DNA of 64,000 bases from Massilia sp. CF038 (GTDB lineage Bacteria > Pseudomonadota > Gammaproteobacteria > Burkholderiales > Burkholderiaceae_D): the NCBI RefSeq assembly GCF_900129765.1, contig NZ_FQWU01000002.1:1178001-1242000 (forward strand), in the 5' to 3' direction. Position 1 is the first letter of the stretch. Each line of letters begins with the position of its first letter. Below the pieces are notes generated by a model. That model was not told where the DNA came from. It worked only from the letters and a program-made list of their open reading frames with translations, and did not search any database. This document shows, piece by piece, positions 1 through 64,000 of this stretch. The translations under genes were made by a program, and so were the position numbers.

Positions 1-1143
1 GCGCGCGCCCTGCTCGCAACGTACGCGCCGGCGCCGGCTGAACTGCCACTGGTGGTGTGCCCGGACGGGAGCGTCAAGAAGAACCCCAGCATTGCCGAAC
101 TGGGCCGCTGCCTGGGCTTGCTGCCCGAACTGGACCCGGACAAGATCTATGACGTGATTGTGGTCGGGGCAGGCCCTTCCGGCCTCGCCACGGCCGTGTA
201 CGCCGCCTCGGAAGGCCTGTCGGTGCTGGTGGTGGAAAACCGCGCCTTTGGCGGCCAGGCCGGCGCCAGCGCGCGGATCGAGAACTACCTTGGTTTTCCG
301 ACCGGGATCTCGGGACGGGCCCTGGCTGGCCGCGCCTTCGTGCAGTCGCAAAAATTTGGCGCCGAAGTGGCCATTCCGGCCTGCGCCGACCAGCTGCTGT
401 GCGACCAGTATCCGCTGCGGCTGAAAATGAGCGGCGATGTGCGGGTGCAGGCGCGTGCCGTGGTCTTGGCATGCGGCGCGCGCTATCGCAAACCGGTGCT
501 GGAAAACCTGGAGCGCTACGAAGGCTGCGGCGTGTACTACTGGGCCTCGCCACTGGAGGCAAAGCGCTGCACGCAAGAGGAGGTGGTGCTGGTCGGTGGC
601 GGAAATTCGGCTGGCCAGGCAGCCGTGTTCCTGTCCGCGCATGCCAAGCGCGTGCACATGCTCATTCGCGGCCCAGGGCTGGCGGCCAGCATGTCGAGCT
701 ACCTGATCGAGCGCATCGCGGCCACGCCGAATATCGAACTGCACACCCATACTGCGCTGACGGCGCTGGAGGGGGACGACCACTGCTTGAACGGGGTGCG
801 CTGGCAGCGCAAGGGCGAGGCGGAAGTGAGCAAGGCGGTACGCAGCGTGTTTCTGTTCGTTGGCGCCGATCCCAATTCGGGCTGGCTAGCCGATTGCGGC
901 GTACAGGTGGACCAGCAAGGCTTCATCATGACCGGGACCGATGTGATGATGGCGCGCTGCCGTGTGACTGGGCACATGCTCAATCCCGATGGCTCGCTGC
1001 ATGGGCACTTGGAGACGACGGTGCCGGGCGTGTTTGCGATTGGCGATGTGCGGGCGGGGTCGACCAAGCGCGTGGCCGCAGCCGTGGGTGAAGGTGCGGC
1101 GGTGGTGGCGCAATTGCACGCGTATCTGGCGGTGCCGCGCTGA
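1..1143 (+). CDS. Thioredoxin-reductase-like FAD/NAD(P)H oxidoreductase, 5' end outside window
   Basis: The reading frame is open from base 1, so the gene starts upstream and only the last 380 codons are present. A short N-terminal stretch ending VVCPDG and then NPS resembles the end of a glutaredoxin-like or cyclic-nucleotide-binding module often joined to this flavoprotein. Next come an FAD-binding GAGPSG motif, the flavin-contacting AFGGQAG and ENYLGFP segments, an NAD(P)H-binding GGGNSAG motif and a C-terminal GDVRAGSTKRVA flavin motif. The usual redox CxxC of thioredoxin reductase is absent: GCGVYYWAS stands near its place, so the protein probably does not reduce thioredoxin directly. 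Its last 48 bases are the source of the repeat unit in the array that follows. The physiological substrate is unknown. Confidence 0.85.
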   Translation, partial: ARALLATYAPAPAELPLVVCPDGSVKKNPSIAELGRCLGLLPELDPDKIYDVIVVGAGPSGLATAVYAASEGLSVLVVENRAFGGQAGASARIENYLGFPTGISGRALAGRAFVQSQKFGAEVAIPACADQLLCDQYPLRLKMSGDVRVQARAVVLACGARYRKPVLENLERYEGCGVYYWASPLEAKRCTQEEVVLVGGGNSAGQAAVFLSAHAKRVHMLIRGPGLAASMSSYLIERIAATPNIELHTHTALTALEGDDHCLNGVRWQRKGEAEVSKAVRSVFLFVGADPNSGWLADCGVQVDQQGFIMTGTDVMMARCRVTGHMLNPDGSLHGHLETTVPGVFAIGDVRAGSTKRVAAAVGEGAAVVAQLHAYLAVPR

Positions 1144-1147
1144 TCTA

Positions 1148-1231
1148 CATCGCCCTCGCGAAGGCGGGGGGCCATTCCATGTTTACGAATTCGGTGAAGT
1201 GGTATGGGCCCCCGCCTTCGCGAGGGCGATG
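1148..1231. repeat. Palindromic repeat element, copy 1 (CGCCC type)
   Basis: An 84-bp inverted repeat with arms of about 25 bases. It begins CATCGCCCTCGCGAAGGCGG and ends with the reverse complement. It is REP-like, with no coding capacity. The centre contains an EcoRI-like GAATTC, as in copies 2-4. Confidence 0.85.
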
Positions 1232-1336
1232 TTGTTTTGCGCAGCGGGGTCGGATAGTTTGCAACGCTGACGTTGCAGCGCGGCGGTGGTGGCGCAATTG
1301 CACGCGTATCTGGCGGTGCCGCGCTGAGTTCAAACA

Positions 1337-1420
1337 CATCGCCCTCGCGAAGGCGGGGGGCCATTCCATGTTTCCGAATTCGGTGAAGTGGTATGGGCTC
1401 CCGCCTTCGCGAGGGCGATG
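1337..1420. repeat. Palindromic repeat element, copy 2 (CGCCC type)
   Basis: An 84-bp inverted repeat inside the second array unit. It is nearly identical to copy 1; the right arm has GGGCTCCC instead of GGGCCCCC. Confidence 0.85.
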
Positions 1421-1520
1421 TTGTTTTGCGCAGCGGGGTCGGATAGTTTGCAACGCTGACGTTGCAGCGCGGCGGTGGTGGCGCAATTGCATGCGTATCT
1501 GGCAGTGCCGCGCTGATCTA

Positions 1521-1604
1521 CATCGCCCTCGCGAAGGCGGGGGGCCATTCCATGTTTCCGAATTCGGTGAAGTGGTATGGGCCCCCGCCTTCGCGAGGGC
1601 GATG
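1521..1604. repeat. Palindromic repeat element, copy 3 (CGCCC type)
   Basis: An 84-bp inverted repeat inside the third array unit, differing by only a base or two from copies 1 and 2. Confidence 0.85.
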
Positions 1605-1704
1605 TTGTTTTGCGCAGCGGGGTCGGATAGTTTGCAACGCTGACGTTGCAGCGCGGCGGTGGTGGCGCAATTGCATGCGTATCTGGCTGTGCCGCGCTGA
1701 TCTA

Positions 1705-1788
1705 CATCGCCCTCGCGAAGGCGGGGGCCCATTCCACCTAACCGAATTCGGGACAATGGTATGGCCCCCCGCCTGCGCGAGGGCGATG
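1705..1788. repeat. Palindromic repeat element, copy 4 (diverged)
   Basis: An 84-bp inverted repeat next to the native end of the M28 peptidase gene. Its centre and right arm (GCCTGCGCGAGG) differ clearly from copies 1-3, so the first three copies spread more recently than they separated from this one. Confidence 0.85.
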
Positions 1789-1792
1789 TGGG

Positions 1793-3205
1793 TTAGCGCA
1801 GCGGGGTGGGATAGGTCGCGACGCTGACGTTGCCGTCCTTGTCGATCGCCTGCACGCCAAAGAAGTAGTTATCCTTGGACAGCTTGACCGTCGCTTCAGT
1901 CACATTGCCTACATCCTTGTAGCCCTCCCATTGCGCTGCCGTGGTATCACGCCACACAATCCGGTAGCCTGCCACATCGGGTTCCGCATTGGCCTTCCAG
2001 ACCAGCGAGGAATCGTTCTCCAGCTTGGCCGTGCGCATCTGCACCTGCTGCGGCGCGGCGGGCGCCAGCGCCAGGCTGGCCAGCGCCGCCGCGTTCACGC
2101 GCGCCACCTTGGCGATGTAGTTGTAGTCGTTGTATTCGGGCAGATCGCCGTACTGCTTGCCGTCTTCCTTGCGCAGGTTCTGGTGCTGGTGCGAGAAGTC
2201 TTCGTTCGGCTCGGTGAACCGCAGCGCGGCAAAGCCCCGCTCCAGGAATGGCATATGGTCGCCGCCGCGCAGGTAACGGTCACGCCGCTGAATCACGCTG
2301 ACTTTAAAGCCCGGCACATAGCGCTCACCCACCTGCTTGACATGGCGCGCCAGCTGGCGCGAAATCGAATCGTTTTCACCACCGGTGGCCAGCAGCGCGC
2401 GGTTGACCTCATTGAGCTCCTTGGTGGCGGGGATGCTTTCGGAGAACAGGCGTACCTGCTTGTCGTCGATGCGGCCATCGTCGGCGCGCGAGCTGCCGAT
2501 GATATCGTTGGTGAACATGCCGGCGATATTCAGATTTTTCAGCCTGGCCTGTTCGGCCCAGTGGGCCGCGCCCAGCAAGCCCTGCTCCTCTGCCGCCACG
2601 GTCATGAAGACGATGGTGGCGTCGAACTGATGGCGCGCCATCACGCAGGCCATTTCCATCACGGCGGCAGTGCCGGAGGCGTCATCGTTGGCGCCGGGCG
2701 CGTCGCCGCTGGCGTCCATGATGTCGGTATTGCGCGAGTCGTAGTGGCCGCTGACGACGTACATGCGCTCGCGCGAGGCCTCCTGCGTGCCGGGCAGCGT
2801 AGCGACCACGTTGACGATTTCGGTAGGCCGCGAAATGCGCGCCGAGACGGGCGCCACGTGGCTGTCGAACGCGACCTCGAGGCGGCCGCCGGCAGCGGCG
2901 CCGCAGCGTTCCAGCTCACTTTTGATCCAGCGCCGCGCCGCGCCAATGCCGACCGTGTCCGAGATGGTGTCGGACATGGTGTGGCGCGTCTTGAAGGCCA
3001 CCAGTTTTCGAATCGTCGCTTCAATGCGCTGGGGCGAAATGTCGGCCACGATCTTGTCGATCTGCACTTGATGACGTTCGGTGGGATCCTTGGGTGCCGG
3101 CTTGGTCGACGCAGGCGATGGCGGCTTGGTGGTGGCGACGGCGTCGCCCAGCGACAATGCGAGCACGCCGGCAACGGCGAGAGCGGAGAGAGGAAGTGAT
3201 TTCAT
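1793..3205 (-). CDS. Secreted M28-family metallopeptidase with C-terminal Fn3-like domain
   Basis: A 470-residue protein with a signal peptide (residues 1-24, cleavage near AVA-TT). The M28 zinc-peptidase core shows SGHYDSR (His154), GANDDASG (Asp174), EEQGLLGA (Glu206/207) and a later GGDHMPF, matching the co-catalytic di-zinc aminopeptidase fold. After about residue 385 a domain of roughly 85 residues has fibronectin-III-like phrases such as DVAGYRIVWRD and FFGVQAIDKDG. It probably acts as a periplasmic or extracellular aminopeptidase that scavenges peptides. The ATG is preceded by AAAGG. Its 3' end is convergent with the flavoprotein gene and is the partial template for the tandem array. 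The exact substrate cannot be read from sequence. Confidence 0.88.
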   Translation of the reverse strand: MKSLPLSALAVAGVLALSLGDAVATTKPPSPASTKPAPKDPTERHQVQIDKIVADISPQRIEATIRKLVAFKTRHTMSDTISDTVGIGAARRWIKSELERCGAAAGGRLEVAFDSHVAPVSARISRPTEIVNVVATLPGTQEASRERMYVVSGHYDSRNTDIMDASGDAPGANDDASGTAAVMEMACVMARHQFDATIVFMTVAAEEQGLLGAAHWAEQARLKNLNIAGMFTNDIIGSSRADDGRIDDKQVRLFSESIPATKELNEVNRALLATGGENDSISRQLARHVKQVGERYVPGFKVSVIQRRDRYLRGGDHMPFLERGFAALRFTEPNEDFSHQHQNLRKEDGKQYGDLPEYNDYNYIAKVARVNAAALASLALAPAAPQQVQMRTAKLENDSSLVWKANAEPDVAGYRIVWRDTTAAQWEGYKDVGNVTEATVKLSKDNYFFGVQAIDKDGNVSVATYPTPLR

Positions 3206-3300
3206 GCGGCGCCTTTCCCGAAAATGGAGCCGCTAGTGTCGCACAGCCGACCGGCGTGTTGATGTCCTTACATGCAAAAAAAGTTGGGCCTTCAACGCGC

Positions 3301-3324
3301 AAAAAAGCCCGCAGGCGCGGGCTT
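3301..3324 (-). terminator. Rho-independent terminator of the HhH gene
   Basis: Read on the minus strand, an AAGCCCGC / GCGGGCTT stem is followed by a run of T. It lies just beyond the stop of the gene at 3334. Confidence 0.75.
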
Positions 3325-3333
3325 GTGCAATGC

Positions 3334-3681
3334 TTACATATTGGCCGGAGCGGCCTTGCCTTCCGCCGCCTTGGCCTTGACCGGCGCAGCGGGCTTGGCC
3401 ATGGGTGCGTTATTCGCGCTCTTGCCGGCCACTACCAGACCAGCTGACGACAGCTTGGCCGCGCGCTTGTCGCCCACGCCCTTGACGCGTTTCTGGAAGT
3501 CAGCCCAGTCCTTGAATTCGCCTTTGGCCCGTTCGTCCAGGATTTGCTTGGACATTGCCGGGCCCACACCCTTGACGCTGTCGAGCGCGGCCGCATCGGC
3601 CTTGTTGACGTCGACCTGGGCCAGCGCCAGGCTCATGGTGGCAATCAGCGCGGCAACTGCAAGCATCAGTTTATTGATCAT
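3334..3681 (-). CDS. Exported ComEA-like helix-hairpin-helix protein
   Basis: A protein of 115 residues from the ATG at 3681, chosen over an upstream in-frame start because GGAG lies 9 bases before it and a signal peptide (MINKLMLAVAALIAT...LALA) follows directly. The mature part carries two helix-hairpin-helix motifs (DSVKGVGPAMSKQI and KRVKGVGDKRAAKL), the non-specific DNA-binding fold of ComEA. The C-terminus is a Lys/Ala/Pro-rich tail. A role in periplasmic DNA binding is inferred from the fold only; no other competence genes are nearby. Single gene with its own terminator. Confidence 0.8.
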   Translation of the reverse strand: MINKLMLAVAALIATMSLALAQVDVNKADAAALDSVKGVGPAMSKQILDERAKGEFKDWADFQKRVKGVGDKRAAKLSSAGLVVAGKSANNAPMAKPAAPVKAKAAEGKAAPANM

Positions 3682-3800
3682 GTCGGTGTTCTCCAAATGG
3701 TTAGCACTACAGGACGGCACCATGCCGCCCACCACCTGGTAACGTCCCGCCCCTTGTCCAGGGTTGACGGGGACGATTGAGACTCATCAATACCGCAAAT

Positions 3801-4766
3801 TCAGCTGCCGAAGAGTTCTGCCCGCGTGACAGTGGCAGTGCCGAGCTTGCCAACGACAATGCCGCCCGCGCGGTTGGCGGTCATGATGGCGTCGGCCATT
3901 GGCATGCCGGCCCCGAGCATGGACGCCATGGTGGCGATCACGGTGTCGCCCGCGCCTGAGACGTCGTAGACTTCACGCGCGTCGGCGTGCATGTGCAGAA
4001 TTTCGGTGGCGGTGTACAAGCTCATGCCTTCTTCGGAGCGGGTCAGCAGCAAGGCATCCAGGCCCAGCGTTTCGCGCAAGCCCTGGGCCTTGGCCGTGAG
4101 CTGCTCTTCGCTTGACCAGCTGCCGACAATGCGGCGCAGCTCGGACTTGTTGGGCGTGAGAACGGTGGCGCCCTTGTAGGGCGAAAAATCGTCGCCTTTC
4201 GGATCGACCATGACGATCTTGCCGGCCGCGCGGCCCGCTTCGATCATGTGCGACACGTTGACCAGGCTGCCCTTGTTGTAATCGGACAGGATGATCACGT
4301 CGTAGTCGGGCAGCAAGGCATTGAACTGGGTCAGCTTGTCGCGCAGCACGGTGTCGGTGGGCGCGTCTTCAAAGTCGATGCGCAGCAACTGCTGCTGGCG
4401 GCCAATCACGCGCAGCTTGATGATGGTCGAGATCGCCTCGTCCCGCTGCAGATAGCTGTGAATGCTGGAGTCGCGCAGCAATTGCTCCACTTGCGTCCCG
4501 GCCTCGTCATTGCCGACCACCCCTAATAAGCCGCAGTGGGCGCCCAGTGCGGCGGCATTGCGCGCCACGTTGGCCGCACCGCCCAGGCGCTCTTCACGTT
4601 TTTCGATGCGCACGATGGGCACGGGGGCTTCCGGCGAAATACGGCTGACGTCGCCAAACCAGTAGCGGTCCAGCATGACATCGCCCACCACCAGAATGCG
4701 CACGGCGTGCAGATCGGGCGCCACAATCGGCGGGTAGGTATCGGTGGTCAGGAGGCGGCTTATCAT
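3801..4766 (-). CDS. rfaE1: D-glycero-beta-D-manno-heptose-7-phosphate kinase
   Basis: A 321-residue PfkB/ribokinase-family sugar kinase. It phosphorylates D-manno-heptose-7-phosphate at C1 for ADP-heptose, the LPS inner-core precursor, in the cytoplasm. Seen: VVGDVMLDRYWFGDV near the N-terminus, the sugar-contacting GGAANVARN motif, VDPKGDD and TPNKSEL in the middle, and the catalytic DVSGAGDT near residue 265. The length fits the kinase alone, without the nucleotidyltransferase domain of fused HldE, as usual in betaproteobacteria. It starts 2 bases after lapB, so it is almost certainly co-transcribed, coupling LPS core supply to LPS regulation. Confidence 0.95.
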   Translation of the reverse strand: MISRLLTTDTYPPIVAPDLHAVRILVVGDVMLDRYWFGDVSRISPEAPVPIVRIEKREERLGGAANVARNAAALGAHCGLLGVVGNDEAGTQVEQLLRDSSIHSYLQRDEAISTIIKLRVIGRQQQLLRIDFEDAPTDTVLRDKLTQFNALLPDYDVIILSDYNKGSLVNVSHMIEAGRAAGKIVMVDPKGDDFSPYKGATVLTPNKSELRRIVGSWSSEEQLTAKAQGLRETLGLDALLLTRSEEGMSLYTATEILHMHADAREVYDVSGAGDTVIATMASMLGAGMPMADAIMTANRAGGIVVGKLGTATVTRAELFGS

Positions 4767-4768
4767 CG

Positions 4769-5944
4769 TCAGTTCATCACGTTAAGTTCTTCGGTGCGGC
4801 GCGGCGGGTAGGTTTCCCACTGACTGCAGCCTGGACATTGCCAGTAGAACTGGCGGGCCTTGAAACCACAGTGGCTGCAGCGGTAGCGGGCCAGTTTCTG
4901 GGTGTAGCCGTGGATCAAATTCTTGACCATCGACAGTTCTTCCCAGATATTGGCCGGCGCATCCATCAAGCGCGCTTCGAGCAGCTTGTCCAGACCCAGC
5001 AAGGTGGGATTGCGGCGCAGCTCGTCAAGCACCAGCTGCTTGGCAGCATCGACACCATCGAGTTCAATCACGGCCTTGAACACCACATCGATCAGGTCGA
5101 TCGACGAGGCTTCCGCTAGGTACGAGCGCAGCAGATTGACGCCTTCCTGCGGGCGGCCCACCTTGCGGTAACCATCCATGAGGCGGCCTGCCACCAGAGC
5201 CACGTGCGGCACCGACTGCTGCTCGACGCGGCGCCAGGTCATCAAGGCGCCCTCGACGTCGCCGCCGGCCAGTTGGGCGTCGCCCGTGAGCATGGTTGCG
5301 CGCACGTTGTTGCGGTCGGTCTGGACCGCAGCGTCGAGCAAAGTCAGCGCTTCGGCCGTTTGCAGGTGGACGAGGCTATCCTGGGCCAGCTCGCAATAGA
5401 ACTGGGCAATTTCTTTCTGCCGTGAGCCAGTGCCGGATTCCTGCAAACCCCGGGCCGCGTCGATGGCACGCTGCCACTCTTTTTCGCGCTGGAAGATTTC
5501 CAGCAGCGAGCGCCGGGCCTGCACCGAATAAGGCGTGTCGAGCAGCTGGTTGAAGGTTTCTTCGGCGCGGTCGAGCAGACCGGCTTTCAGGTAATCCATG
5601 CCCAGTTCGTATTTGGCCTGGGCTTGCTGTTCAGCCGGCAAATCCGGACGCGCTAGCAAGTTCTGGTGCACGCGGATGGCGCGTTCAATCTCGCCGCGGC
5701 GGCGAAACAGATTGCCGAGTGCAAAGTGCATATCGGCTGTTTCCGGATCCATCTTGACGATATCGATGAAGGCATCGATCGCCTTGTCGGGCTGCTCGTT
5801 CAGCAGAAAATTGAGGCCCTTGAAATAGGCGCGCGGCAAGGTGCGCGATTCGGACAGCAATTGGCGGATATCGACGCGTGCCGTGATCCAGCCCATCGCG
5901 AAAAACAGGGGGATGCCAATGAGCATCCAGTTTTCAAATTCCAT
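4769..5944 (-). CDS. lapB: LPS assembly regulatory protein LapB (YciM)
   Basis: A 391-residue protein with an N-terminal membrane anchor (residues about 5-20), a tandem TPR region, and a C-terminal rubredoxin-type metal site made of CSHC and CPGC. In enterobacteria LapB directs the protease FtsH to LpxC and so sets the rate of lipid A synthesis; this role is inferred by homology. Length and architecture match E. coli LapB. It lies 21 bases downstream of lapA and 2 bases upstream of rfaE1, forming a three-gene envelope operon. Confidence 0.94.
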   Translation of the reverse strand: MEFENWMLIGIPLFFAMGWITARVDIRQLLSESRTLPRAYFKGLNFLLNEQPDKAIDAFIDIVKMDPETADMHFALGNLFRRRGEIERAIRVHQNLLARPDLPAEQQAQAKYELGMDYLKAGLLDRAEETFNQLLDTPYSVQARRSLLEIFQREKEWQRAIDAARGLQESGTGSRQKEIAQFYCELAQDSLVHLQTAEALTLLDAAVQTDRNNVRATMLTGDAQLAGGDVEGALMTWRRVEQQSVPHVALVAGRLMDGYRKVGRPQEGVNLLRSYLAEASSIDLIDVVFKAVIELDGVDAAKQLVLDELRRNPTLLGLDKLLEARLMDAPANIWEELSMVKNLIHGYTQKLARYRCSHCGFKARQFYWQCPGCSQWETYPPRRTEELNVMN

Positions 5945-5965
5945 GCGCGTATTTTTCTTGTGATG

Positions 5966-6274
5966 TTATTTGAGCTGGTTGCTGACCACGTCGGGCGCAG
6001 GCTGGGTGGGACCGGTGCGGGCCACGCTTTGCAGCGCTTGAATGGTGGTCTTGTGCTTGCTGGTTTCGCGGCGGTGGCGGAATACGGTCGGCGTGACAGC
6101 CAGGATGCCGAGGGCGGCGCCGGACACAAAGAAGGCCAGCAGCATCAGCACCAGCGGACCGCGCAATTCATAATTCAGGAAAAAATGCAGGTCCACTTCC
6201 TGGGTGTTTTTCAGCGCAAAACCGAAGAACAGCGTGAACAGCAGGATGCCAACTAGCGTGGATAAAAGTTTCAT
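5966..6274 (-). CDS. lapA: Inner-membrane protein LapA (DUF1049)
   Basis: A 102-residue protein with two transmembrane helices (about residues 3-20 and 38-60) separated by the family segment NTQEVDLHFFL, then a cytoplasmic tail. This is the LapA / YciS fold that partners LapB at the inner membrane. The open frame extends further upstream, but the ATG at 6274 opens directly on the first membrane helix and matches the family length. An extended -10 element lies about 45 bases upstream, after the ihfB terminator, so lapA-lapB-rfaE1 can be transcribed independently. Confidence 0.9.
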   Translation of the reverse strand: MKLLSTLVGILLFTLFFGFALKNTQEVDLHFFLNYELRGPLVLMLLAFFVSGAALGILAVTPTVFRHRRETSKHKTTIQALQSVARTGPTQPAPDVVSNQLK

Positions 6275-6319
6275 CTCAATGAACGGTATGGTGAGGGTGC
6301 GGGTATCGCATATTACACC

Positions 6320-6325
6320 ATTATA
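6320..6325 (-). promoter_or_regulatory. Extended -10 promoter element for lapA-lapB-rfaE1
   Basis: On the minus strand the sequence reads TTGTTATAATGG, a perfect TATAAT preceded by TGn. The matching -35 region is weak, as is common with extended -10 promoters. It lies between the ihfB terminator and the lapA start. Confidence 0.6.
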
Positions 6326-6420
6326 ACAAGGCGCCGAGAGGGCTTTCCCTATGACAAGCCCAGCAAAAATTGCAGTATTGAGGTCTGACCCCGATAGTGA
6401 AACTTTTTGTCGGGGCGAAA

Positions 6421-6449
6421 AAAAACGGCATCCGAGGATGCCGTTTTTT
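6421..6449 (-). terminator. Terminator after ihfB
   Basis: A CGGCATCC / GGATGCCG stem with a GA loop is flanked by A and T runs. It lies 16 bases beyond the ihfB stop and separates it from lapA. Confidence 0.85.
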
Positions 6450-6464
6450 GTGTCGCCAGGCGAC

Positions 6465-6770
6465 TTAGTCTTCAATAATCGGTTGCCCAACCATCGCATC
6501 AACCCGTTCGCGCAATTGCTTGCCAGGCTTGAAGTGCGGAACCCGTTTTTCGGGAACCATCACCTTGTCGCCGGACTTTGGATTGCGTCCGATCCGTGGC
6601 GGCCGGCTATTCAGGGCAAAACTGCCGAAACCACGGATCTCGATGCGCTGACCAGTCGCCAAGGCGTTGGTCATGGCATCGAGGATGGTCTTGACAGCGT
6701 ACTCCGCATCCTTGGCCACCAGCTGAGAATAACGCTCAGCGAGGCGGTTGATCAGTTCGGACTTCGTCAT
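6465..6770 (-). CDS. ihfB: Integration host factor subunit beta
   Basis: A 101-residue DNA-bending protein of the HU/IHF family. Seen: [12 protein letters not shown] at the N-terminus, the family signature [11 protein letters not shown], and the beta-arm region [12 protein letters not shown] followed by [13 protein letters not shown]. It pairs with IhfA to bend DNA by about 160 degrees (known for the family). It starts 20 bases after rpsA, the conserved rpsA-ihfB arrangement of proteobacteria, and is followed by its own terminator. Confidence 0.96.
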
Positions 6771-6790
6771 CTAGTCTGATTCCGACTGTC

Positions 6791-8482
6791 TTAGTTCTTG
6801 TTGTCGAACTTGGCTTTGAGCAGTGCGCCCAGGCTGGTGGTGCCCGATGCGGCGTTGCTGTCAGCCGACGATGCCATCTTCTGCATCGCTTCCTGGGTTT
6901 CAACATTGTCTTTCGCTTTGATCGACAGCTGGATGCTGCGTGCTTTGCGATCGATGTTGATGACCAGTGCTTCGACGGAATCACCAACTTTCAGGTGGGT
7001 GCCGGCATCTTCCACGCGGTCGCGCGAGATTTCGGAAGCACGCAGGTAGCCTTCGACTTCTTCGGACAGCTGAATGACCGCGCCCTTAGGCTCGACCGAC
7101 TTGACCGTACCCGTTACCAGGGAGCCTTTGTCGTTCATTGCTGCGAAGTTGTTGAATGGGTCACCTTCCAGTTGCTTGACGCCCAGGGACACGCGCTCAC
7201 GCTCGACGTCGATGGCCAGAACGATGGCTTCCAGTTCGTCACCTTTCTTGAAGCGACGAACAGCTTCTTCGCCGGTTTCGGTCCAGGACAGGTCCGACAG
7301 GTGTACCAGGCCGTCGATGTTGCCAGCCAGGCCGATGAACACGCCGAAGTCGGTGATCGATTTGATCGCGCCGCGGACTTTGTCACCCTTCTTGTGGGTT
7401 ACGCCGAAGTCATCCCATGGATTGGCTTTGCACTGCTTCATGCCCAGCGAAATACGGCGACGCTCTTCGTCGATCTCGAGAACCATGACTTCCACTTCGT
7501 CGCCCAGCTGGACAACTTTGTTTGGTGCCACGTTCTTGTTGGTCCAGTCCATTTCGGACACGTGAACCAGACCTTCGATACCCTGCTCGACTTCCACGAA
7601 CGCGCCGTAGTCGGTCAGGTTGGTTACCTTGCCGAACAGACGGGTGCTTTGTGGGTAACGACGGGACAGACCGGTCCATGGGTCGTCGCCCAGTTGCTTC
7701 ACGCCCAGGGAAACGCGGTTCTTTTCCTGATCGTACTTCAGAACCTTGGCAGTGATTTCCTGGCCAACGGTCAGCACTTCCGATGGGTGACGCACACGAC
7801 GCCATGCCAGATCGGTGATGTGCAGCAGGCCGTCGATACCGCCCAGATCCACGAACGCGCCGTAGTCGGTGATATTTTTGACGACGCCGGTAACCACGGT
7901 GCCTTCTTTCAGGGTTTCCATCAGCTTCTGGCGCTCTTCGCCCATCGAAGCTTCGATGACAGCGCGGCGCGACAGAACGACGTTGTTACGCTTACGGTCG
8001 AGCTTGATGACCTTGAATTCCAGGGTCTTGCCTTCGAACGGGGTGGTGTCCTTGACTGGACGGGTGTCGACCAGCGAACCCGGCAGGAAGGCACGGATGC
8101 CGTTGGTCAGAACGGTCAGGCCGCCCTTGACTTTGCCATTGACGGTACCGACGACGATCTCGCCCGATTCCATGGCTTTTTCCAGTGCCAGCCACGATGC
8201 CAGGCGCTTGGCCTTGTCACGCGACAGGATGGTGTCGCCGAAGCCGTTTTCCAGCGATTCAATCGCTACGGAAACGAAATCGCCAACTTGAACTTCCAGT
8301 TCGCCCTGGTCGTTCTTGAATTCTTCGATAGGAATGAACGCTTCGGATTTCAGGCCGGCGTTGACGATCACGAAGTTGTGATCCAGACGTACGACTTCAG
8401 CCGAAATGACTTCGCCCGAACGCATGTCTTGACGCGACAAGGATTCTTCGAATAGCGCTGCAAAACTTTCCATTGTGGACAT
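6791..8482 (-). CDS. rpsA: 30S ribosomal protein S1
   Basis: A 563-residue protein with six S1 (OB-fold) RNA-binding repeats; typical phrases are [39 protein letters not shown] and [21 protein letters not shown]1 brings mRNA to the 30S subunit. The length fits proteobacterial S1 (about 557). The region before the ATG has no good Shine-Dalgarno sequence, as for E. coli rpsA, whose initiation region is recognised by S1 itself and is autoregulated; similar control here is inference. It sits between cmk and ihfB. Confidence 0.97.
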
Positions 8483-8585
8483 AATTTACTCTAGTGAGCC
8501 AGCAGAGATCGCACGATGCGACTTAAACTGGGTTAGGTTGAACCAACGCCTGCAGCGGCACAATTGCTGCTACAAGCACCTGCTA

Positions 8586-9254
8586 CTACTTGACTGCCGC
8601 ATACCATTTCAACACTTGCTCGATGGCTTCGTCAGCCGTCATGTTCGATGTATCGAGGCGATGCGCCCCCTCTGCCGGCACCAGCGGTGCGATGGCCCGG
8701 TTTGTATCCCGGTCGTCGCGCGCCTGTAAATCAGACAGGAGGTCTTCCATATTAGCAGAAAACCCCTTGTCAATCAATTGCTTATATCGGCGCTGCGCAC
8801 GCGCCGCCACGCTTGCGGTCAGGAACACCTTGAGCTGGGCGTGGGGGAAAATCACGGTGCCCATGTCGCGCCCGTCGGCCACCAGGCCGGGCGGCTTGCG
8901 AAAGCCCAGTTGCAGAGCGAACAGGGCCTGGCGCACGGTCGGCAAGGCAGCGATTTTCGATGCCATGTTGCCAACTTCTTCAGCGCGGATGAGCTGGGTG
9001 ACGTTTTCGTTGGCCAGCAGGATTTCGCCGCCGGCGAAATGGGCCGGCAGGTGTTCGGCCAGCTTGGCCAGGGCGTGTTCGTCGGTCAGGGGCGTGTCGC
9101 GCCGGATTGCCGACAGAGCGGTCAGGCGGTACAGGGCGCCGGAATCCAGGTAGTGGAAGCCAAGCTTGTCGGCGACCTTGTGGGCGACCGTGCCTTTGCC
9201 GGAGGCGGTGGGGCCGTCGATGCAGATGACGGGGATGGCGTGGGTTGTGGACAT
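8586..9254 (-). CDS. cmk: (d)CMP kinase
   Basis: A 222-residue protein from the ATG at 9254; an upstream extension of the open frame crosses a palindromic repeat and is rejected. It phosphorylates CMP and dCMP with ATP. Seen: the P-loop [23 protein letters not shown], the CMP-binding [11 protein letters not shown], and [13 protein letters not shown] near the C-terminus. The length fits the short Cmk class (E. coli 227). The gene lies between aroA and rpsA in conserved order, but a palindromic element has entered the 181-base gap to aroA. Confidence 0.95.
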
Positions 9255-9340
9255 GGTTTGACCTTGGTGTTGAGACGGGTGCAGTTGCAATCTTAGCAGC
9301 AGAGTACAGATGAGAATGAACTGGCAACTGCACAAAAAAC

Positions 9341-9425
9341 CATCGCCCTCGCGAAGGCGGGGGCCTATGGCACGCTGAACAACTTCGGTAACGTGGTATA
9401 GGCCCCCGCCTGCGCGAGGGCGATG
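9341..9425. repeat. Palindromic repeat element between aroA and cmk
   Basis: An 85-bp inverted repeat of the CGCCC / GGGGGCC type. The right arm has the CCTGCGCGAGG variant. It is transcribed within the aroA-cmk intergenic region. Confidence 0.85.
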
Positions 9426-9435
9426 TTGGTACATC

Positions 9436-10767
9436 TTAGATGAGTGTTTCTTTCGCGATTCCTGAAAAGGCTTCGAAATAATCGGGGAAGGTCTTGGCCA
9501 CACACTTCGGGTCCAGAATACGCATCTGGTTGCCGCGCCGCGCCTTGCCGTCCACGGTCGCCAGCGAGAAGCACATCGCCATGCGGTGATCATCGTAGGT
9601 TTCAATGGTCGCGGCCAGAATCTCCTCGGGCGGCGTGATCGTGATGTAGTCGGCGCCCTCTTCCACCACCGCGCCCAGCTTGCGCAGCTCGGTGGCCATG
9701 GCCGCCAGACGGTCGGTTTCCTTCACGCGCCAGCTGGCGATATTGCGCAGGGTGCTGGTGCCGTCCGCGTACAAGGCGGCCACCGCAATCGTCATGGCCG
9801 CGTCGGGAATGTGATTGAAGTCAGCGTCAATGGCTTTGAGCACGCCATTCGATTTCGCCTCGATCCAGTTGTCGCCGCGGGTGATGGTCGCGCCCATCTG
9901 CTCCAGCGCTTCGGCAAAGCGCACATCGCCCTGGATGCTGTCGCGCCCCACGCCTTCTACCCGCACCGGTCCGCCGCCAATGGCGCCAGCGGCCAGGAAG
10001 TAGGAAGCAGAAGACGCGTCGCCCTCGACGTGAATATCACCGGGGCTGATGTACTTCTGCCCCGGCTGCACCGTGAACGACTGCCAGCCGTCCTGCTCCA
10101 CCGTCACGCCAAAACGGCGCATCAGGTTGAGGGTGATTTCGATGTATGGCTTGGAAATGAGTTCGCCAACCACGTCGATCGAGACCGGATGCTCGCGCAC
10201 CATCAGCGGCGCCGCCATCAACACGGCAGTCAGGAACTGGCTCGACACATTGCCGCGCACGGACATGCGGTCAGCGTGAATATGGCCGCGCCGGATGCGC
10301 AGCGGCGGGAAGCCTTCAACACCGGTGTATTCAATCTGCGCACCGACGGCGTTGAGCGCGTCGACCAGGTCGCCGATGGGACGCTCATGCATGCGCGAGA
10401 CGCCATGCAGCGTGAAGTCGCCGCCAATCACGGCCAGCGCTGCCGTCAGCGGGCGAATGGCGGTGCCGGCATTGCCCATGAACAGATCGGCTTCGTGGTT
10501 CGGCAGTGCGCCACCCGCGCCATGGACGATATGGGTATGGTCGTCCAGCTGCTCCCAGCCGATGCCCAGCGAACGCAGCGCGCCCAGCATGACAAGTGTG
10601 TCGTCCGATGCCAGCAAATCGTGGATGGTGGTGGTGCCTTCGCTGAGCGCGGCCAGCAGCAAGGTGCGGTTGGAAATGCTTTTTGATCCGGGCAGGCGCA
10701 CGACGCCTTCGACGTGCATGACCGGATGAATATCAAGGTGGTGCGGGTAGTGCTTTTGCTGCGTCAT
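9436..10767 (-). CDS. aroA: 3-phosphoshikimate 1-carboxyvinyltransferase (EPSP synthase)
   Basis: A 443-residue enzyme that joins PEP to shikimate-3-phosphate in the chorismate pathway. Seen: [17 protein letters not shown] near the N-terminus, the PEP-site [10 protein letters not shown] motif, and [17 protein letters not shown] in the second half. The GNAGTA form is the glyphosate-sensitive class I type. It starts 18 bases after tyrA. The C-terminus ends 10 bases from a palindromic repeat. Confidence 0.96.
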
Positions 10768-10785
10768 GCCGGAATTCCTTACTGA

Positions 10786-11688
10786 TTATTCTGCGGTGTC
10801 TTTGGGTGGCGGCGCTTCGGCCGCCTCGATGGCTTCGATCCATCGGCAGCGGGCTTGCTGCGCGTTGGAGTAGACCGCCTCGATGGCCGCGCCGTTGCCT
10901 GAAGCAAGGTGGGCCCGCAATGCGGTCAATTGTGCCATATACGAGTCGAGCTCCCCCAACAGCGCGGCCTGATTGGCCAGGCTGATGTCACGCCACATTT
11001 CAGGCGAGGATCCGGCAATGCGGGTAAAGTCGCGAAAACCGGAGGCTGCATACTGGAACAGCAAATCGGCGTGCGGCTTGTTGGCGATATCGTCAACCAG
11101 CGCGTACGCAAGTAAATGAGGCAGGTGCGAGACCGAGGCAAATACCTTGTCATGGTCCTGTGCTGAAAGCTGATGGATCACCGAGCCGCACGCGGTCCAG
11201 GCGGCAGCCACGCGCGCCACATCGGCGGCCGCATTTTCAGGCAAGGGTGTGAGTACGGTTTTCTTGCCGATGTACAGATCGACGATGGCAGCGTCGGGAC
11301 CATTGGTCTCGCGCCCTGCGATCGGGTGGCCCGGTACAAACTGGCCAATCTTGTTGCCCAGCGCGGCGCGCGCGGCGGCCACCACGTCCGATTTGGTGCT
11401 GCCGGCATCGGTGACCACCGTACCAGGCTCCAGAAACGGAGCCAGCGACGCCAGAATACGCCCGGTCTGCGCCACCGGCGCTGCGATCAGCACCAGACTT
11501 GCGCCGCGCATCGCATCCTGCACAGAAGGGGCCACCTGATCGACGATGCCCAGTTCCAGGGCACGCGCCATGGCCTCGGGCGAGCGGCCCACACCAACGA
11601 TGGTGCCCACTGCGCCAGCATGGCGCAAGGCCCGGGCGAACGAACCGCCGATCAGACCCACACCGAAGATGACGACTTTATCGATCAC
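10786..11688 (-). CDS. tyrA: Prephenate dehydrogenase
   Basis: A 300-residue NAD(P)-dependent enzyme of tyrosine synthesis that converts prephenate to 4-hydroxyphenylpyruvate. Seen: the dinucleotide-binding GVGLIGGSFARALR at the N-terminus, DAGSTKSDV, and GHPIAGRETNGPDAA with the catalytic His region. It begins with GTG, one base after the hisC stop, which suggests translational coupling. The C-terminus is charged and low complexity (EAAEAPPPKDTAE). In some related genomes TyrA and AroA are fused; here they are separate, with an 18-base gap. Confidence 0.94.
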   Translation of the reverse strand: MIDKVVIFGVGLIGGSFARALRHAGAVGTIVGVGRSPEAMARALELGIVDQVAPSVQDAMRGASLVLIAAPVAQTGRILASLAPFLEPGTVVTDAGSTKSDVVAAARAALGNKIGQFVPGHPIAGRETNGPDAAIVDLYIGKKTVLTPLPENAAADVARVAAAWTACGSVIHQLSAQDHDKVFASVSHLPHLLAYALVDDIANKPHADLLFQYAASGFRDFTRIAGSSPEMWRDISLANQAALLGELDSYMAQLTALRAHLASGNGAAIEAVYSNAQQARCRWIEAIEAAEAPPPKDTAE

Positions 11689-11689
11689 G

Positions 11690-12796
11690 TCAGCTCAGCG
11701 CCTTTTTGAGGGCGGCAATGAAGATCGCGTTTTCCTGCGGCAGGCCGATGGAAATGCGCAGCCACTGCGGCAGACCATAATTGCCCACCGGGCGCACGAT
11801 CACACCCTGCTTGAGCAGGGCCAGATTCACGCGTGCACCGGCGCCGTCGTCGTTACCGACCTTGACCAGCACGAAGTTGCCAAAGGACGGCACGTATTCC
11901 AGGCCGAGTTCCTGGAACGCTTCCACAAACTGACTGTAGCCAGCCGCATTGTTTTTGGCGCCCTGCTCCAGGAATGGCTTGTCATTCAATGCCGCGATGG
12001 CCGCAGCCTGCGCCAGCGAATTGACGTTGAAGGGCTGGCGAATGCGGTTCATCAGATCCGTCACTGCAGGCTGCGCAATGGCAAAGCCCACGCGCAGACC
12101 GGCCAGGCCGTAGGCTTTGGAGAAGGTGCGCGAGACCAGCAGATTGGGATACTTCTGCACCCATTTGGCCGACTCGAACTGCTGCTCGGGCGCGAGGAAT
12201 TCGTTGTACGCTTCGTCGAGTACCACCACCAAGTGCGCAGGTACCTTGGCCAGGAAGGCTTCGATCTGCGCCGCCGGAATGAAGGTGCCGGTCGGGTTGT
12301 TGGGATTGGCGATGAAGACCAGGCGCGTGTCGGCGTCGATGGCGGCAGACATGGCGTCGAGATCGTGACCATACTCCTTGGCAGGGACCACAATGGCACG
12401 CGCACCCACGCCTTGCGTGGCCAGCGCGTACACAGCAAACGAATACTGCGAGTACACCACGGCCTGACCTTTTTGCACAAAGGCGTGGGCGGCGATTTCA
12501 AGAATGTCGTTCGAGCCATTGCCGAGCGTGATCCAGTCGGCCGGCACATCGTAGCGCTTGGCCAGCGCCGCCTTCAGGTCGAAACCATTGGCGTCCGGGT
12601 AGCGGCCCAGGTCCGCCACCGCAGCGGCCATAGCGGTTTTGCTCGACTCCGGCACGCCGAACGGATTCTCGTTCGAGGCAAGCTTGACGATGTTGGCTTC
12701 GTCAAGACCGAACTCGCGGGCGACTTCGGCGATGGGTTTGCCTGCCTGGTAAGGGGCGATGGCGCGAACGTAATCTGGACCGTATTGCTGGGACAT
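11690..12796 (-). CDS. hisC: Histidinol-phosphate aminotransferase family enzyme
   Basis: A 368-residue fold-type I PLP enzyme. Seen: LASNENPFG near the N-terminus, LGNGSNDIL (cofactor phosphate), NPNNPTGTF, LDEAYNEF and the PLP-lysine motif SRTFSKAYGLAGLRVGF. In this gene order, between pheA and tyrA, the enzyme probably works mainly as an aromatic aminotransferase (the HisC2 role), though histidine synthesis cannot be excluded. It starts 19 bases after pheA. Confidence 0.93.
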   Translation of the reverse strand: MSQQYGPDYVRAIAPYQAGKPIAEVAREFGLDEANIVKLASNENPFGVPESSKTAMAAAVADLGRYPDANGFDLKAALAKRYDVPADWITLGNGSNDILEIAAHAFVQKGQAVVYSQYSFAVYALATQGVGARAIVVPAKEYGHDLDAMSAAIDADTRLVFIANPNNPTGTFIPAAQIEAFLAKVPAHLVVVLDEAYNEFLAPEQQFESAKWVQKYPNLLVSRTFSKAYGLAGLRVGFAIAQPAVTDLMNRIRQPFNVNSLAQAAAIAALNDKPFLEQGAKNNAAGYSQFVEAFQELGLEYVPSFGNFVLVKVGNDDGAGARVNLALLKQGVIVRPVGNYGLPQWLRISIGLPQENAIFIAALKKALS

Positions 12797-12815
12797 GGAC
12801 TATCTCTGAAGTGGG

Positions 12816-13895
12816 TTATGTGAGGCTGAGCGGATACGAGCCCAGGACCTTGAAAAATGCTGCGTTATCTTTGAGTTCCTCGAGCGCCTTGGCCACCGCT
12901 GGATTCTGCACGTGGCCTTCGATATCGACGTAGAAGTAGTACTCCCAGGTGCCGATGCGGGCCGGGCGCGATTCGAAGCGCGTCATCGACACGCCATTCA
13001 CGGCCAGGGGGGCGAGCAGGTTGTACACGGCGCCCGCCTTGTTGGGCACGGCCAGTACCAGCGAGGTCTGGTCGGCGCCGGACGGATTGGTTTGCAGGTG
13101 GCCGATGACGGCAAAGCGGGTGCGGTTGTGCGGGTCGTCCTGGATGTGGCCATTGACCACGCCCAGCTTATACTGCTCGCCTGCCATTTCGCTGGCGATG
13201 GCGGCAATCGAAGCATCCTTGCTGGCCATGACGGCCGCTTCTGCGTTCGAGGCCACTGCGCGCCGTTCGATATGCGGATAGTGCTGATTGAGCCAGACCT
13301 GGCACTGGGCCAGCGCCTGCGAATGGGCGCACACCACCGTCACACCATCCATGTTGCCCGTCTTGGTCATCAAGCTGTGGTGGACGGGAATGGCGATTTC
13401 GCCGCTGATGATGGTGGTGGTGCCGAGCATCAGATCGAGCGTGCGGTTGATCGCGCCTTCGGACGAGTTTTCCACCGGGACGACGCCAAAATCGGCGGTG
13501 CCGGCCTCGGTGGCACGGAACACTTCGTCGATGGAGATGCAGGGCAAACCTTCCACCGCGCTGCCGAACTGCTGGTACACGGCCTGCTCGCTGAACGTAC
13601 CGGCCGGGCCCAGGTAGGCGACGGTGACGCGCTTTTCCAGCGAGCGGCAGGCGGACATGATTTCGCGGAAGATGGTTTGCACTTCGGCGCCCTTGAGCGG
13701 CCCGGGATTGCGTTCAGCCACACCGCGCAGCACCTGGGCTTCGCGCTCGGGGCGAAACACGGGCGCATTGGTTTCGGCCTTCACGTGGCCGACTTCCTGC
13801 GCCAGTTGCGCGCGGCGGCTCAGCAGGTCGAGAATTTGCGCATCGATGGCATCGATCTGTTCACGCAAGGGTGTCAATTTGTCTGTCATGGTCAT
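12816..13895 (-). CDS. pheA: Bifunctional chorismate mutase / prephenate dehydratase (P-protein)
   Basis: A 359-residue protein. Residues about 5-90 form an AroQ chorismate mutase (REQIDAIDAQILDLLSRRAQLA). Residues about 95-270 form prephenate dehydratase (YLGPAGTFSEQA, VPVENSSEGAINRTLD). The C-terminus is an ACT regulatory domain with FESRP, which senses phenylalanine in relatives. It carries chorismate to phenylpyruvate for phenylalanine synthesis. The gene lies between serC (35 bases upstream) and hisC, the usual betaproteobacterial arrangement. Confidence 0.96.
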   Translation of the reverse strand: MTMTDKLTPLREQIDAIDAQILDLLSRRAQLAQEVGHVKAETNAPVFRPEREAQVLRGVAERNPGPLKGAEVQTIFREIMSACRSLEKRVTVAYLGPAGTFSEQAVYQQFGSAVEGLPCISIDEVFRATEAGTADFGVVPVENSSEGAINRTLDLMLGTTTIISGEIAIPVHHSLMTKTGNMDGVTVVCAHSQALAQCQVWLNQHYPHIERRAVASNAEAAVMASKDASIAAIASEMAGEQYKLGVVNGHIQDDPHNRTRFAVIGHLQTNPSGADQTSLVLAVPNKAGAVYNLLAPLAVNGVSMTRFESRPARIGTWEYYFYVDIEGHVQNPAVAKALEELKDNAAFFKVLGSYPLSLT

Positions 13896-13930
13896 GCAGT
13901 CATTGTGCGGTGGACGGCACCAGCGGCATA

Positions 13931-15019
13931 TTACCGGCCGGCGAACTCGTTCAAATAATCGACCAGGGCTTGCACGCCCTCGATCGGCATCGCGTTGTAA
14001 ATCGATGCTCGCATACCGCCGACGGACTTGTGGCCCTTCAGTTGCAGCAGGCCGCGCGCTTTTGCACCGGCCAGGAATTGATCGTTCAGCGTTTCATCGC
14101 GCAGGAAGAACGGCACGTTCATGCGCGAGCGGCAGTCTTTGGCGACGCGGTTCTGGTAAAAATCATCGGCGTCCAGCGCCGCATACAGCAGCTCCGCCTT
14201 GGCGATATTACGCTGTTCCATGGCCGCCACCCCGCCCTGGCGCTTGAGATGGGCAAACACCAGCCCCGCAATATAGATGCTGTAGGTCGGCGGCGTGTTG
14301 TACATGGAGTCGTGTTCTGCCACGATATTCCAGTCGAAGGCCGAAGGGCAGATCGGCAGCGCGCTGCCCAGCAGGTCTTCGCGCACAATCACCAGCGTCA
14401 GGCCAGCAGGGCCAATGTTCTTTTGCGCGCCGGCGAAAATTACGCCGTACTTCGAAACGTCGATTTCGCGCGACAGGATGTGCGAGGACATGTCCGCTAC
14501 CAGAGGCGTGTCGCCCTGCACGGTGGGCACGAAGTTGTACTCGACGCCGTCGATGGTTTCGTTGGTGCAGACATGAACATAAGCGGCGTCGCGCGTGAGC
14601 TTCCAGTATTCCTGCGGCGGCACCGAGGTAAAGTGGCCGGGTTCGGAAGTGGCAGCCACGTTCACTTCGGCATAGCGCTTTGCTTCCTTGATCGATTTGC
14701 CAGACCAGGAGCCGGTGTGCACAAAGTCAATGGTGGCAGGCTGCTTGTGGCGGCCCAGCAGATTCATGGGCACGATGGCATTTTCGCCCAGGCCGCCGCC
14801 CTGCAGGAACAGGACTTGGTAATTATCCGGAATGCGCAGCAGATCGCGCAGGTCGCGCACGGCAGCCTGGTAGATCGAAATGAACTCGGGACCGCGATGA
14901 CTCATCTCCATGACGGACATGCCGCTGCCATGCCAGTCGAGCATTTCGGCGGCGGCTTGTTCGAGCACCTCTTTCGGCAGGACGGCGGGGCCGGCGGAGA
15001 AATTGTAGATCTGGGTCAC
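13931..15019 (-). CDS. serC: Phosphoserine aminotransferase
   Basis: A 362-residue class V aminotransferase that makes 3-phosphoserine from 3-phosphohydroxypyruvate and glutamate; it also serves pyridoxal phosphate synthesis in relatives. Seen: [11 protein letters not shown] at the N-terminus, [40 protein letters not shown] with the PLP lysine, and NVPFFLRDE. The start is GTG at 15019 with AAGAGGA 9 bases upstream. It follows a DUF2059 gene by 11 bases and leads the serC-pheA-hisC-tyrA-aroA block. Confidence 0.96.
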
Positions 15020-15030
15020 GTGGGGTCCTC

Positions 15031-15585
15031 TTATTTATCGGCGGGCTGCATCAGCTCTTCAAGAATTTTTTCGGTACGCGGCGCCATGAAGGTCTGGCCC
15101 AGCGTCAGCGATTCGCTCAGGATGCGCGGCGCCAGGGCCAGCGTCTTGGCGCCTTCCGGTGTGCGGTAGAAGGCGGCGATTTTCTGCATCTCGGCGATCG
15201 TGAAATAGCGCGTGTAGAGCTTGGCCGTTTCGTTGGTGATGGTCTCGGTGGTGGCCGGGTCGGCAAACAGCTTTTCCAGTGCCAGGTCGGCTGCCGGCAG
15301 CTTCTTTTCGATCGATGCAACGCGTTTGGCGCGGGTGGCCGCGTCCAGGGTCTTGTCGGCGGCCAGTTTTTTGCCGGCGGTGCTGCGCAGGACGGCAGGT
15401 GCATTGTCCGATGCGGTTTTCAGTTCCTGCTCAAGCGTGAACTTGAAGCGCATGGCCACCAGCAGGTCGTGCGCGACGGCGACCGCCATGGGGTCGATTT
15501 TTTCGTCGGCTGCAAAGGACGACGCATGGGAACCGATCAGGGTGAAGGTTAACAGTGCGAGGAACAGTCTTTTCATGTGCGACAT
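15031..15585 (-). CDS. Exported DUF2059 protein
   Basis: About 184 residues with a signal peptide ([22 protein letters not shown]) and a helical DUF2059 region containing [24 protein letters not shown], the recognisable core of this family. The protein should be periplasmic. Its function is unknown. Start at ATG 15585 or ATG 15576; neither has a strong ribosome site. It lies between gyrA and serC on the same strand. A terminator and a palindromic repeat separate it from gyrA, so it may share a transcript with serC. Confidence 0.75.
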
Positions 15586-15599
15586 CAAAATATAGTTAC

Positions 15600-15684
15600 C
15601 ATCGCCCTCGCGAAGGCGGGGGCCTATAGCACGCTGATCGAATTCGGCACAGTGCTATGGGTCCCCGCATGCGCGAGGACGATG
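15600..15684. repeat. Palindromic repeat element, hybrid arms
   Basis: An 85-bp inverted repeat whose left arm is the CGCCC / GGGGGCC type and whose right arm is the GGTCCCC / GAGGACG type, so the arms pair imperfectly. It looks like a recombinant or intermediate between the two subfamilies. Confidence 0.85.
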
Positions 15685-15703
15685 AAATGGGTATTCGTCT
15701 TCC

Positions 15704-15764
15704 CAAAAGAAAACGCCTTCCACCACTGCCTGCGCCATCGTGGCACCAGCAATGGTGGAAGGCG
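15704..15764 (-). terminator. gyrA terminator
   Basis: A 12-bp perfect stem (CGCCTTCCACCA with its complement) around a structured loop, followed on the minus strand by TTTTCTTTT. It lies 68 bases after the gyrA stop. Confidence 0.75.
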
Positions 15765-15831
15765 CTTTCCGCTTTCCACCTGCGCGCTTGGGGCACTGTC
15801 ATTTTCGCATGAAACAGCGCCCCTTGCAGGC

Positions 15832-18450
15832 TTACTCCGGTGCATTCTCCAGATCGACTTCTTCCAGGTCGGTTTCGACGATGCGTTGCAGACCCGACAG
15901 CTTGGTGCCGTCTTCGACTGCAATCAGCGTCACGCCCTGGGTGGCGCGGCCCATCTCGCGGATCTCGGACACGCGGGTGCGAATCAGCACGCCGCCGGTC
16001 GTGATCAGCATGATTTCGTCGGTCGTGTCGACCAGCGTCGCTGCCACCACCTTGCCGTTGCGTTCCGAGGTCTGGATCGCGATCATGCCCTTGGTGCCGC
16101 GGCCATGGCGGGTGTACTCGGTAATTGGCGTACGCTTGCCGAAGCCGTTTTCGGTTGCCGTGAGCACGGACTGCTGCTCGTTCTCGGCCACCAGCAGCGC
16201 GATCACGTTCTGGCCATCTTCCAGGTTCATGCCGCGCACACCGCGCGCGGTACGGCCCATCGGACGGACATCGTTTTCGTCAAAGCGCACTGCCTTGCCC
16301 GAATCGGAGAACAGCATGACATCGTGCTCGCCATCGGTGAGCGCAGCGCCGATCAGGAAGTCGCCGTCGTCCAGGTCAACCGCAATGATGCCGGCCTTGC
16401 GTGGATTGCTGAAGTCCTTCAGCGGCGTCTTTTTCACGGTACCCAGGCTGGTCGCCATGAACACGTAATGGTCTTCCGGGAAGGTGCGGTTCACGCCGGA
16501 CAGCGGCAGGACCACGGTGATCTTCTCGTTATCGGCCAAAGGGAACATGTTGACGATTGGCTTGCCGCGCGAATTGCGCGAGCCTTGCGGCACTTCCCAC
16601 ACCTTCAGCCAGTACATGCGGCCGCGGTTCGAGAAGCACAGAATGTAATCGTGCGTGTTGGCGATGAACAGCTGGTCGATCCAGTCTTCCTCTTTGGTGG
16701 CCATGGCCTGCTTGCCGCGTCCACCGCGTTTTTGCGCGCGGTACTCGGAAATCGGCTGCGACTTCATGTAACCGGTGTGCGACAAGGTCACGACCATATC
16801 CTGCGGCGTGATCAAGTCTTCGGTTTCGAGGTCGGTGGCATTGAGTTCGATGGTCGAACGGCGTACGTCCTTGTTGCCGGTGCCGTAGTCATTGACGATG
16901 ACGGTCATTTCATCGGTGATGATGGTCGTCACGCGTTCCGGCTTGGCCAAAATGTCGAGCAAGTCGGCGATGTGCGCCATGATGTCCTTGTACTCGTTGA
17001 CGATCTTGTCCTGTTCCAGACCGGTCAAACGCTGCAGACGCATCTGCAAAATCTCTTGCGACTGCTCGTCGGAGAGCTTGTACAGGCCATCTGGCTGCAT
17101 GCCGTAGTGCTTTGGCAGGTGCTCGGGACGGAAAGCGTCGATGCCGCCCACGGTGCTGCCTTCGGCAGTACGCATCAGCATTTCGCGCACCAGGGACGAA
17201 TCCCAGGCACGCGCCATCAGTTCGGTCTTGGCGACCGGCGGCGTTGGCGCGGCCTTGATGATGGCGATGAAGTCATCGATGTTGGCCAGCGCGACGGCCA
17301 GGCCTTCGAGCATGTGGCCGCGTTCGCGCGCCTTGCGCAATTCGAACACGGTGCGGCGCGTGACCACTTCGCGGCGGTGCGCCAGGAAGCATTGCAGCAT
17401 CTGCTTGAGGTTGAGCAGCTTGGGCTGGCCGTTGACCAGCGCCACCATGTTCATGCCGAAGGTGTCTTGCAGCTGGGTCTGCTTGTACAGATTGTTCAGC
17501 ACCACTTCCGGTACTTCGCCGCGTTTCAGTTCGATGACCACGCGCATGCCCGACTTATCGGACTCGTCGCGGATATCGGAAATGCCTTCGAGCTTCTTGT
17601 CGCGCACGTTTTCGGCGATACGCTCAAGCAGCGACTTTTTATTGACCTGGTACGGCAGCTCATCGACGATGATCGCGATGCGGCCGCCATCCTTGCCGTA
17701 TTCTTCGAAGTGGGTCTTGGCGCGCATGACCACGCGGCCGCGGCCGGTGCGGTAACCGTCGCGCACACCGGACACGCCGTAGATGATGCCGGCAGTCGGG
17801 AAGTCCGGCGCCGGAATGATCTCGATCAGTTCGTCAATCGTGCAATCCGGGTTACGCAGCACGTGCAGCGCGCCATTGACCACTTCGGTCAGATTGTGCG
17901 GCGGAATATTGGTTGCCATACCGACGGCGATACCGGACGAGCCATTGATCAGCAGGTTCGGAATGCGGGTTGGCAGAACCGTTGGCTCTTTTTCCTTGCC
18001 GTCGTAGTTGGGCTGGAAGTCGACGGTGTCCTTGTCGATATCGGCCAATACTTCGCTGGCGATCTTGTCCAGGCGGCACTCGGTGTAACGCATTGCCGCA
18101 GCGGAGTCGCCGTCGATGGAACCGAAGTTACCCTGACCGTCGACCAGCGTATAGCGCAGCGAGAAGTCCTGGGCCATGCGCACCAGCGTGTCGTAAATCG
18201 ACGCATCGCCGTGCGGGTGATACTTACCCATCGTTTCGCCGACCACGCGTGCGCACTTGACGTACGGGCGGTTGTACACGTTGTTCATTTCGTGCATGGC
18301 GAACAAGACGCGGCGGTGCACCGGCTTCAAGCCGTCGCGCACATCCGGCAAGGCGCGGCCCACGATCACGCTCATGGCGTAATCGAGGTAGCTCTTGCGC
18401 ATCTCTTCTTCGAGGGAAATGGGGATTGTTTCTTTTGCGAATTGATCCAT
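15832..18450 (-). CDS. gyrA: DNA gyrase subunit A
   Basis: An 872-residue protein from the ATG at 18450, which gives the standard N-terminus [17 protein letters not shown]. It is the breakage-reunion subunit of gyrase, which introduces negative supercoils. Seen: the quinolone-resistance region with [11 protein letters not shown], the catalytic AAAMRYTE tyrosine, [10 protein letters not shown] (a GyrA-box-like motif) and six C-terminal beta-pinwheel repeats. Residue 83 (E. coli numbering fits exactly) is Ala, not Ser or Thr; residue 87 is Asp. It heads the minus-strand block and has its own terminator. Confidence 0.97.
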
Positions 18451-18875
18451 TGGCGGGTCGACTGATCTCAGGCTGTGGTTATAGTAGCTGTACGCAAATG
18501 CTGCATGGGTGCCTGCTGATCCGGCCAGCGCACATCGCGGTGCGAACGCCGATCTTATCAACAGAAGCGTGGGATTTTAGCATGCGCCGTATGGCAGCTG
18601 GTCAAATCCTGCAAACCCGCATGGAATGTCATGACGGCGTCATTCAAATCTGCGTTACTACTGCATGTTGCACGAATACAACGAGGCCTTGTACAATCAT
18701 GTCCTATTGAATTAGCGCGGTCGTGCTATTTCTAAGCGTGTGGCAAAATGATTAAACGTTAATTGCCTGTTTCACAATTTGTAACAGGTACCAGTGGGGC
18801 AAGCTGTTACTATCTTGTTCACAAGCCCAGTAGCGCAGTGGAAACTGCGGATATCCCCCGAAAGGAAAGAAAACA
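18451..18875. other. Intergenic region between divergent gyrA and ompA-like genes
   Basis: These 425 bases hold the divergent promoter regions. A CCTGTT...AACAGG inverted repeat lies at about 18769-18786, and a TACTAT possible -10 at 18808-18813, upstream of the OmpA-like gene. No convincing gene or RNA was seen. Confidence 0.5.
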
Positions 18876-19577
18876 ATGAAAAAATTGACAATGATTTTGG
18901 CAGTTGCAGCAGCGGCCAATGGCGCCATGGCGCAGACCTCGCCTCCGTTTGCTCCCCTGACCACCGACATCATTGCGCCGAAGGGCAACGCCGGTTACGT
19001 GATTGACGCGCGCGGCGTCGTCGCACGCGATCCGTTCGGCCTGTGCTGGCGTACCGGTTCCTGGACCAAGGCCGATGCCATTCCAGGATGCGACCTGCCA
19101 GTGTGCGTTGAGCCAGCCAAGCTGGAAGATGGCAAATGCGTGACCCCACCACCAGTGGTCGAGCCAGTTGCAGTGACCCCGGTGGCACCAGTTGCACCAG
19201 TGGTTGAGCCAACCATCACCGCAGAAAAAGTCAGCTTCGCTGCAGACGCGTTCTACGATTTCGACAAAGCTACCCTGAAGCCAGAAGGCAAAGCCAAGCT
19301 GGACGATCTGGCCTCGAAACTGAGCGGCATCAACCTGGAAGTCATCATTGCCGTCGGCCACACCGACTCCAAAGGCACCGATGCTTACAACGAAAAGCTG
19401 GCGATCCGCCGTGCTGAATCGGTCAAAGCCTACCTGCAAGGTAAAGGCGTCGATGCCAACCGCATCTACACCGAAGGCAAAGGCGAGAAGCAGCCAGTGG
19501 CCGACAACAAGACCGACGCTGGCCGCGCCCAGAACCGTCGCGTTGAAATCGAAGTCGTTGGCACCCGCGCCAAGTAA
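18876..19577 (+). CDS. OmpA-family outer membrane / peptidoglycan-binding protein
   Basis: A 233-residue protein with a signal peptide (MKKLTMILAVAAAANGAMA-QT), an N-terminal part with four Cys near residues 51-88, a Pro/Val-rich linker (about 90-112) and a C-terminal OmpA domain. The domain shows FDKATLKPEGKAKLDDLA, GHTDSKGTDAYNEKLA and NRRVEIEV, the diaminopimelate-binding fold. There is no beta-barrel of OmpA length, so it probably tethers peptidoglycan to another envelope component. The ribosome site GAAAGGA lies 8 bases before the ATG, and a strong terminator follows, typical of an abundant monocistronic protein. Confidence 0.88.
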   Translation: MKKLTMILAVAAAANGAMAQTSPPFAPLTTDIIAPKGNAGYVIDARGVVARDPFGLCWRTGSWTKADAIPGCDLPVCVEPAKLEDGKCVTPPPVVEPVAVTPVAPVAPVVEPTITAEKVSFAADAFYDFDKATLKPEGKAKLDDLASKLSGINLEVIIAVGHTDSKGTDAYNEKLAIRRAESVKAYLQGKGVDANRIYTEGKGEKQPVADNKTDAGRAQNRRVEIEVVGTRAK

Positions 19578-19623
19578 TTCCTGACTTGCCGGGCTTGCTT
19601 TGCAAGCCCGCGCCGTCAAGCAG

Positions 19624-19657
19624 ATGCCGTTCAGTTTCGCTGAACGGCATTTTTTTT
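19624..19657 (+). terminator. Terminator of the OmpA-like gene
   Basis: An 11-bp perfect stem ATGCCGTTCAG / CTGAACGGCAT with a TTTCG loop, followed by eight T. Confidence 0.92.
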
Positions 19658-19727
19658 GACCCGGTTTCTGCCCCGCTGACGGGCAAAGAAACACCGTCCT
19701 ACCCAATTTCCCGCTATTATTCCGCGT

Positions 19728-20423
19728 ATGAATGCCGACCCTCTCGAAATCCAGAAATTTAGTGAACTTGCCCACCGCTGGTGGGATCCCACGTCCGAAT
19801 TCAAACCGCTGCACGAGATCAATCCGCTGCGCCTGGAATGGATCAATGCCAAGGTTGCGCTGGCCGGCAAAAAAGTGATCGACATCGGTTGCGGCGGCGG
19901 CATTCTGACCGAATCCATGGCACGGAAAGGTGCTGACGCGACCGGGATCGACCTGTCCGAAAAAGCGCTCAAAGTGGCCGACCTGCACAGTCTGGAGTCA
20001 GGGGTCACGGTGCGCTACGAGCACATTGCCGCCGAAGACATGGCCGCCAAAGAAGCGGGCCAGTACGACGTGGTGACCTGCATGGAAATGCTGGAACACG
20101 TGCCGGACCCGGCCTCGATCGTCAAAGCCGCGGCCACGCTGGTCAAGCCTGGCGGGCACGTGTTCTTCTCGACCATCAACCGCAATCCGAAAGCGTATCT
20201 GTTTGCCGTGGTGGGTGCCGAGTACCTGCTGCGCATGCTGCCGAAAGGCACGCACGACTATGCCAAGTTCATCACCCCGGCCGAGCTGTCGCAGTTTGTG
20301 CGCGAAGCCGGACTGCAAGTCGATGGCATCAAGGGCATGACCTACAACCCGCTGACCAAAATCTACGCGCTGAACCAGGACACCGATGTGAATTACATGG
20401 TGGCTTGCAGCCGTCCGCTCTGA
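19728..20423 (+). CDS. ubiG: 3-demethylubiquinone / 2-polyprenyl-6-hydroxyphenol O-methyltransferase
   Basis: A 231-residue SAM-dependent methyltransferase that catalyses both O-methylations of ubiquinone synthesis. Seen: [26 protein letters not shown], the UbiG N-terminal signature; the SAM motif [28 protein letters not shown]; and [13 protein letters not shown]. The length fits the family (E. coli 240). The gph gene follows 17 bases later, a conserved ubiG-gph pair. Confidence 0.95.
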
Positions 20424-20440
20424 CCGTATCCGCTGATCCC

Positions 20441-21142
20441 ATGACTTCCACCACGCAGCGCCCGCGCGCCATTCTGTTCGACCTTGACGGCACGCTGGCC
20501 GATACCGCTCCCGACCTGGCGGCCGCCGTCAATATGCTGCGCGTCGAGCGCGGACTGGAACCGACGCCCTACGCCATTTTGCGGCCAACCGCCTCGGCTG
20601 GCGCACGCGGCATGATCGGTGCGGCTTTTGGCTTGACGCCGGCTGACGAGGGCTACGAAGCCTTGCGTTTGCAGTGGTTCAGCAATTATGAAGCTGCCAT
20701 GGCAGTGCACTCGACCTTGTTTGGAGGCGTGACCGAATTGCTTGACGGGCTGGAGCACGCTGGCGTGGCCTGGGGCATCGTCACCAACAAGCCGGCGCGG
20801 TTTACCGACCCGCTGGTGCCGCAGATTGGCCTGGCGCACGCCGGCTGCATTATTTCCGGTGACACGGTGGGTGTGGCCAAGCCGCATCCGGCGCCCTTGC
20901 TGGAAGGTGCGCGCCGGCTCGGCATTGCGCCGACGGATTGCTGGTATGTGGGCGACGACCTGCGCGATATCGAAGCGGGGCGTGCTGCCGGCATGACGAC
21001 CGTGGCTTGCGCCTGGGGATACTGCGGCGCGACTGAACCGGTGCACTGGGGCGCTGATTATTTGCTGGATACACCAACCGATCTGCTGGAACTGGTGCGC
21101 AACGTATTGGCTGCGCCCGCCAAAAAATCGATGGTGGCATAA
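20441..21142 (+). CDS. gph: Phosphoglycolate phosphatase (HAD superfamily)
   Basis: A 233-residue protein from the ATG at 20441. It is a HAD hydrolase that removes phosphate from 2-phosphoglycolate, formed by oxidative DNA damage repair among other sources. Seen: nucleophile motif FDLDGTLADTAPDL, motif II VTNKPARF, the motif III Lys in KPHPAPLL, and motif IV YVGDDLRDIEAGRAAGM. It is paired with ubiG. An upstream in-frame start would overlap the end of ubiG and lacks support. A palindromic repeat follows after 11 bases. Confidence 0.92.
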   Translation: MTSTTQRPRAILFDLDGTLADTAPDLAAAVNMLRVERGLEPTPYAILRPTASAGARGMIGAAFGLTPADEGYEALRLQWFSNYEAAMAVHSTLFGGVTELLDGLEHAGVAWGIVTNKPARFTDPLVPQIGLAHAGCIISGDTVGVAKPHPAPLLEGARRLGIAPTDCWYVGDDLRDIEAGRAAGMTTVACAWGYCGATEPVHWGADYLLDTPTDLLELVRNVLAAPAKKSMVA

Positions 21143-21153
21143 ATATCCCCCCA

Positions 21154-21242
21154 CATCGTCCTCGCGAAGGCGGGGACCCATGCCACGCTGGCTTAGTGGT
21201 ATATCGTGCACGCTATGGGTCCCCGCCTGCGCGAGGACGATG
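21154..21242. repeat. Palindromic repeat element (CGTCC type)
   Basis: An 89-bp inverted repeat, CATCGTCCTCGCGAAGGCGG with a matching right arm ending CGCGAGGACGATG. It lies between gph and the convergent TonB-like gene. Confidence 0.88.
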
Positions 21243-21260
21243 TATCGGTTTGCCCAGTCG

Positions 21261-21286
21261 AAAAAAAACCACCCCGCAGGGTGGTC
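21261..21286 (-). terminator. Terminator of the TonB-like gene
   Basis: On the minus strand an ACCACCCTGCGGGGTGGT hairpin is followed by eight T. Confidence 0.88.
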
Positions 21287-21318
21287 AAGTCAGAACATCA
21301 AGGAAAAACGGGAATGTC

Positions 21319-21669
21319 TTAGCTCAGGGTCCAGCTGTATTCAACCTTGGTCCAGGTGCTGTCTGGCTTGCCATCCTTGCTGCCCGGCTTGAACTTGCAA
21401 GCGGAGACAGCGGAAATCGCTGCTTTGTCCAGGCCCTTGAAGCCGCTGGTCTTGTCCAGCTTCGACTCGAGAACGCGGCCTTCAGCCGACACCAGGAACA
21501 TCATCGACACAACGCCCTGCTCTTCGTTCATCAGCGATGCTTTTGGATATTCAGCCTTGCAGCTCTTGGCATCGAATACGGCTGGCACTTCACCAGCAAC
21601 TGCGCTGCCACCGATAGCGGCGAAGACGAAAGCGGCGAACATTTTCAGAGCATTTTTACGGGAAATCAT
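21319..21669 (-). CDS. Exported TonB C-terminal-like protein
   Basis: A 116-residue protein with a signal peptide (about residues 1-25) and then a small domain resembling the TonB C-terminus: KSCKAEYPKAS, GVVSMMFLVSAEGRVLESKLDKTSGFKGLDKAA and CKFKPG. It lacks the membrane anchor and Pro-rich spacer of true TonB, so it should be a soluble periplasmic protein, perhaps disulfide-bonded through its two Cys. Proteins of this size are often labelled energy transducer TonB; a real role in energy coupling is doubtful. Monocistronic. Confidence 0.75.
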   Translation of the reverse strand: MISRKNALKMFAAFVFAAIGGSAVAGEVPAVFDAKSCKAEYPKASLMNEEQGVVSMMFLVSAEGRVLESKLDKTSGFKGLDKAAISAVSACKFKPGSKDGKPDSTWTKVEYSWTLS

Positions 21670-21869
21670 GGATGAAACTCCTGTGTCAAATTAGTGGGGA
21701 GTGATCGTTTAATTAACAACCAATAACGATACTATACGGCAACACATGACGTGCGGCAACTTATTTCGTTCCGCACGGCAATTTTTGTTGCTAGGAAGTC
21801 GCATCATTCTCTTCTGTCAACGGGGAATTCGGTACTCATGCGAGCGCGCCACCCAATGGCGTGATGCGC

Positions 21870-21875
21870 TACAAT
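21870..21875 (+). promoter_or_regulatory. -10 element of the ssrA promoter
   Basis: TACAAT lies 11 bases before the mature 5' end of tmRNA. No clear -35 is visible. Confidence 0.55.
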
Positions 21876-21886
21876 AGAGGTTCTGT

Positions 21887-22246
21887 GGGGGCGACCTGGT
21901 TTCGACGTGGGTTGCAAAGCAGCGCAGGGCATACCGAGGGCGGGCTACCTCGTAAATACAACCTGAAAAACTTAACTGCAAACGATAACTCGTACGCACT
22001 CGCAGCTTAATTGCTGCTAGCTCTAGAACACCTCGTCCCTGGGGTGGGCCGTCAAAAGCTCTAGAGTCATTTACAGGGACTCGTCTTGAACTGGGTTACT
22101 TAGTTCCGGACTAAATAATAGGTAACTCGCTTGTACACAGCGTGCACGTCCGCGTTGTACCGGTTAAATTAAATGGCAGTGCTAAGTATGTAGAACTGTC
22201 TGTAGAGTGCTTGCGGACGCGGGTTCGATTCCCGCCGCCTCCACCA
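21887..22246 (+). ncRNA. ssrA: Transfer-messenger RNA (tmRNA), one-piece
   Basis: A 360-base RNA that rescues stalled ribosomes. The 5' end GGGGGCGACCTGG pairs with the 3' end GCCTCCACCA to form the acceptor stem; the T-arm GCGGGTTCGATTCCCGC is next to it, and CCA is encoded. The tag reading frame is at 21978-22010: resume codon GCA, peptide ANDNSYALAA, stop TAA. The ending ALAA is the usual ClpXP/ClpAP degron. The length and undivided layout match betaproteobacterial tmRNA. A strong terminator follows at once. Confidence 0.97.
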
Positions 22247-22255
22247 CAGCATCCT

Positions 22256-22284
22256 AAAAAACCGTCCAGTGGACGGTTTTTTTT
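22256..22284 (+). terminator. ssrA terminator
   Basis: An ACCGTCC / GGACGGT stem with a 3-base loop and eight T, starting 9 bases after the CCA end. Confidence 0.92.
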
Positions 22285-22289
22285 CGCCG

Positions 22290-22454
22290 TCCCGTGATGG
22301 CGGCGGGAATTGAACCCGCGTCAGCGGGGCGTAGCCGGGGTTTCGAGCCGCATGCGGCGAGCCGGCGAAGCGACCCGCGCGTACTCGCGCGGGGCTCTCC
22401 GATTCGTCTGACCAAAGGGAAATCGCTGCGCGATTTCTTGCCCTCCGCCTCCAC
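22290..22454 (-). repeat. Structured element related to the tmRNA 3' end
   Basis: No gene is supported in the 301 bases between ssrA and the next CDS, but a compact structured element is. Positions 22299-22322 are an inverted copy of the tmRNA T-arm region 22216-22239, with one mismatch. CCGCCTCCAC at 22445-22454 is a direct copy of the tmRNA acceptor end. Between them are perfect hairpins: GAAATCGC / GCGATTTC near 22419-22437, CCCGCGCG / CGCGCGGG near 22374-22393, and palindrome GCCGCATGCGGC near 22347-22358. On the minus strand the 5' GGCGG could pair with the 3' CCGCC. An open frame across it (22254-22454) is judged spurious. Confidence 0.5.
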
Positions 22455-22547
22455 GCTCAGTTGTTACCCCCCCCGCGAAAATTTGCCCCTCCCCAACAAT
22501 CTCCCATTACACTATGCTCTGACACAATTCCGCAGAAGAAGGTCCCC

Positions 22548-23219
22548 ATGAAACTCAAACTCCTGGCAACGCTGGCCTGCCTCACCTCCACCCTGGCAGT
22601 GGCGGGCGACATTCCCCCGCTCCACATCGAACCCTTGGCTGTCGGTGACAGCTGGACCTACAAAAAGACGGTCACGATCGGCAGCAACAGCACCAAGTCC
22701 CTGATCAACTACAAGATCGCCAGCAAAACGGACGCCAACAAACTGGTCTATCAATCGCTGCTGGCCGAAGTCAAAGTGCGCGGCGGACCGGAGTGGCGCA
22801 AGATCGGCGAAGTCGAAGCAGGCGGCTGCCTGATTGACGTCGCCGGCGGCGGCTCCCTGGGACTGGAAAACACCTGCACCATCGAATTTGCGCCTGGCAT
22901 GGACTGGGATACCGAAGTCGTTGAAAAAGACCAGAAGAGCAAACGCAAGTACGTCGTGGTCGGCAAAGAAACCATTTCGGTCCCTGCCGGCACCTTCGAG
23001 ACCACCAAGATCGACGCTGTCTGGCAAAGCACCAAAGTGAACAACGCCAAACTGTCAGCAGGCGAAAACCTCGCAGCCGAACGCTACAAGTTCACCTACT
23101 GGTACTCGCCCGAAACAAAAGCCATGGTCAAGGTCGTGCGCAAATTCCACAACGGCTTTGGCGCTGTGGAATCGACCGTCACGGAAGAACTCGACGCTTA
23201 CCGCCCCGCTAGCAAGTAA
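22548..23219 (+). CDS. Exported protein of unknown function (DUF3108-like)
   Basis: A 223-residue protein from the ATG at 22548, with AGAAGG 7 bases upstream. A signal peptide (residues 1-21, ...LAVA-GD) is followed by a beta-rich domain with phrases such as GDSWTYKKTV, GKETISVPAGTFETTKI and FTYWYSPETKAMVKVVRKF. Alternating short strands and a GTFETTKI-type motif recall periplasmic DUF3108-type lipocalin-like proteins, but this is a weak resemblance. It is convergent with the DUF488 gene (13-base gap). Function unknown. Confidence 0.75.
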   Translation: MKLKLLATLACLTSTLAVAGDIPPLHIEPLAVGDSWTYKKTVTIGSNSTKSLINYKIASKTDANKLVYQSLLAEVKVRGGPEWRKIGEVEAGGCLIDVAGGGSLGLENTCTIEFAPGMDWDTEVVEKDQKSKRKYVVVGKETISVPAGTFETTKIDAVWQSTKVNNAKLSAGENLAAERYKFTYWYSPETKAMVKVVRKFHNGFGAVESTVTEELDAYRPASK

Positions 23220-23232
23220 GCGCAACACCCCA

Positions 23233-23628
23233 TCAGACGGCGCCAGCCACATCGGCGCCGCTCTCCAGCAACAGCTGGCGCAAGATGCTGCGATGGCAGT
23301 GTGCCTCGTCCTCGCAATAACACCCCACTGAAAACGCGCTGGTGTGCGACAAGGCCGCCAGCGTGCTGATCACATGCGCCGCCTCGGGCGCATTCATTTC
23401 CTTGCGATACGCGCTGGCAAAATGCTGCCACTCGGCCGCGCTGACGGCCGCCCTGCCCTCGGCCATCAAGGGAGCACTTGGCGCCAGGTTCGGCAGCCAG
23501 ACATCGTAATAATCGCGGCTGGCAAATTCCGCTTTGGGAACCCCGCGCGGTGGCCGCCGCACGGTGCCGATGCGCAGCCCTTCGTGCGCACTGCGCGGCG
23601 AACCCAGACGCACGATGCTGACCGCCAT
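23233..23628 (-). CDS. DUF488 family protein
   Basis: A 131-residue protein from the ATG at 23628. The start MAVSIVRLGSPRS, then RRPPRGVPK, YYDVWLPNLAPS and the late CYCEDEAHCHRSILRQLL are typical of DUF488 (YeaO-like) proteins; the Cys/His cluster near residue 105 may bind metal or act in catalysis. Cytoplasmic, function unknown. It begins 4 bases after the stop of the thioesterase gene upstream, so the two are probably translated from one transcript. Confidence 0.85.
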   Translation of the reverse strand: MAVSIVRLGSPRSAHEGLRIGTVRRPPRGVPKAEFASRDYYDVWLPNLAPSAPLMAEGRAAVSAAEWQHFASAYRKEMNAPEAAHVISTLAALSHTSAFSVGCYCEDEAHCHRSILRQLLLESGADVAGAV

Positions 23629-23632
23629 GGCC

Positions 23633-24076
23633 TTACGCGCGGCTGCTGTTGGGCAGAGCGACGAAGTCATCGGCATGCGCCAGCGCCTGCAAGTGCACCA
23701 GCAGGTGTTCCGGCGGACACACCAGCTTGCGCGCATTCAGATCGAACCAGCCCGCGGTGGAGGTCACGCGCGCGGCCAGAACGTCCTTGCGGTAAAAATC
23801 ATTGCGCAGACGCATGCGGCTGCCATCGTCGGACAGGCCTGCCAGACTCATGGTGATGCGCACTGGATCAAGCAGCTGGAATTCGCGAAAATACTCGACT
23901 TCATCTTTCATCACCACCGGCCCCAGACGCAAGCGCATGAATTCGGACATGGGAAAACCGCAGGACGCAAAATACATCATGCGCACATCGGCAGATTTAT
24001 CGAGATAGGCGGTGTTGCGCATATGGGCGTTGAAGTCCATGTCGCCCCAGCCGGCAACCAGTGTTTGTTCGTACAT
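23633..24076 (-). CDS. Acyl-CoA thioesterase, hot-dog fold (4HBT type)
   Basis: A 147-residue protein from the ATG at 24076, where AAAGGAAG lies 8 bases upstream; a frame extension of seven codons is less likely. Seen: GDMDFNAHMRNTAYLDKSADVR, the 4-hydroxybenzoyl-CoA thioesterase active-site segment with its Asp, and GPVVMKDEVEYFREFQLLD. It probably hydrolyses a medium-chain or aromatic acyl-CoA in the cytoplasm; the substrate is unknown. It is coupled to the DUF488 gene. Confidence 0.85.
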   Translation of the reverse strand: MYEQTLVAGWGDMDFNAHMRNTAYLDKSADVRMMYFASCGFPMSEFMRLRLGPVVMKDEVEYFREFQLLDPVRITMSLAGLSDDGSRMRLRNDFYRKDVLAARVTSTAGWFDLNARKLVCPPEHLLVHLQALAHADDFVALPNSSRA

Positions 24077-24144
24077 CGCGGCTTCCTTTGGCAGCATTGT
24101 GCAAGCGGGAACTGTACCGCAATTGCGCAGGCTTTGCCGGCAAA

Positions 24145-24185
24145 GAAAAGCCCGCGCATGATCAGCTTGCGGCTGTCATGCGCGG
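24145..24185 (-). terminator. Terminator of the DUF378 gene
   Basis: On the minus strand a 10-bp stem CCGCGCATGA / TCATGCGCGG is followed by GCTTTTCTTT. Confidence 0.75.
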
Positions 24186-24198
24186 TGCATGGCCGACG

Positions 24199-24486
24199 CT
24201 AGCGCCTGGATGCGGCCATCTTGCTGCTGGTGTAAATGGAATACAGCGCCGACAAGCCCACCAGCACATACACAATGCGCGAGAGCGGCGTTTGCGTGCC
24301 GAACAGGCTTGCCACCAGATCGATGTTGGCCAGACCCACACTGCCCCAGTTCAGCCCGCCCACAATGAGCAGCACCATGGCCACCCAGTCGAGCGCGTTG
24401 AGTTTGCCCTTGCTCAGGCTTGCGCCGGTTGTGCGGCGGTCCAGAATATGCCTGCGTTCGGATGCAGGCGCGTTTATCGTTGCCAT
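24199..24486 (-). CDS. DUF378 membrane protein
   Basis: A 95-residue protein from the ATG at 24486, with AGGAGGT as an ideal ribosome site. After a polar N-terminal stretch of about 30 residues, the DUF378 core shows LDWVAMVLLIVGGLNWGSVGL and then a second membrane helix RIVYVLVGLSALYSIY. Inner-membrane protein of unknown function; members often appear with stress genes. It has its own terminator. The polar N-terminal extension (ERRHILDRR) is longer than in minimal family members. Confidence 0.88.
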   Translation of the reverse strand: MATINAPASERRHILDRRTTGASLSKGKLNALDWVAMVLLIVGGLNWGSVGLANIDLVASLFGTQTPLSRIVYVLVGLSALYSIYTSSKMAASRR

Positions 24487-24626
24487 GACTACCTCCTTGG
24501 TTTGCCTTGCGCTGTGAAGCACTGCCCGCGGCAGCGCACCGATGTGCCGGCTCGCCTGCGAGACAGAACCGGACATCTACTACGACAGCGCAAAGGCGCG
24601 CAAGTTTGCTCGCCACAGCAACTGGC

Positions 24627-25217
24627 TTAGGAACTCGGTCCGATATCGGCGTCAATCGGGTTGACCAGCATGGTCTGCATCAAGGCATTGTTGAAGGCAG
24701 GCAGATCGTCCGGCTTGCGGCTGGTGATGAGCTTGCCGTCGATGACGACTTCATCGTCGCTCCATTCAGCGCCCGCGTTGCGCAAATCCGTTTGCAGGCT
24801 GGGCCAGCTGGTCAGGTGGCGCGTGTTGGCCACGCCTGCATCGATCAAGGTCCAGGGACCATGGCAGATGGCGGCAATCGGCTTGTCCTGGCTGGCAAAG
24901 CTGCGGATGAAGTCAATTGATTCAGGACTCATGCGCAGCTGGTCGGGATTCGATACGCCACCGGGCAGCACCAGTGCGTCGTAAGCGCGCGGATCGGCCT
25001 GTTTGACATTGAGCTCAACCTCAAAGCTGTCAGCCTTGTCGGCATGATTGAAGCCTTGCACCTGCTCGCCCTTCTCTTTGGGCGACAGCAGCGTCACCTG
25101 CGCGCCATGCTCCTCCAGAAACGTGCGCGGGGCGGTGTACTCGATTTGCTCCACGCCATCGGTCATCAGCACAGCGATGCGCTTGCCTTTCAATGCGGTT
25201 CCATTGTTCGTTTCCAT
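24627..25217 (-). CDS. DJ-1/PfpI family protein (YhbO-like)
   Basis: A 196-residue class I glutamine amidotransferase-like protein. Seen: KRIAVLMTDGVEQIEYTAP at the N-terminus, YDALVLPGGVSNPDQLR, and the nucleophile elbow AAICHGPWTLIDA with Cys near residue 118. Relatives such as YhbO and PfpI act in stress protection, as proteases or glyoxalase/deglycase-like enzymes (the activity is debated). AAGGAG lies 6 bases before the ATG. A CTGT-N8-ACAG sequence, the LexA-box consensus, lies about 90 bases upstream of the start. Confidence 0.9.
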   Translation of the reverse strand: METNNGTALKGKRIAVLMTDGVEQIEYTAPRTFLEEHGAQVTLLSPKEKGEQVQGFNHADKADSFEVELNVKQADPRAYDALVLPGGVSNPDQLRMSPESIDFIRSFASQDKPIAAICHGPWTLIDAGVANTRHLTSWPSLQTDLRNAGAEWSDDEVVIDGKLITSRKPDDLPAFNNALMQTMLVNPIDADIGPSS

Positions 25218-25304
25218 GGTTTCTCCTTATACGTTTTGACTGGTGATCGTTCGAAGTCTAGAAGGAACAAGCGGAAAATGGCGCGGCCTTGAGCAAAGGA
25301 AACA

Positions 25305-25320
25305 CTGTCTGTAAATACAG
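25305..25320. promoter_or_regulatory. Candidate LexA box
   Basis: CTGT-CTGTAAAT-ACAG matches the betaproteobacterial/gammaproteobacterial LexA consensus CTGT-N8-ACAG exactly. It lies 88-103 bases upstream of the PfpI-family gene. Chance occurrence in 64 kb is possible, so this is only a candidate. Confidence 0.35.
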
Positions 25321-25422
25321 GTATTGTCAGCAAGGATTGCGATGCCTCAATCCCGTCCGGCGGGTCAGTAGCATAGTCATCGTTATCGTCCGTGTCAGGA
25401 GATTCCGATGCCCGTCCTTCCG

Positions 25423-26319
25423 TTACCTGCCTGCGCCCGCCCTGGGATTGAAGGCAAGATCGCGCGCCATGGCTTGATACAGCTCGCGCGCGCGTGCACT
25501 GCTGGCCGGGGGCAAGACCACCTCCAGCACCAGATACAGGTCGCCTGGCGGCTGCCCGGGAATGCCGCGCCCTTTCAGGCGCAGCTTGCGGCCCGGCTGC
25601 GATCCGGGCGGCACGGCCACTTCGACCTGGCCAGCCGGGGTGGGCACATCAATGTGCGCGCCCAGCGCCGCCTCCCAGGGTGCCACCGCCAGATCGCGAA
25701 ACACATGGCGCCCCTCGACCCGGTAATGCGGATCGGGGCGGAAGCTCACTTCAAGCACCAGGTCGCCGGGCGGGCCGCCATGGACCCCGTCCTGCCCCTG
25801 ACCCGGCAAACGGATCTGCTGCCCTGGCAAAATTCCCTTGGGGATCTGCACCTCAATACTGCGCTCGCGCTCCTGCGTGCGCAGACTGACCATGTGATGC
25901 GCGCCGCGGTAGCTGTCCTGCAAATCGATGGCCATGCTGGCGTGCACGTCTTCGCCCCGCATGGCAAAGCCGCCGCGCGCCCGGCCGCGCCGCCCCACAT
26001 GGGCGAACAAGTCGGCAAACACGTCCTCGGCAGAAGCGCCGCCAAAACCGCCGAAGTCGCCGCCGCCCCAGTCCGGCGGTGGCTGGAACGGCTGGCCCGC
26101 ATGCATATTGCTGCCGAGCGCATCGTAGGCGGCGCGTTTTTCAGCGTCACCCAGTACCGCGTAGGCCTCGTTGATTTCCTTGGTTTTCTGGTCCGCATCC
26201 TTGGCCTTGCTGACGTCCGGATGGTATTTGCGCACCAGCTTGCGATACGCCTTTTTGATGTCATCGGCCGAGGCATCCTTTTTTACGCCCAGCGTCTGAT
26301 AGTAATCCTTGTATTCCAC
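25423..26319 (-). CDS. cbpA: DnaJ-family co-chaperone CbpA
   Basis: A 298-residue protein from GTG at 26319, chosen because GGAGG lies 9 bases upstream and the family N-terminus EYKDYYQTLGV follows. An N-terminal J-domain (about residues 1-70) has the HPD motif in KYHPDVSKA. A Gly/Phe-rich linker follows (GGGDFGGFGG), then two C-terminal substrate-binding beta domains with LPGQQIRLPGQG and GRKLRLKGRGIPG. There is no DnaJ zinc finger, which separates CbpA from DnaJ. It stimulates DnaK, and CbpA also binds curved DNA in E. coli. Divergent from the cytochrome c gene. Confidence 0.92.
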   Translation of the reverse strand: MEYKDYYQTLGVKKDASADDIKKAYRKLVRKYHPDVSKAKDADQKTKEINEAYAVLGDAEKRAAYDALGSNMHAGQPFQPPPDWGGGDFGGFGGASAEDVFADLFAHVGRRGRARGGFAMRGEDVHASMAIDLQDSYRGAHHMVSLRTQERERSIEVQIPKGILPGQQIRLPGQGQDGVHGGPPGDLVLEVSFRPDPHYRVEGRHVFRDLAVAPWEAALGAHIDVPTPAGQVEVAVPPGSQPGRKLRLKGRGIPGQPPGDLYLVLEVVLPPASSARARELYQAMARDLAFNPRAGAGR

Positions 26320-26414
26320 GAGCGGTCCTCCGCGAACGGTGACTGTCATCGTACTGTGGGGACCTGGTACAGAGCGCACGCTTCCGGCAAGCATGCCCAC
26401 ACGGAGCGGCTACC

Positions 26415-27317
26415 ATGACACGCTGGCTGCGCCGCACCATGTGGGCCATGCTCACGCTGGCTTTGGCACTGGCATTGACTGCGTGGGTTGGCCAGATCAT
26501 GGGCGAACGAAAAATGCAGCGCGTGATCGCCATTGAGCCGGCAGCGCTGCAAACCACGCCCGGCGGCGTCTCGTTGCAGCAAGGCCGCTATCTGTTCGCC
26601 ACGCGCGGCTGCGCCGACTGTCACGGCGCCAGTGGCGCCGGCCAGGAAGTGATCCGCAGCGGCCGTATGCTGGTTGCCTCGCCGAATATCACCAGCGGCG
26701 CCAGCAGCGCCACCGCTGCCTACCGTGAACGCGACTGGGTGCGCACGCTGCGCCATGGCGTCAAGCCAAACGGCCGGCCGGTCATGATCATGCCCAGCGA
26801 AGACTACAACCGCCTGAGCGATAACGATCTGGCCTCCATCATTGCCTACGTGCGGCAGTTGCCGCCCGTAGCAGGCACGCGCGCCCTGGTCCAGCTGCCG
26901 CGCAAAGTGAAGGTGCTGTACGCCGCCGGCGTGGTCAGGGACGCAGCCGAACTGATTGACCATTCACTGGCCCCGCAGCCGCCCGTGGCGCCAGCCGTGA
27001 ACCTGGCCCATGGCGGCTACGTTGCGCGCAGCTGCATGGGCTGCCACGGAGAACACATGAGTGGGGGAAGAATTCCTGGTGCGCCGCCCGAGTGGCCGGC
27101 GCCCGCGAACCTGACGCCAGGCGAAGGCAGCGCGATGGTGCGCTATCCCAGTCCGCAAAGCTTCATGGCCATGCTGCGCAGCGGGCTGCGCCCGGACGGC
27201 AGCGCCATCAGCAGCGTAATGCCATTCGGCTCACTGCGGCAGATGAACGAAGTGGATGTATTTGCCCTGCACGCCTATCTGCAAGCGCTGCCCGCGCGCC
27301 GCGCGGGACAGCGCTGA
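26415..27317 (+). CDS. Dihaem cytochrome c, membrane-anchored or secreted
   Basis: A 300-residue protein with an N-terminal hydrophobic segment (about residues 9-28) and two c-type haem sites: CADCH at 66-70 and CMGCH at 207-211. Each is followed by a candidate axial Met (VMIMPSEDY and SSVMPFGSL). The layout matches dihaem cytochromes c that accept electrons from periplasmic dehydrogenases. No dehydrogenase gene is adjacent, so the donor is unknown. The gene is divergent from cbpA and convergent with the crystallin-like gene, whose stop is 5 bases away. Confidence 0.88.
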   Translation: MTRWLRRTMWAMLTLALALALTAWVGQIMGERKMQRVIAIEPAALQTTPGGVSLQQGRYLFATRGCADCHGASGAGQEVIRSGRMLVASPNITSGASSATAAYRERDWVRTLRHGVKPNGRPVMIMPSEDYNRLSDNDLASIIAYVRQLPPVAGTRALVQLPRKVKVLYAAGVVRDAAELIDHSLAPQPPVAPAVNLAHGGYVARSCMGCHGEHMSGGRIPGAPPEWPAPANLTPGEGSAMVRYPSPQSFMAMLRSGLRPDGSAISSVMPFGSLRQMNEVDVFALHAYLQALPARRAGQR

Positions 27318-27321
27318 GCCA

Positions 27322-28257
27322 TCAGCGTACGCGCCGTACCGACGAAATCTGATTGTTCAGGCCGCCCAGACGGTCATAGCGGCCCGGGCCAAAGGTCACG
27401 CACTGGCCGCGGAATTCGGCGTGCTGGCAGAATTCCCACTGGCCGCTGTAGACGATCAGCGAACCGGCGCGGTCGTTGAAATTGGCATTGACCAGACTGC
27501 GCACCTCGTCACGCACCGTGATGCGGTCGCCGCCAAAACCGGCGGTGGAGAACAGTTCGACACCGTCGCGCCCGCCATGGCCGCGATCGTCACCGCGGCC
27601 CTCGCCGCGGCCACCGTCACGTACCCGGCGCATCGACGTAATCGAACGATGGAAGGTGCGCTCCAGATTGCCATATTCGCCCGGCCCGAACACGCGGCAA
27701 GCGCCGCCAAAGTTCTCGTGTTCGCAGAACTCCCAATTACCTTGGGTGATCACGATCGACTGGGTCGCATCGTTGAAACCCATATTCACCAGCGAGTTGA
27801 CGTCGCCACGCACGGGCAGCTCGCGGCCACGCATATTGGTTGCGTCAAACAGCAGCACTGGCGCACCGGCATCGCCGCGGCGTTCTTCGCGACGTTCTTC
27901 CCGGCGTTCCTCACGCCGTTCATCGCGACCGTCGTGGCGGCCCTGCACTTCACGTACCGATGAAATGTTGTTGCCGAGGCTATAAAGGGTCGGGTATTCG
28001 CCAGGACCGACGATGCGGCAATCCCCGGCAAAATCGGCATGCTGGCATACTTCCCAGCGGCCCGAATGGACCACCATGCTGGAAGCACGGTCGTTAAAGC
28101 CGATCTCGTTAAAGTTGCGCACGGGTCCGCGCAACGTTACCTCGCGGCCATCCATGCCTTCGCGTGCATATAGAGTCAGTTCGCCGGCGCTGGCGCTCGC
28201 TTGGGCGAGCCAGCTAAGGGACAGGAACAGGGCAAGGTGGAGGCGGCGCTTGAACAT
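27322..28257 (-). CDS. Secreted protein with three beta/gamma-crystallin-like domains
   Basis: About 311 residues from the ATG at 28257, with a signal peptide (FLSLSWLAQASASA). Three domains of about 85 residues each carry the paired pattern of LFxxxxxxG, a WEVCQH / WEFCEH / WEFCQH strand and a GPGxY turn (CRIVGPGEYPTL, CRVFGPGEYGNL, CVTFGPGRYDRL). This is the beta/gamma-crystallin Greek-key fold; each domain has two conserved Cys. Between domains 1 and 2 is a linker of repeated RREE units, and between 2 and 3 a Gly/Arg/Asp linker. Function is unknown; Ca2+ binding is typical for some relatives. Confidence 0.85.
   Translation of the reverse strand: MFKRRLHLALFLSLSWLAQASASAGELTLYAREGMDGREVTLRGPVRNFNEIGFNDRASSMVVHSGRWEVCQHADFAGDCRIVGPGEYPTLYSLGNNISSVREVQGRHDGRDERREERREERREERRGDAGAPVLLFDATNMRGRELPVRGDVNSLVNMGFNDATQSIVITQGNWEFCEHENFGGACRVFGPGEYGNLERTFHRSITSMRRVRDGGRGEGRGDDRGHGGRDGVELFSTAGFGGDRITVRDEVRSLVNANFNDRAGSLIVYSGQWEFCQHAEFRGQCVTFGPGRYDRLGGLNNQISSVRRVR
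27879..27938. repeat. 12-bp minisatellite encoding the RREE linker
   Basis: Four to five imperfect 12-base units (type CGGCGTTCTTCG) in the crystallin-like gene encode four-residue RREE repeats. Copy number could change without altering the reading frame. Confidence 0.75.
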
Positions 28258-28412
28258 GACATGCAATCGAAAAGTGGTTGGAGTTGGTATTGTGATGCCT
28301 GCGCCGAAATTTTAGTAGATGGCCTTGTAACAATTTCCTACACCACTAGAACAAGATGACGGGCTTGGGCAATCGTGCGTAGAATCGCTGTTTGCCCAGG
28401 AACAAACCCACC

Positions 28413-29810
28413 ATGTCCACCGCCCTCGCCCCACCTTCCCACACCATCCGCTCCGAAATGACCGCCCTGTGGCGCCTGTCGTGGCCGATGCTGGTGGGCC
28501 AGTTGGCCACCGTGGGCATGGGCGTGGCCGACGTGGCCATGACCGGCCACGTGAGCGCCGCCGAGCTGGCCGCCGTCTCGCTGGGCGCCTCGGTCTGGTC
28601 GATCGTGCTGGTGACCGTGATGGGCATCATGATGGCGATTAACCCGATCGTCGCGCATGAGATGGGCGCTGGCCAGTTCGATACCATCCCCCATTCGGTA
28701 CGTCAGGCGCTGTGGAAGGGCTTGGGCGTGGGCCTGGTGTTCTGCCTGCTGGCCAACCTGGCCACGCTGGTGTTCGACCATATCGGCCTGGAACCGGCCG
28801 TCAATGCCAACGCCTCCATGTTCGTGCATGCCATCAGCATCGGCATGCCGGCCTTTGCCTGCTACCGCGCGCTGTACGGCTACACCATCAGCATCAACCA
28901 GACCAAGCCCGTGATGGTGATTGCCATTTTTGGCTTGCTGCTGAACGTGGCCATCAACTGGCTCCTGGTGTTTGGTAACTGGGGCTTTCCAAAGCTGGGT
29001 GCGGTCGGCTGCGCCGTGGCCACGGCCATTGGCATGTGGCTGATGCTGTTTGCCATGATTGGCTGGATTCGTTACGCGCCGGTGTACCACGCCACCTATC
29101 CCTTTACCCACTGGGAGTGGCCCAACTGGTCCGAGATCGCCAGCATGTTGCGTCTGGGCGTGCCCATTGGTGTGACCTATTTTGCCGAGGTCAGCGCCTT
29201 TGGTGCGGTCAGTTTGCTGGTGGCGCGTTACGGCGTGGTGGAAGTGTCGGCCAGCCAGATCGCGCTCAATTTTTCGTCGCTGGTGTTCATGGTGCCGCTC
29301 AGTTTTGGGGTCGGCTTGATCACGCGCGTGGGCCAGGCGCTCGGTGAAGGCAATCCGCAGCGGGCCCGTTTTGCCGCCTTTGTCGGGCTGGGCATGTCGC
29401 TCGCGTTCGCGGTGCTGTCGGCACTGTTCATCGTGCTGTTCCGCTGGGAGATCGCGCGCGCCTATACGTCCGACCTGGCAGTGCAGACGCTGTGTGTGCA
29501 GTTGCTGCTGCTGGCGGCCCTGTTCCAGTTGTCGGATGCAGCCCAGGTGGCCACGTCGTCTGCCATTCGCGGCTACAAGGTCACACGATCGCCCATGCTG
29601 ATCCAGCTACTGGCATTCTGGGGCTTTGCGCTGCCGCTCGGCTATGTGCTGGGGCGTGCGCCGGCCTGGTTCCCCTGGGCGCCGGCGCAGCCGATGGCCG
29701 CCATGGGTTTCTGGATTGGCCTGGTGGTTGGCTTGACGATTGCTGCGCTGCTGCTGAGCTGGTCGCTGGCGCGGCTGTCGCGCCAGCGCGTGAAGTCAGC
29801 GCTTACTTGA
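28413..29810 (+). CDS. MATE family multidrug efflux transporter
   Basis: A 465-residue protein from the ATG at 28413, with twelve predicted hydrophobic helices. Seen: SWPMLVGQLATVGMGVADVAMTGHVS in helix 1, the NorM-type N-terminal motif; GMGVADV again typical of a Na+ or H+ antiporter; LGVPIGVTYFAEVSAFG at the start of the second half; and ARFAAFVGLGMSL. It exports cationic drugs or metabolites; the substrate is unknown. The last 8 bases overlap the end of a convergent lipoprotein gene. Confidence 0.92.
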   Translation: MSTALAPPSHTIRSEMTALWRLSWPMLVGQLATVGMGVADVAMTGHVSAAELAAVSLGASVWSIVLVTVMGIMMAINPIVAHEMGAGQFDTIPHSVRQALWKGLGVGLVFCLLANLATLVFDHIGLEPAVNANASMFVHAISIGMPAFACYRALYGYTISINQTKPVMVIAIFGLLLNVAINWLLVFGNWGFPKLGAVGCAVATAIGMWLMLFAMIGWIRYAPVYHATYPFTHWEWPNWSEIASMLRLGVPIGVTYFAEVSAFGAVSLLVARYGVVEVSASQIALNFSSLVFMVPLSFGVGLITRVGQALGEGNPQRARFAAFVGLGMSLAFAVLSALFIVLFRWEIARAYTSDLAVQTLCVQLLLLAALFQLSDAAQVATSSAIRGYKVTRSPMLIQLLAFWGFALPLGYVLGRAPAWFPWAPAQPMAAMGFWIGLVVGLTIAALLLSWSLARLSRQRVKSALT

Positions 29811-30603
29811 GCCAGGTCGAGACCTGGTATGGGTCCTTCTCGGAAGGCCCGATCCGGCGCATGGACACAGGCTCCATCTTGACCATGTGCTTCATTGCTG
29901 GTCCGGCGATATCGACCCACACATGCGAGCGCGCGGTGACCGGGTCGCCCGATTCGTCGACCATGACATTGTCGAGGTGGTACACGCACATCTCTCGCGC
30001 ATCGAGCCGCGTGTTGGTGTTGAGCAGCCAGAATTTGTCCGGCCAGCAGCGCAGTTGCACACCATTGACGGTGCGTGCGACGGTATAGTCGGCCGTGCTC
30101 TTGCCGCGCGGCGCGTAGGCCGGCCAAGGCGGGTTGTCAGTCACTTCTTCCACCACACCGTCAACGATCTGGGTCGTTTTGCCAGCGTGCGAAACGCTCA
30201 CGACCTTGCTGCGTGTGGTTGTGACAGTCATCTTGCAATCGCCGCTGCCTTCGATATCGGGGCCCTCGATCCCGCCGCTGGTTTCCGTCACCACCACGGT
30301 AGAGACGCCGTTGGTAATGCGTGTCACCTTTTCGTCTTCAAAGTCATCGGGCACGGTTGGAAAAGGTTGAACCGGGATTTTTTTCAGTTCCGCCAGGCCG
30401 ACACACATATCGTATGACACCTTCCTCGTGCGTACACCCCAGTTGACGGGATCGGAACGCTGCAGCGTCACCAGCTCCCAGCTTTCGCCAGCGTGCGCAC
30501 CCGGTTTTGCTGGTGCAGTCGTGGCTGTCGCCTGCGTTACCGGCTTGTCGCAGCCGGTGAGCGTGGCCAGCGCCAGCAAGGGAAGGAAGAAAATCTTGGT
30601 CAT
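29803..30603 (-). CDS. Putative lipoprotein of unknown function
   Basis: A 266-residue protein with a lipoprotein signal (LLALATLTGC, lipobox LTGC, Cys at 18). The rest is mostly beta-strand with no recognised domain; Cys pairs near residues 67 and 122 could form disulfides. Phrases such as PPWPAYAPRGKSTADYTVARTV resemble nothing I know. It is convergent with, and overlaps, the MATE gene by 8 bases. Confidence 0.78.
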   Translation of the reverse strand: MTKIFFLPLLALATLTGCDKPVTQATATTAPAKPGAHAGESWELVTLQRSDPVNWGVRTRKVSYDMCVGLAELKKIPVQPFPTVPDDFEDEKVTRITNGVSTVVVTETSGGIEGPDIEGSGDCKMTVTTTRSKVVSVSHAGKTTQIVDGVVEEVTDNPPWPAYAPRGKSTADYTVARTVNGVQLRCWPDKFWLLNTNTRLDAREMCVYHLDNVMVDESGDPVTARSHVWVDIAGPAMKHMVKMEPVSMRRIGPSEKDPYQVSTWLK

Positions 30604-30745
30604 GGCAATGGCAGTAGAAGGAAAAGCGCGATTGTAGAGCCGATTGCAGCAAAAGTCATAATATTTTTACAATATTTACAGCGTGCACAATCCGACTCTG
30701 GTATCGTCTCGCGCTGGTGCCGATCAACTACAACAAGAGACTACA

Positions 30746-32962
30746 ATGCGTTTTATGCTCTGCCTCCTTGCCGCATTATCGAGTGCGCCCGCTACCGCGG
30801 AGCGCCTGACACTGGACCGTATCCACGCCGACCCGGCGCTGGCGGGACCGGCCATGCGCAATTTGCTGGTGTCGCCCGACGGCGCCCGCGTGACCTTCCT
30901 GCGCGGCCGCAGCGACAACCAGTTCCAGCTGGACCTGTGGGAATACAACATGAAGGACAAGACCTCGCGCTTGCTGGTCGACTCCAAGAAGCTGGTGCCC
31001 AACGAGGTGCTGTCGCCCGAAGAACAGGCGCGGCGCGAACGGGCCCGTACCGCCAGCTTTACCGGCATCCTCGGCTACAGCTGGTCGCCCGATGGCAAGC
31101 AGCTGCTGGTGCCAATTGCCGGCGACCTGTACCTGGTCGACGTGGCCAAGCCCGATGCTGCGCGCAAGGTCGCCAGCGGCAACGTGGCCGACCCGAAAAT
31201 CTCCCCGCGCGGGCATTACCTGTCGTTCCTGCGCAAGCAGAACCTGTTCGTGATCGACCTGAAAACCGGCACCGAAAAGCAGCTCACCAATGATGGCGGC
31301 GGCACCGTCTTCAACGGCGAAGCCGAATTCGTGGCGCAGGAAGAAATGGGCCAGCGCACCGGCTACTACTGGGCGCCGGACGAATCAGCCATTGCCTACA
31401 AGCGCTACGATGAGGCACCGGTGCCCGTGGTGAAACGCACCGAGATTTTTGCCGACCACACCACCGTGGTCGACCAGCGCTATCCCGCTGCGGGCGACCC
31501 GAACGTACTGGTCGACTTGCTGATCGTGCCAACCGCAGGCGGCACGCCGCGCAAGGTCGAGCTGGGCGCCAACCGCGACATTTACCTGGTGCGGGCTGAC
31601 TGGAGCAGCGACAGCAAGCAGCTGCTGTACCAGGTGCAAACGCGCGACCAGAAAAAACTGGACCTGATTGCGGTGGACGCAGCCAGCCTGGCGCAGCGCA
31701 CGGTCTTGAGCGAAACTTCGCCCACCTACGTGATGATTCACGACGACCTGCGCTTCCTGAAAAAACGCGCGGCCTTCCTGTGGTCGTCCGAGCGCAGCGG
31801 GCGCAATCACTTGTATCTGTACGACCTTAACGGCAAGCTGCTGCACACCGTGTCGCGTGGCGAATGGGGCATCGACAATGTACTGGCCGTGGACGAAGAA
31901 GCGGGCCGCGTGTACGTTGCATCGAACCGCGACGCCGTGGTCGACAAGCAGACCTACTGGCTGCCCCTGGACGGCAGCAGCGCCGACAAGCCGGTGCGCG
32001 TGACCAAGGCCGACGGCTGGCACGACTCGGCCTTTGCGCGCAATGGCGCCGTGTTCGTCGACACCTGGTCCGACCCATCGACGCCGCCACAAGTGGCGAT
32101 CCGCAAGCCGGATGGCACGCTGGTCGACTATCTGCTCGAGAACAAGGTGGCCCCGGGCCACCCGTATGCACCGTACCTGCCGGAACATATCAAGACGGAA
32201 TACGGCACCATGGCCGCCAACGATGGCCAGACCCTGCACTACTCCATCATCAAGCCAGCCGGCTTCGATGCGGCCAAGCGCTACCCGGTCTACCTGTCGA
32301 CCTACGGCGGGCCGCACGCCCAGCACGTGCAGCGCAAATGGGGCAATCTTTTTGACCAGTACATGGCGCAGCAGGGCTACGTGGTGTTCAGGCTGGACAA
32401 CCGCGGTTCATTCCGGCGCGAACGCAAGTTCACCGATGCCACCTATCTGAGCCTGGGCAAGCGCGAGGTGGAAGACCAGGTCACCGGCATCGACTGGCTG
32501 GCAAAGCAGCAGTTCGTGGACCCGAAAAAGATCGGCGTGTTCGGCTGGAGCTACGGCGGTTTCATGTCGCTGCGCCTGCTGTCGGCTGCGTCGAACAAGA
32601 TCGCGGCGGGCGTGTCGGTGGCGCCGGTGACCGACTGGGCCTTGTATGACACGCACTACACCGAACGCTATGTGGGCGCTACGCCGCAAGGCAACCCGCA
32701 AGCCTACAAGGACAGTGGCGTGTTCGCTCACATCGACGGACTCAAGTCGCCACTGCTGCTGGTGCATGGCATGGCCGACGATAACGTCCTGTTCACCAAC
32801 ACCACGCGCCTGATCGAGCAGTTGGTCAACCGCAATGTGCAGTTCGACCTGATGACTTATCCGGGCGCCAAGCACGGCATTTCGTCGCGTGCGGGACAAC
32901 GCCATGTGTACGGGCTGATTGACAGCTTCTTCCGCAAGCATCTGAAAAGCGACGACAAATAA
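30746..32962 (+). CDS. S9 family dipeptidyl peptidase IV-like serine peptidase
   Basis: A 738-residue protein from the ATG at 30746, with a signal peptide (LCLLAALSSAPATA). An N-terminal beta-propeller (DPPIV_N, about residues 70-490) is followed by an alpha/beta-hydrolase domain. The catalytic triad is visible as Ser602 in GWSYGGF, Asp678 in GMADDNV and His710 in AKHGI. The double-Glu segment AEFVAQEEMGQ in the propeller matches the DPP-IV N-terminus-binding motif, so it should release Xaa-Pro or Xaa-Ala dipeptides in the periplasm or outside the cell. A strong terminator follows. Confidence 0.92.
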   Translation: MRFMLCLLAALSSAPATAERLTLDRIHADPALAGPAMRNLLVSPDGARVTFLRGRSDNQFQLDLWEYNMKDKTSRLLVDSKKLVPNEVLSPEEQARRERARTASFTGILGYSWSPDGKQLLVPIAGDLYLVDVAKPDAARKVASGNVADPKISPRGHYLSFLRKQNLFVIDLKTGTEKQLTNDGGGTVFNGEAEFVAQEEMGQRTGYYWAPDESAIAYKRYDEAPVPVVKRTEIFADHTTVVDQRYPAAGDPNVLVDLLIVPTAGGTPRKVELGANRDIYLVRADWSSDSKQLLYQVQTRDQKKLDLIAVDAASLAQRTVLSETSPTYVMIHDDLRFLKKRAAFLWSSERSGRNHLYLYDLNGKLLHTVSRGEWGIDNVLAVDEEAGRVYVASNRDAVVDKQTYWLPLDGSSADKPVRVTKADGWHDSAFARNGAVFVDTWSDPSTPPQVAIRKPDGTLVDYLLENKVAPGHPYAPYLPEHIKTEYGTMAANDGQTLHYSIIKPAGFDAAKRYPVYLSTYGGPHAQHVQRKWGNLFDQYMAQQGYVVFRLDNRGSFRRERKFTDATYLSLGKREVEDQVTGIDWLAKQQFVDPKKIGVFGWSYGGFMSLRLLSAASNKIAAGVSVAPVTDWALYDTHYTERYVGATPQGNPQAYKDSGVFAHIDGLKSPLLLVHGMADDNVLFTNTTRLIEQLVNRNVQFDLMTYPGAKHGISSRAGQRHVYGLIDSFFRKHLKSDDK

Positions 32963-32994
32963 AAAATGGCCGCGAAGTTCGCGGCCATTTTTTT
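32963..32994 (+). terminator. Terminator between the S9 peptidase and CsbD genes
   Basis: A near-perfect hairpin AAAATGGCCGCGA / TCGCGGCCATTTT with A and T runs on both sides. It can serve both convergent genes. Confidence 0.88.
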
Positions 32995-33007
32995 AGCGTG
33001 GTGCAGA

Positions 33008-33187
33008 TCAGTTGACCGCATCCTTGACGGCTTCTTTCAGGTCGCCCAGTTTTTCCTGGGTTTTGCCTTCGACCTGGTTTTGCAGGCCCTTGACCTGCTG
33101 GTCAGGATTGCCGACCAGCTTGCCAGCCTCTTCCTGAATTTTGCCGCCGATGTCTTGCAGTTTGCCGTTGATTTGGTCTTTGTTCAT
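33008..33187 (-). CDS. CsbD family stress protein, copy 1
   Basis: A 59-residue protein from the ATG at 33187, with GGAGCTC ribosome site. The family pattern MNKDQINGKLQDIGGKIQEEAGKLVG followed by Q...GLQNQVEGKTQEKLGD is clear; it is charged, helical and soluble. CsbD-type proteins are induced by general stress in many bacteria; the molecular role is unknown. A paralogue lies 350 bases upstream on the same strand. Confidence 0.92.
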   Translation of the reverse strand: MNKDQINGKLQDIGGKIQEEAGKLVGNPDQQVKGLQNQVEGKTQEKLGDLKEAVKDAVN

Positions 33188-33344
33188 GGTGAGCTCCTGA
33201 AAAATGCACATGCACTGGAATTGGCATGTCGTGAAGCCAGAATAAGGTGTCATCGGAAACTCATCTGTACGGACTCGCACATAACTCAGCAATAAGGCTG
33301 GTAACAGAAAAGGTGCTGCGCGCGCTACGTACAAACCTGACCAA

Positions 33345-33433
33345 CATCGTCTTCGCGGAGGCGGGGACCCATAGCACGCATGCTAAGTGGTGCTGTTAAC
33401 GTGCCATGGGTCCCCGCCTTCGCGAGGACGATG
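33345..33433. repeat. Palindromic repeat element between the two CsbD genes
   Basis: An 89-bp inverted repeat of the CGTCC type. The left arm has a variant CATCGTCTTCGCGGAGGCGG; the right arm is canonical. Confidence 0.85.
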
Positions 33434-33486
33434 TGGGTGCTAATCTGCCAACTAACATGCGTACCAATCGTACAGCCCACCAAAAC

Positions 33487-33522
33487 AAAACGCCCCGCGC
33501 GCCTGGTGGGGCGTGCGGGGCG
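33487..33522 (-). terminator. Terminator of CsbD copy 2
   Basis: On the minus strand a CGCCCCGC / GCGGGGCG stem is followed by TTTTGTTTT. Confidence 0.75.
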
Positions 33523-33541
33523 CTTCGTAACACGAGCGGGA

Positions 33542-33727
33542 TCAGCGGTTGCCGCGATCCTTGACGATTTCTTCCTTGGCATCGCCATATTTTTCCTGCA
33601 CCTTGCCTTCGACTTGCTTGGACAGGCCTTTGGCTTGCTGCTCGCTGCTGCCGACAGCCTTGCCTACTTCTTCCTGAATCTTGCCGCCGATATCTTTGGC
33701 TTTACCCTTGACTTGGTCTTTGTTCAT
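33542..33727 (-). CDS. CsbD family stress protein, copy 2
   Basis: A 61-residue paralogue of the protein at 33008, about two-thirds identical (MNKDQVKGKAKDIGGKIQEEVGK...SSEQQAKGLSKQVEGKVQEKYGD). It has its own terminator. The pair looks like a local duplication, later separated by the palindromic element. Confidence 0.92.
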   Translation of the reverse strand: MNKDQVKGKAKDIGGKIQEEVGKAVGSSEQQAKGLSKQVEGKVQEKYGDAKEEIVKDRGNR

Positions 33728-33820
33728 GACGAGTACCTCATAAAGTGAGTGGGACTGCGGGCCGCAATGCTTGCGACGGGTTCACAATAGGACGATTCGC
33801 CAAGCTCTTCTGTTCGCCAC

Positions 33821-34444
33821 TTAACGCACAGGCTTGCGCCAGACACTGGCCAGCCAGGGCTGCTGTTCACGCGGCAGATTGGCGGGGCGGTAATAGTGAT
33901 GCAGCGCGGAAAAGCCAGCTGCCAGCAGGTATTGCTCCCACGTGGCGTAATCGTAGTAACTGCCGTAGCGCGGCCCGTTCCAGCCCTCTTCATTGTTGCC
34001 GCGCGGATTGGATGTAAACAAGGCCCCGCCTGGTTTGATGGTGGCGTGCAATTGCGCGAGCACGCCGGGCAGCAGCTTGCTGGGCACATGGAACAGCACG
34101 GCATTGGCAAACACACCGTCAAACAGCGCCGGCGGCAAATCCAGGTGCAGCAAATCCTGCTGCCACACTTCGCAGCCGGAATAACTGCGCGCCATGCTGG
34201 CAAATTCTCCGGCCCCGTCCAGGCCGATTGCGCGATGGCCCATGCTGCTGAACTGCTTCAGATCGCGGCCCGGGCCGCAACCGAGATCGAGGATCGTCAA
34301 CGGTCCCGGGGCCGGCAGCGCGTCGAGCAAGGCGGTGATGTTCTGGCTGACATCGTGATCGATGGTGCCGTTAAAAAATTGCAGCGCATGCCGATTGTAG
34401 TAATCGAGCGTGCGGCGGGCGATGTCGTCGGTGTCGTCTGTCAT
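33821..34444 (-). CDS. Class I SAM-dependent methyltransferase
   Basis: About 207 residues from the ATG at 34444 (a GTG three codons upstream is also possible). Seen: the SAM motif I ILDLGCGPGRDLKQF near residue 55, acidic strand-2 end AIGLDGAGEFASMA, VWQQDLLHLDLP, and motif post-II GVFANAVLFHVP. The family is broad (Methyltransf_11/25), and no substrate can be named. It sits 20 bases downstream of nothing but the end of the M1 peptidase region on the same strand, so co-transcription is not clear. Confidence 0.85.
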   Translation of the reverse strand: MTDDTDDIARRTLDYYNRHALQFFNGTIDHDVSQNITALLDALPAPGPLTILDLGCGPGRDLKQFSSMGHRAIGLDGAGEFASMARSYSGCEVWQQDLLHLDLPPALFDGVFANAVLFHVPSKLLPGVLAQLHATIKPGGALFTSNPRGNNEEGWNGPRYGSYYDYATWEQYLLAAGFSALHHYYRPANLPREQQPWLASVWRKPVR

Positions 34445-34474
34445 AATGCGCACAGGCTAACACAGGCCGGCGCC

Positions 34475-37093
34475 CTATGCAGCCGGTGCTGCCAGGGCCG
34501 GCAGCACTTGCGGCAACAGGCGCTGGCGCTGCAGCGCACGGGTGCGAATCTCGTTGCCCACCTTGCGCGCTTCGCCCATGGCACCGGGCCCCATATGCTG
34601 GCCGACCCAGGCTTCCATCATGTCGGCCTGGGCCGCGTCAAACGAGCGGCCGACCAGGCTGGGGAAGAAGGCATTGCGCCCCAGTGCTTCCTGGTCGTTC
34701 AGCAAGGCCGCGCTGCGTTCGATGGCAAAATTCCAGGCCAGTGCGGCATGGCCGGCACGCGCCACCTGCCCCACCAGCAGCGAGGTGATCTGCGCTGGCA
34801 GCAGGTCCGACATTGACAATGCCAGCGTACGCGCCGCCAGCACCGGATCGGTCGCGCTGCACAGCGCATCGGCCAGCTCATCGCGCTCTTCGGCGCTGTC
34901 GGACTGCATCAGGCGTGCCAGCAGCCGGTCATACGTGGCCACATCCGCATACAAGCCCTGGGCCAGGGTGAGAACAGCGCGCATGGACGGCGGCGCGGTG
35001 GTGCTGGATCGGGCGCGCGCCTGCGCCAGCACCGTCTGGTCGGCCGCATGGATCAGCAGCCCCGCCAGCAGGGGGCGCAGTGCACGCTGGTCGACCGACT
35101 CGCCCATTTTCTCGTCCCAGCCAAGGCGGTCGAAGGCAGGCCGCGCCAGATCGCGGGTAAAGCGGCGCACGGCTTCCTGCTCGGGCGTGCCGGCCATCAG
35201 ATCATCGAGCGAGCGCAGCTGCGACGCCAGCGCCCGCCACACGGCAGCGCGATTCTCGCCGCGGTAGTTGCCCGCCAGCGTGAGCCAGGCACTCAGTGGC
35301 TGGCGGCCCGCCTGCGCCTGGCTCCAGGTGTCACTCAGCAGACGTAGCCGGGTGCTGTCGCTCAAGTCGGCACTACGCGCGCTCAGCGCAGCAAACGAGG
35401 CGCTATCGTACTGAACGCGGAAATAGCCAACCCCGTTCGGGTCCACCACCAGCGTACCTTCGCAGCCCGGCAGAATCACGGTACTGGACGGGCCATCGAG
35501 CATGGCCTGCACCGCCTTGCCGCCCACAATGCCCAGTTGCAGCGGCACTTGCCACTGACGTGGGGTCGCTGGCTGTTCGTCGAGCCAGTACTGTTCCTGG
35601 CTGAGCGTGATGCGGCGCCGGCCCTGCTCGCAGGCTTGCTCCACCTTGAGCAAGGGGTAGCCAGGCTGCATGGTCCAGTCCAGCGCCAGCGCGGTCACCG
35701 GTTTGCCGGAGGCTTTTTCCAGCGCGGCCCACAAATCGGCACCCGTGGTATTGCCCATGCGATGGCTGGCCATGTAGCTGCGCATGCCGTTGCGGAAGGC
35801 ATCTTCGCCCAGCCAGGCTTCCAGCATGCGCACCAGGGCTTCCCCCTTGACATAGGGAATATCGTCGAAGGCATCGGCTGCCTCGTCCTCGGTCTCGACC
35901 TTCGATTGCAGCGCGCGCGTGGTCTTGCGCGCATCGAATTCCATGACGGTATCGCGCGCGCCCTGGCTGTCGAGCGCGGCGCGCCACTCAGGGTGGAAGT
36001 GCTCGCTGGCCTTGGTTTCCATCCACGACGCAAAACCCTCGTTGAGCCACAGGTTGTCCCACCACGCCATGGTCACCAGATTGCCGAACCACTGATGCGA
36101 CACCTCATGCGCATTGAAGATAAAGGATTGCTTGCGCATGCTTTCCGGGCTGGTCCTGGGGTCGACCAGCAAGGTGGTCTCGTGATAGACAATGCCACCC
36201 CAGTTTTCCATTGCGCCATTAAAGCCGCCGGGCACGGCAATTTGGTCGAGCTTGGGCAAGGCATAGGGCTGCCCGAAATAGGTATGGTAGTAGCGCAGCA
36301 AGTCCTTGCTGGTGCCCAGGGCAAACGCTGCCTGAGGCTGCTTGCCGGCCGTGGTGACCACGCCGATTTCGATACCGTCCTGCTTGACGGCACTGCGCTC
36401 CAGTTCCCCGGCCACCAGCACCAGCAAATAACTGGGCATGCGCGGTGTCAGGCCAAACGACAGGCGCTGCAGGCCGCCGCCGATTTTTTCCTGCTTTTCC
36501 ACCGGCGTATTGGAGTAAGCCTTGAAGTTGAGCGGCAAGTCCACCGTCAGTTTGAAGGCGGCGCGGAAGGCGGGCTCGTCCCAGGTGGGCAGCAAGCGGC
36601 GCGCATCGCTGGGCGCCAGATTGGTCACCAGCATGGTCTTTTCGGTCTTGCCGGCCTGGTATTCCAAATGGAACAAACCGCGCGCTTCGCGGTTGATGGT
36701 GCCGTGAAATTTGAGCGTGAGCTGATAGCGCCCTGGCAGCAGCGGCTGGTCCAGGCGGAAGGTGACGGTTTGAGCAGCCTCGTCAGCGACTGGCGCCAGT
36801 TTGCGCACTGGAATGTCCTTGCCCGCGAGGCTGGCACTGTCGATCTGCAAGGCAGCGGCGTTGAGCATGATGCGCGTGGTGGCCGTCAGCACCTCGATCT
36901 CGACGGTTTCAGATCCATAGAAGGTACGGGCGGCCAGATCGGGCCGCAAGTGCGCGGCATATTGCAAGGGCACCACATCCTTGGGCAGCTTGCCCGGCGT
37001 ATCGGCAAACGAAAACGGCGCCTCGGCGTGCGCGGCGAGGGCGGCAAGGCTGAACAAGGCGGCAATCACGGGCCGGACAAACGATAATTTCAT
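34475..37093 (-). CDS. M1 family aminopeptidase, exported
   Basis: An 872-residue protein from the ATG at 37093, which opens directly on a signal peptide (VRPVIAALFSLAALAAHA-EA); a longer open frame upstream would run through the divergent HDOD gene and is rejected. Seen: the substrate-binding GAMENWG at 293-299, the zinc motif HEVSHQWFGN (His329, His333) with NEGFASW (Glu352), and an ERAP1-like C-terminal helical domain. It removes N-terminal residues from peptides, probably in the periplasm. A methyltransferase gene follows on the same strand. Confidence 0.92.
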   Translation of the reverse strand: MKLSFVRPVIAALFSLAALAAHAEAPFSFADTPGKLPKDVVPLQYAAHLRPDLAARTFYGSETVEIEVLTATTRIMLNAAALQIDSASLAGKDIPVRKLAPVADEAAQTVTFRLDQPLLPGRYQLTLKFHGTINREARGLFHLEYQAGKTEKTMLVTNLAPSDARRLLPTWDEPAFRAAFKLTVDLPLNFKAYSNTPVEKQEKIGGGLQRLSFGLTPRMPSYLLVLVAGELERSAVKQDGIEIGVVTTAGKQPQAAFALGTSKDLLRYYHTYFGQPYALPKLDQIAVPGGFNGAMENWGGIVYHETTLLVDPRTSPESMRKQSFIFNAHEVSHQWFGNLVTMAWWDNLWLNEGFASWMETKASEHFHPEWRAALDSQGARDTVMEFDARKTTRALQSKVETEDEAADAFDDIPYVKGEALVRMLEAWLGEDAFRNGMRSYMASHRMGNTTGADLWAALEKASGKPVTALALDWTMQPGYPLLKVEQACEQGRRRITLSQEQYWLDEQPATPRQWQVPLQLGIVGGKAVQAMLDGPSSTVILPGCEGTLVVDPNGVGYFRVQYDSASFAALSARSADLSDSTRLRLLSDTWSQAQAGRQPLSAWLTLAGNYRGENRAAVWRALASQLRSLDDLMAGTPEQEAVRRFTRDLARPAFDRLGWDEKMGESVDQRALRPLLAGLLIHAADQTVLAQARARSSTTAPPSMRAVLTLAQGLYADVATYDRLLARLMQSDSAEERDELADALCSATDPVLAARTLALSMSDLLPAQITSLLVGQVARAGHAALAWNFAIERSAALLNDQEALGRNAFFPSLVGRSFDAAQADMMEAWVGQHMGPGAMGEARKVGNEIRTRALQRQRLLPQVLPALAAPAA

Positions 37094-37288
37094 GTGCAAT
37101 CTCAAAACTTTCCCCAGCATGCACTTTATCAAAGCAACAAGCTTCGCGTGCAAGATTGCGATGAACTGCAGGAAGCGGCGCGTCAAGTGCGAAACCACGC
37201 TGTTTTTCTGCATGGCGGAAAGTGGCGTGCAGAAAGAAATCGCTATATAGTCACTCTTGCCCAGGGGGCACTTTATAAGGAGACCGCA

Positions 37289-38116
37289 ATGACGCTGGAA
37301 AGCTTGCTGCAAAACCCGAATGCCCTGCCGACTGCGCCCAAGGTGGTCGACGAACTCATCAGCAGCTTTGAAGATCCCGACGTCGCGGTGGAAGACATTG
37401 CCCGCAAAGTCTCGCTTGACCCGGTGCTGGCAGCCAAGCTGCTGCGCCTGGCCAACTCCGCCTACTACCATGTGTCACGCCGGATCGGCAATGTCGAGGA
37501 TGCAGTTCGCATGCTCGGTTTTGTCACGGTGCGCACGCTGGTGATCAGCTCCGGCCTGGTCGGTGGCTTCAAGACCGTGCCGGGACTGGACCTGAAGCGT
37601 TTCTGGCGCTACAGCCTGCACGCAGCAGTCAGTGCAAAATGGATAGCAAAAAAAGTGGGCGTGAATACCGACCTGGCTTTTACGATTGGCATGATGCATG
37701 CCATCGGTCAGCTTGTGGTCCACGCCGGGATGCCGGCCGAGGCACAGGAACTTGATAAAACAGTCGGGCCCTACGAACCAGGCCGCCTGGCAGCCGAACA
37801 AGCCGCTTTCGGTTTTCAATTCAGTGACGTAGGCGCGGAGCTGGCCACGCGCTGGAAGTTCCCCGATATTTTCCCGGATACCATCCGCGACTTCCCTGCC
37901 CCGCCGGCCGTTCCCGCCCCTGGACGCATGGCCGCGGTGGTGCACCTTGCGGTGTGGCGCGCCAGGGCCGATGAGCTGGGACTCAATGCCGAGGACACCG
38001 CGGCGAGCCTGCCGCTGAACGTCGCCGCCGGCCTGGGTCTGGCCCCGAACGAATTGCTGGAGGAAATGCCCAGCCTGTCGCAGCTGAGCGCCGGGCTGGA
38101 GGAACTTATTCATTAG
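37289..38116 (+). CDS. HDOD domain protein
   Basis: A 275-residue protein from the ATG at 37289, with an excellent AAGGAG 7 bases upstream. Seen: the HDOD core IARKVSLDPVLAAKLLRLANSAYYHVSRRIGNVEDAVRMLG split over several helices, FWRYSLHAAVSAKWIAKK, and FTIGMMHAIGQLVV. HDOD is a HD-like fold that usually lacks phosphodiesterase residues and works in signal output, motility or DNA-damage responses. No other signalling domain is attached. The next gene is a FliT-like protein with its own promoter, so a flagellar link is possible but not shown. Confidence 0.88.
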   Translation: MTLESLLQNPNALPTAPKVVDELISSFEDPDVAVEDIARKVSLDPVLAAKLLRLANSAYYHVSRRIGNVEDAVRMLGFVTVRTLVISSGLVGGFKTVPGLDLKRFWRYSLHAAVSAKWIAKKVGVNTDLAFTIGMMHAIGQLVVHAGMPAEAQELDKTVGPYEPGRLAAEQAAFGFQFSDVGAELATRWKFPDIFPDTIRDFPAPPAVPAPGRMAAVVHLAVWRARADELGLNAEDTAASLPLNVAAGLGLAPNELLEEMPSLSQLSAGLEELIH

Positions 38117-38157
38117 ACAATCTTCGAATTTCTTTTTAAAAAGTTTCCAGAAATCCC

Positions 38158-38183
38158 TAAAGTTTCCGTTTTCCCGACCGTTA
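38158..38183 (+). promoter_or_regulatory. Candidate sigma-28 (FliA) promoter
   Basis: TAAAGTTT is followed after 11 bases by ACCGTTA; the sigma-28 consensus is TAAAGTTT-N11-GCCGATAA. The -35 half is perfect and the -10 half partial (CCG and TA retained). It lies about 50 bases upstream of the FliT-like gene. Confidence 0.55.
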
Positions 38184-38233
38184 CCAGGTGGACAAGCAGT
38201 AATCCATCGATCAAATAATGGCCGGGTGAGCAC

Positions 38234-38509
38234 ATGACCTCCAACGAAGTCCTCGCGATGTACGAAAATATTGCCGTTTTGACTGGCAAAATGGCCAACG
38301 CCGCGCAAGCAGGCGACATGCAGAGCCTGGCTGCAATGGAAGTCGAATGCGCGCGCCACTCGGCTGCAGCCGCGCACGGCGTGCCGGCGCTGGAAGCGGC
38401 CCCGCGCATGCGCAAGATCGATCTGCTCAAGCAAATCATGGCCAACGATCGCGCGATCCGCGCCGTGACCGAGCCGTGGGAACTGTCGAAAGTCATGGCG
38501 ACGCACTAA
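38234..38509 (+). CDS. FliT-like flagellar protein
   Basis: A 91-residue helical protein. The order MTSNEVLAMYENIAVLTGKMANAAQAGD, a central MEVECARH and a C-terminal RKIDLLKQIMANDRAIRAVTEPWE fit the FliT chaperone family, which binds FliD and FlhDC in enterobacteria. Sequence similarity in this family is low, so the assignment also rests on the sigma-28-like promoter directly upstream. Monocistronic with a terminator that runs into the convergent aminotransferase gene. Confidence 0.7.
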   Translation: MTSNEVLAMYENIAVLTGKMANAAQAGDMQSLAAMEVECARHSAAAAHGVPALEAAPRMRKIDLLKQIMANDRAIRAVTEPWELSKVMATH

Positions 38510-38525
38510 GCGTCACCCGCCAAGC

Positions 38526-38550
38526 AAAAGCGCCCGAGGGCGCTTTTTTT
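38526..38550 (+). terminator. Terminator after the FliT-like gene
   Basis: AAAAGCGCC / GGGCGCTTTT hairpin plus seven T. The last T overlap the stop codon of the convergent aminotransferase gene at 38549. Confidence 0.88.
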
Positions 38551-39763
38551 ACGTCGCCAGCGCCAGCTTGAGCGACAAGGCAATTCCTTGCGCCGCCAGG
38601 GCAATCTCGCTCAGCGAAGGGTAGCTCGGTGCAATGCGGATATGACTGTCTTCCGGATCGACGCCATAGGGATAGGCGGCGCCTGCCGGCGTCAGGGTGA
38701 TGCCAGCCTCTTTCGCCAGCGCGATGGTGCGCTTGGCCGCCCCAGGCGGGGTCACCAGATCGATAAAGTAGCCACCAGCCGGACGGGTCCAGGAAACGCC
38801 TGGCACATCGCCCAGAAGTTCGGCGAACTGCTGTTGAACGGCGTCGAACTTCGGCGCCAGCAGGGACCGGTGCCCTTCCATCAGCGCGGCCACGGTCGCT
38901 GGATCCTTGAGATAGCGTACGTGGCGCAGCTGGTTGATCTTGTCCGGTCCGATGCTGCGCACCCCGGCGTGCTTGGTCCACCACGCGATGTTGGCCGGCG
39001 AGGCGGCCAGTGCCGCGATCCCAGAACCGGCCCAGCTGACCTTGGAAGTCGACGCAAACACGATGGCACGGTCAGGATTGCCCGCTGCCGCGCACGCGGC
39101 CAGAACGTCCGCAATCTCCGTCTTGTTATCGCCAAGATGGTGGAAACGGTAGGCATCGTCCCACATCAAGCGAAAATCCGGGGCGGCAGTGGGCATCTGT
39201 GCCAGGCGGGCAATCACGGCGTCCGCATACACGGCGCCGGACGGGTTGCTGTATTTCGGCACGCACCACATGCCTTTGATGCTGGCATCGGCGGCGACCA
39301 GGCGCTCGACCAGATCCATATCCGGACCGTCTTCACCCAGCGGTACGCTGATCATCTTGATGCCGCGCGCTTCACAAATGGAGAAGTGGCGATCGTAGCC
39401 CGGAACCGGGCACAGGAAGCTGACCGGTTGCTGGGTCACCCAGGGTGTGCCCCCTGGCACCCCGTTGAGCAGGGCATAGACAATCACGTCGTGCATCAGC
39501 GACAGGCTGGCACTGCTGTCGACCACCACTTGCGCGGGGGGCACGCCCAGCAAGGCGCCAAACAAGGCACGTGCTTCCGGCAGGCCCACCCCCAGGCCGT
39601 AGTTACGGCAATCGGTGCCGTCGTCAGCGGCGTACGACGCTAACGGCCCCATCAGGGCGTCGGAAAGATCAAGTTGTTCGGGAGCGGGTTTGCCGCGTGA
39701 CATGTCGAGCTTGAGTCCGCGTTGTTTGAATGCCTGGTAATGCTCTGCAACTGCCTGTGTCAT
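38549..39763 (-). CDS. Class I aminotransferase, aspartate aminotransferase Ic type
   Basis: A 404-residue protein from the ATG at 39763. Seen: LDMSRGKPAPEQLDLSDAL near the N-terminus, NYGLGVGLPEARALFGALLG, VDSSASLSLMHD, VPKYSNPSGAVY and the PLP-lysine segment FASTSKVSWAGSGIAALAAS. These are hallmarks of the PF12897 group, whose studied members are aspartate aminotransferases rather than the alanine-glyoxylate enzymes their name suggests. The cytoplasmic reaction is probably aspartate + 2-oxoglutarate to oxaloacetate + glutamate. Upstream lies a T8G10 homopolymer, 70-87 bases before the start. Confidence 0.88.
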   Translation of the reverse strand: MTQAVAEHYQAFKQRGLKLDMSRGKPAPEQLDLSDALMGPLASYAADDGTDCRNYGLGVGLPEARALFGALLGVPPAQVVVDSSASLSLMHDVIVYALLNGVPGGTPWVTQQPVSFLCPVPGYDRHFSICEARGIKMISVPLGEDGPDMDLVERLVAADASIKGMWCVPKYSNPSGAVYADAVIARLAQMPTAAPDFRLMWDDAYRFHHLGDNKTEIADVLAACAAAGNPDRAIVFASTSKVSWAGSGIAALAASPANIAWWTKHAGVRSIGPDKINQLRHVRYLKDPATVAALMEGHRSLLAPKFDAVQQQFAELLGDVPGVSWTRPAGGYFIDLVTPPGAAKRTIALAKEAGITLTPAGAAYPYGVDPEDSHIRIAPSYPSLSEIALAAQGIALSLKLALAT

Positions 39764-39832
39764 GTGGGTACTTTCCGAGGTGGGACCACGGACAAGTATA
39801 GCCTCAGGGCAGGTATTGCGCTGGACGCTGGC

Positions 39833-39850
39833 TTTTTTTTGGGGGGGGGG
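39833..39850. repeat. Homopolymer tract T8G10
   Basis: Eight T followed by ten G, in the 5' region of the aminotransferase gene (70-87 bases before its ATG on the minus strand). It is prone to slippage in replication and in sequencing. Confidence 0.9.
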
Positions 39851-39933
39851 AATTCGGGAGAGCGAACACCAGGTATCTCCTGGTGTCGCCTCGTGCCGGT
39901 TGCAACCGGCGTCTGTCAGCACACTGTTGGCGT

Positions 39934-40041
39934 TCAGACTGCTTCCGGAGCAGGCGTTTCTTCAACGTTCATCTGCTTGTCGCGCCACGCTATCGTTGGT
40001 GGCTGCGCCAGATCCTTGCTCCGTCTTTTGCGGCCACTCAT
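39934..40041 (-). CDS. Possible small basic protein of 35 residues
   Basis: A short open frame from ATG 40041: MSGRKRRSKDLAQPPTIAWR and then DKQMNVEETPAPEAV. It has a basic N-terminus and an acidic C-terminus, and its composition does not look like a shadow frame. No good ribosome site is visible, and I recognise no homologue. It lies in an otherwise empty gap of 364 bases. Confidence 0.35.
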   Translation of the reverse strand: MSGRKRRSKDLAQPPTIAWRDKQMNVEETPAPEAV

Positions 40042-40127
40042 GACCGCGAAACAAGTATAGCGCAGTTTTTCGAGTTGTGTAGACGAGTTCGTGCGTTTGC
40101 AATCAAAAAAACAATATTTTTTTAATA

Positions 40128-41249
40128 TCAGGCCGAATCGGCGTCGGGTGCGGCCGCTTCCGGTGCGGATTTCGCCTTTCCTTTGAAGCGCCCGGCAAGC
40201 CGGCTCATGAATGATCCAGTGGCGGGCGCCGCCTGCTTGCGCCGTTTCATCAGGAACCAGCCCACGCCACCCAGCAGCACCAGCGCACCAATGCCCCCGC
40301 CAATCAGCAGCCACGGCACGCCCTCCCCCTCATGTTTTGCTGGCTTCGACGGCTTGGGCGGTGGCGGCGGAATGGCCGGCTTGTGCGCAGAGGCGGAGGC
40401 GGCCGCGGCAGCCGCGTTGGCCACCGCACTGGCGTCGGCGCTGCCGGCCGCATGGGCCGACGCGCTGCTGGCACTGGCGCCACTGGCCGTCGCAGCACTC
40501 GCGGCATTGGCGTCGATCACCATCTGCAGCTGGCGCACTTTTTCTTCCAGCTCAACCACCTGGGCACTGAGCAAACCATTCTTGTACTCGGTCGCAGCGC
40601 AGGCCTTGACCTGCTCTTCGTTCTGGGTGCAGGCAGATGCCGGCTTGCCAGTGAGCGTGATTTCGCGCACCGGCTTGCGGGGCGGTTCGCTGTCGCGCGC
40701 CACGGGGGGCGGCTGCGGGACTGGCGCTGGCACGGTGAGCGCAGGCGCCGGCATCGGGCGCGCGGGCGCACTCACAGGCGGCGCCGGCACGGGCACAGTC
40801 ACGGGGCGTGCCACCACTGGGGCAGGCGGCGGTTTTGGTGCCGGATCGGGACTCAGCCACAAGGTGGTGCCGCGCACGTTGGCCTTGCCGCCTTCGCTCA
40901 GTTCCAGGAACAAATGCAGATAGCCGGCATCCACCGCGCGGGTCGAGCTCAGGCGCAGGAATTGGCGATTGTCGCGCCGCACCACGTTCAGCGACAACGT
41001 GGGCAGGACCGGACTGATGGCGATATTGGCGCCCTTGTACACATCCATGCTGGCATTGCGCACGGTGACCACCGCGCCAGGGTCGGCCAGCCCCGTCAGC
41101 TCAATTTCGGCCGCCAGCGGCTGTCCTATATAAGAAGACACGGCGGCATCGCCCAATTCGGCCGCGCCGCTCCACTGACACACCGCGGCCAGCAGCGCGC
41201 TGCTAACAAATCGGGACAAGCTGGCAAAACGGCGGCTGCGCATAGGCAT
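40128..41249 (-). CDS. FimV N-terminal-domain protein, membrane-anchored
   Basis: About 373 residues. A signal peptide is followed by a FimV/HubP-type N-terminal domain: AELGDAAVSSYIGQPLAAEIEL, YKGANIAISPVLPTLSLNV, and FLELSEGGKANVRGTTLWLSPDP cover its usual features. Then come a long Pro/Ala linker, a short coiled coil (VVELEEKVRQLQMVI), an Ala/Ser-rich stretch and a membrane helix (WLLIGGGIGALVLLGGVGWFL) with a basic cytoplasmic tail. The LysM domain and the long acidic TPR tail of full FimV are absent. FimV proteins organise cell poles, type IV pili or T2SS; a related role is inferred. Confidence 0.8.
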   Translation of the reverse strand: MPMRSRRFASLSRFVSSALLAAVCQWSGAAELGDAAVSSYIGQPLAAEIELTGLADPGAVVTVRNASMDVYKGANIAISPVLPTLSLNVVRRDNRQFLRLSSTRAVDAGYLHLFLELSEGGKANVRGTTLWLSPDPAPKPPPAPVVARPVTVPVPAPPVSAPARPMPAPALTVPAPVPQPPPVARDSEPPRKPVREITLTGKPASACTQNEEQVKACAATEYKNGLLSAQVVELEEKVRQLQMVIDANAASAATASGASASSASAHAAGSADASAVANAAAAAASASAHKPAIPPPPPKPSKPAKHEGEGVPWLLIGGGIGALVLLGGVGWFLMKRRKQAAPATGSFMSRLAGRFKGKAKSAPEAAAPDADSA

Positions 41250-41359
41250 CAATCAGGCAAGGTCAGGTAGGGTGGCACAGGAAATGCTGCCTCTGCAGCT
41301 ATTAACGCACATTGGAGTAAACTCTTTAATCCCTGCGAACGACAAAATAGGATTCTGCT

Positions 41360-42751
41360 ATGGAAACCAGAAGCGAGAAAGACAGTTTCGGCCCCATTGA
41401 CGTGCCTGCCGAGCGCCTGTGGGGCGCCCAGACCCAACGTTCCTTGCAGCACTTTGCCATTTCCAGCGAACGGATGGCGCCCGAACTGGTGGCCGCGCTG
41501 GCACAGGTCAAGCGCGCTGCCGCTGCCGTGAACCGCTCGCTTGGCCTGCTGCCGGCAGACAAGGCTGACGCCATCCTGCGCGCCGCCGACGAAGTGCTGG
41601 AGGGCCGCCACCCCGACGAGTTTCCCCTGGCGGTGTGGCAGACCGGCTCTGGCACCCAAAGCAATATGAACATGAACGAAGTGCTGGCCAACCGCGCCTC
41701 CGAACTGCTGGGCGGCGTGCGCGGCGAGGGCCGCCTGCTGCACCCGAACGACCATGTGAACATGGGGCAGTCCTCGAACGACATCTTCCCCACTGCCATG
41801 CACGTGGCGGCCGCGGCGGCCGTGGTGCAGCATGTGCTGCCGGCGCTGGCCAAGCTGCGCGGCACCCTCACCATCAAGATGCGCGACTTTGCCGACATCG
41901 TCAAGATCGGCCGCACCCACTTGCAGGATGCCACCCCCCTGACGCTGGGACAGGAGTTTTCCGGCTACGTGGCCCAGCTCGAGTATGCAGAGCATGCGAT
42001 CCGCGCCACCCTGCCCGGTCTGCTGCATCTGGCTGCCGGCGGCACTGCCGTGGGCACCGGTTTGAATGCGCATCCCGACTTTGCCGCCCGCATCGCCGCC
42101 GAAATCGGTTCGCGCACGGGCTTGTCGTTCAAAACAGCACCCAACAAGTTCGCCGCCCTGGCCGGCCATGATGCGCTGGTCGGTGCCCACGGCGCCCTCA
42201 AGACGCTGGCGACGGCGCTCATGAAAATTGCGAACGACGTGCGCTGGATGGCCTCCGGCCCCCGTTCGGGCCTGGGTGAAATCGCCATCCCCGAAAACGA
42301 ACCGGGCAGCTCGATCATGCCCGGCAAGGTCAATCCCACGCAATGCGAAGCGCTGACCATGCTGTGCTGCCAGGTGTTCGGCAACGATACCGCCATCACC
42401 GTGGGCGCGGCCTCGGGCAATTTCGAGCTGAACGTGTTCAAGCCCATGATTGCGCACAATTTCCTGCAAAGCGCACGCCTGCTGGCCGACGGCATGCATT
42501 CCTTCGACCACCATTGCGCCCAGGGCATTACCCCCAACCGCGAACGGATTGCCGAACTGATGGAGCGCTCGCTGATGCTGGTCACGGCGCTGGCACCCCA
42601 TATCGGCTACGACAAGGCGGCCACCATTGCCAAGAAAGCCCAGCACGACGGCAGCACGCTCAAGCAGGCGGCCCTGGCACTGGGCTTTGTGACGGAGCAG
42701 GAGTTTGCCAAGTGGATCGATCCGCTGGCCATGACGCGGCCGGGGCTGTAA
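41360..42751 (+). CDS. fumC: Class II fumarate hydratase
   Basis: A 463-residue iron-independent fumarase of the TCA cycle (fumarate + water to malate), forming tetramers. Seen: [28 protein letters not shown], the active-site [17 protein letters not shown], and the signature [13 protein letters not shown] at about 316-328. Length and motifs match E. coli FumC. A short S4-domain gene follows after 36 bases and may share the transcript. Confidence 0.96.
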
Positions 42752-42787
42752 ACTGGCGCGCGACCCCTCCCTACAACCAGGAATAAA

Positions 42788-43003
42788 ATGCAAAAATTAT
42801 CATTCGACCTCGCCGGCGAATTCGTTGAACTCAATCAGCTGCTCAAGCTGGTGGGCCTGTGCGACAGCGGCGGCGCTGGCAAGAACATGGTGGCCAGCGG
42901 CGTGGTGTCGGTCGATGGTAAAAAGGAATTGCGCAAGACAGCAAAAATCCGCGCTGGCCAGACGGTCAGCGTGGGCGATGTGCGGATCAGTGTGAACGGC
43001 TAA
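42788..43003 (+). CDS. S4-domain RNA-binding protein (YbcJ-like)
   Basis: A 71-residue protein made of a single S4 domain: FVELNQLLKLVGLCDSGGAGKNMVASGVVSVDGKKELRKTAKI then QTVSVGDVRISV. It fits the YbcJ / YaaA RNA-binding family. Probably binds structured RNA or ribosomes; target unknown. CAGGAAT lies 7 bases before the ATG. Confidence 0.88.
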   Translation: MQKLSFDLAGEFVELNQLLKLVGLCDSGGAGKNMVASGVVSVDGKKELRKTAKIRAGQTVSVGDVRISVNG

Positions 43004-43168
43004 TAACGATCGCCTGAGATACAAGATTTATCTTGCATTTCAGCAATAATAAAATAAGCTGAGAGGGACGGCGGTGGTGCCTGTCCCGTTTTTTTGCGCC
43101 GAGACAAACGCCGAAATTCTTGCTTGTTTATATTCGAAGACGTTACCAACCGGTTGAAGGTGGCCGCC

Positions 43169-43453
43169 ATGGATAGCCCGGAGCAAACCCCGCAAACGCA
43201 GGAACGATTGATTGGCGACCTGCGCCTCGTCATTGAAAATGCCGAGGAATTACTGAAGAACACCGATCAATACACCAGTGTGTTGTACCAGAACGCCCGC
43301 GCCAAGCTGGCACTGGCCTTGAATGCCGCCACCGAGGAACTGGCGCGCTTCGAAGATGCAAAACTGGTTCGCATGATGGCTGCCACCCAGGCAGCCAACA
43401 TCGAACATGCCGACCTGAGCGGCGAAGCGCGCATCATGCGCGCCTTCAAGTAG
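43169..43453 (+). CDS. DUF883-like helical protein lacking a membrane anchor
   Basis: A 94-residue protein from the ATG at 43169 (GAAGG 9 bases upstream). Seen: QERLIGDLRLVIENAEELLKNT, the N-terminal half of the ElaB/YqjD/DUF883 family. The usual C-terminal membrane helix and its NPW segment are missing; the tail is polar and charged. It is probably soluble, so a ribosome-tethering role like that of YqjD would not apply in the same way. Convergent with the DoxX gene of the bufferin-type operon (8-base gap). Confidence 0.75.
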   Translation: MDSPEQTPQTQERLIGDLRLVIENAEELLKNTDQYTSVLYQNARAKLALALNAATEELARFEDAKLVRMMAATQAANIEHADLSGEARIMRAFK

Positions 43454-43461
43454 CGTGCCGG

Positions 43462-43923
43462 TCAGGCGCTGCGGCGCCTGATCCACGCATCGAGGGACAA
43501 TTTTCCCGGTCCAAACGCCACCAGCACCAGCAGCAGGATGCCCCAGTAGCGGTGATCATTGATCGCGGCCGGGCAGTCAAAGGTGAACAGCTGCGGGTAC
43601 GAAATCACCGCCATCAGATTGACCACAAACAGGCCCAGCGCAGCCGGTCGCGACAGCAAGCCCACAAACAGAAACACCGGCAACGCCAACTCGCCCATGG
43701 CGCCCATGACAGCGGCCACTTCGGGCGACAGCAAGGGCGTCTTGTACTCGTCGGTAAACAGGGCGACTGTGCTGTCCCAGTCGGCAATCTTGATCAGGCC
43801 GGAATTGAAGAACACCCAGCCTACGTAAAGCCGGATCGCCAGGTTCAGTAGCGAGCCGCCCCAGGCGGTGATCAGTTCATCGTAGCGATAGGTCGTGCGG
43901 ATTGCGCCCAGAATGGCATTCAT
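43462..43923 (-). CDS. bufD: DoxX family membrane protein of a bufferin-type operon
   Basis: A 153-residue protein with four hydrophobic helices. Seen: [21 protein letters not shown], the DoxX N-terminal helix, [32 protein letters not shown], and [23 protein letters not shown]. In bufferin operons a DoxX protein (BufD) accompanies the RiPP enzymes. The ATG overlaps the stop of the upstream gene (ATGA), which indicates translational coupling. The exact role of DoxX in the pathway is unknown. Confidence 0.85.
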
Positions 43924-45641
43924 GATGACTCCGTTGTGAATTGTTGTTGTGCTTGTTTGGGGTAATCGTTTGGTGCAGTCAGCAGGCCGAGAGCGACCCA
44001 GTCGCGCAGCCAGGCGCTGACATCGATCTGCTCGTCAATCTCGAATGCCGCGTCCAGCGCCGCGCCCATCGGATCGCCCTGCCCAAGGCGGACCAGGGCC
44101 GTAAAGTGCGCCGCGGTCAGGGGATGCACGATGCTCTTCCAGTGCGGCCGTGCCAATACGGCATGGCTGGCCAGCGCCAGCTCCTGCGGGAAGCCGGCGT
44201 CGCTGCCTTGATGTGCCTGCCACAGCGCGACCACGTTCCAGGGCGAGGCAAACAGCGTCGCTGCGGGATGCAGGGCAAAGTGCGCAGCCTCGAACTGTTC
44301 GGGTGACAAGCCGGCCAGGCTTTGCGCGTCCAGTGCCGCTGCCTCAGGCGCGTAATGGGTGCGGTGCAGGGCCCACTCCAGGCGTGCCATGTCGGGCAGA
44401 TAGGGCAGCTCGGCGACGTGTTCGAAACCAGTCAGAAAGGCGGCGAAATGGGCGCCAAAGCGGTTCAGATCGGGGCTGTCCGACGGATGGGCCTTGCCGA
44501 AAGCGCGCGCCAGGGCGCTGAAAAACTCGGAACCCACCAGTTGGACGATCACAGGGAAGGCTGCGCCCAGAACTTTGCCCCAGGTGCCGCTCAGGTTGCC
44601 GCGGTAAAGCGCGATGCGCTCGGCCCCGGCAGGACCGCTGTCGCGCAGCTGGGCCAGCAGGGCCGCTTCATTGGTGGCGTTGAATAGCGCATCGGAAAAC
44701 TGCGCCTGCAGCGTGGCCAGCACATTGCTGCTGGCGCCAGCGCATTCCAGTGACGGCGGCGCGGATACCAGGGTGATGGGCGGCAGCGCCTCGCGGGCAA
44801 TTGCCGCGGCCTTGTGCGCCTCGCCAAGCAAAACCGCAAGCGCGGGGATGTCGGTATCCCATTCGATCAGCGTCGGACGCGGGCCGCAGCGTGCCAGCGC
44901 GGCACGATACAAATCCCATACCTGCTCGTCCACCGGGGCGCCATGGTGGTCGATGACCGCGGTCGGGGTCACCAGGTGTCCGGCCAGATGCATCTCGCCC
45001 ACGCTGGCAGGATCGAGCGCGGCCAGAGCCGCCAGCGCGTCTTCGCCGTGATTGCATTGATTGACGTACAGGTTGTTCACGTCGAGCAGCAGGCCACAGC
45101 CCGTGCGCTTGGCCAGCGCCGCCAGAAATTGCGCCTCGCTCATCGCATCGGCGCGAAAACGCACATAGGTGGAGACGTTTTCCAGCAGGATGGTGCGACC
45201 GAAGGCTTCCTGCACCTGCTCCACCCGTTCGCACAGCAGCGCCAGCGCTTCTTCGGTCAGCGCCAGCGGCAGCAGATCATTGAGTTGCCGGTCGTGTACC
45301 GCGCCCCAGCACAGGTGCTCGGACACCAGCATGGGTTCGACCTGGCGCACCAGGCTTGCCACACGTTGCAGATGGGATTGTGAAAAGCCGCGCGCCGAGC
45401 CCAGGCCAAGGCCCACGCCGTGCAGGCTGATGGCATAGTCGCGCCGCAGCTGTTGCAGCACGTGCCAGTCCCAGCCGGACTGGTCCAGAAAATTTTCAGT
45501 ATGAACTTCGAGCCAGTCGACCTGGGGACGCTGGTCGAGAAACTGGCGGTAGTGCGGTGCCCGCAAGCCCACCCCGATCAAGGGAAGTGAGCCGGGGCGG
45601 ACGGCGACCGAGGCAGACACGATGCCGTCCGCGCAGCGCAA
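43920..45641 (-). CDS. bufB: Fused RiPP-modifying enzyme: MNIO (DUF692, BufB) + DUF2063 partner (BufC)
   Basis: About 573 residues in one frame. Residues about 18-290 are an MNIO (DUF692) TIM barrel with likely iron ligands in SLHGVG (His74), SEHLCW (Glu108, His109), LLENVS (Glu154), LLLDVNN (Asp187), GEMHLAGH (His218), DHHGAP and IEWDTD (Glu260). Residues about 300-573 are a DUF2063 module ([35 protein letters not shown]). MNIOs such as MbnB and BufB turn precursor Cys into oxazolone- or thiooxazole-type groups, with DUF2063-type proteins presenting the peptide; the two are usually separate. The start is uncertain: TTG at 45641, right after the precursor stop, or GTG at 45620. Confidence 0.88.
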
Positions 45642-45911
45642 TTACTTGGCTGCAGTCAGCTTGCCGCCGGCCTTTTCGCACGTGCCTTTGGCCACGTATT
45701 TCCATTCGTTTGCATCTTTGTCGACCTTGCCCTGGCCAGCGCAGGAATGCGAACCAGTTGCGGTAGCGCAATCATTCTGACCGGCTTTGGCAATGCCGTA
45801 GCACTTTTCTTTTTCTGCCTTGGCAGGTGCGTCGGCCGCGTAAGCAACGCCGGCGGTGACAACACACAGACCAGCCAGAGCGGCGGCGGTAATGGCTTGA
45901 CGTTTGTTCAT
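45642..45911 (-). CDS. bufA1: Bufferin-type precursor peptide (DUF2282)
   Basis: An 89-residue protein from the ATG at 45911 (GGAG 10 bases upstream). The signal peptide (residues 1-26, ...AGVAYA-AD) suggests Sec-dependent export. The mature part has four Cys at 37, 48, 57 and 78, in [22 protein letters not shown] and KGTCEKAGG, the DUF2282 pattern. In Caulobacter, BufA1-type peptides are modified by BufB/BufC and buffer copper in the periplasm; the same is inferred here. It leads an operon with the MNIO-DUF2063 fusion and DoxX. Confidence 0.9.
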
Positions 45912-45984
45912 GTTATATATCTCCAAGTAGGTAGTAAAAAACGATGACTATCCGGCACCCACTGCCAGGTATTCTGATCTATTG

Positions 45985-46009
45985 TCGTCGGGTGCGTTCA
46001 AATCCTTAC
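45985..46009 (-). promoter_or_regulatory. Possible ECF-type promoter of the bufferin operon
   Basis: On the minus strand GTAAGG is followed after 13 bases by CGACGA. This resembles ECF sigma-factor promoters, and some bufferin operons are controlled by ECF factors. The spacing is short and no sigma gene lies in the window, so this is tentative. Confidence 0.25.
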
Positions 46010-46038
46010 AACTGATTTACGTTTGCTTGCAAAAGGGC

Positions 46039-46085
46039 AAAAAAAAAAAGCCCGGGCCTCCCTGGGGCGGAGAGGTGGCCGGGCT
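46039..46085 (-). terminator. Terminator of the YjfB gene
   Basis: On the minus strand an AGCCCGGCC / GGCCCGGGCT stem with a long loop is followed by eleven T. It separates yjfB from the bufferin operon. Confidence 0.85.
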
Positions 46086-46172
46086 GCGCATGCCAAATAT
46101 GGTGGTGGCGAGCGGCTAACGACAATAACGCGACAAGTCGCGTTTTGTTGACCTGCTCACCACAAATTTTGC

Positions 46173-46373
46173 TTAAGCGGTGGTATTGATCGTGTTGCCG
46201 AGGTTGGCAGGCAGATTTTGCACGGCTGGCGGCGACTGCACTGCGTTGATCAGCTGCGCGGCGGTCGATGCCTGGATCTGTTGCGCCTTTTTCAGCACAG
46301 CAACGCCAACTTCCTGCTTGTTCCCCGTTTCCGCGATGCTGGTAGCGAGTTTTGCGATTGAACTGACATCCAT
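46173..46373 (-). CDS. YjfB family putative motility protein
   Basis: A 66-residue protein: MDVSSIAKLATSIAETGNKQEVGVAVLKKAQQIQASTAAQLI and a Pro/Asn-rich tail. This matches the YjfB family, often found with flagellar genes. Probably soluble and helical; function unknown. GAGG lies 7 bases before the ATG. It starts 20 bases after mobB on the same strand. Confidence 0.85.
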   Translation of the reverse strand: MDVSSIAKLATSIAETGNKQEVGVAVLKKAQQIQASTAAQLINAVQSPPAVQNLPANLGNTINTTA

Positions 46374-46393
46374 GACGACCTCCGAGTTAACAG

Positions 46394-46945
46394 CTATCCC
46401 TGATTAACGGCAGCCTGGACGTGAACTTGAGGACTTTTTTCAAGAATCTGCAATTGCAACCAGGCAAGAACTTGCGCAGGCGAGTTCAAGTCCAGCCACA
46501 CCAGGGTGGGCGGCGCATCGTCCGGGCACGCCACGTCGGCGGCCACGGCAACAATATGGCCGTCTTGTGGGTACAGGGGCGCATGCCCCAGGGACGGCCG
46601 AAATACTTCCAGCTTGGGCAGCGCTTCCCACTTGTACCCTTCCACCAGGGTCAGATCGGCCGGGCTCAGGCGCGCGAGCTGTTCGGCCAGGCCAGGTTCG
46701 GGCGCCCCCCGCAGTTCGCGCACAATGGCGCTGCGAAACGGCGAGGCCAGCAAGACTTCCGCCGCGCCGGCATGGCGCAGGCGCGCGCTATCCTTGTGCG
46801 CCGGCTCAAGCAGCACGTCATGGTGGCTGTGTTTGACGATATTGACGCGCAAACCGCTGGCGGCAAGCTGCGCGACCAGGTATTCCAGCAGCGTGGTCTT
46901 GCCGCTGCCGGACCAGCCGACCACGCCGAGCACCTTGTTCATCAT
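46394..46945 (-). CDS. mobB: Molybdopterin-guanine dinucleotide biosynthesis adaptor MobB
   Basis: A 183-residue P-loop GTP-binding protein. Seen: [22 protein letters not shown] at the N-terminus (Walker A), [29 protein letters not shown] and [20 protein letters not shown]. MobB assists MobA in attaching GMP to molybdopterin. No other Mo-cofactor gene is nearby. The gene lies 8 bases before the end of gspB on the same strand. Confidence 0.93.
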
Positions 46946-46953
46946 GCGCTGGC

Positions 46954-47733
46954 CTAGTAAGGAACGCGGTAGCGGGTGCCGCGGTGATTCATCACGGCCG
47001 CGCGCGGCAGCAATTTTTCCAGGATCAGGCCGGGCGCGACCTCTTCGCCTTCGTGGCGCAAGACCTTGTCGATCAGGAGCAGCCGATCAGCGGGATTTTT
47101 GGAATACATGTAACCGCCAAAAGCCACTTGCGGCAAGCCTTGTGCCACCGCCGGTGGCAATTCGCGCATCGTGGGCAGGCTTTCTTCGGGCGCCACCGGG
47201 TCCGGTTCTGGCGCCGGTTTTGGCACGGGCGCCGGCTTCGGTACTGCCGCCACCGCTTGCTGCACTGGCGCCGGCCGCGGCGCCAGTGCCGGCGGGGCCG
47301 GCGGCAAGGCAGACTTGGGCGCAAGCGCCGGCGTGGCCGGCGCCAGCGCGGACTTCGGCGCCAGCGCGGGGCTGGCCGATCGCGCCCCCGGCGCGGCCAT
47401 CGGTGCCGGCATCGGCGCACTTGGCACAAGGGGCGCCATGTCCGGCTCCGGCAGGGGCTGCGCCGCCGGTACCGGGTTCACTGGCGCCGGCGCGGGCATG
47501 GCTGCCTGGGCCAGCACCGGTGCTGCTGGCGGCGGCGCAGACTGGCGCCACCACAGAAAAGCGGCCAGGCCGGCCAGGACGGCGGCACCGCCCAGCACCA
47601 CAGGCAGCGGCACGCCGGCACCGCGCCCGCTGTCCTGCGGCGTGCTGTGGAGGGACAGATCGTGAATGGTGGGCGCGTTGCCGAGCTGGCGTTCGGACTG
47701 GGCCTTCTTGAGGGCTTCGAGGATATAGGACAT
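46954..47733 (-). CDS. gspB: General secretion pathway protein GspB
   Basis: A 259-residue protein from the ATG at 47733: [18 protein letters not shown], the GspB/ExeB N-terminal signature. A membrane helix ([18 protein letters not shown]) is followed by a long Ala/Pro-rich periplasmic linker with repeats such as [11 protein letters not shown], and then a C-terminal domain ([37 protein letters not shown]). GspB with GspA helps the GspD secretin assemble across peptidoglycan. It starts 4 bases after gspA. The other T2SS genes are outside the window. Confidence 0.9.
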
Positions 47734-47737
47734 CGTA

Positions 47738-49336
47738 TTATTTGACGTTGGCGGCGGCCAGCAAGTGTGGTTCAGGGACCCCGTTGAGCTGATTGAGGCG
47801 CATGTAAGTGCGGGGACCGGCGACACCGTCGGCCTTCATGTTTTGCTGGATCTGGAAGCGGCGCAGCAGTTCCAGCGTGTCGGCGCCAAGCGGCTGGCCA
47901 GCGGCCGGCGCGGCTTCCCCGCCCAGGCGCGCCAGGCTGGCCGCGATCCAGTCGACGTCGGGGCCCTGCTCGCCACCGGCCACCTGATCGCGGTAGGTGC
48001 GCGGCATTTTCCACAAGGTGGTGAAGGCGCCGTCAAAGCGCAGCGCCAGCGTGGCCACGCTCAGTTTCTGCTTGCGTCCGTCAAAGCTCAGCGTCACCTC
48101 GTCTTCATCCATGGCTATCAGCATGGCGTAACTGACGTTGGCGCCATCGCGCAGGGTCAGTACGGCCGGCCGGTCCAGCTGGCGCAAATCGTACAGGCCA
48201 CCTTTGCTCTGATGGCAGCGCAGATTGACCTTCATGGCGGACTGGCAGATTTCGCCGGGCGGCACCGTCACATGCCACAAGGCCGCCAGCTCGCGCAGGG
48301 CGCGCTGTTCGTCGGCGTGCGCCAGCGGTACCAGGCTGACCACCGCCGCCACCGGCGCTGTGGCGGGCGGCGCTGCGGCGGCAGCGGCAGCGGCCACGGT
48401 GGGCGCTTTCCTGGCCGGCATCAGCTGCCATGCCGCGGCCGCGCTGACAGCGACAGCGGCCGCTACGCCGGCGGCCAGCACCGGCCAGCGCTTGCGCAAA
48501 CTGGGGCCCTTGGCCTGAATCGAAAACACTTCGCCGGCGGCGCGCCGCAAAATGGCACGCGTGACTTCGTGGCTGTTTTCCACGTACGCGCCCAGCAGCG
48601 CGCGGTCGCACAGCAGGTTGATCCTGCGTGGAACCCCGTAAGTAATCTGATGAATACGCGGTAGCACCGCGCGCTTGAATGGCGACGGGCCGGTGGCGCC
48701 GGCCACCGCCATCCGGTGCGCGATGTAGCTGGCCGTTTCCTGCTCGCTCAAGGAACCAAGGTGGTAGCGCGCGATGACGCGCTGTGCCAGTTGCTCCAGT
48801 TCGGGCCGGGCCAGCATGGTGCGCAGCTCGGGCTGTCCGATCAGAATAATCTGCAGCAGCTTGCGCTCGTTGGTTTCCAGATTGGTCAGCAGGCGCAGTT
48901 GTTCGAGCACGTCGGCCGACAGGTTTTGCGCTTCGTCGATGATCAGCACATTGTTCTTGCCGCGCGCATGGCTGGCCAGCAGGTCGGTGTTGATGGCGTC
49001 GACATAGCTTTTTACGCTCACCGGGCCCGGTCCGGGCGGCAGCAGCGCAATGCGGAATTCGTCGCAGATCGACAGCAGCAGTTCTTCCACCGACAGCTTG
49101 GGGTTGAAGATGTAAGCGAGGCGGGTATTCGATGGAATCTGTTCGATGAAGCAGCGGCATACGGTCGTTTTGCCAGCGCCGATCTCACCGGTCAGCAGCA
49201 CGAAGCCGCCGCCGCTGCCCACGCCGTACAGCAAATGCGCCAGCGCCTCGCGATGGCGTTCGCTCATGAACAGGTAGCGCGGATCGGGGGCGATCGAAAA
49301 CGGTGATTGCTTCAGACTGAAGAAATGGGTGTACAT
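47738..49336 (-). CDS. gspA: General secretion pathway ATPase GspA (ExeA-like)
   Basis: A 532-residue protein from the ATG at 49336. An N-terminal AAA ATPase (residues about 1-270) has Walker A GEIGAGKTT, Walker B VLIIDEAQN and the start MYTHFFSLKQSPFSIAPDPRYLF typical of ExeA. A membrane helix (WPVLAAGVAAAVAVSAAAAW) follows. The periplasmic part ends in a peptidoglycan-binding repeat (GADTLELLRRFQIQQNMKADGVAGPRT). It couples ATP hydrolysis to peptidoglycan remodelling for secretin insertion (known for ExeAB). Paired with gspB. Confidence 0.93.
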   Translation of the reverse strand: MYTHFFSLKQSPFSIAPDPRYLFMSERHREALAHLLYGVGSGGGFVLLTGEIGAGKTTVCRCFIEQIPSNTRLAYIFNPKLSVEELLLSICDEFRIALLPPGPGPVSVKSYVDAINTDLLASHARGKNNVLIIDEAQNLSADVLEQLRLLTNLETNERKLLQIILIGQPELRTMLARPELEQLAQRVIARYHLGSLSEQETASYIAHRMAVAGATGPSPFKRAVLPRIHQITYGVPRRINLLCDRALLGAYVENSHEVTRAILRRAAGEVFSIQAKGPSLRKRWPVLAAGVAAAVAVSAAAAWQLMPARKAPTVAAAAAAAAPPATAPVAAVVSLVPLAHADEQRALRELAALWHVTVPPGEICQSAMKVNLRCHQSKGGLYDLRQLDRPAVLTLRDGANVSYAMLIAMDEDEVTLSFDGRKQKLSVATLALRFDGAFTTLWKMPRTYRDQVAGGEQGPDVDWIAASLARLGGEAAPAAGQPLGADTLELLRRFQIQQNMKADGVAGPRTYMRLNQLNGVPEPHLLAAANVK

Positions 49337-49355
49337 GGATTCCCGGTAATGGCCT

Positions 49356-49871
49356 TTAGCGCAGGATCGGCAGCGGCTTGTATTTGGCGCAGTAGATTTT
49401 CGACTTGGTCTTGAAGTAGACGATGCGGCTGCCCGGCAGCGATTCACGCACCGGATAGGTGGAGGCGTCGGTCACCTTGTGGCGCACGCCGGCGCTGCCG
49501 CGGATGGCTTCTTCCAGCTTGTCGGGCGTGGCCTCGGTCACGGCGCCCAGAAATACCAGCTCGCTGGTATCGTCGCTCAGAATGATGTCGGTTACTTGCG
49601 CGCCCCACAGGTTGCCATCGGCCTTGTACCAGTAGGCGCCGCCTTCGTGCTTGTACGAGGGGCCAAAGGCGGTATTCAGATAAGACTGGAAGTACGCGTT
49701 GTCCAGATGGCTGCGGCACAGCAGTGCGCTGCCAATCACGGGGCCGAAGGTCGACGGGGCGGCGCTGCCGCTGCTGCACACGGCCAGCGTCAGCGCGCAG
49801 GCGTACCGGCGCAGCGCTGCCGCGCGTGGCGTGCGGCAGCCTGGCAAGTGGCCTGGTGGGCGCAGTCCCAT
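49356..49871 (-). CDS. Exported protein of unknown function
   Basis: A 171-residue protein with a Arg-rich start and a signal-like segment (YACALTLAVCSSGSAA). The mature part has FQSYLNTAFGPSYKHEGGAYWYKADGNLWGAQV and a later YPVRESLPGSRIVYFKTKSKIYCAKYK with two Cys. No family recognised. It lies 19 bases before gspA on the same strand, so it may be co-transcribed with gspAB. Confidence 0.65.
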   Translation of the reverse strand: MGLRPPGHLPGCRTPRAAALRRYACALTLAVCSSGSAAPSTFGPVIGSALLCRSHLDNAYFQSYLNTAFGPSYKHEGGAYWYKADGNLWGAQVTDIILSDDTSELVFLGAVTEATPDKLEEAIRGSAGVRHKVTDASTYPVRESLPGSRIVYFKTKSKIYCAKYKPLPILR

Positions 49872-49887
49872 CGGGATCAGGCGGCGC

Positions 49888-49998
49888 TTACTGGCGCGCG
49901 CGCTCTTCCTTTTTGACCTTCTTGGCTTCTTTCTTTTCCTTGGCCGATTTGGCCGGTTCTTTCTTGGTCTCTTTCTTACTGTCTTGCGCTTTACTCAT
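49888..49998 (-). CDS. Small lysine-rich protein of 36 residues
   Basis: An open frame too short for most gene finders: ATG at 49998, stop TAA at 49888-49890. The protein begins MSKAQDSKKETKKEPAKSAK and ends EARQ-like (KKEERARQ); about 15 of 36 residues are Lys and none is aromatic. AAGGAG lies 8 bases before the ATG, an ideal ribosome site, which strongly supports translation. It is probably disordered and could bind nucleic acid or polyphosphate. No homologue recognised. Confidence 0.72.
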   Translation of the reverse strand: MSKAQDSKKETKKEPAKSAKEKKEAKKVKKEERARQ

Positions 49999-50013
49999 AG
50001 TGACTCCTTCAGA

Positions 50014-50199
50014 CTATAACTTGGACATCCAGTTGCGGTTGGCCTCGATCTTGGCCTTGGCCGATGCCGGCAAGGCTTCAAAGCACCCCGGATGCTGCTT
50101 GAGCGCCAGCTCGCGAATTTCTTTTTGCATACCGTTAATGACAAAGACATACACGGTCGCGCCCTGCTCGTTCTTGCGCGTTCCCATATAGCGAATCAT
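50014..50199 (-). CDS. Small hypothetical protein
   Basis: A 61-residue protein from the ATG at 50199 (GGGGGAA upstream). MIRYMGTRKNEQGATVYVFV is followed by KEIRELALKQHPGCFEALP and a helical C-terminus. It may be a small alpha/beta domain; no family recognised. It lies 15 bases upstream of the Lys-rich small gene on the same strand. Confidence 0.6.
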   Translation of the reverse strand: MIRYMGTRKNEQGATVYVFVINGMQKEIRELALKQHPGCFEALPASAKAKIEANRNWMSKL

Positions 50200-50274
50200 G
50201 ATTCCCCCACTTGCTGCGCTCTGCACACATTATGACACTTTGCCGCAACAATTCACGAGCAAATGCACCAGACG

Positions 50275-50300
50275 AAAAAAAGCCCGCAATAGCGGGCTTT
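50275..50300 (-). terminator. Terminator, probably of the LysR gene
   Basis: On the minus strand an AGCCCGC / GCGGGCT stem with a 4-base loop is followed by seven T. It lies 160 bases after the LysR gene and before the next gene on that strand. The remainder of 50200-50459 shows nothing recognisable. Confidence 0.75.
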
Positions 50301-50459
50301 CGAGATGGACATGACTGCCCGAGAAACTTGTTGTTGTTGTTTCCAGCTGATCAGAATGTCCATCCTGCATGACAATCTGAAATCAATAAGTTCCAGCCAG
50401 AAATATAACATAGCGCAGCCGAGCCCGGCACGTTTTCCGCGCCTGGTGTCGGGAAAGCG

Positions 50460-51377
50460 TCACATCAGATCCAGCCAGGGATCGGTGTCGGGCGCGGGGA
50501 ATTGCGCGCTCATGAAGTCAACAAAGCTGCGCACCTTGTACGACATCAGGCGCCGGCTCGGATATACCAGGTTCACCGGCATCATGCCCAGGTGGTGGCC
50601 CTTGAGCAGCTGCACCAGGCGGCCACTGGAAAAATCGTCGTCCAGCGTGAACGACGAGCGCACCATGATGCCCATGCCCGCCAGGGCGGCGTGGCGCAGG
50701 ATGCTGCCATTGTTGGAGATCAGGCGCGAGACAATGGGAATGTCGCCCTTTTCGTTTCCCCAGCTTAAAGGCCAGCTGTGGCGTAGTTGCTCAAATGCAA
50801 AATTAAGGATCTTGTGATCCGATACCTCAAACGGCGTGGACGGCTCGCCATACTTGGCCAGATAGGCCGGTGAGGCGCACAGAACCAGGGTCGACATGCA
50901 CAGCCGGCGCGCAATCATGGTGGCGTCAAATTTTTGCAAGCCCAGCAGAATTCCGATGTCAAAGCCCTCTTCCACCAGATCGATGGGGTAGTCCGCCAGC
51001 GTCACGTCCAGCACCACGTCGGGCATGGCTTCAGCGTACTTGGGCAACAGGGCCGCCAGTTGTGACTGGCCAAAGCTGTGCTGGCAATAAATACGCAGCG
51101 TCCCGCTTGCCTTGCGCGCCGAGGACGAGGCCACGGCGTCGGCATCGTCAATGTCAGTCAATATCTGTTTGACACGTTCCAGGTACTGCAAACCGGTTTC
51201 GGTCAGCGACAACTTGCGCGTGGTGCGGTTTAACAGCCGCGTACCGAGGTGAGCCTCTAAATCCGCAACATTGCGCGTGACAACGGTATTGGACATGTCC
51301 ATTGCCTGGGCTGCACGGGCGAAACTACCGTGTTCCACCACCTTGGCAAACACTCTCATCGATTGAAGTCTATCCAT
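50460..51377 (-). CDS. LysR family transcriptional regulator
   Basis: A 305-residue protein. An N-terminal winged helix (MDRLQSMRVFAKVVEHGSFARAAQAMDMSNTVVTRNVADLEAHLGTRLLNRTTRKLSLT split over several turns) is followed by a LysR substrate-binding domain (LRIYCQHSFGQSQLAALLPKYAEAMPDV, VEEGFDIGIL). The Ser/Val at the usual DNA-contact positions follow the AaeR/YafC subgroup. It is divergent from two small exported proteins, which are its likely, but unproven, targets. Confidence 0.9.
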   Translation of the reverse strand: MDRLQSMRVFAKVVEHGSFARAAQAMDMSNTVVTRNVADLEAHLGTRLLNRTTRKLSLTETGLQYLERVKQILTDIDDADAVASSSARKASGTLRIYCQHSFGQSQLAALLPKYAEAMPDVVLDVTLADYPIDLVEEGFDIGILLGLQKFDATMIARRLCMSTLVLCASPAYLAKYGEPSTPFEVSDHKILNFAFEQLRHSWPLSWGNEKGDIPIVSRLISNNGSILRHAALAGMGIMVRSSFTLDDDFSSGRLVQLLKGHHLGMMPVNLVYPSRRLMSYKVRSFVDFMSAQFPAPDTDPWLDLM

Positions 51378-51535
51378 GTGGAAACTTATTATCCCGTTTT
51401 TGGCAATAGATCATTGCCAGTATTCCCCTTTTTTGCGGAAGGTGCAACGTATAGACTTCGTTTCATGGATGAGCAACAACGCTTATCAACGCCGCCCACC
51501 TGAAGCGACGCCAACCAACACCAAGGAGTTACACC

Positions 51536-51808
51536 ATGAAAGCATCGAAACTGTTCTTCGTTATCGCCGCGATCGCCTTCGGCGGTTCCGTCAGCGCCGC
51601 TGAAGTGCCGGCCGCCAACGCCACCGCAAGCTCGACCGCCGCCGCAGCAGCCCAGGTCGGCGTGGCAGCAAAAAGCCTGAGCGTGCCAGCTGTACTGGTC
51701 GCAAAGAACAACGGCCGCACCCGTGAAGAAGTGCGCGCTGAAGCAGTCGAAGCGGTCAAGCATCACCGCGCCACCGAAGCGAGCCAGTTTGACTGGATCA
51801 CCAAATAA
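51536..51808 (+). CDS. Small exported Ala-rich protein, paralogue 1
   Basis: A 90-residue protein with signal peptide (MKASKLFFVIAAIAFGGSVSA-AE). A low-complexity Ala/Val/Thr-rich centre is followed by a conserved tail: REEVRAEAVEAVKHHRATEASQ then FDWITK. The tail resembles the end of the DUF4148-type proteins only loosely. AAGGAG lies 9 bases before the ATG. The next gene is a clear paralogue. Function unknown. Confidence 0.8.
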   Translation: MKASKLFFVIAAIAFGGSVSAAEVPAANATASSTAAAAAQVGVAAKSLSVPAVLVAKNNGRTREEVRAEAVEAVKHHRATEASQFDWITK

Positions 51809-51849
51809 TTTGTTTTAACCGGCGTACGCGCCGGATCCTGGAGAAAATC

Positions 51850-52104
51850 ATGAATGCATCGAAACTGTTTGCCGCTGTTGCCACCCTCGCCTTCGCTGGC
51901 GCTGCCTTTGCCGGCGAAACCCCGGCCGCTGCTGCTGCCACCACCACCGCGGCCGCCCAAGTGACCGTCGCTGCCCAGGCCGCCACCGCCGCCGCCCCAG
52001 CGGACAAAGCTGGCCAGCGCGACAAGGTCAAGGCAGAAGCCGTCGAAGCGATGAACAACCGCCGCGCGACGGAAGCCAGCCAGTACGACTGGTTCATGAA
52101 GTAA
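51850..52104 (+). CDS. Small exported Ala-rich protein, paralogue 2
   Basis: An 84-residue protein with signal peptide (MNASKLFAAVATLAFAGAAFA-GE), a centre rich in Ala/Thr, and a tail RDKVKAEAVEAMNNRRATEASQ then YDWFMK that matches paralogue 1. GGAG lies 8 bases before the ATG. The two genes are 41 bases apart and probably form one transcript that ends at the terminator at 52124. Confidence 0.8.
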   Translation: MNASKLFAAVATLAFAGAAFAGETPAAAAATTTAAAQVTVAAQAATAAAPADKAGQRDKVKAEAVEAMNNRRATEASQYDWFMK

Positions 52105-52123
52105 TCTCCACGCCAGTTCCCGG

Positions 52124-52163
52124 CGCCCCCTCGGATGCGAGCAGCATCTGACGGGGCGTTTTT
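52124..52163 (+). terminator. Terminator after the paralogue pair
   Basis: A CGCCCC / GGGGCG stem with an inner GATGC / GCATC pair, then five T. Confidence 0.78.
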
Positions 52164-52291
52164 CCGTTTACGGCGCCTTTTTCACCGTTCAGGATGCGCT
52201 TTGGCCGTTTGGTCGCGCGCCGGCTGACGGCGCCACGGCGCTGGCATATTGTGCAGTCTCCGCATTCGTGCGCCACCAATTTCGAGACGCC

Positions 52292-53593
52292 ATGACCACA
52301 TCGTTCAAACCCCTCCCCCACGCCCTGGCCCTGGCCTTTGCCCTGCTGGCCGCCCCGGCCACCCAGGCCCAGGGCCCGGCCGTGACCGAACAGCGCGCTG
52401 TTGCCGCCTTCCAGGCAATCGAGCTGCAGGGCCCGTATCAGGTGGTGATCAAGGCGCAGGGCGCGCAGTCGCTCAGTCTGTCCGGCCCCAGGGACAAGCT
52501 GGCCGACGTCATCACTGAGGTGCGTGGCAATACCCTGGTCGTCAAGCCGGTGGCACGCTTCCAGTTCGGCTTTCATTTTGGCAGCGCGTCCAAATCGGAA
52601 CGGGTCACCATCGCCATTGGCGCGAGCGCCTTGCGCAGCCTGAAGATGTCCGGCAGCGGCGACGTGCAGCTCGATCAGGTGACAGGCGAACAGTTCAGCC
52701 TGGGCGTGAGCGGCCCCGGCTCCCTGCGCGCCAACGGCAGCGTGCGCGCCCTGACCGTCGACAGCAGCGGCAGCGGCGACCTGTTCCTGGGCCAGCTGAC
52801 GGCAGTCAATGTCAAACTGGCGCAGTCCGGGCCAGGCGATGTCAATCTGGGGCCGGTCAGCGGGGACTTCCGCACGGACAACAGCGGCTCCGGCGACTTG
52901 AAGGCGGACAGCATCCATGCGGCCCGCGTGCGCGTGAGCATGAGCGGTCCGGGCGATATCACCCTGGCCGGTAGCGGTGGCGAACTGCACGCCGACATCA
53001 GCGGCTCGGGCGACCTGAAGGCCTGCCAGCTGGCCGTGGACATCGTGCGCGCCGACCTGAGCGGACCGGGCGAAGCTTGCGTGAGCGGCAAGATCACCGC
53101 GCTGGAAGCGAACGTCAGTGGCTCGGGCGACCTGAGTGCGCACGGCCTGCAGGCGCAAAAGGCGCGCATCAACATGAGCGGCCCCGGCGACGTCATGCTT
53201 GATGGTAGCGTGGGTACGCTCGATGCACGCCTGTCGGGTTCGGGTGACCTCGAAGCAGGCAAGCTCAACGTGACGGTGGCCGACCTGCGCAGCGATGGTC
53301 CGGGCGGCATCCGCCTGGCCACCGTCACGGACAGCCTGAGCGCGAACCTCAGTGGTTCAGGCGATCTGGTTGCCGCCTTGAACGGCAAAACCCTGGTGCT
53401 CAACCTCGACGGCCCCGGCATGGCGCACCTTGAAGGCACGGTCGACAGCGTGCGCGCGCGCCTGAGCGGCTCGGGCGAATTCGACGGCCGCAAGCTTACT
53501 GCACGCAGCAGCGACGTCCAGGTGCAAGGACCGGCCGTGGCCACCGTCGGCGCCAATCATTACGACCGCCGCAGCACCCGCATCAGCCGCTGA
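52292..53593 (+). CDS. Exported DUF2807 protein with a 39-residue double repeat
   Basis: A 433-residue protein from the ATG at 52292, with a signal peptide (ALALAFALLAAPATQA). An N-terminal DUF2807 segment (FQAIELQGPYQVVIKAQGAQ) is followed by about 15 beta-helix turns, each opening with SGSGD or SGPGD in strict alternation; successive turns are 20 and 19 residues long. This indicates a long right-handed beta-helix with two Gly-rich edges. Such proteins are exported, sometimes to the surface; function is unknown. A terminator follows at 53617. Confidence 0.85.
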   Translation: MTTSFKPLPHALALAFALLAAPATQAQGPAVTEQRAVAAFQAIELQGPYQVVIKAQGAQSLSLSGPRDKLADVITEVRGNTLVVKPVARFQFGFHFGSASKSERVTIAIGASALRSLKMSGSGDVQLDQVTGEQFSLGVSGPGSLRANGSVRALTVDSSGSGDLFLGQLTAVNVKLAQSGPGDVNLGPVSGDFRTDNSGSGDLKADSIHAARVRVSMSGPGDITLAGSGGELHADISGSGDLKACQLAVDIVRADLSGPGEACVSGKITALEANVSGSGDLSAHGLQAQKARINMSGPGDVMLDGSVGTLDARLSGSGDLEAGKLNVTVADLRSDGPGGIRLATVTDSLSANLSGSGDLVAALNGKTLVLNLDGPGMAHLEGTVDSVRARLSGSGEFDGRKLTARSSDVQVQGPAVATVGANHYDRRSTRISR

Positions 53594-53616
53594 ATAACTG
53601 TTTGCTACCCACGTTG

Positions 53617-53657
53617 AATCGGCCTGCCACGCTGTGCGTCGCAGGCCGATTGTCTTT
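53617..53657 (+). terminator. Terminator after the DUF2807 gene
   Basis: An 11-bp perfect stem AATCGGCCTGC / GCAGGCCGATT, then GTCTTTT. Confidence 0.78.
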
Positions 53658-53707
53658 TGCGCCAGCGCCTGCGCCCCTTATTGGAAACGCTTCACTTTGG
53701 TAAAAAA

Positions 53708-53722
53708 TTGGCACTAAACCAG
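53708..53722. promoter_or_regulatory. Candidate operator half-pair 1 of the amino-sugar operon
   Basis: TTGGCACTAAACCAG. It matches, apart from a two-base insert, the reverse complement of CTGGTTTGCCAA at 53851-53862. Repeated TTGGC/AAACCAG elements around a promoter suggest regulator binding; the regulator (perhaps the GntR protein of the operon) is inferred. Confidence 0.35.
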
Positions 53723-53842
53723 CACCAGAGGCATACCATTTTTAACTTTTGTCTTTTCCTTTAAATACAAGGACTTAGCCACGTCATGGTTGTGACCGGC
53801 GCAATGCCAATTCACGAATTTACAATACCACTTAAATACCTG

Positions 53843-53871
53843 TTGACAAGCTGGTTTGCCAACAATATAGT
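53843..53871 (+). promoter_or_regulatory. Sigma-70 promoter of the amino-sugar operon
   Basis: TTGACA (53843-53848), 17 bases, TATAGT (53866-53871): a near-consensus housekeeping promoter 39 bases upstream of the first gene. The spacer contains CTGGTTTGCCAA, a candidate operator that would block RNA polymerase. The rest of the 316-base gap 53594-53909 holds the terminator above, the second element at 53708 and an AT-rich stretch. Confidence 0.8.
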
Positions 53872-53909
53872 GCCTTCACTCCCGTAGTTCAGAACCCAAC
53901 AAAGCAAAC

Positions 53910-54782
53910 ATGATCGAATATCTCATCGGTGTCGATGGCGGTGGAACAGGCACCCGCGTGCGCCTTGCGCTGCCCGACGGCACCGAGATCGCGCAAGGTC
54001 AAAGTGGCCCATCCGGGCTGGCGCACGGCATCGAGTCGGCATGGCATTCGATCCGCGACGCCATCGCCAAAGCCTATGCCAGCATTGGCGTCAAACAGCC
54101 GGCCCTGACCCGCTCCGCGATCGGCCTCGGTCTGGCCGGCGTGCATAACAAATTGTGGGCCGCCCAATTCGCGCAAGCCGACCCGGGCTTCGCAGCACTG
54201 CGGCTCGAAAACGATGGCTACACCACCTTGCTGGGCGCCCACCAGGGCAATCCGGGCACGATCGTGGCCATTGGTACCGGCAGCGTAGGTCAGGCATTGC
54301 TGCCCGACGGCAGCTTGCGCGAAGTGGGCGGCTGGGGTTTTCCGGCCGGCGACGAAGCAAGCGGCGGCTGGATCGGCCTGCGCGCCATCAACCACATTGA
54401 ACAGGTCCTTGACGGACGCCGTGCGCCCAGCGCCTTTGCCAGCGCCGTGATTGCCACCTGCGGCGGCGGGCGCGATGCGATTCAGGTCTGGCTGGGCCAG
54501 GCCACCCAGACCAGTTACGCGCAGCTGGCGCCGATCGTGATCGAGCATGCCGACAGCGACGATACGGCGCGCGCATTCCTGGCCGCTGCCGGCGCTGAAG
54601 TGGCGTCCATCGCGCATGCACTCGATCCATCGGGCACGCTGCCGCTGGCCTTGTGCGGCGGGCTGGGTGCGCCGCTGCGCGTATATCTTCCGCCGCAACT
54701 GCTGGTCCGCAGCGTCACGCCTTATGGCGACGCGGCTAGCGGCGCGCTGCGCATGATTGCTCAACATATCAAGGGAGAATGA
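53910..54782 (+). CDS. nagK: N-acetylglucosamine / glucosamine kinase, BadF/BcrA ATPase family
   Basis: A 290-residue protein of the ASKHA fold. Seen: GVDGGGTGTRVRLALPDG (phosphate 1), IGLGLAGVHN, GTIVAIGTGSVGQA (phosphate 2) and ALCGGLGAPLRVYLP (adenosine site). It resembles the kinases that phosphorylate GlcNAc or GlcN at C6 after uptake by an ABC importer. The choice between these two sugars is not possible from sequence. First gene of the operon; its stop overlaps the next gene. Confidence 0.86.
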   Translation: MIEYLIGVDGGGTGTRVRLALPDGTEIAQGQSGPSGLAHGIESAWHSIRDAIAKAYASIGVKQPALTRSAIGLGLAGVHNKLWAAQFAQADPGFAALRLENDGYTTLLGAHQGNPGTIVAIGTGSVGQALLPDGSLREVGGWGFPAGDEASGGWIGLRAINHIEQVLDGRRAPSAFASAVIATCGGGRDAIQVWLGQATQTSYAQLAPIVIEHADSDDTARAFLAAAGAEVASIAHALDPSGTLPLALCGGLGAPLRVYLPPQLLVRSVTPYGDAASGALRMIAQHIKGE

Positions 54783-54784
54783 AC

Positions 54785-55519
54785 ATGCTGGCGCAGCTCC
54801 GTGAATTCAAACCCGACGCCGACAGCCTCACGCCGCTGTATATGCAGCTGGCGAACAAGCTGTCGTCCTCGATCATCAGCGGTGACTGGCGTGCCAACGA
54901 GGCACTGCCTTCAGAGCGCATGCTGTCGGACATGCTCGACATTTCGCGCGTCACCGCGCGCAAGGCTATCGACATGCTGTGCGAGCGCGGCATGCTCACG
55001 CGCCGGCGCGGGTCCGGCACCTACATCACGCCCAAGCTCGAACAGCCCTTGTCGCGCCTGACCAGCTTTTCGGAAGAATTGAGCCAGCGCGGTTTTACCG
55101 CCGGCTCGCGCTGGCTGGAACGCGAAATCGGTATCGCCGCCCCGCTGGAACTGCTGTCGCTGGGCCTGTCGCCCAACATGCCGGTGGTACGCCTGAAGCG
55201 TTTGCGCACGGCCGACGATGTGGTGATGGCGATCGAGACCACCACCATTCCGTCGCTGCACATGCCGGACCCGAACAGCGTGACCGATTCGCTGTACGGC
55301 TACCTGGAAGCGCGCGGCGCAGTACCGATGCGCGCGCTGCAGCATATCCGCGCCGTCAACGCCAGTGCCGAGCAGGCGCGCCTGGCCGGCCTGCCGCCGG
55401 GGGCAGCCATGCTGCACATTACCCGTGTCAGTTATCTGGAAAGCGGCGCCGCGGTGGAATTGACCCACTCGTACTGCCGTAGTGATTATTATGAATTCGT
55501 AGCGGAGTCGCGCAGATGA
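54785..55519 (+). CDS. nagR: GntR/UTRA transcriptional regulator (NagR-like)
   Basis: A 244-residue protein. The ATG at 54785 has GGGAG at the right spacing; another ATG at 54779 is also possible. An N-terminal GntR winged helix (LTPLYMQLANKLSSSIISGDWRANEALPSERMLSDML split across turns, then SRVTARKAIDML) is followed by a UTRA ligand domain (RWLEREIGIAAPLEL, VRLKRLRTADDVVMAIET). NagR/YvoA-type members are released from DNA by GlcN-6-P or GlcNAc-6-P. Likely autorepressor of this operon. Confidence 0.9.
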   Translation: MLAQLREFKPDADSLTPLYMQLANKLSSSIISGDWRANEALPSERMLSDMLDISRVTARKAIDMLCERGMLTRRRGSGTYITPKLEQPLSRLTSFSEELSQRGFTAGSRWLEREIGIAAPLELLSLGLSPNMPVVRLKRLRTADDVVMAIETTTIPSLHMPDPNSVTDSLYGYLEARGAVPMRALQHIRAVNASAEQARLAGLPPGAAMLHITRVSYLESGAAVELTHSYCRSDYYEFVAESRR

Positions 55520-56628
55520 GCGGACCAATCAAAGGCAACATCCTGACCCCGGACGGCTGGATCCGCGGCGCCATCGCTTTTGGCGAACATGTTACCGGTA
55601 TCAGCGGCGACAAGGCCAATCCTGCCCTCAACGAGGATGATTACATCCTGCCCGGCTTCATTGACCTGCACGTGCACGGCGGTGGCGGCAAGGACATCAT
55701 GGAGGGCGGCGACGCGCCGCATATCATCGCGGCGATGCATGCCAAGCATGGCACCACCAGTTTGCTGGCCACCACCATGACCGCGCCGCCGCACGAAATC
55801 ACGGCCGCATTGAAGGCCATTGGCGCCGCCTGCGCCGAGCGCCGCCGTGGTTCCGCGCGCATTCTCGGCGTGCACCTGGAAGGCCCATACATCAACTCCG
55901 GCAAGCTCGGTGCGCAGCCCAATTATGCGCGCGCCGCCACCCTGGCCGAAGTGCAGCATCTGGGCACCCATGCCCCTATGCGCCTGATTACGGTGGCGCC
56001 CGAAATCGCCGGCCACCTGCGCCTGGTGCGCGAGCTGTCCGACGCCGGCATCCGGGTCCAGATCGGCCACACGCTGGGTTCTTATGAAGACGGCGTAGCC
56101 GCTCTCGAACATGGCGCGGCTGGCTTTACCCACCTGTTCAACGCGATGAGCCCATTGCACCACCGCGAGCCCGGCATGGTCGGCGCGGCTCTGGCGCATG
56201 CGCAGTATGCCGAACTGATTCCCGACCTGCTGCACGTGCACCCCGGCGCGATCAAGGTGGCTCTGCGCGCGATTCCGCATTTGTATTGCGTGACCGATTC
56301 CACCGCCGCCACCGGCATGCCCGACGGCGACTACATGCTGGGCCGCCATCGCGTGCAGAAGTGCATGGGCGGCGTGCGTCTGCCCGACGGCACCCTGGCC
56401 GGCAGCACACTGACAATGGACCAGGCGCTGCGCAATCTGGTGGCTATGGGGCTGGAGCTGGACGACGCATCGAACCGCGTGTCCACCTTTGCCGCCGATT
56501 ATTTGGGTGAAACACTGCGCGGGCGCCTGGCGCCGGGCACGTTTGCCGACATGGTGGTGCTCGACCGCGAGCTCCAGATCAAAGCTGTTTATATAGAAGG
56601 AGAAATGTGTGACCTCAATGATGCTTAA
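55516..56628 (+). CDS. nagA: N-acetylglucosamine-6-phosphate deacetylase
   Basis: A 370-residue amidohydrolase that makes glucosamine-6-phosphate and acetate. Seen: the metal motif DLHVHGGGGKDIMEGGD, HLEGPYINSGKLGAQP, GHTLGSYEDGVAALEHGAAGFTHLFNAMSPLHHREPG split by its usual residues, and VTDSTAATGMPDGDY. The start overlaps the end of nagR by 4 bases. The 3' end overlaps the next gene by 20 bases. Confidence 0.94.
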   Translation: MSGPIKGNILTPDGWIRGAIAFGEHVTGISGDKANPALNEDDYILPGFIDLHVHGGGGKDIMEGGDAPHIIAAMHAKHGTTSLLATTMTAPPHEITAALKAIGAACAERRRGSARILGVHLEGPYINSGKLGAQPNYARAATLAEVQHLGTHAPMRLITVAPEIAGHLRLVRELSDAGIRVQIGHTLGSYEDGVAALEHGAAGFTHLFNAMSPLHHREPGMVGAALAHAQYAELIPDLLHVHPGAIKVALRAIPHLYCVTDSTAATGMPDGDYMLGRHRVQKCMGGVRLPDGTLAGSTLTMDQALRNLVAMGLELDDASNRVSTFAADYLGETLRGRLAPGTFADMVVLDRELQIKAVYIEGEMCDLNDA

Positions 56629-57631
56629 AGAAGCCGTCTCCGCGGCGGAATGCGTTGCCCTGCAATTGTCGAGCGACGTCGAACGCTACGCGGAACTTGG
56701 CCGCAAATTGAGGTCCACCAATTTCGACACGGCGCTGACGATTGCACGCGGCAGTTCTGATCACGCTGCCAATTATTGCGCCTATCTGATCATGGCGCGC
56801 ATGGGGCGCGTGGTGGCATCGCTGCCAATGTCCCTCATCACGCTGAACAAGGCGCCGATCGTCACCCGCGACACCCTGGCCATTTCGATTTCACAGTCCG
56901 GTCAAAGCCCGGACGTGGTCGACCCGATGCGCTACTTCCGCGAAGGCGGCGCCACCACTGTGGCACTGGTCAATGACATCGATTCGCCGCTGGCCAGCGC
57001 CGCCGAATGGGCCATGCCGCTCCACGCCGGCAAGGAACTCAGCGTCGCCGCGACCAAGAGCTTTATCGCCAGCCTGGTGGCCGGTGCGCGCTTGGTGGCG
57101 CAATGGCAGAACGACCCCGAGCTGCTGGACGGCCTGGCCGGCCTGCCCGACGCGCTGCGCGCCGCCACCCAGGTTGACTGGAGCGCCGCCCTCGACGTGC
57201 TGGCCCCGGCCCGCAACATCATGGTGGTAGGACGCGGCATCAGCTTCCCGATCGCGCTGGAATCAGCACTCAAGTTCAAGGAAACCTCGGCCCTGCAAGC
57301 CGAAGCGTTCAGCGGCGCCGAAATCAAGCACGGTCCGATGGCGCTGATTGAAGAAGGCTATCCACTGCTGATTTTCGCCACCCGTGGCCCGACCCAGGCC
57401 AGCGTGCTGCAACTGGCCAGCGAAATGCGCACCCGCGGCGCCAAGGTGATTCTGGCTGCGCCTGCCGACGTAGCGGAACGCGACCTGACGCTGCCCACTG
57501 CCGCCACGCCGGACCTCGACCCGATCGTCGCAGTGCAAGCGTTCTACATCATGGCAGCGAACCTGTCGAAAGCGCGCGGCATGGATCCGGACCGTCCGCG
57601 CCATCTGAGCAAAGTCACCAAGACCAACTGA
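56609..57631 (+). CDS. SIS-domain glucosamine-6-phosphate deaminase (NagB-II type)
   Basis: A 340-residue protein with two SIS domains (TIARGSSDHAANYCAYL, AISISQSGQSPDVVDPMRYF, MVVGRGISFPIALESALKFKETSALQAEAFSGAEIKHGPMA over its usual length). It resembles the isomerase half of GlmS; in nag operons such proteins deaminate GlcN-6-P to fructose-6-P and ammonia. The start is GTG at 56609 with AAGGAG 8 bases before, inside the end of nagA. No separate hexameric NagB is in the operon, so this fills that step. Confidence 0.88.
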   Translation: MTSMMLKEAVSAAECVALQLSSDVERYAELGRKLRSTNFDTALTIARGSSDHAANYCAYLIMARMGRVVASLPMSLITLNKAPIVTRDTLAISISQSGQSPDVVDPMRYFREGGATTVALVNDIDSPLASAAEWAMPLHAGKELSVAATKSFIASLVAGARLVAQWQNDPELLDGLAGLPDALRAATQVDWSAALDVLAPARNIMVVGRGISFPIALESALKFKETSALQAEAFSGAEIKHGPMALIEEGYPLLIFATRGPTQASVLQLASEMRTRGAKVILAAPADVAERDLTLPTAATPDLDPIVAVQAFYIMAANLSKARGMDPDRPRHLSKVTKTN

Positions 57632-57647
57632 TTTTCCGCTGCCATCA

Positions 57648-58910
57648 ATGAACATCAAGATACTGCTGACGGCATTGATGGCAATTGGATTGTCGATGCA
57701 GGCCGCGCTGGCGGCCGATACCAAGATCGAGTTCTGGACCTTCAGCATGAAGCCCCGCTTCACGCCCTACTTCGAGTCCGTGGTCCGCAACTACGAATCG
57801 GCCAACCCGGGCGTGAAGGTTGAGTGGGTCGATTTTCCGTGGGACGTGATCCAGACCAAACTGGTGACGCGTATCGTAGCTGGCACGCCGCCCGCGTTGG
57901 TCAATCTGAATGTCCCCTGGGCCGACGAATACGCGCGCGACCAGCTGCTTACGCCCATTGACGGGCTGCTTGGCAGCGCGCGCACCAATTACATTCCCGG
58001 CACGCTGCAGGACCTCACCTTCGGTGGCAAAACCTACGGCTTCCCGATGTACAGCAACGTGGCGGTGATTGCCTACAACCGCGATATCTTTCGCGCTGCT
58101 GGCCTGACCCGGGGCCCGGCCACCTTTGACGAGCAGCTGGCGTTTGCGCGCCAGATCGCGCTCACCACCGGCAAGGCGGGTTACGCGCCAGCCCTGTCAA
58201 AGATTGATGGCCTGTTCATGTGGCAGGGTCTGAAGGTAATCGACCAGGGCAAGGCCGTGTTCAATTCGCCTGCGCATGTGGCGCTGGTAAAAAAACTGGC
58301 GGCCACCTACCAGGTGGGCGGCCTGCTCAAGGAAAGCTTGTTCGCCGAAGATAACTTCCCTGCTGTCGTCAACGCCTACAACGGCGGACGCCTGGGCATG
58401 CTGCTGGCGCCGCCGACAGCGCTGCGCCGGATCCAGGCCGACGCCAGGGACATCTATGCCCTCAGCGGCATCGCCCCTGCCCCACTGGGGCCGACCGGCA
58501 TTGCTGACGGTGGCTGGCTGGTGCACTTCGCCATTCCCAAGGGCGTCAAGCCGGCCCTGCTGCCGGCAGTGGGCAAGTTCGCGCTGTACCTGACCAACGA
58601 CGCCAATCAGCTGGCCTTTGCCCGGGAAGCGAGCGTGTTCCCGACCACCGCGCGGGCCGCAGCCGACCCATTCTTTCTGTCGCTCGCGCCCGGCGCGGGC
58701 GCGGCCGAGCAAGCGGTGGCCGCTGGCGCCAAATCGATGGTCCACTCGCATACCTTGTACGTGGCCGGCATTGACGACTATGACGAATTGCGCCGTTCGC
58801 TGGTCAAGGCGGTCGAAGCCGGGGTCACTGGCAAGCAGGACGTCAAGCTGGCGCTGGATCAGGCCGTGGCGATCTGGAACAAAAAACTCGCTTCCCAAAG
58901 GCTGCACTGA
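57648..58910 (+). CDS. Extracellular sugar-binding protein of a CUT1 ABC importer
   Basis: A 420-residue family 1 solute-binding protein with a signal peptide (LMAIGLSMQAALA-AD). Seen: FWTFSMKPRFTPYFESVVRNYESANPGVKVEWVDFPWDVI in the first lobe, and GFPMYSNVAVIAYNRDIFRAAG. It captures an amino sugar or oligosaccharide in the periplasm; GlcNAc or chitobiose is inferred from context. Two permeases follow directly. Confidence 0.9.
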   Translation: MNIKILLTALMAIGLSMQAALAADTKIEFWTFSMKPRFTPYFESVVRNYESANPGVKVEWVDFPWDVIQTKLVTRIVAGTPPALVNLNVPWADEYARDQLLTPIDGLLGSARTNYIPGTLQDLTFGGKTYGFPMYSNVAVIAYNRDIFRAAGLTRGPATFDEQLAFARQIALTTGKAGYAPALSKIDGLFMWQGLKVIDQGKAVFNSPAHVALVKKLAATYQVGGLLKESLFAEDNFPAVVNAYNGGRLGMLLAPPTALRRIQADARDIYALSGIAPAPLGPTGIADGGWLVHFAIPKGVKPALLPAVGKFALYLTNDANQLAFAREASVFPTTARAAADPFFLSLAPGAGAAEQAVAAGAKSMVHSHTLYVAGIDDYDELRRSLVKAVEAGVTGKQDVKLALDQAVAIWNKKLASQRLH

Positions 58911-59773
58911 TGGCCGCCCGCCGTCAGCTTCACGCATGGCTGTTCCTGGCGCCCGCGCTGGTGCTGCTGGCCGTCTTTTCGTTCTGGCCGGTGCTGTTCG
59001 GGTCCTTCCTCGCGTTTACCGATTACAGCCTGGTGCGCGAAACCTCGTGGGTCGGCCTGGATAATTTCCGCTACATCTTCGACAACGAGATGTTCGTCAC
59101 GGGCCTCAAAAACTCGCTGCTGTTCCTGCTGATGGTGCCCTTTGTGCAAATTGGCGCTGTGGCACTGGCGGTGCTGGTGAATAACCAACTGCCCGGCATC
59201 CGCTGGTTCCGCGCCGCGTTCTACGTACCGGTGGTGACCACGGTGTCGGTGGTGGGCATCATGTGGGGCTTCATGTTCCATGAACAGGGCACGCTCAATT
59301 ATGTGTTCATGCAGCTCAAGCTGGCCAACGCGCCTTTGGGCTGGCTGACCGACGACACGCTGGCGCTGTTTGCGATCATGTTCGTTACACTTTGGCGCGG
59401 CCTTGGCTGGTACATGGTGATGTACCTGGCGGCGCTGCAGTCGATCCCGGCCGACATGCAGGAGGCGGCCATTCTTGACGGCGCCAACCGCTGGCAGCAG
59501 TTCTGGAAGATTACCGTGCCCATGCTGCGTCCCACCATCATGGTCTGCACGATTCTGTCGGTGCTGGCTGCGCTCAAGGCGTATCAGGAAGTCGATGTGC
59601 TGACCCAGGGCGGTCCGATGAACTCGACCTTCACCGCTCTGTACTACGCGTACGACCAGGGCCTCAAGCACCTCAAGCTGCCGCGCGCGCTCGCTGCCAG
59701 CATGGTGGTCTCGGTCATTTGCGTCGGCATTGCCATGCTCTGTCTGCGCTACCTGAAACCGAGGCACCGCTGA
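58910..59773 (+). CDS. CUT1 ABC permease 1 (MalF-like)
   Basis: A 287-residue protein with six membrane helices. Seen: LFLAPALVLLAVFSFWPVLFGSFLAF in helix 1 and the EAA loop YLAALQSIPADMQEAAILDGANRWQQFWKITVP, which docks to the ATPase. The ATG overlaps the stop of the binding-protein gene (TGATGG). Confidence 0.92.
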   Translation: MAARRQLHAWLFLAPALVLLAVFSFWPVLFGSFLAFTDYSLVRETSWVGLDNFRYIFDNEMFVTGLKNSLLFLLMVPFVQIGAVALAVLVNNQLPGIRWFRAAFYVPVVTTVSVVGIMWGFMFHEQGTLNYVFMQLKLANAPLGWLTDDTLALFAIMFVTLWRGLGWYMVMYLAALQSIPADMQEAAILDGANRWQQFWKITVPMLRPTIMVCTILSVLAALKAYQEVDVLTQGGPMNSTFTALYYAYDQGLKHLKLPRALAASMVVSVICVGIAMLCLRYLKPRHR

Positions 59774-60576
59774 TGCGCCGCACCCTGCATTACCTGCTGC
59801 TGTGCGCACTGGCCATCGTGTGCGTGTTCCCGTTCTGGTGGACGCTGGTAACAGCCCTGTCCACCGAGGGCAATGTATTTGCCTTCCCGCCCACCTTCTG
59901 GCCACGCGCCCCCTCGCTGACCAACTTCGCCCAGGTGTTCGAGGCCATTCCGGTGCTGGCGTTTTTCAAGAATTCGGTGCTGATTGCGGCGCTGACGGTA
60001 TTCTGGAAGCTGACCCTGTGTTCACTGGCCGCGTATCCGCTGGCGCGCATGCAGTTCCGCGGCCGCAAGCTGGTCTTCGGGATCATCCTCGCGACGCTGG
60101 TGCTGCCGTCGGAAGTCAATTTCCTGGTCAACTTCATCACCGTCACAAAACTGAGCCTGGTCGATACCTACACCGGCGTGATCCTGCCAAACGTGGTCAC
60201 GGCGGTCGCCATCCTGCTGCTCAAGCAAGCGTTTGAAGAAGTGCCGCAAGACCTGATTGACGCGGCGCGCGTCGATGGGGCCAGCGAATGGGTCATCTTC
60301 ACGCGCATCATGCTGCCCCTGATCGCCCCGTGGCTGGCCACGGTCGGCATTCTGACGGCGGTGGAAGCGTGGAACGAATACATCTGGCCGTCGATCGTGA
60401 TGAGCAAGCCCGATGAATTTCCGCTGTCGGTAGGCGTGCTGTATTTGCGCGGCACCTTCGGCAGCAGTACCCGGGTGATCGCCGCCGGCACGGTGCTGAC
60501 CATCCTGCCGACCCTGGCGGCCTTCCTGTTCACGCAACGCTTCTTCATGCGCGGCATGGATGGCGCGGTCAAATGA
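59773..60576 (+). CDS. CUT1 ABC permease 2 (MalG-like)
   Basis: A 267-residue protein from the ATG at 59773, which overlaps the previous stop. Seen: LCALAIVCVFPFWWTLVTALS in helix 1 and the EAA loop EVPQDLIDAARVDGASEWVIFTRIMLPLIAPW. It forms a heterodimer channel with permease 1. Confidence 0.92.
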   Translation: MRRTLHYLLLCALAIVCVFPFWWTLVTALSTEGNVFAFPPTFWPRAPSLTNFAQVFEAIPVLAFFKNSVLIAALTVFWKLTLCSLAAYPLARMQFRGRKLVFGIILATLVLPSEVNFLVNFITVTKLSLVDTYTGVILPNVVTAVAILLLKQAFEEVPQDLIDAARVDGASEWVIFTRIMLPLIAPWLATVGILTAVEAWNEYIWPSIVMSKPDEFPLSVGVLYLRGTFGSSTRVIAAGTVLTILPTLAAFLFTQRFFMRGMDGAVK

Positions 60577-60608
60577 ACACGTTGGACTAATCAAGCAAAG
60601 AGGACTTC

Positions 60609-61922
60609 ATGACGGACATCACAAAAAAATCGCGCAGCCCGCTGGCCTGGGTGCCCAGCCTGTATTTTGCCCAGGGTCTGCCCTTCTTTGCGGTGGCCCT
60701 GGTCGCCGGCCAGATGTTCAAGAGCATGGGCGTGGGCAATGACGATATTGGCCACTGGACCGCAGCCATCATGTCGGCCTGGATCTTCAAGCCACTCTGG
60801 AGTCCTTTCCTGGAACTGGCCAGCAGCAAAAAGCTCGTGGTGGTGTCATTTCAGCTGATTGGCGGCGTGTGCCTTGGCGGCGTTGCGCTGGCACTGCATC
60901 TGCCGTTCTGGGTAGCGGCCTGCGTTACGATGCTGACGCTGGTGGCCATCGCCTCCGCCACCCACGACGTGGCTTGCGACGGTTTGTACATTGCCAGCCT
61001 GGACGAGAAAGACCAGGCCCGCTACGCCGGCTGGACCGGCACCTTCTTTAACGCGGGCCGCTTCATTTCCGCTGGCGGCCTGCTGCTGCTGGCGGGCCAC
61101 TTTGAAAAAACCATGGGTGTGGCATCGGCATGGACCATTGTGTTCTGCATTCTGGCCGCCGCCATGGTGGCGCTGGGTCTGTATAACAGCTGGGCCCTGC
61201 CGCAGGCGAAGAACGCGGTATCGGTGGACACCAACGCAGCCGCCATCGCGCGCACGCTCAAGGAAGTGATCCTCGACTACTTCCGCAAGCCCGGCATCTG
61301 GGTGGCGATCATTTTCATTATTCTGTTCCGCGCCGGCGAAGCACAGGTGCAGACCATCGGTCCCCTGTTCCTGCGTGAAGCGCGCAACCTGGGCGGGCTG
61401 GGTCTGACCACCGCCGAAGTGGGCGCGGTGTACGGCACGGTGGGCACCATTGCGTTCATTGTGGGCAGCATCGCCGGCGGCTACTTCACGTCCTGGCTTG
61501 GTCTCAAGCGCGCCATCCTGGTATTGATTTTGGCGGTCAACCTGCCCAACCTGGTGTTCTACTTCCTGTCGGTCACCCTGCCAACGGATCTCACCATTAT
61601 TGGCACAGCACTGAGCGTAGAGATGTTCGGCTACGGCTTCGGCTTCGTCGGCTTGATCCTGTACATGATGCAGGTGGTCGCTCCCGGCAAATACCAGACC
61701 GCGCACTATGCTTTTTCGACAGGGATCATGCAGCTTGGCTTCTCGCTGTTCAAATGGATCAGTGGCGACATTCAAATCGCCCTCGGTTACCAGCATTTTT
61801 TTGTCTGGGTTCTGTGCGCTGCAATTCCGGTCGCCATCATGTCGCAACTCATTCCCATGAGCGCTCGCCAGAGCAACGTCGTACTGCCGCACGCGACCGG
61901 CGCAGAAGCAAAAGTGGTCTGA
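60609..61922 (+). CDS. MFS permease of the AmpG type
   Basis: A 437-residue protein with twelve helices. Seen: WVPSLYFAQGLPFFAVALVAGQMFKSMG at the start, ATHDVACDGLYIASLDEKDQARYAG and AILVLILAVNLPNLVFYFL. These fit AmpG-like transporters, which carry anhydromuropeptides or GlcNAc-containing sugars inward. In this operon it probably imports GlcNAc, chitobiose or a wall fragment. AGAGGA precedes the ATG. Confidence 0.87.
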   Translation: MTDITKKSRSPLAWVPSLYFAQGLPFFAVALVAGQMFKSMGVGNDDIGHWTAAIMSAWIFKPLWSPFLELASSKKLVVVSFQLIGGVCLGGVALALHLPFWVAACVTMLTLVAIASATHDVACDGLYIASLDEKDQARYAGWTGTFFNAGRFISAGGLLLLAGHFEKTMGVASAWTIVFCILAAAMVALGLYNSWALPQAKNAVSVDTNAAAIARTLKEVILDYFRKPGIWVAIIFIILFRAGEAQVQTIGPLFLREARNLGGLGLTTAEVGAVYGTVGTIAFIVGSIAGGYFTSWLGLKRAILVLILAVNLPNLVFYFLSVTLPTDLTIIGTALSVEMFGYGFGFVGLILYMMQVVAPGKYQTAHYAFSTGIMQLGFSLFKWISGDIQIALGYQHFFVWVLCAAIPVAIMSQLIPMSARQSNVVLPHATGAEAKVV

Positions 61923-61924
61923 CG

Positions 61925-63025
61925 ATGGCAAGTCTTCATCTCAGTAACGTCACCAAACACTACGACGACAAGCAGCCTGTCATCCATGGCGTTGATCTGG
62001 AAATCGGCGACGGTGAATTTGTGGTCTTCGTCGGCCCATCCGGGTGCGGCAAATCGACCCTGCTGCGCATGATCGCAGGCCTCGAACAAATCAGCGGCGG
62101 GCAGCTGCATATCGGCGGCAAGCTGGCCAACGACACCCCACCGGCCCAGCGGGGCCTGGCCATGGTGTTCCAGTCGTATGCGCTGTACCCGCACATGACC
62201 GTGTTCGACAACATGGCCTTTGCGCTCAAGCTGGCAGGCCAGAAAGGTGCGCAGCTGAACGAGGCCGTGCAGCGCGCTGCCGCCATTTTGCAAATCGGCC
62301 ATCTGCTCGATCGCAAACCCAAAGAGCTGTCCGGCGGCCAGCGCCAGCGCGTGGCAATCGGACGCGCCATCGTACGCAAACCGGGCGTGTTTCTGTTCGA
62401 CGAACCGCTTTCGAACCTGGACGCCAGCCTGCGCGTGCAGATGCGGGTGGAGCTTAGCCGCCTGCACCAGGACCTCAAGTCCACCATGATTTACGTCACC
62501 CACGACCAGGTCGAAGCGATGACCCTGGGCCAGCGCATCGTCGTCATGAACGGTGGCCGCATCGAGCAGGCGGGCACCCCGCACCAGTTATACAACCACC
62601 CTGCCAACCTGTTCGTGGCAGGTTTTCTGGGTGCGCCAAAAATGAACTTCATCAAAGCGACCGTGGCGCAGGTGGTGGGCAGCCGCATTGTCGTGCGTCT
62701 GCCCGACGGCAGCTTGTTTGCGCCCGAAGTGGAGGCCGGCGACGCCCGCGTGGAGGACCAGGTGACCCTGGGCGTGCGGCCGGAACACATGGGACCGGGC
62801 GACACGATCACGCTGACGGTGGCGCACGCCGAATACCTGGGCGACCAGACGGTGGTGTATGGCAGCATGTCAGGCGACGCCAGCCTGATCGCGGTGAAAC
62901 TGGCGCCGGATCGCGCACCTCCTTCTGCCGGCAGCACGCTCGGCGTGCAGTTGCTGCCCCATCGCAGCCACCTCTTCAATGCGCAGGGCGCCGCCTTCTT
63001 ACATCCAGTTACCAATAAGCACTGA
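61925..63025 (+). CDS. CUT1 ABC ATPase (UgpC/MsmK/MalK-like)
   Basis: A 366-residue protein from the ATG at 61925. Seen: Walker A GPSGCGKSTLLRM, Q-loop FQSYALYPHMTVFDNMAFALK, signature LSGGQRQRVAIGRAI, Walker B VFLFDEPLSNLD, and the H-loop YVTHDQVEAMT. The C-terminal regulatory TOBE domain includes VTLGVRPEHM. It powers the importer whose permeases lie two genes upstream, and may also serve other CUT1 systems. Confidence 0.93.
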   Translation: MASLHLSNVTKHYDDKQPVIHGVDLEIGDGEFVVFVGPSGCGKSTLLRMIAGLEQISGGQLHIGGKLANDTPPAQRGLAMVFQSYALYPHMTVFDNMAFALKLAGQKGAQLNEAVQRAAAILQIGHLLDRKPKELSGGQRQRVAIGRAIVRKPGVFLFDEPLSNLDASLRVQMRVELSRLHQDLKSTMIYVTHDQVEAMTLGQRIVVMNGGRIEQAGTPHQLYNHPANLFVAGFLGAPKMNFIKATVAQVVGSRIVVRLPDGSLFAPEVEAGDARVEDQVTLGVRPEHMGPGDTITLTVAHAEYLGDQTVVYGSMSGDASLIAVKLAPDRAPPSAGSTLGVQLLPHRSHLFNAQGAAFLHPVTNKH

Positions 63026-63189
63026 AAGCAGGACGTGATTTTGTCGTTTATGTGACAATATGCCCTTCGTCCCGCCAGCGCGTGCTGCCGGGTATCTATG
63101 TTGCCGAATAACATGTTCACTGCCGGACAGGCAGTCGCCGGCCCGGTGCCGACGAATGGCTGTCGCAATGACTTTCAAAAGGATTGTCC

Positions 63190-64000
63190 ATGTCCCAGTT
63201 CCGTCTCGCCCGCATCAGCCTGCTGTTGGCCGCTATTGGCCTTAACGCCGCGCCTGTTTTCCTGACCAGCGCCCACGCGCAAGACAAGGCCGCCGCGCCT
63301 GCCGCCGGCGCCAAGAAGGAAGAACAGATTCGTCCGGAAATGTACAAGCTGATCGAGCCGACCAAGATCAAGGAAATGATCGCTGCGAAAAAATTCGCCG
63401 ACGTGCAGGCTGCCATCACCGCCGCTGAAGCCGTGCCGAATCACACGCCTTACGAGGACTACGTGATCGGCCGCATGAAGGTCGCACTGGGCTATGCATC
63501 GAACAATGAAAAAATGGTCGCCGATTCTCTCGAGTCGACCATCAATTCCGGCTTCCTGGAAAAAAAGGAACTGGAAGACTTCACCATCACCCTGGCCAAC
63601 TCCTACTACACCGCCAAGAACTATCCAAAGGCGATCGAGTGGTACAAGCGCTATCAGAAGGACAGCGCGACGCCTGAAAAAGTGGCTGTGTCGCTGAACC
63701 GCGCTTACTTCTTCGGTGGTGACGTCGCTACCGCCAAGACAGAGCTGGACAAATCGATTGCTGCTGCCGAAGCCGCCGGCAAGCCACCAACCGAAGAAGA
63801 CCTGCGCCTGCTGGCCGGTGTGTACGAAAAAACCAAGGACAAAGATGGCTACGCCAAGGTCATGGAAAAGCTGGTGACCTACTACCCAACGCCGGAATTC
63901 TGGTCCGACATGCTGCGCCGTCTGCAGAACAAGCCAGGCTTCAACGACCGCGTGCAGATCGACTACTACCGTCTGCAGGCCGTGGCCACCACCGAAATGT
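63190..64000 (+). CDS. Exported TPR protein, 3' end outside window
   Basis: 270 codons are present. A signal peptide (ISLLLAAIGLNAAPVFLTSAHA-QD) is followed by helical TPR-like repeats (IEPTKIKEMIAAKKFADVQAAITAAEAVPNH, ANSYYTAKNYPKAIEWYKRYQKD, RAYFFGGDVATAKTELDKSI over their length). AAGGA lies 8 bases before the ATG. Probably periplasmic, with a protein-binding role; the pathway is unknown. It begins 164 bases after the ABC ATPase gene and likely has its own promoter. Confidence 0.85.
   Translation, partial: MSQFRLARISLLLAAIGLNAAPVFLTSAHAQDKAAAPAAGAKKEEQIRPEMYKLIEPTKIKEMIAAKKFADVQAAITAAEAVPNHTPYEDYVIGRMKVALGYASNNEKMVADSLESTINSGFLEKKELEDFTITLANSYYTAKNYPKAIEWYKRYQKDSATPEKVAVSLNRAYFFGGDVATAKTELDKSIAAAEAAGKPPTEEDLRLLAGVYEKTKDKDGYAKVMEKLVTYYPTPEFWSDMLRRLQNKPGFNDRVQIDYYRLQAVATTEM

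Follow-up and report, generated by a model that had tools for sequence, protein, structure and literature searches.

The MbnBC and TglHI complexes consist of two chains, with a partner of another type (MbnC) or another chemistry (TglH). The bufferin-1 operon of Caulobacter, BufA1-B1-C1-D1, encodes a DUF2282 precursor with a signal peptide and four Cys residues, an MNIO, a DUF2063 partner and DoxX, and its MNIO and partner are separate proteins. Cys residues of copper-binding peptides are converted to 5-thiooxazoles (PMC12668002, PMC12452194), and bufferins chelate copper (PMC12452194); in bufferin 1, the central Cys residues are modified and the outer two are disulphide-bonded (PMC12452194). 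For the related Hvf pair, HvfC is described as needed for the mixed-valent diiron state, with partner binding yielding the active site, and in studied relatives the Sec signal peptide serves as the leader (PMC13419390). Weak binding between the MNIO and its partner prompted the construction of an HvfBC fusion for study of the iron cofactor; this engineered protein (2026) surpassed the co-expressed pair in activity, with similar iron loading (PMC13419390).

We analysed a 64,000-nucleotide stretch of the Massilia sp. CF038 genome, referred to as the window. At positions 43462-45911, three tightly packed genes on the minus strand encode a precursor, a fused MNIO-DUF2063 frame and DoxX. The operon thus has the same components as that of Caulobacter, although here the MNIO and its partner form one chain and no NrsF anti-sigma gene was found in the host genome (no PF06532 match). 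PME-type 1 partners are separate proteins, mostly of 250-260 aa, whereas here the partner is joined to the MNIO in a chain of 566 aa. The features are as follows.

43462..43923, minus strand: DoxX-family membrane protein (BufD/HvfX-like), PF07681 64.3 bits
43920..45620, minus strand: bufBC, fused MNIO-DUF2063-RRE-like protein, 566 aa, based on Pfam, NCBIfam, relatives and an AlphaFold2 model
45641-43920, minus strand: bufBC open frame counted from the TTG, 573 codons, no internal stop
43989..44327, minus strand: C-terminal winged-helix-like region, taken as RRE, mixed strands and helices, model residues 432-544
44433..44711, minus strand: DUF2063 (PF09836) helical domain, residues 311-403, 71.7 bits (cut-off 27.2)
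44727..44792, minus strand: linker between the two domains, about 20 aa, modelled with low confidence by AlphaFold2
44796..45578, minus strand: MNIO (PF05114) barrel, residues 22-282, 341.8 bits (cut-off 25)
45642..45911, minus strand: bufA, DUF2282 bufferin-1-type precursor, 89 aa, PF10048 86.2 bits
45984..46010, minus strand: candidate promoter motif of ECF-sigma type, TGTAAGG-N16-CGAC, about 72 nt upstream of the bufA ATG

An earlier sequence-only reading had given this span correctly and had described a DUF2282 precursor, a single frame running from MNIO into DUF2063 and a DoxX gene coupled to it, and it had taken separate proteins to be the normal arrangement. Each of these points is borne out: the frame is free of stops, and the DoxX start overlaps the bufBC stop as ATGA. 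The precursor has Cys residues 37, 48, 57 and 78 in its mature part, as had been predicted, and a further Cys16 inside a signal peptide that looks Sec-like by eye. Such a precursor, with its signal peptide and conserved Cys, directly adjoins the MNIO gene, the arrangement by which bufferin-1 operons are recognised. The claim of a bufferin-type operon also agrees with the MNIO half scoring 362.8 bits on the NCBIfam equivalog MNIO_BufB (NF050167; cut-off 310). The precursor matches the NCBIfam BufA2 model below its cut-off, and DoxX scores 59.8 bits on the NCBIfam HvfX family, under the cut-off of 80.

The fused gene probably begins at the GTG at 45620 (566 aa) rather than at the TTG at 45641. 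Taking as start the first in-frame ATG past the precursor stop, or otherwise GTG or TTG, we obtained 64 ATG, 10 GTG and 4 TTG starts in 78 relatives, 63 of them 10-60 nt from the precursor stop, 14 at 9 nt or less and one at 79 nt; two other loci (L034 and L060) yielded no start past the precursor stop by this rule. In the top match (L001), a GTG is preceded by GGCATC, the same context as that of the GTG at 45620. The start positions and codons of the relatives, together with the L001 context, make this GTG the likelier start and disfavour the TTG. The strong coupling that had been read into a start immediately after the precursor stop is accordingly weakened, since the likelier start lies 21 nt further on.

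The AlphaFold2 model of the fused chain had a pLDDT of 87.8 and a pTM of 0.87, with a short uncertain linker and a helical DUF2063 half, and a fold search with the model returned MNIOs as all of its top seven matches. A profile built from 13 DUF2063 halves matched only 3dee in the PDB, weakly (E 0.015) and collinearly across both 3dee domains; from this weak sequence match and the winged-helix-like region of the model, we take the C-terminal end of bufBC to be RRE-like. Alignment of the barrel with 3bww showed iron-site-type residues common to both (picked by eye): the His of LHG, SEH/SDH and HxxGH, the Glu of LEN/VEN, the Asp/Asn of LDVNN, DxHG and a Glu in the last barrel strand. These metal-site-type residues are invariant or nearly so across 25 rows and are presumably metal ligands.

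To assess conservation, we collected 154 relatives of the locus and opened the best 80, a sample that favours fused loci because the query is itself fused. Both halves lie in one open reading frame in 80 out of 80 of these loci, and a DUF2282 precursor was found in front of the fused gene in them. Invariant residues are kept in both halves, far more of them in the barrel (25 representatives, namely 24 loci and the window). A single frame in all 80 loci, with invariant residues in both halves, argues that the fusion is neither chance nor a sequencing slip; the fusion is real and conserved. The four mature Cys residues aligned in 80 out of 80 precursors, namely those of 79 of the best 80 loci and of the window; L070, to which no start could be assigned, was excluded. 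Since modification of bufferin 1 falls on the central Cys residues, it would here probably affect Cys48 and Cys57. Cys16 aligned in 79 out of 80 precursors of the main clade and is absent from the precursors of L095, L103 and L108; given the possible leader role of the signal peptide, this residue could matter. The contig of L070 is labelled Bifidobacterium breve (a MAG), and its fused gene was placed among Oxalobacteraceae in our trees; the contig is probably mislabelled or contaminated.

How often and in which clade the two domains are fused had been raised by the sequence-only reading. Searches with a full-length profile showed it to be no isolated oddity: many genomes of the host's family carry the fusion, and it recurs within the order. 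In the family, 147 of the 245 genomes searched had matches and at least 81 were fused; the corresponding numbers were 399 searched, 197 matching and at least 14 fused for the order, and 398 searched, 146 matching and at least 2 fused for a phylum sample, both of the latter coming from the host's own family. These counts are lower bounds, the best three to five candidates having been scored per genome. The 81 family genomes comprise 78 with one match spanning both halves and three (G056, G802 and G890) recognised by an ORF check. Ten of the 78 matches hold one stop codon, and the three of them that we opened (L160-L162) proved to be fused, their stop being terminal; two others among the 78 (G859 and G871; loci L109 and L165) hit a contig end and are fused as far as readable. 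Outside the order, none of the 16 loci opened (four full-length matches and twelve long open frames) was fused, and all were split.

Full-length matches and long frames also produced false candidates. The ORF check resolved seven (G487, G712, G671, G405, G073, G148 and G837, that is, loci L090-L093, L096, L102 and L107) into neighbouring genes with an intervening stop, and the full-length match G991:C21 (L163) proved to be split genes on opening. Among 25 loci opened for their long open frames (L135-L159), only L155 (G058) was fused. Two further comparison loci (L166 and L167) were split. In L164 (G982, a genome 48% complete), the fused gene copy is interrupted, which may reflect decay or a sequencing error.

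A maximum-likelihood tree built from 84 MNIO domains needed eight changes between the fused and split states, and its starred branches force all eight; an earlier tree with 68 rows also needed eight changes, seven of them forced. These counts carry no direction, and the bootstrap had not fully converged. Twenty-four representatives of the 80 loci entered the first MNIO tree; for the 84-row tree, we removed ten fused rows that were near-copies as well as L084, a far outlier, and L160-L165 and L168 were left out. Holding all fused rows as one clade cost 411 log-likelihood units (AU p 2e-90), and this arrangement was rejected. The fused lineages are the main clade, which includes the window; L101; L098/L100/L106; L095, whose sister L157 is split; L103, whose sister L125 is split; and L097. 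Two further fused loci (L108 and L155) were placed without support either way. A quick tree of the partner halves needed eight changes, of which starred branches force three, and again recovered the L103-L125 pair. By eye, the precursors of L095, L097, L103, L108 and L155 are DUF2282-like, those of L098, L100 and L106 are bufferin-2-like and rich in CKG, and that of L101 is less typical. We read these results as about six or more origins of the fusion, in both bufferin-1- and bufferin-2-like operons, and we take the direction to be from split to fused because the split state is commoner outside. The MNIO trees place the split loci L110 and L111 within or beside the main fused clade, as reversals or as survivors of an ancestral split state; fusion therefore need not be irreversible.

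Beyond what these genomes establish (domains, operon, continuity, conservation and recurrence, and, as described below, a scarce internal start signal and a shared promoter motif), we draw on studied relatives for the iron chemistry, the thiooxazoles, the role of the leader, the copper function and any advantage of fusion. By this analogy, bufBC likely encodes a single-chain bufferin-1-type maturase, with BufB and a DUF2063-RRE BufC in one chain, that would install thiooxazoles and give a copper-chelating product. The partner half would bind the Sec signal peptide of the precursor, which would double as the leader, and would help the iron site of the barrel to reach the active mixed-valent diiron state. 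The barrel would oxidise core Cys residues of the precursor to 5-thiooxazoles, the exported peptide would chelate periplasmic copper and DoxX might have an accessory redox or membrane role, while fusion would hold enzyme and activator at 1:1. The single-chain tailoring enzyme envisaged in the sequence-only reading is plausible in light of the higher activity of engineered HvfBC than of the co-expressed pair (PMC13419390).

The recurrence of the fusion supports a 1:1 complex as the working unit. We tentatively propose, as a reading whose chances we see as nearly balanced, that MNIO and PME1 proteins became single-chained repeatedly (about six times or more), in systems of bufferin-1 and bufferin-2 type, because an attached partner keeps the iron site active. 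It is also quite conceivable, if somewhat doubtful, that fusion is neutral and brings no functional advantage, being tolerated because the two proteins work in a 1:1 complex in any case. Neighbouring genes that overlap are easily fused, the split form prevails among the bufferin-type systems listed from outside the main clade, and the position of split L110 and L111 would fit such tolerance; six or so origins or more, wide retention in one family and the gain in activity on joining the related HvfBC pair (PMC13419390) argue for an advantage instead.

The host genome contains four MNIO genes: the fused one, C2, C3 and a divergent one. C3 has a bufferin-2-like precursor (by eye) and a split partner. 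C2 combines a DUF2282 precursor with one that looks bufferin-2-like by eye; its partner is split as well, and genes that look like a two-component system lie nearby. This second bufferin operon (L130, 2127-6746), beside the two-component system, also contains what appear by eye to be a DoxX-like gene and a pair of hydrolase-like genes, and one MNIO apparently serves both precursors. The divergent MNIO (L132, 6214-7905) matches the window's barrel at 34% and had no DUF2063 match; an 87-aa open reading frame overlaps its start and one of 178 aa directly follows it. This locus may belong to the 'adjamnio' type, which has been reported from Massilia (PMC12452194).

Upstream of bufA, we found a shared sequence, TGTAAGG-N16-CGAC(TA), that in our reading has the shape of an ECF-sigma-type promoter. 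The pattern TGTAANN-N15-17-CGAC occurred in 32 of 33 upstream regions of DoxX-positive loci, counting the window among them, and in 2 of 47 DoxX-negative ones, compared with 2 out of 4000 in a resampled control; one of these 34 matches (L025, TGTAAAA) looks spurious. The exact TGTAAGG-N16-CGAC had two sites genome-wide, ahead of the window operon and of the C3 bufferin operon. A reversed-pattern control had three genome sites, so the motif count is at control level although its placement is not, and a one-mismatch search of the 64-kb window gave two sites against 0.71 expected, not a rarity there. As a mark of fusion, the motif was ruled out by a second set of 18 fused and 55 split loci, in which it preceded 5 and 20, respectively; it thus belongs to bufferin operons more generally and, standing before split and other fused loci too, probably predates the fusion. 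Because 45 of the 47 DoxX-negative upstream regions lack it, the fused operons are not all regulated alike, and the association with DoxX perhaps marks two regulatory types of one fused system. Many of the DoxX-negative loci come from Duganella and Janthinobacterium. Sigma-factor genes have been reported in Buf1 clusters, though not in all of them, in a passage naming only Buf1 (PMC12452194), whereas the motif here also precedes the bufferin-2-like operon C3. Further upstream, on the minus strand, a T-run follows what looks by eye like a hairpin (46030-46080); this is likely the terminator of a small gene at 46173-46373.

The promoter shape bears on whether the operon responds to gold, oxidative or other metal stress instead of copper, which we consider unlikely. 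An ECF-type promoter suggests envelope stress, and the related gig operon of Cupriavidus, termed a bufferin cluster (PMC12452194), was named for its induction by gold (PMC10304878); however, gig is induced by copper too (PMC10304878), and copper is what bufferins chelate (PMC12452194).

Junctions of split pairs, scored by the nearest start codon, showed how the two genes lie when separate. The second gene starts inside the first in 21 of 29 pairs, a start codon lies no more than 16 nt from the MNIO stop in 27, and six junctions are ATGA, those of both split pairs of the host genome (L081 and L082) among them. Fusion probably arose, repeatedly and independently, when neighbouring genes, in many cases overlapping, lost the stop and start that had separated them. 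Linkers in the 79 fused proteins measured span 6-69 aa (20 aa in the window), with 41% Ala+Pro. A start with an SD-like site ahead of the second half was present in 6 of 79 fused genes versus 29 of 51 split genes, by a loose SD rule and over search stretches of unequal length. This scarcity makes it unlikely that the partner is made alone in most fused genes. We therefore regard as quite improbable a mixture of the fused protein with a partner half made separately from an internal start: besides the six SD-like starts, in-frame ATG codons lie close to the second half in 24 of the 79 fused genes and the window carries a GTG in frame ahead of its own second half, but by the loose rule neither the window nor 72 other fused genes have an SD-like start there. 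We can all but dismiss the view that there are really two genes, with an error of sequencing or assembly, or drifting read-through, behind the open frame, for although a one-base slip could join overlapping genes, the join is common to all of the best 80 loci and about 81 family genomes in independent assemblies, the linker is in frame and separate start signals are mostly lost.

The chemistry of the system favoured here, a single-chain maturase, is probably ordinary for bufferins; the interesting part is the recurrent single-chain form. If the proposal holds, the natural fusions would be ready-made single-chain thiooxazole synthases, counterparts of engineered HvfBC. Together with their split sisters in close relatives and the split paralogues in the same genome, the natural fusions offer natural pairs for testing the role of the partner and the benefit under copper stress. 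In the literature searched, we found no study of natural MNIO-DUF2063 fusions. The 2009 structure paper on NGO1945 lists one DUF692-DUF2063 protein among 216 DUF2063 proteins (PMC2954202); it has the same domain order, with DUF692 at the N terminus, and in the text consulted it receives a one-sentence mention without function, distribution or origin. MovX, as described in PMC13419390, also combines an MNIO with a C-terminal RRE in one chain, but there only the RRE is fused. An engineered counterpart is HvfBC, derived from Haemophilus oxazolin enzymes, in which an MNIO is likewise followed by a PME partner in one chain (PMC13419390); HvfBC is man-made, free of a linker and paired with an oxazolin precursor, whereas the chain described here is natural, has a linker of about 20 aa and is paired with a DUF2282 precursor.
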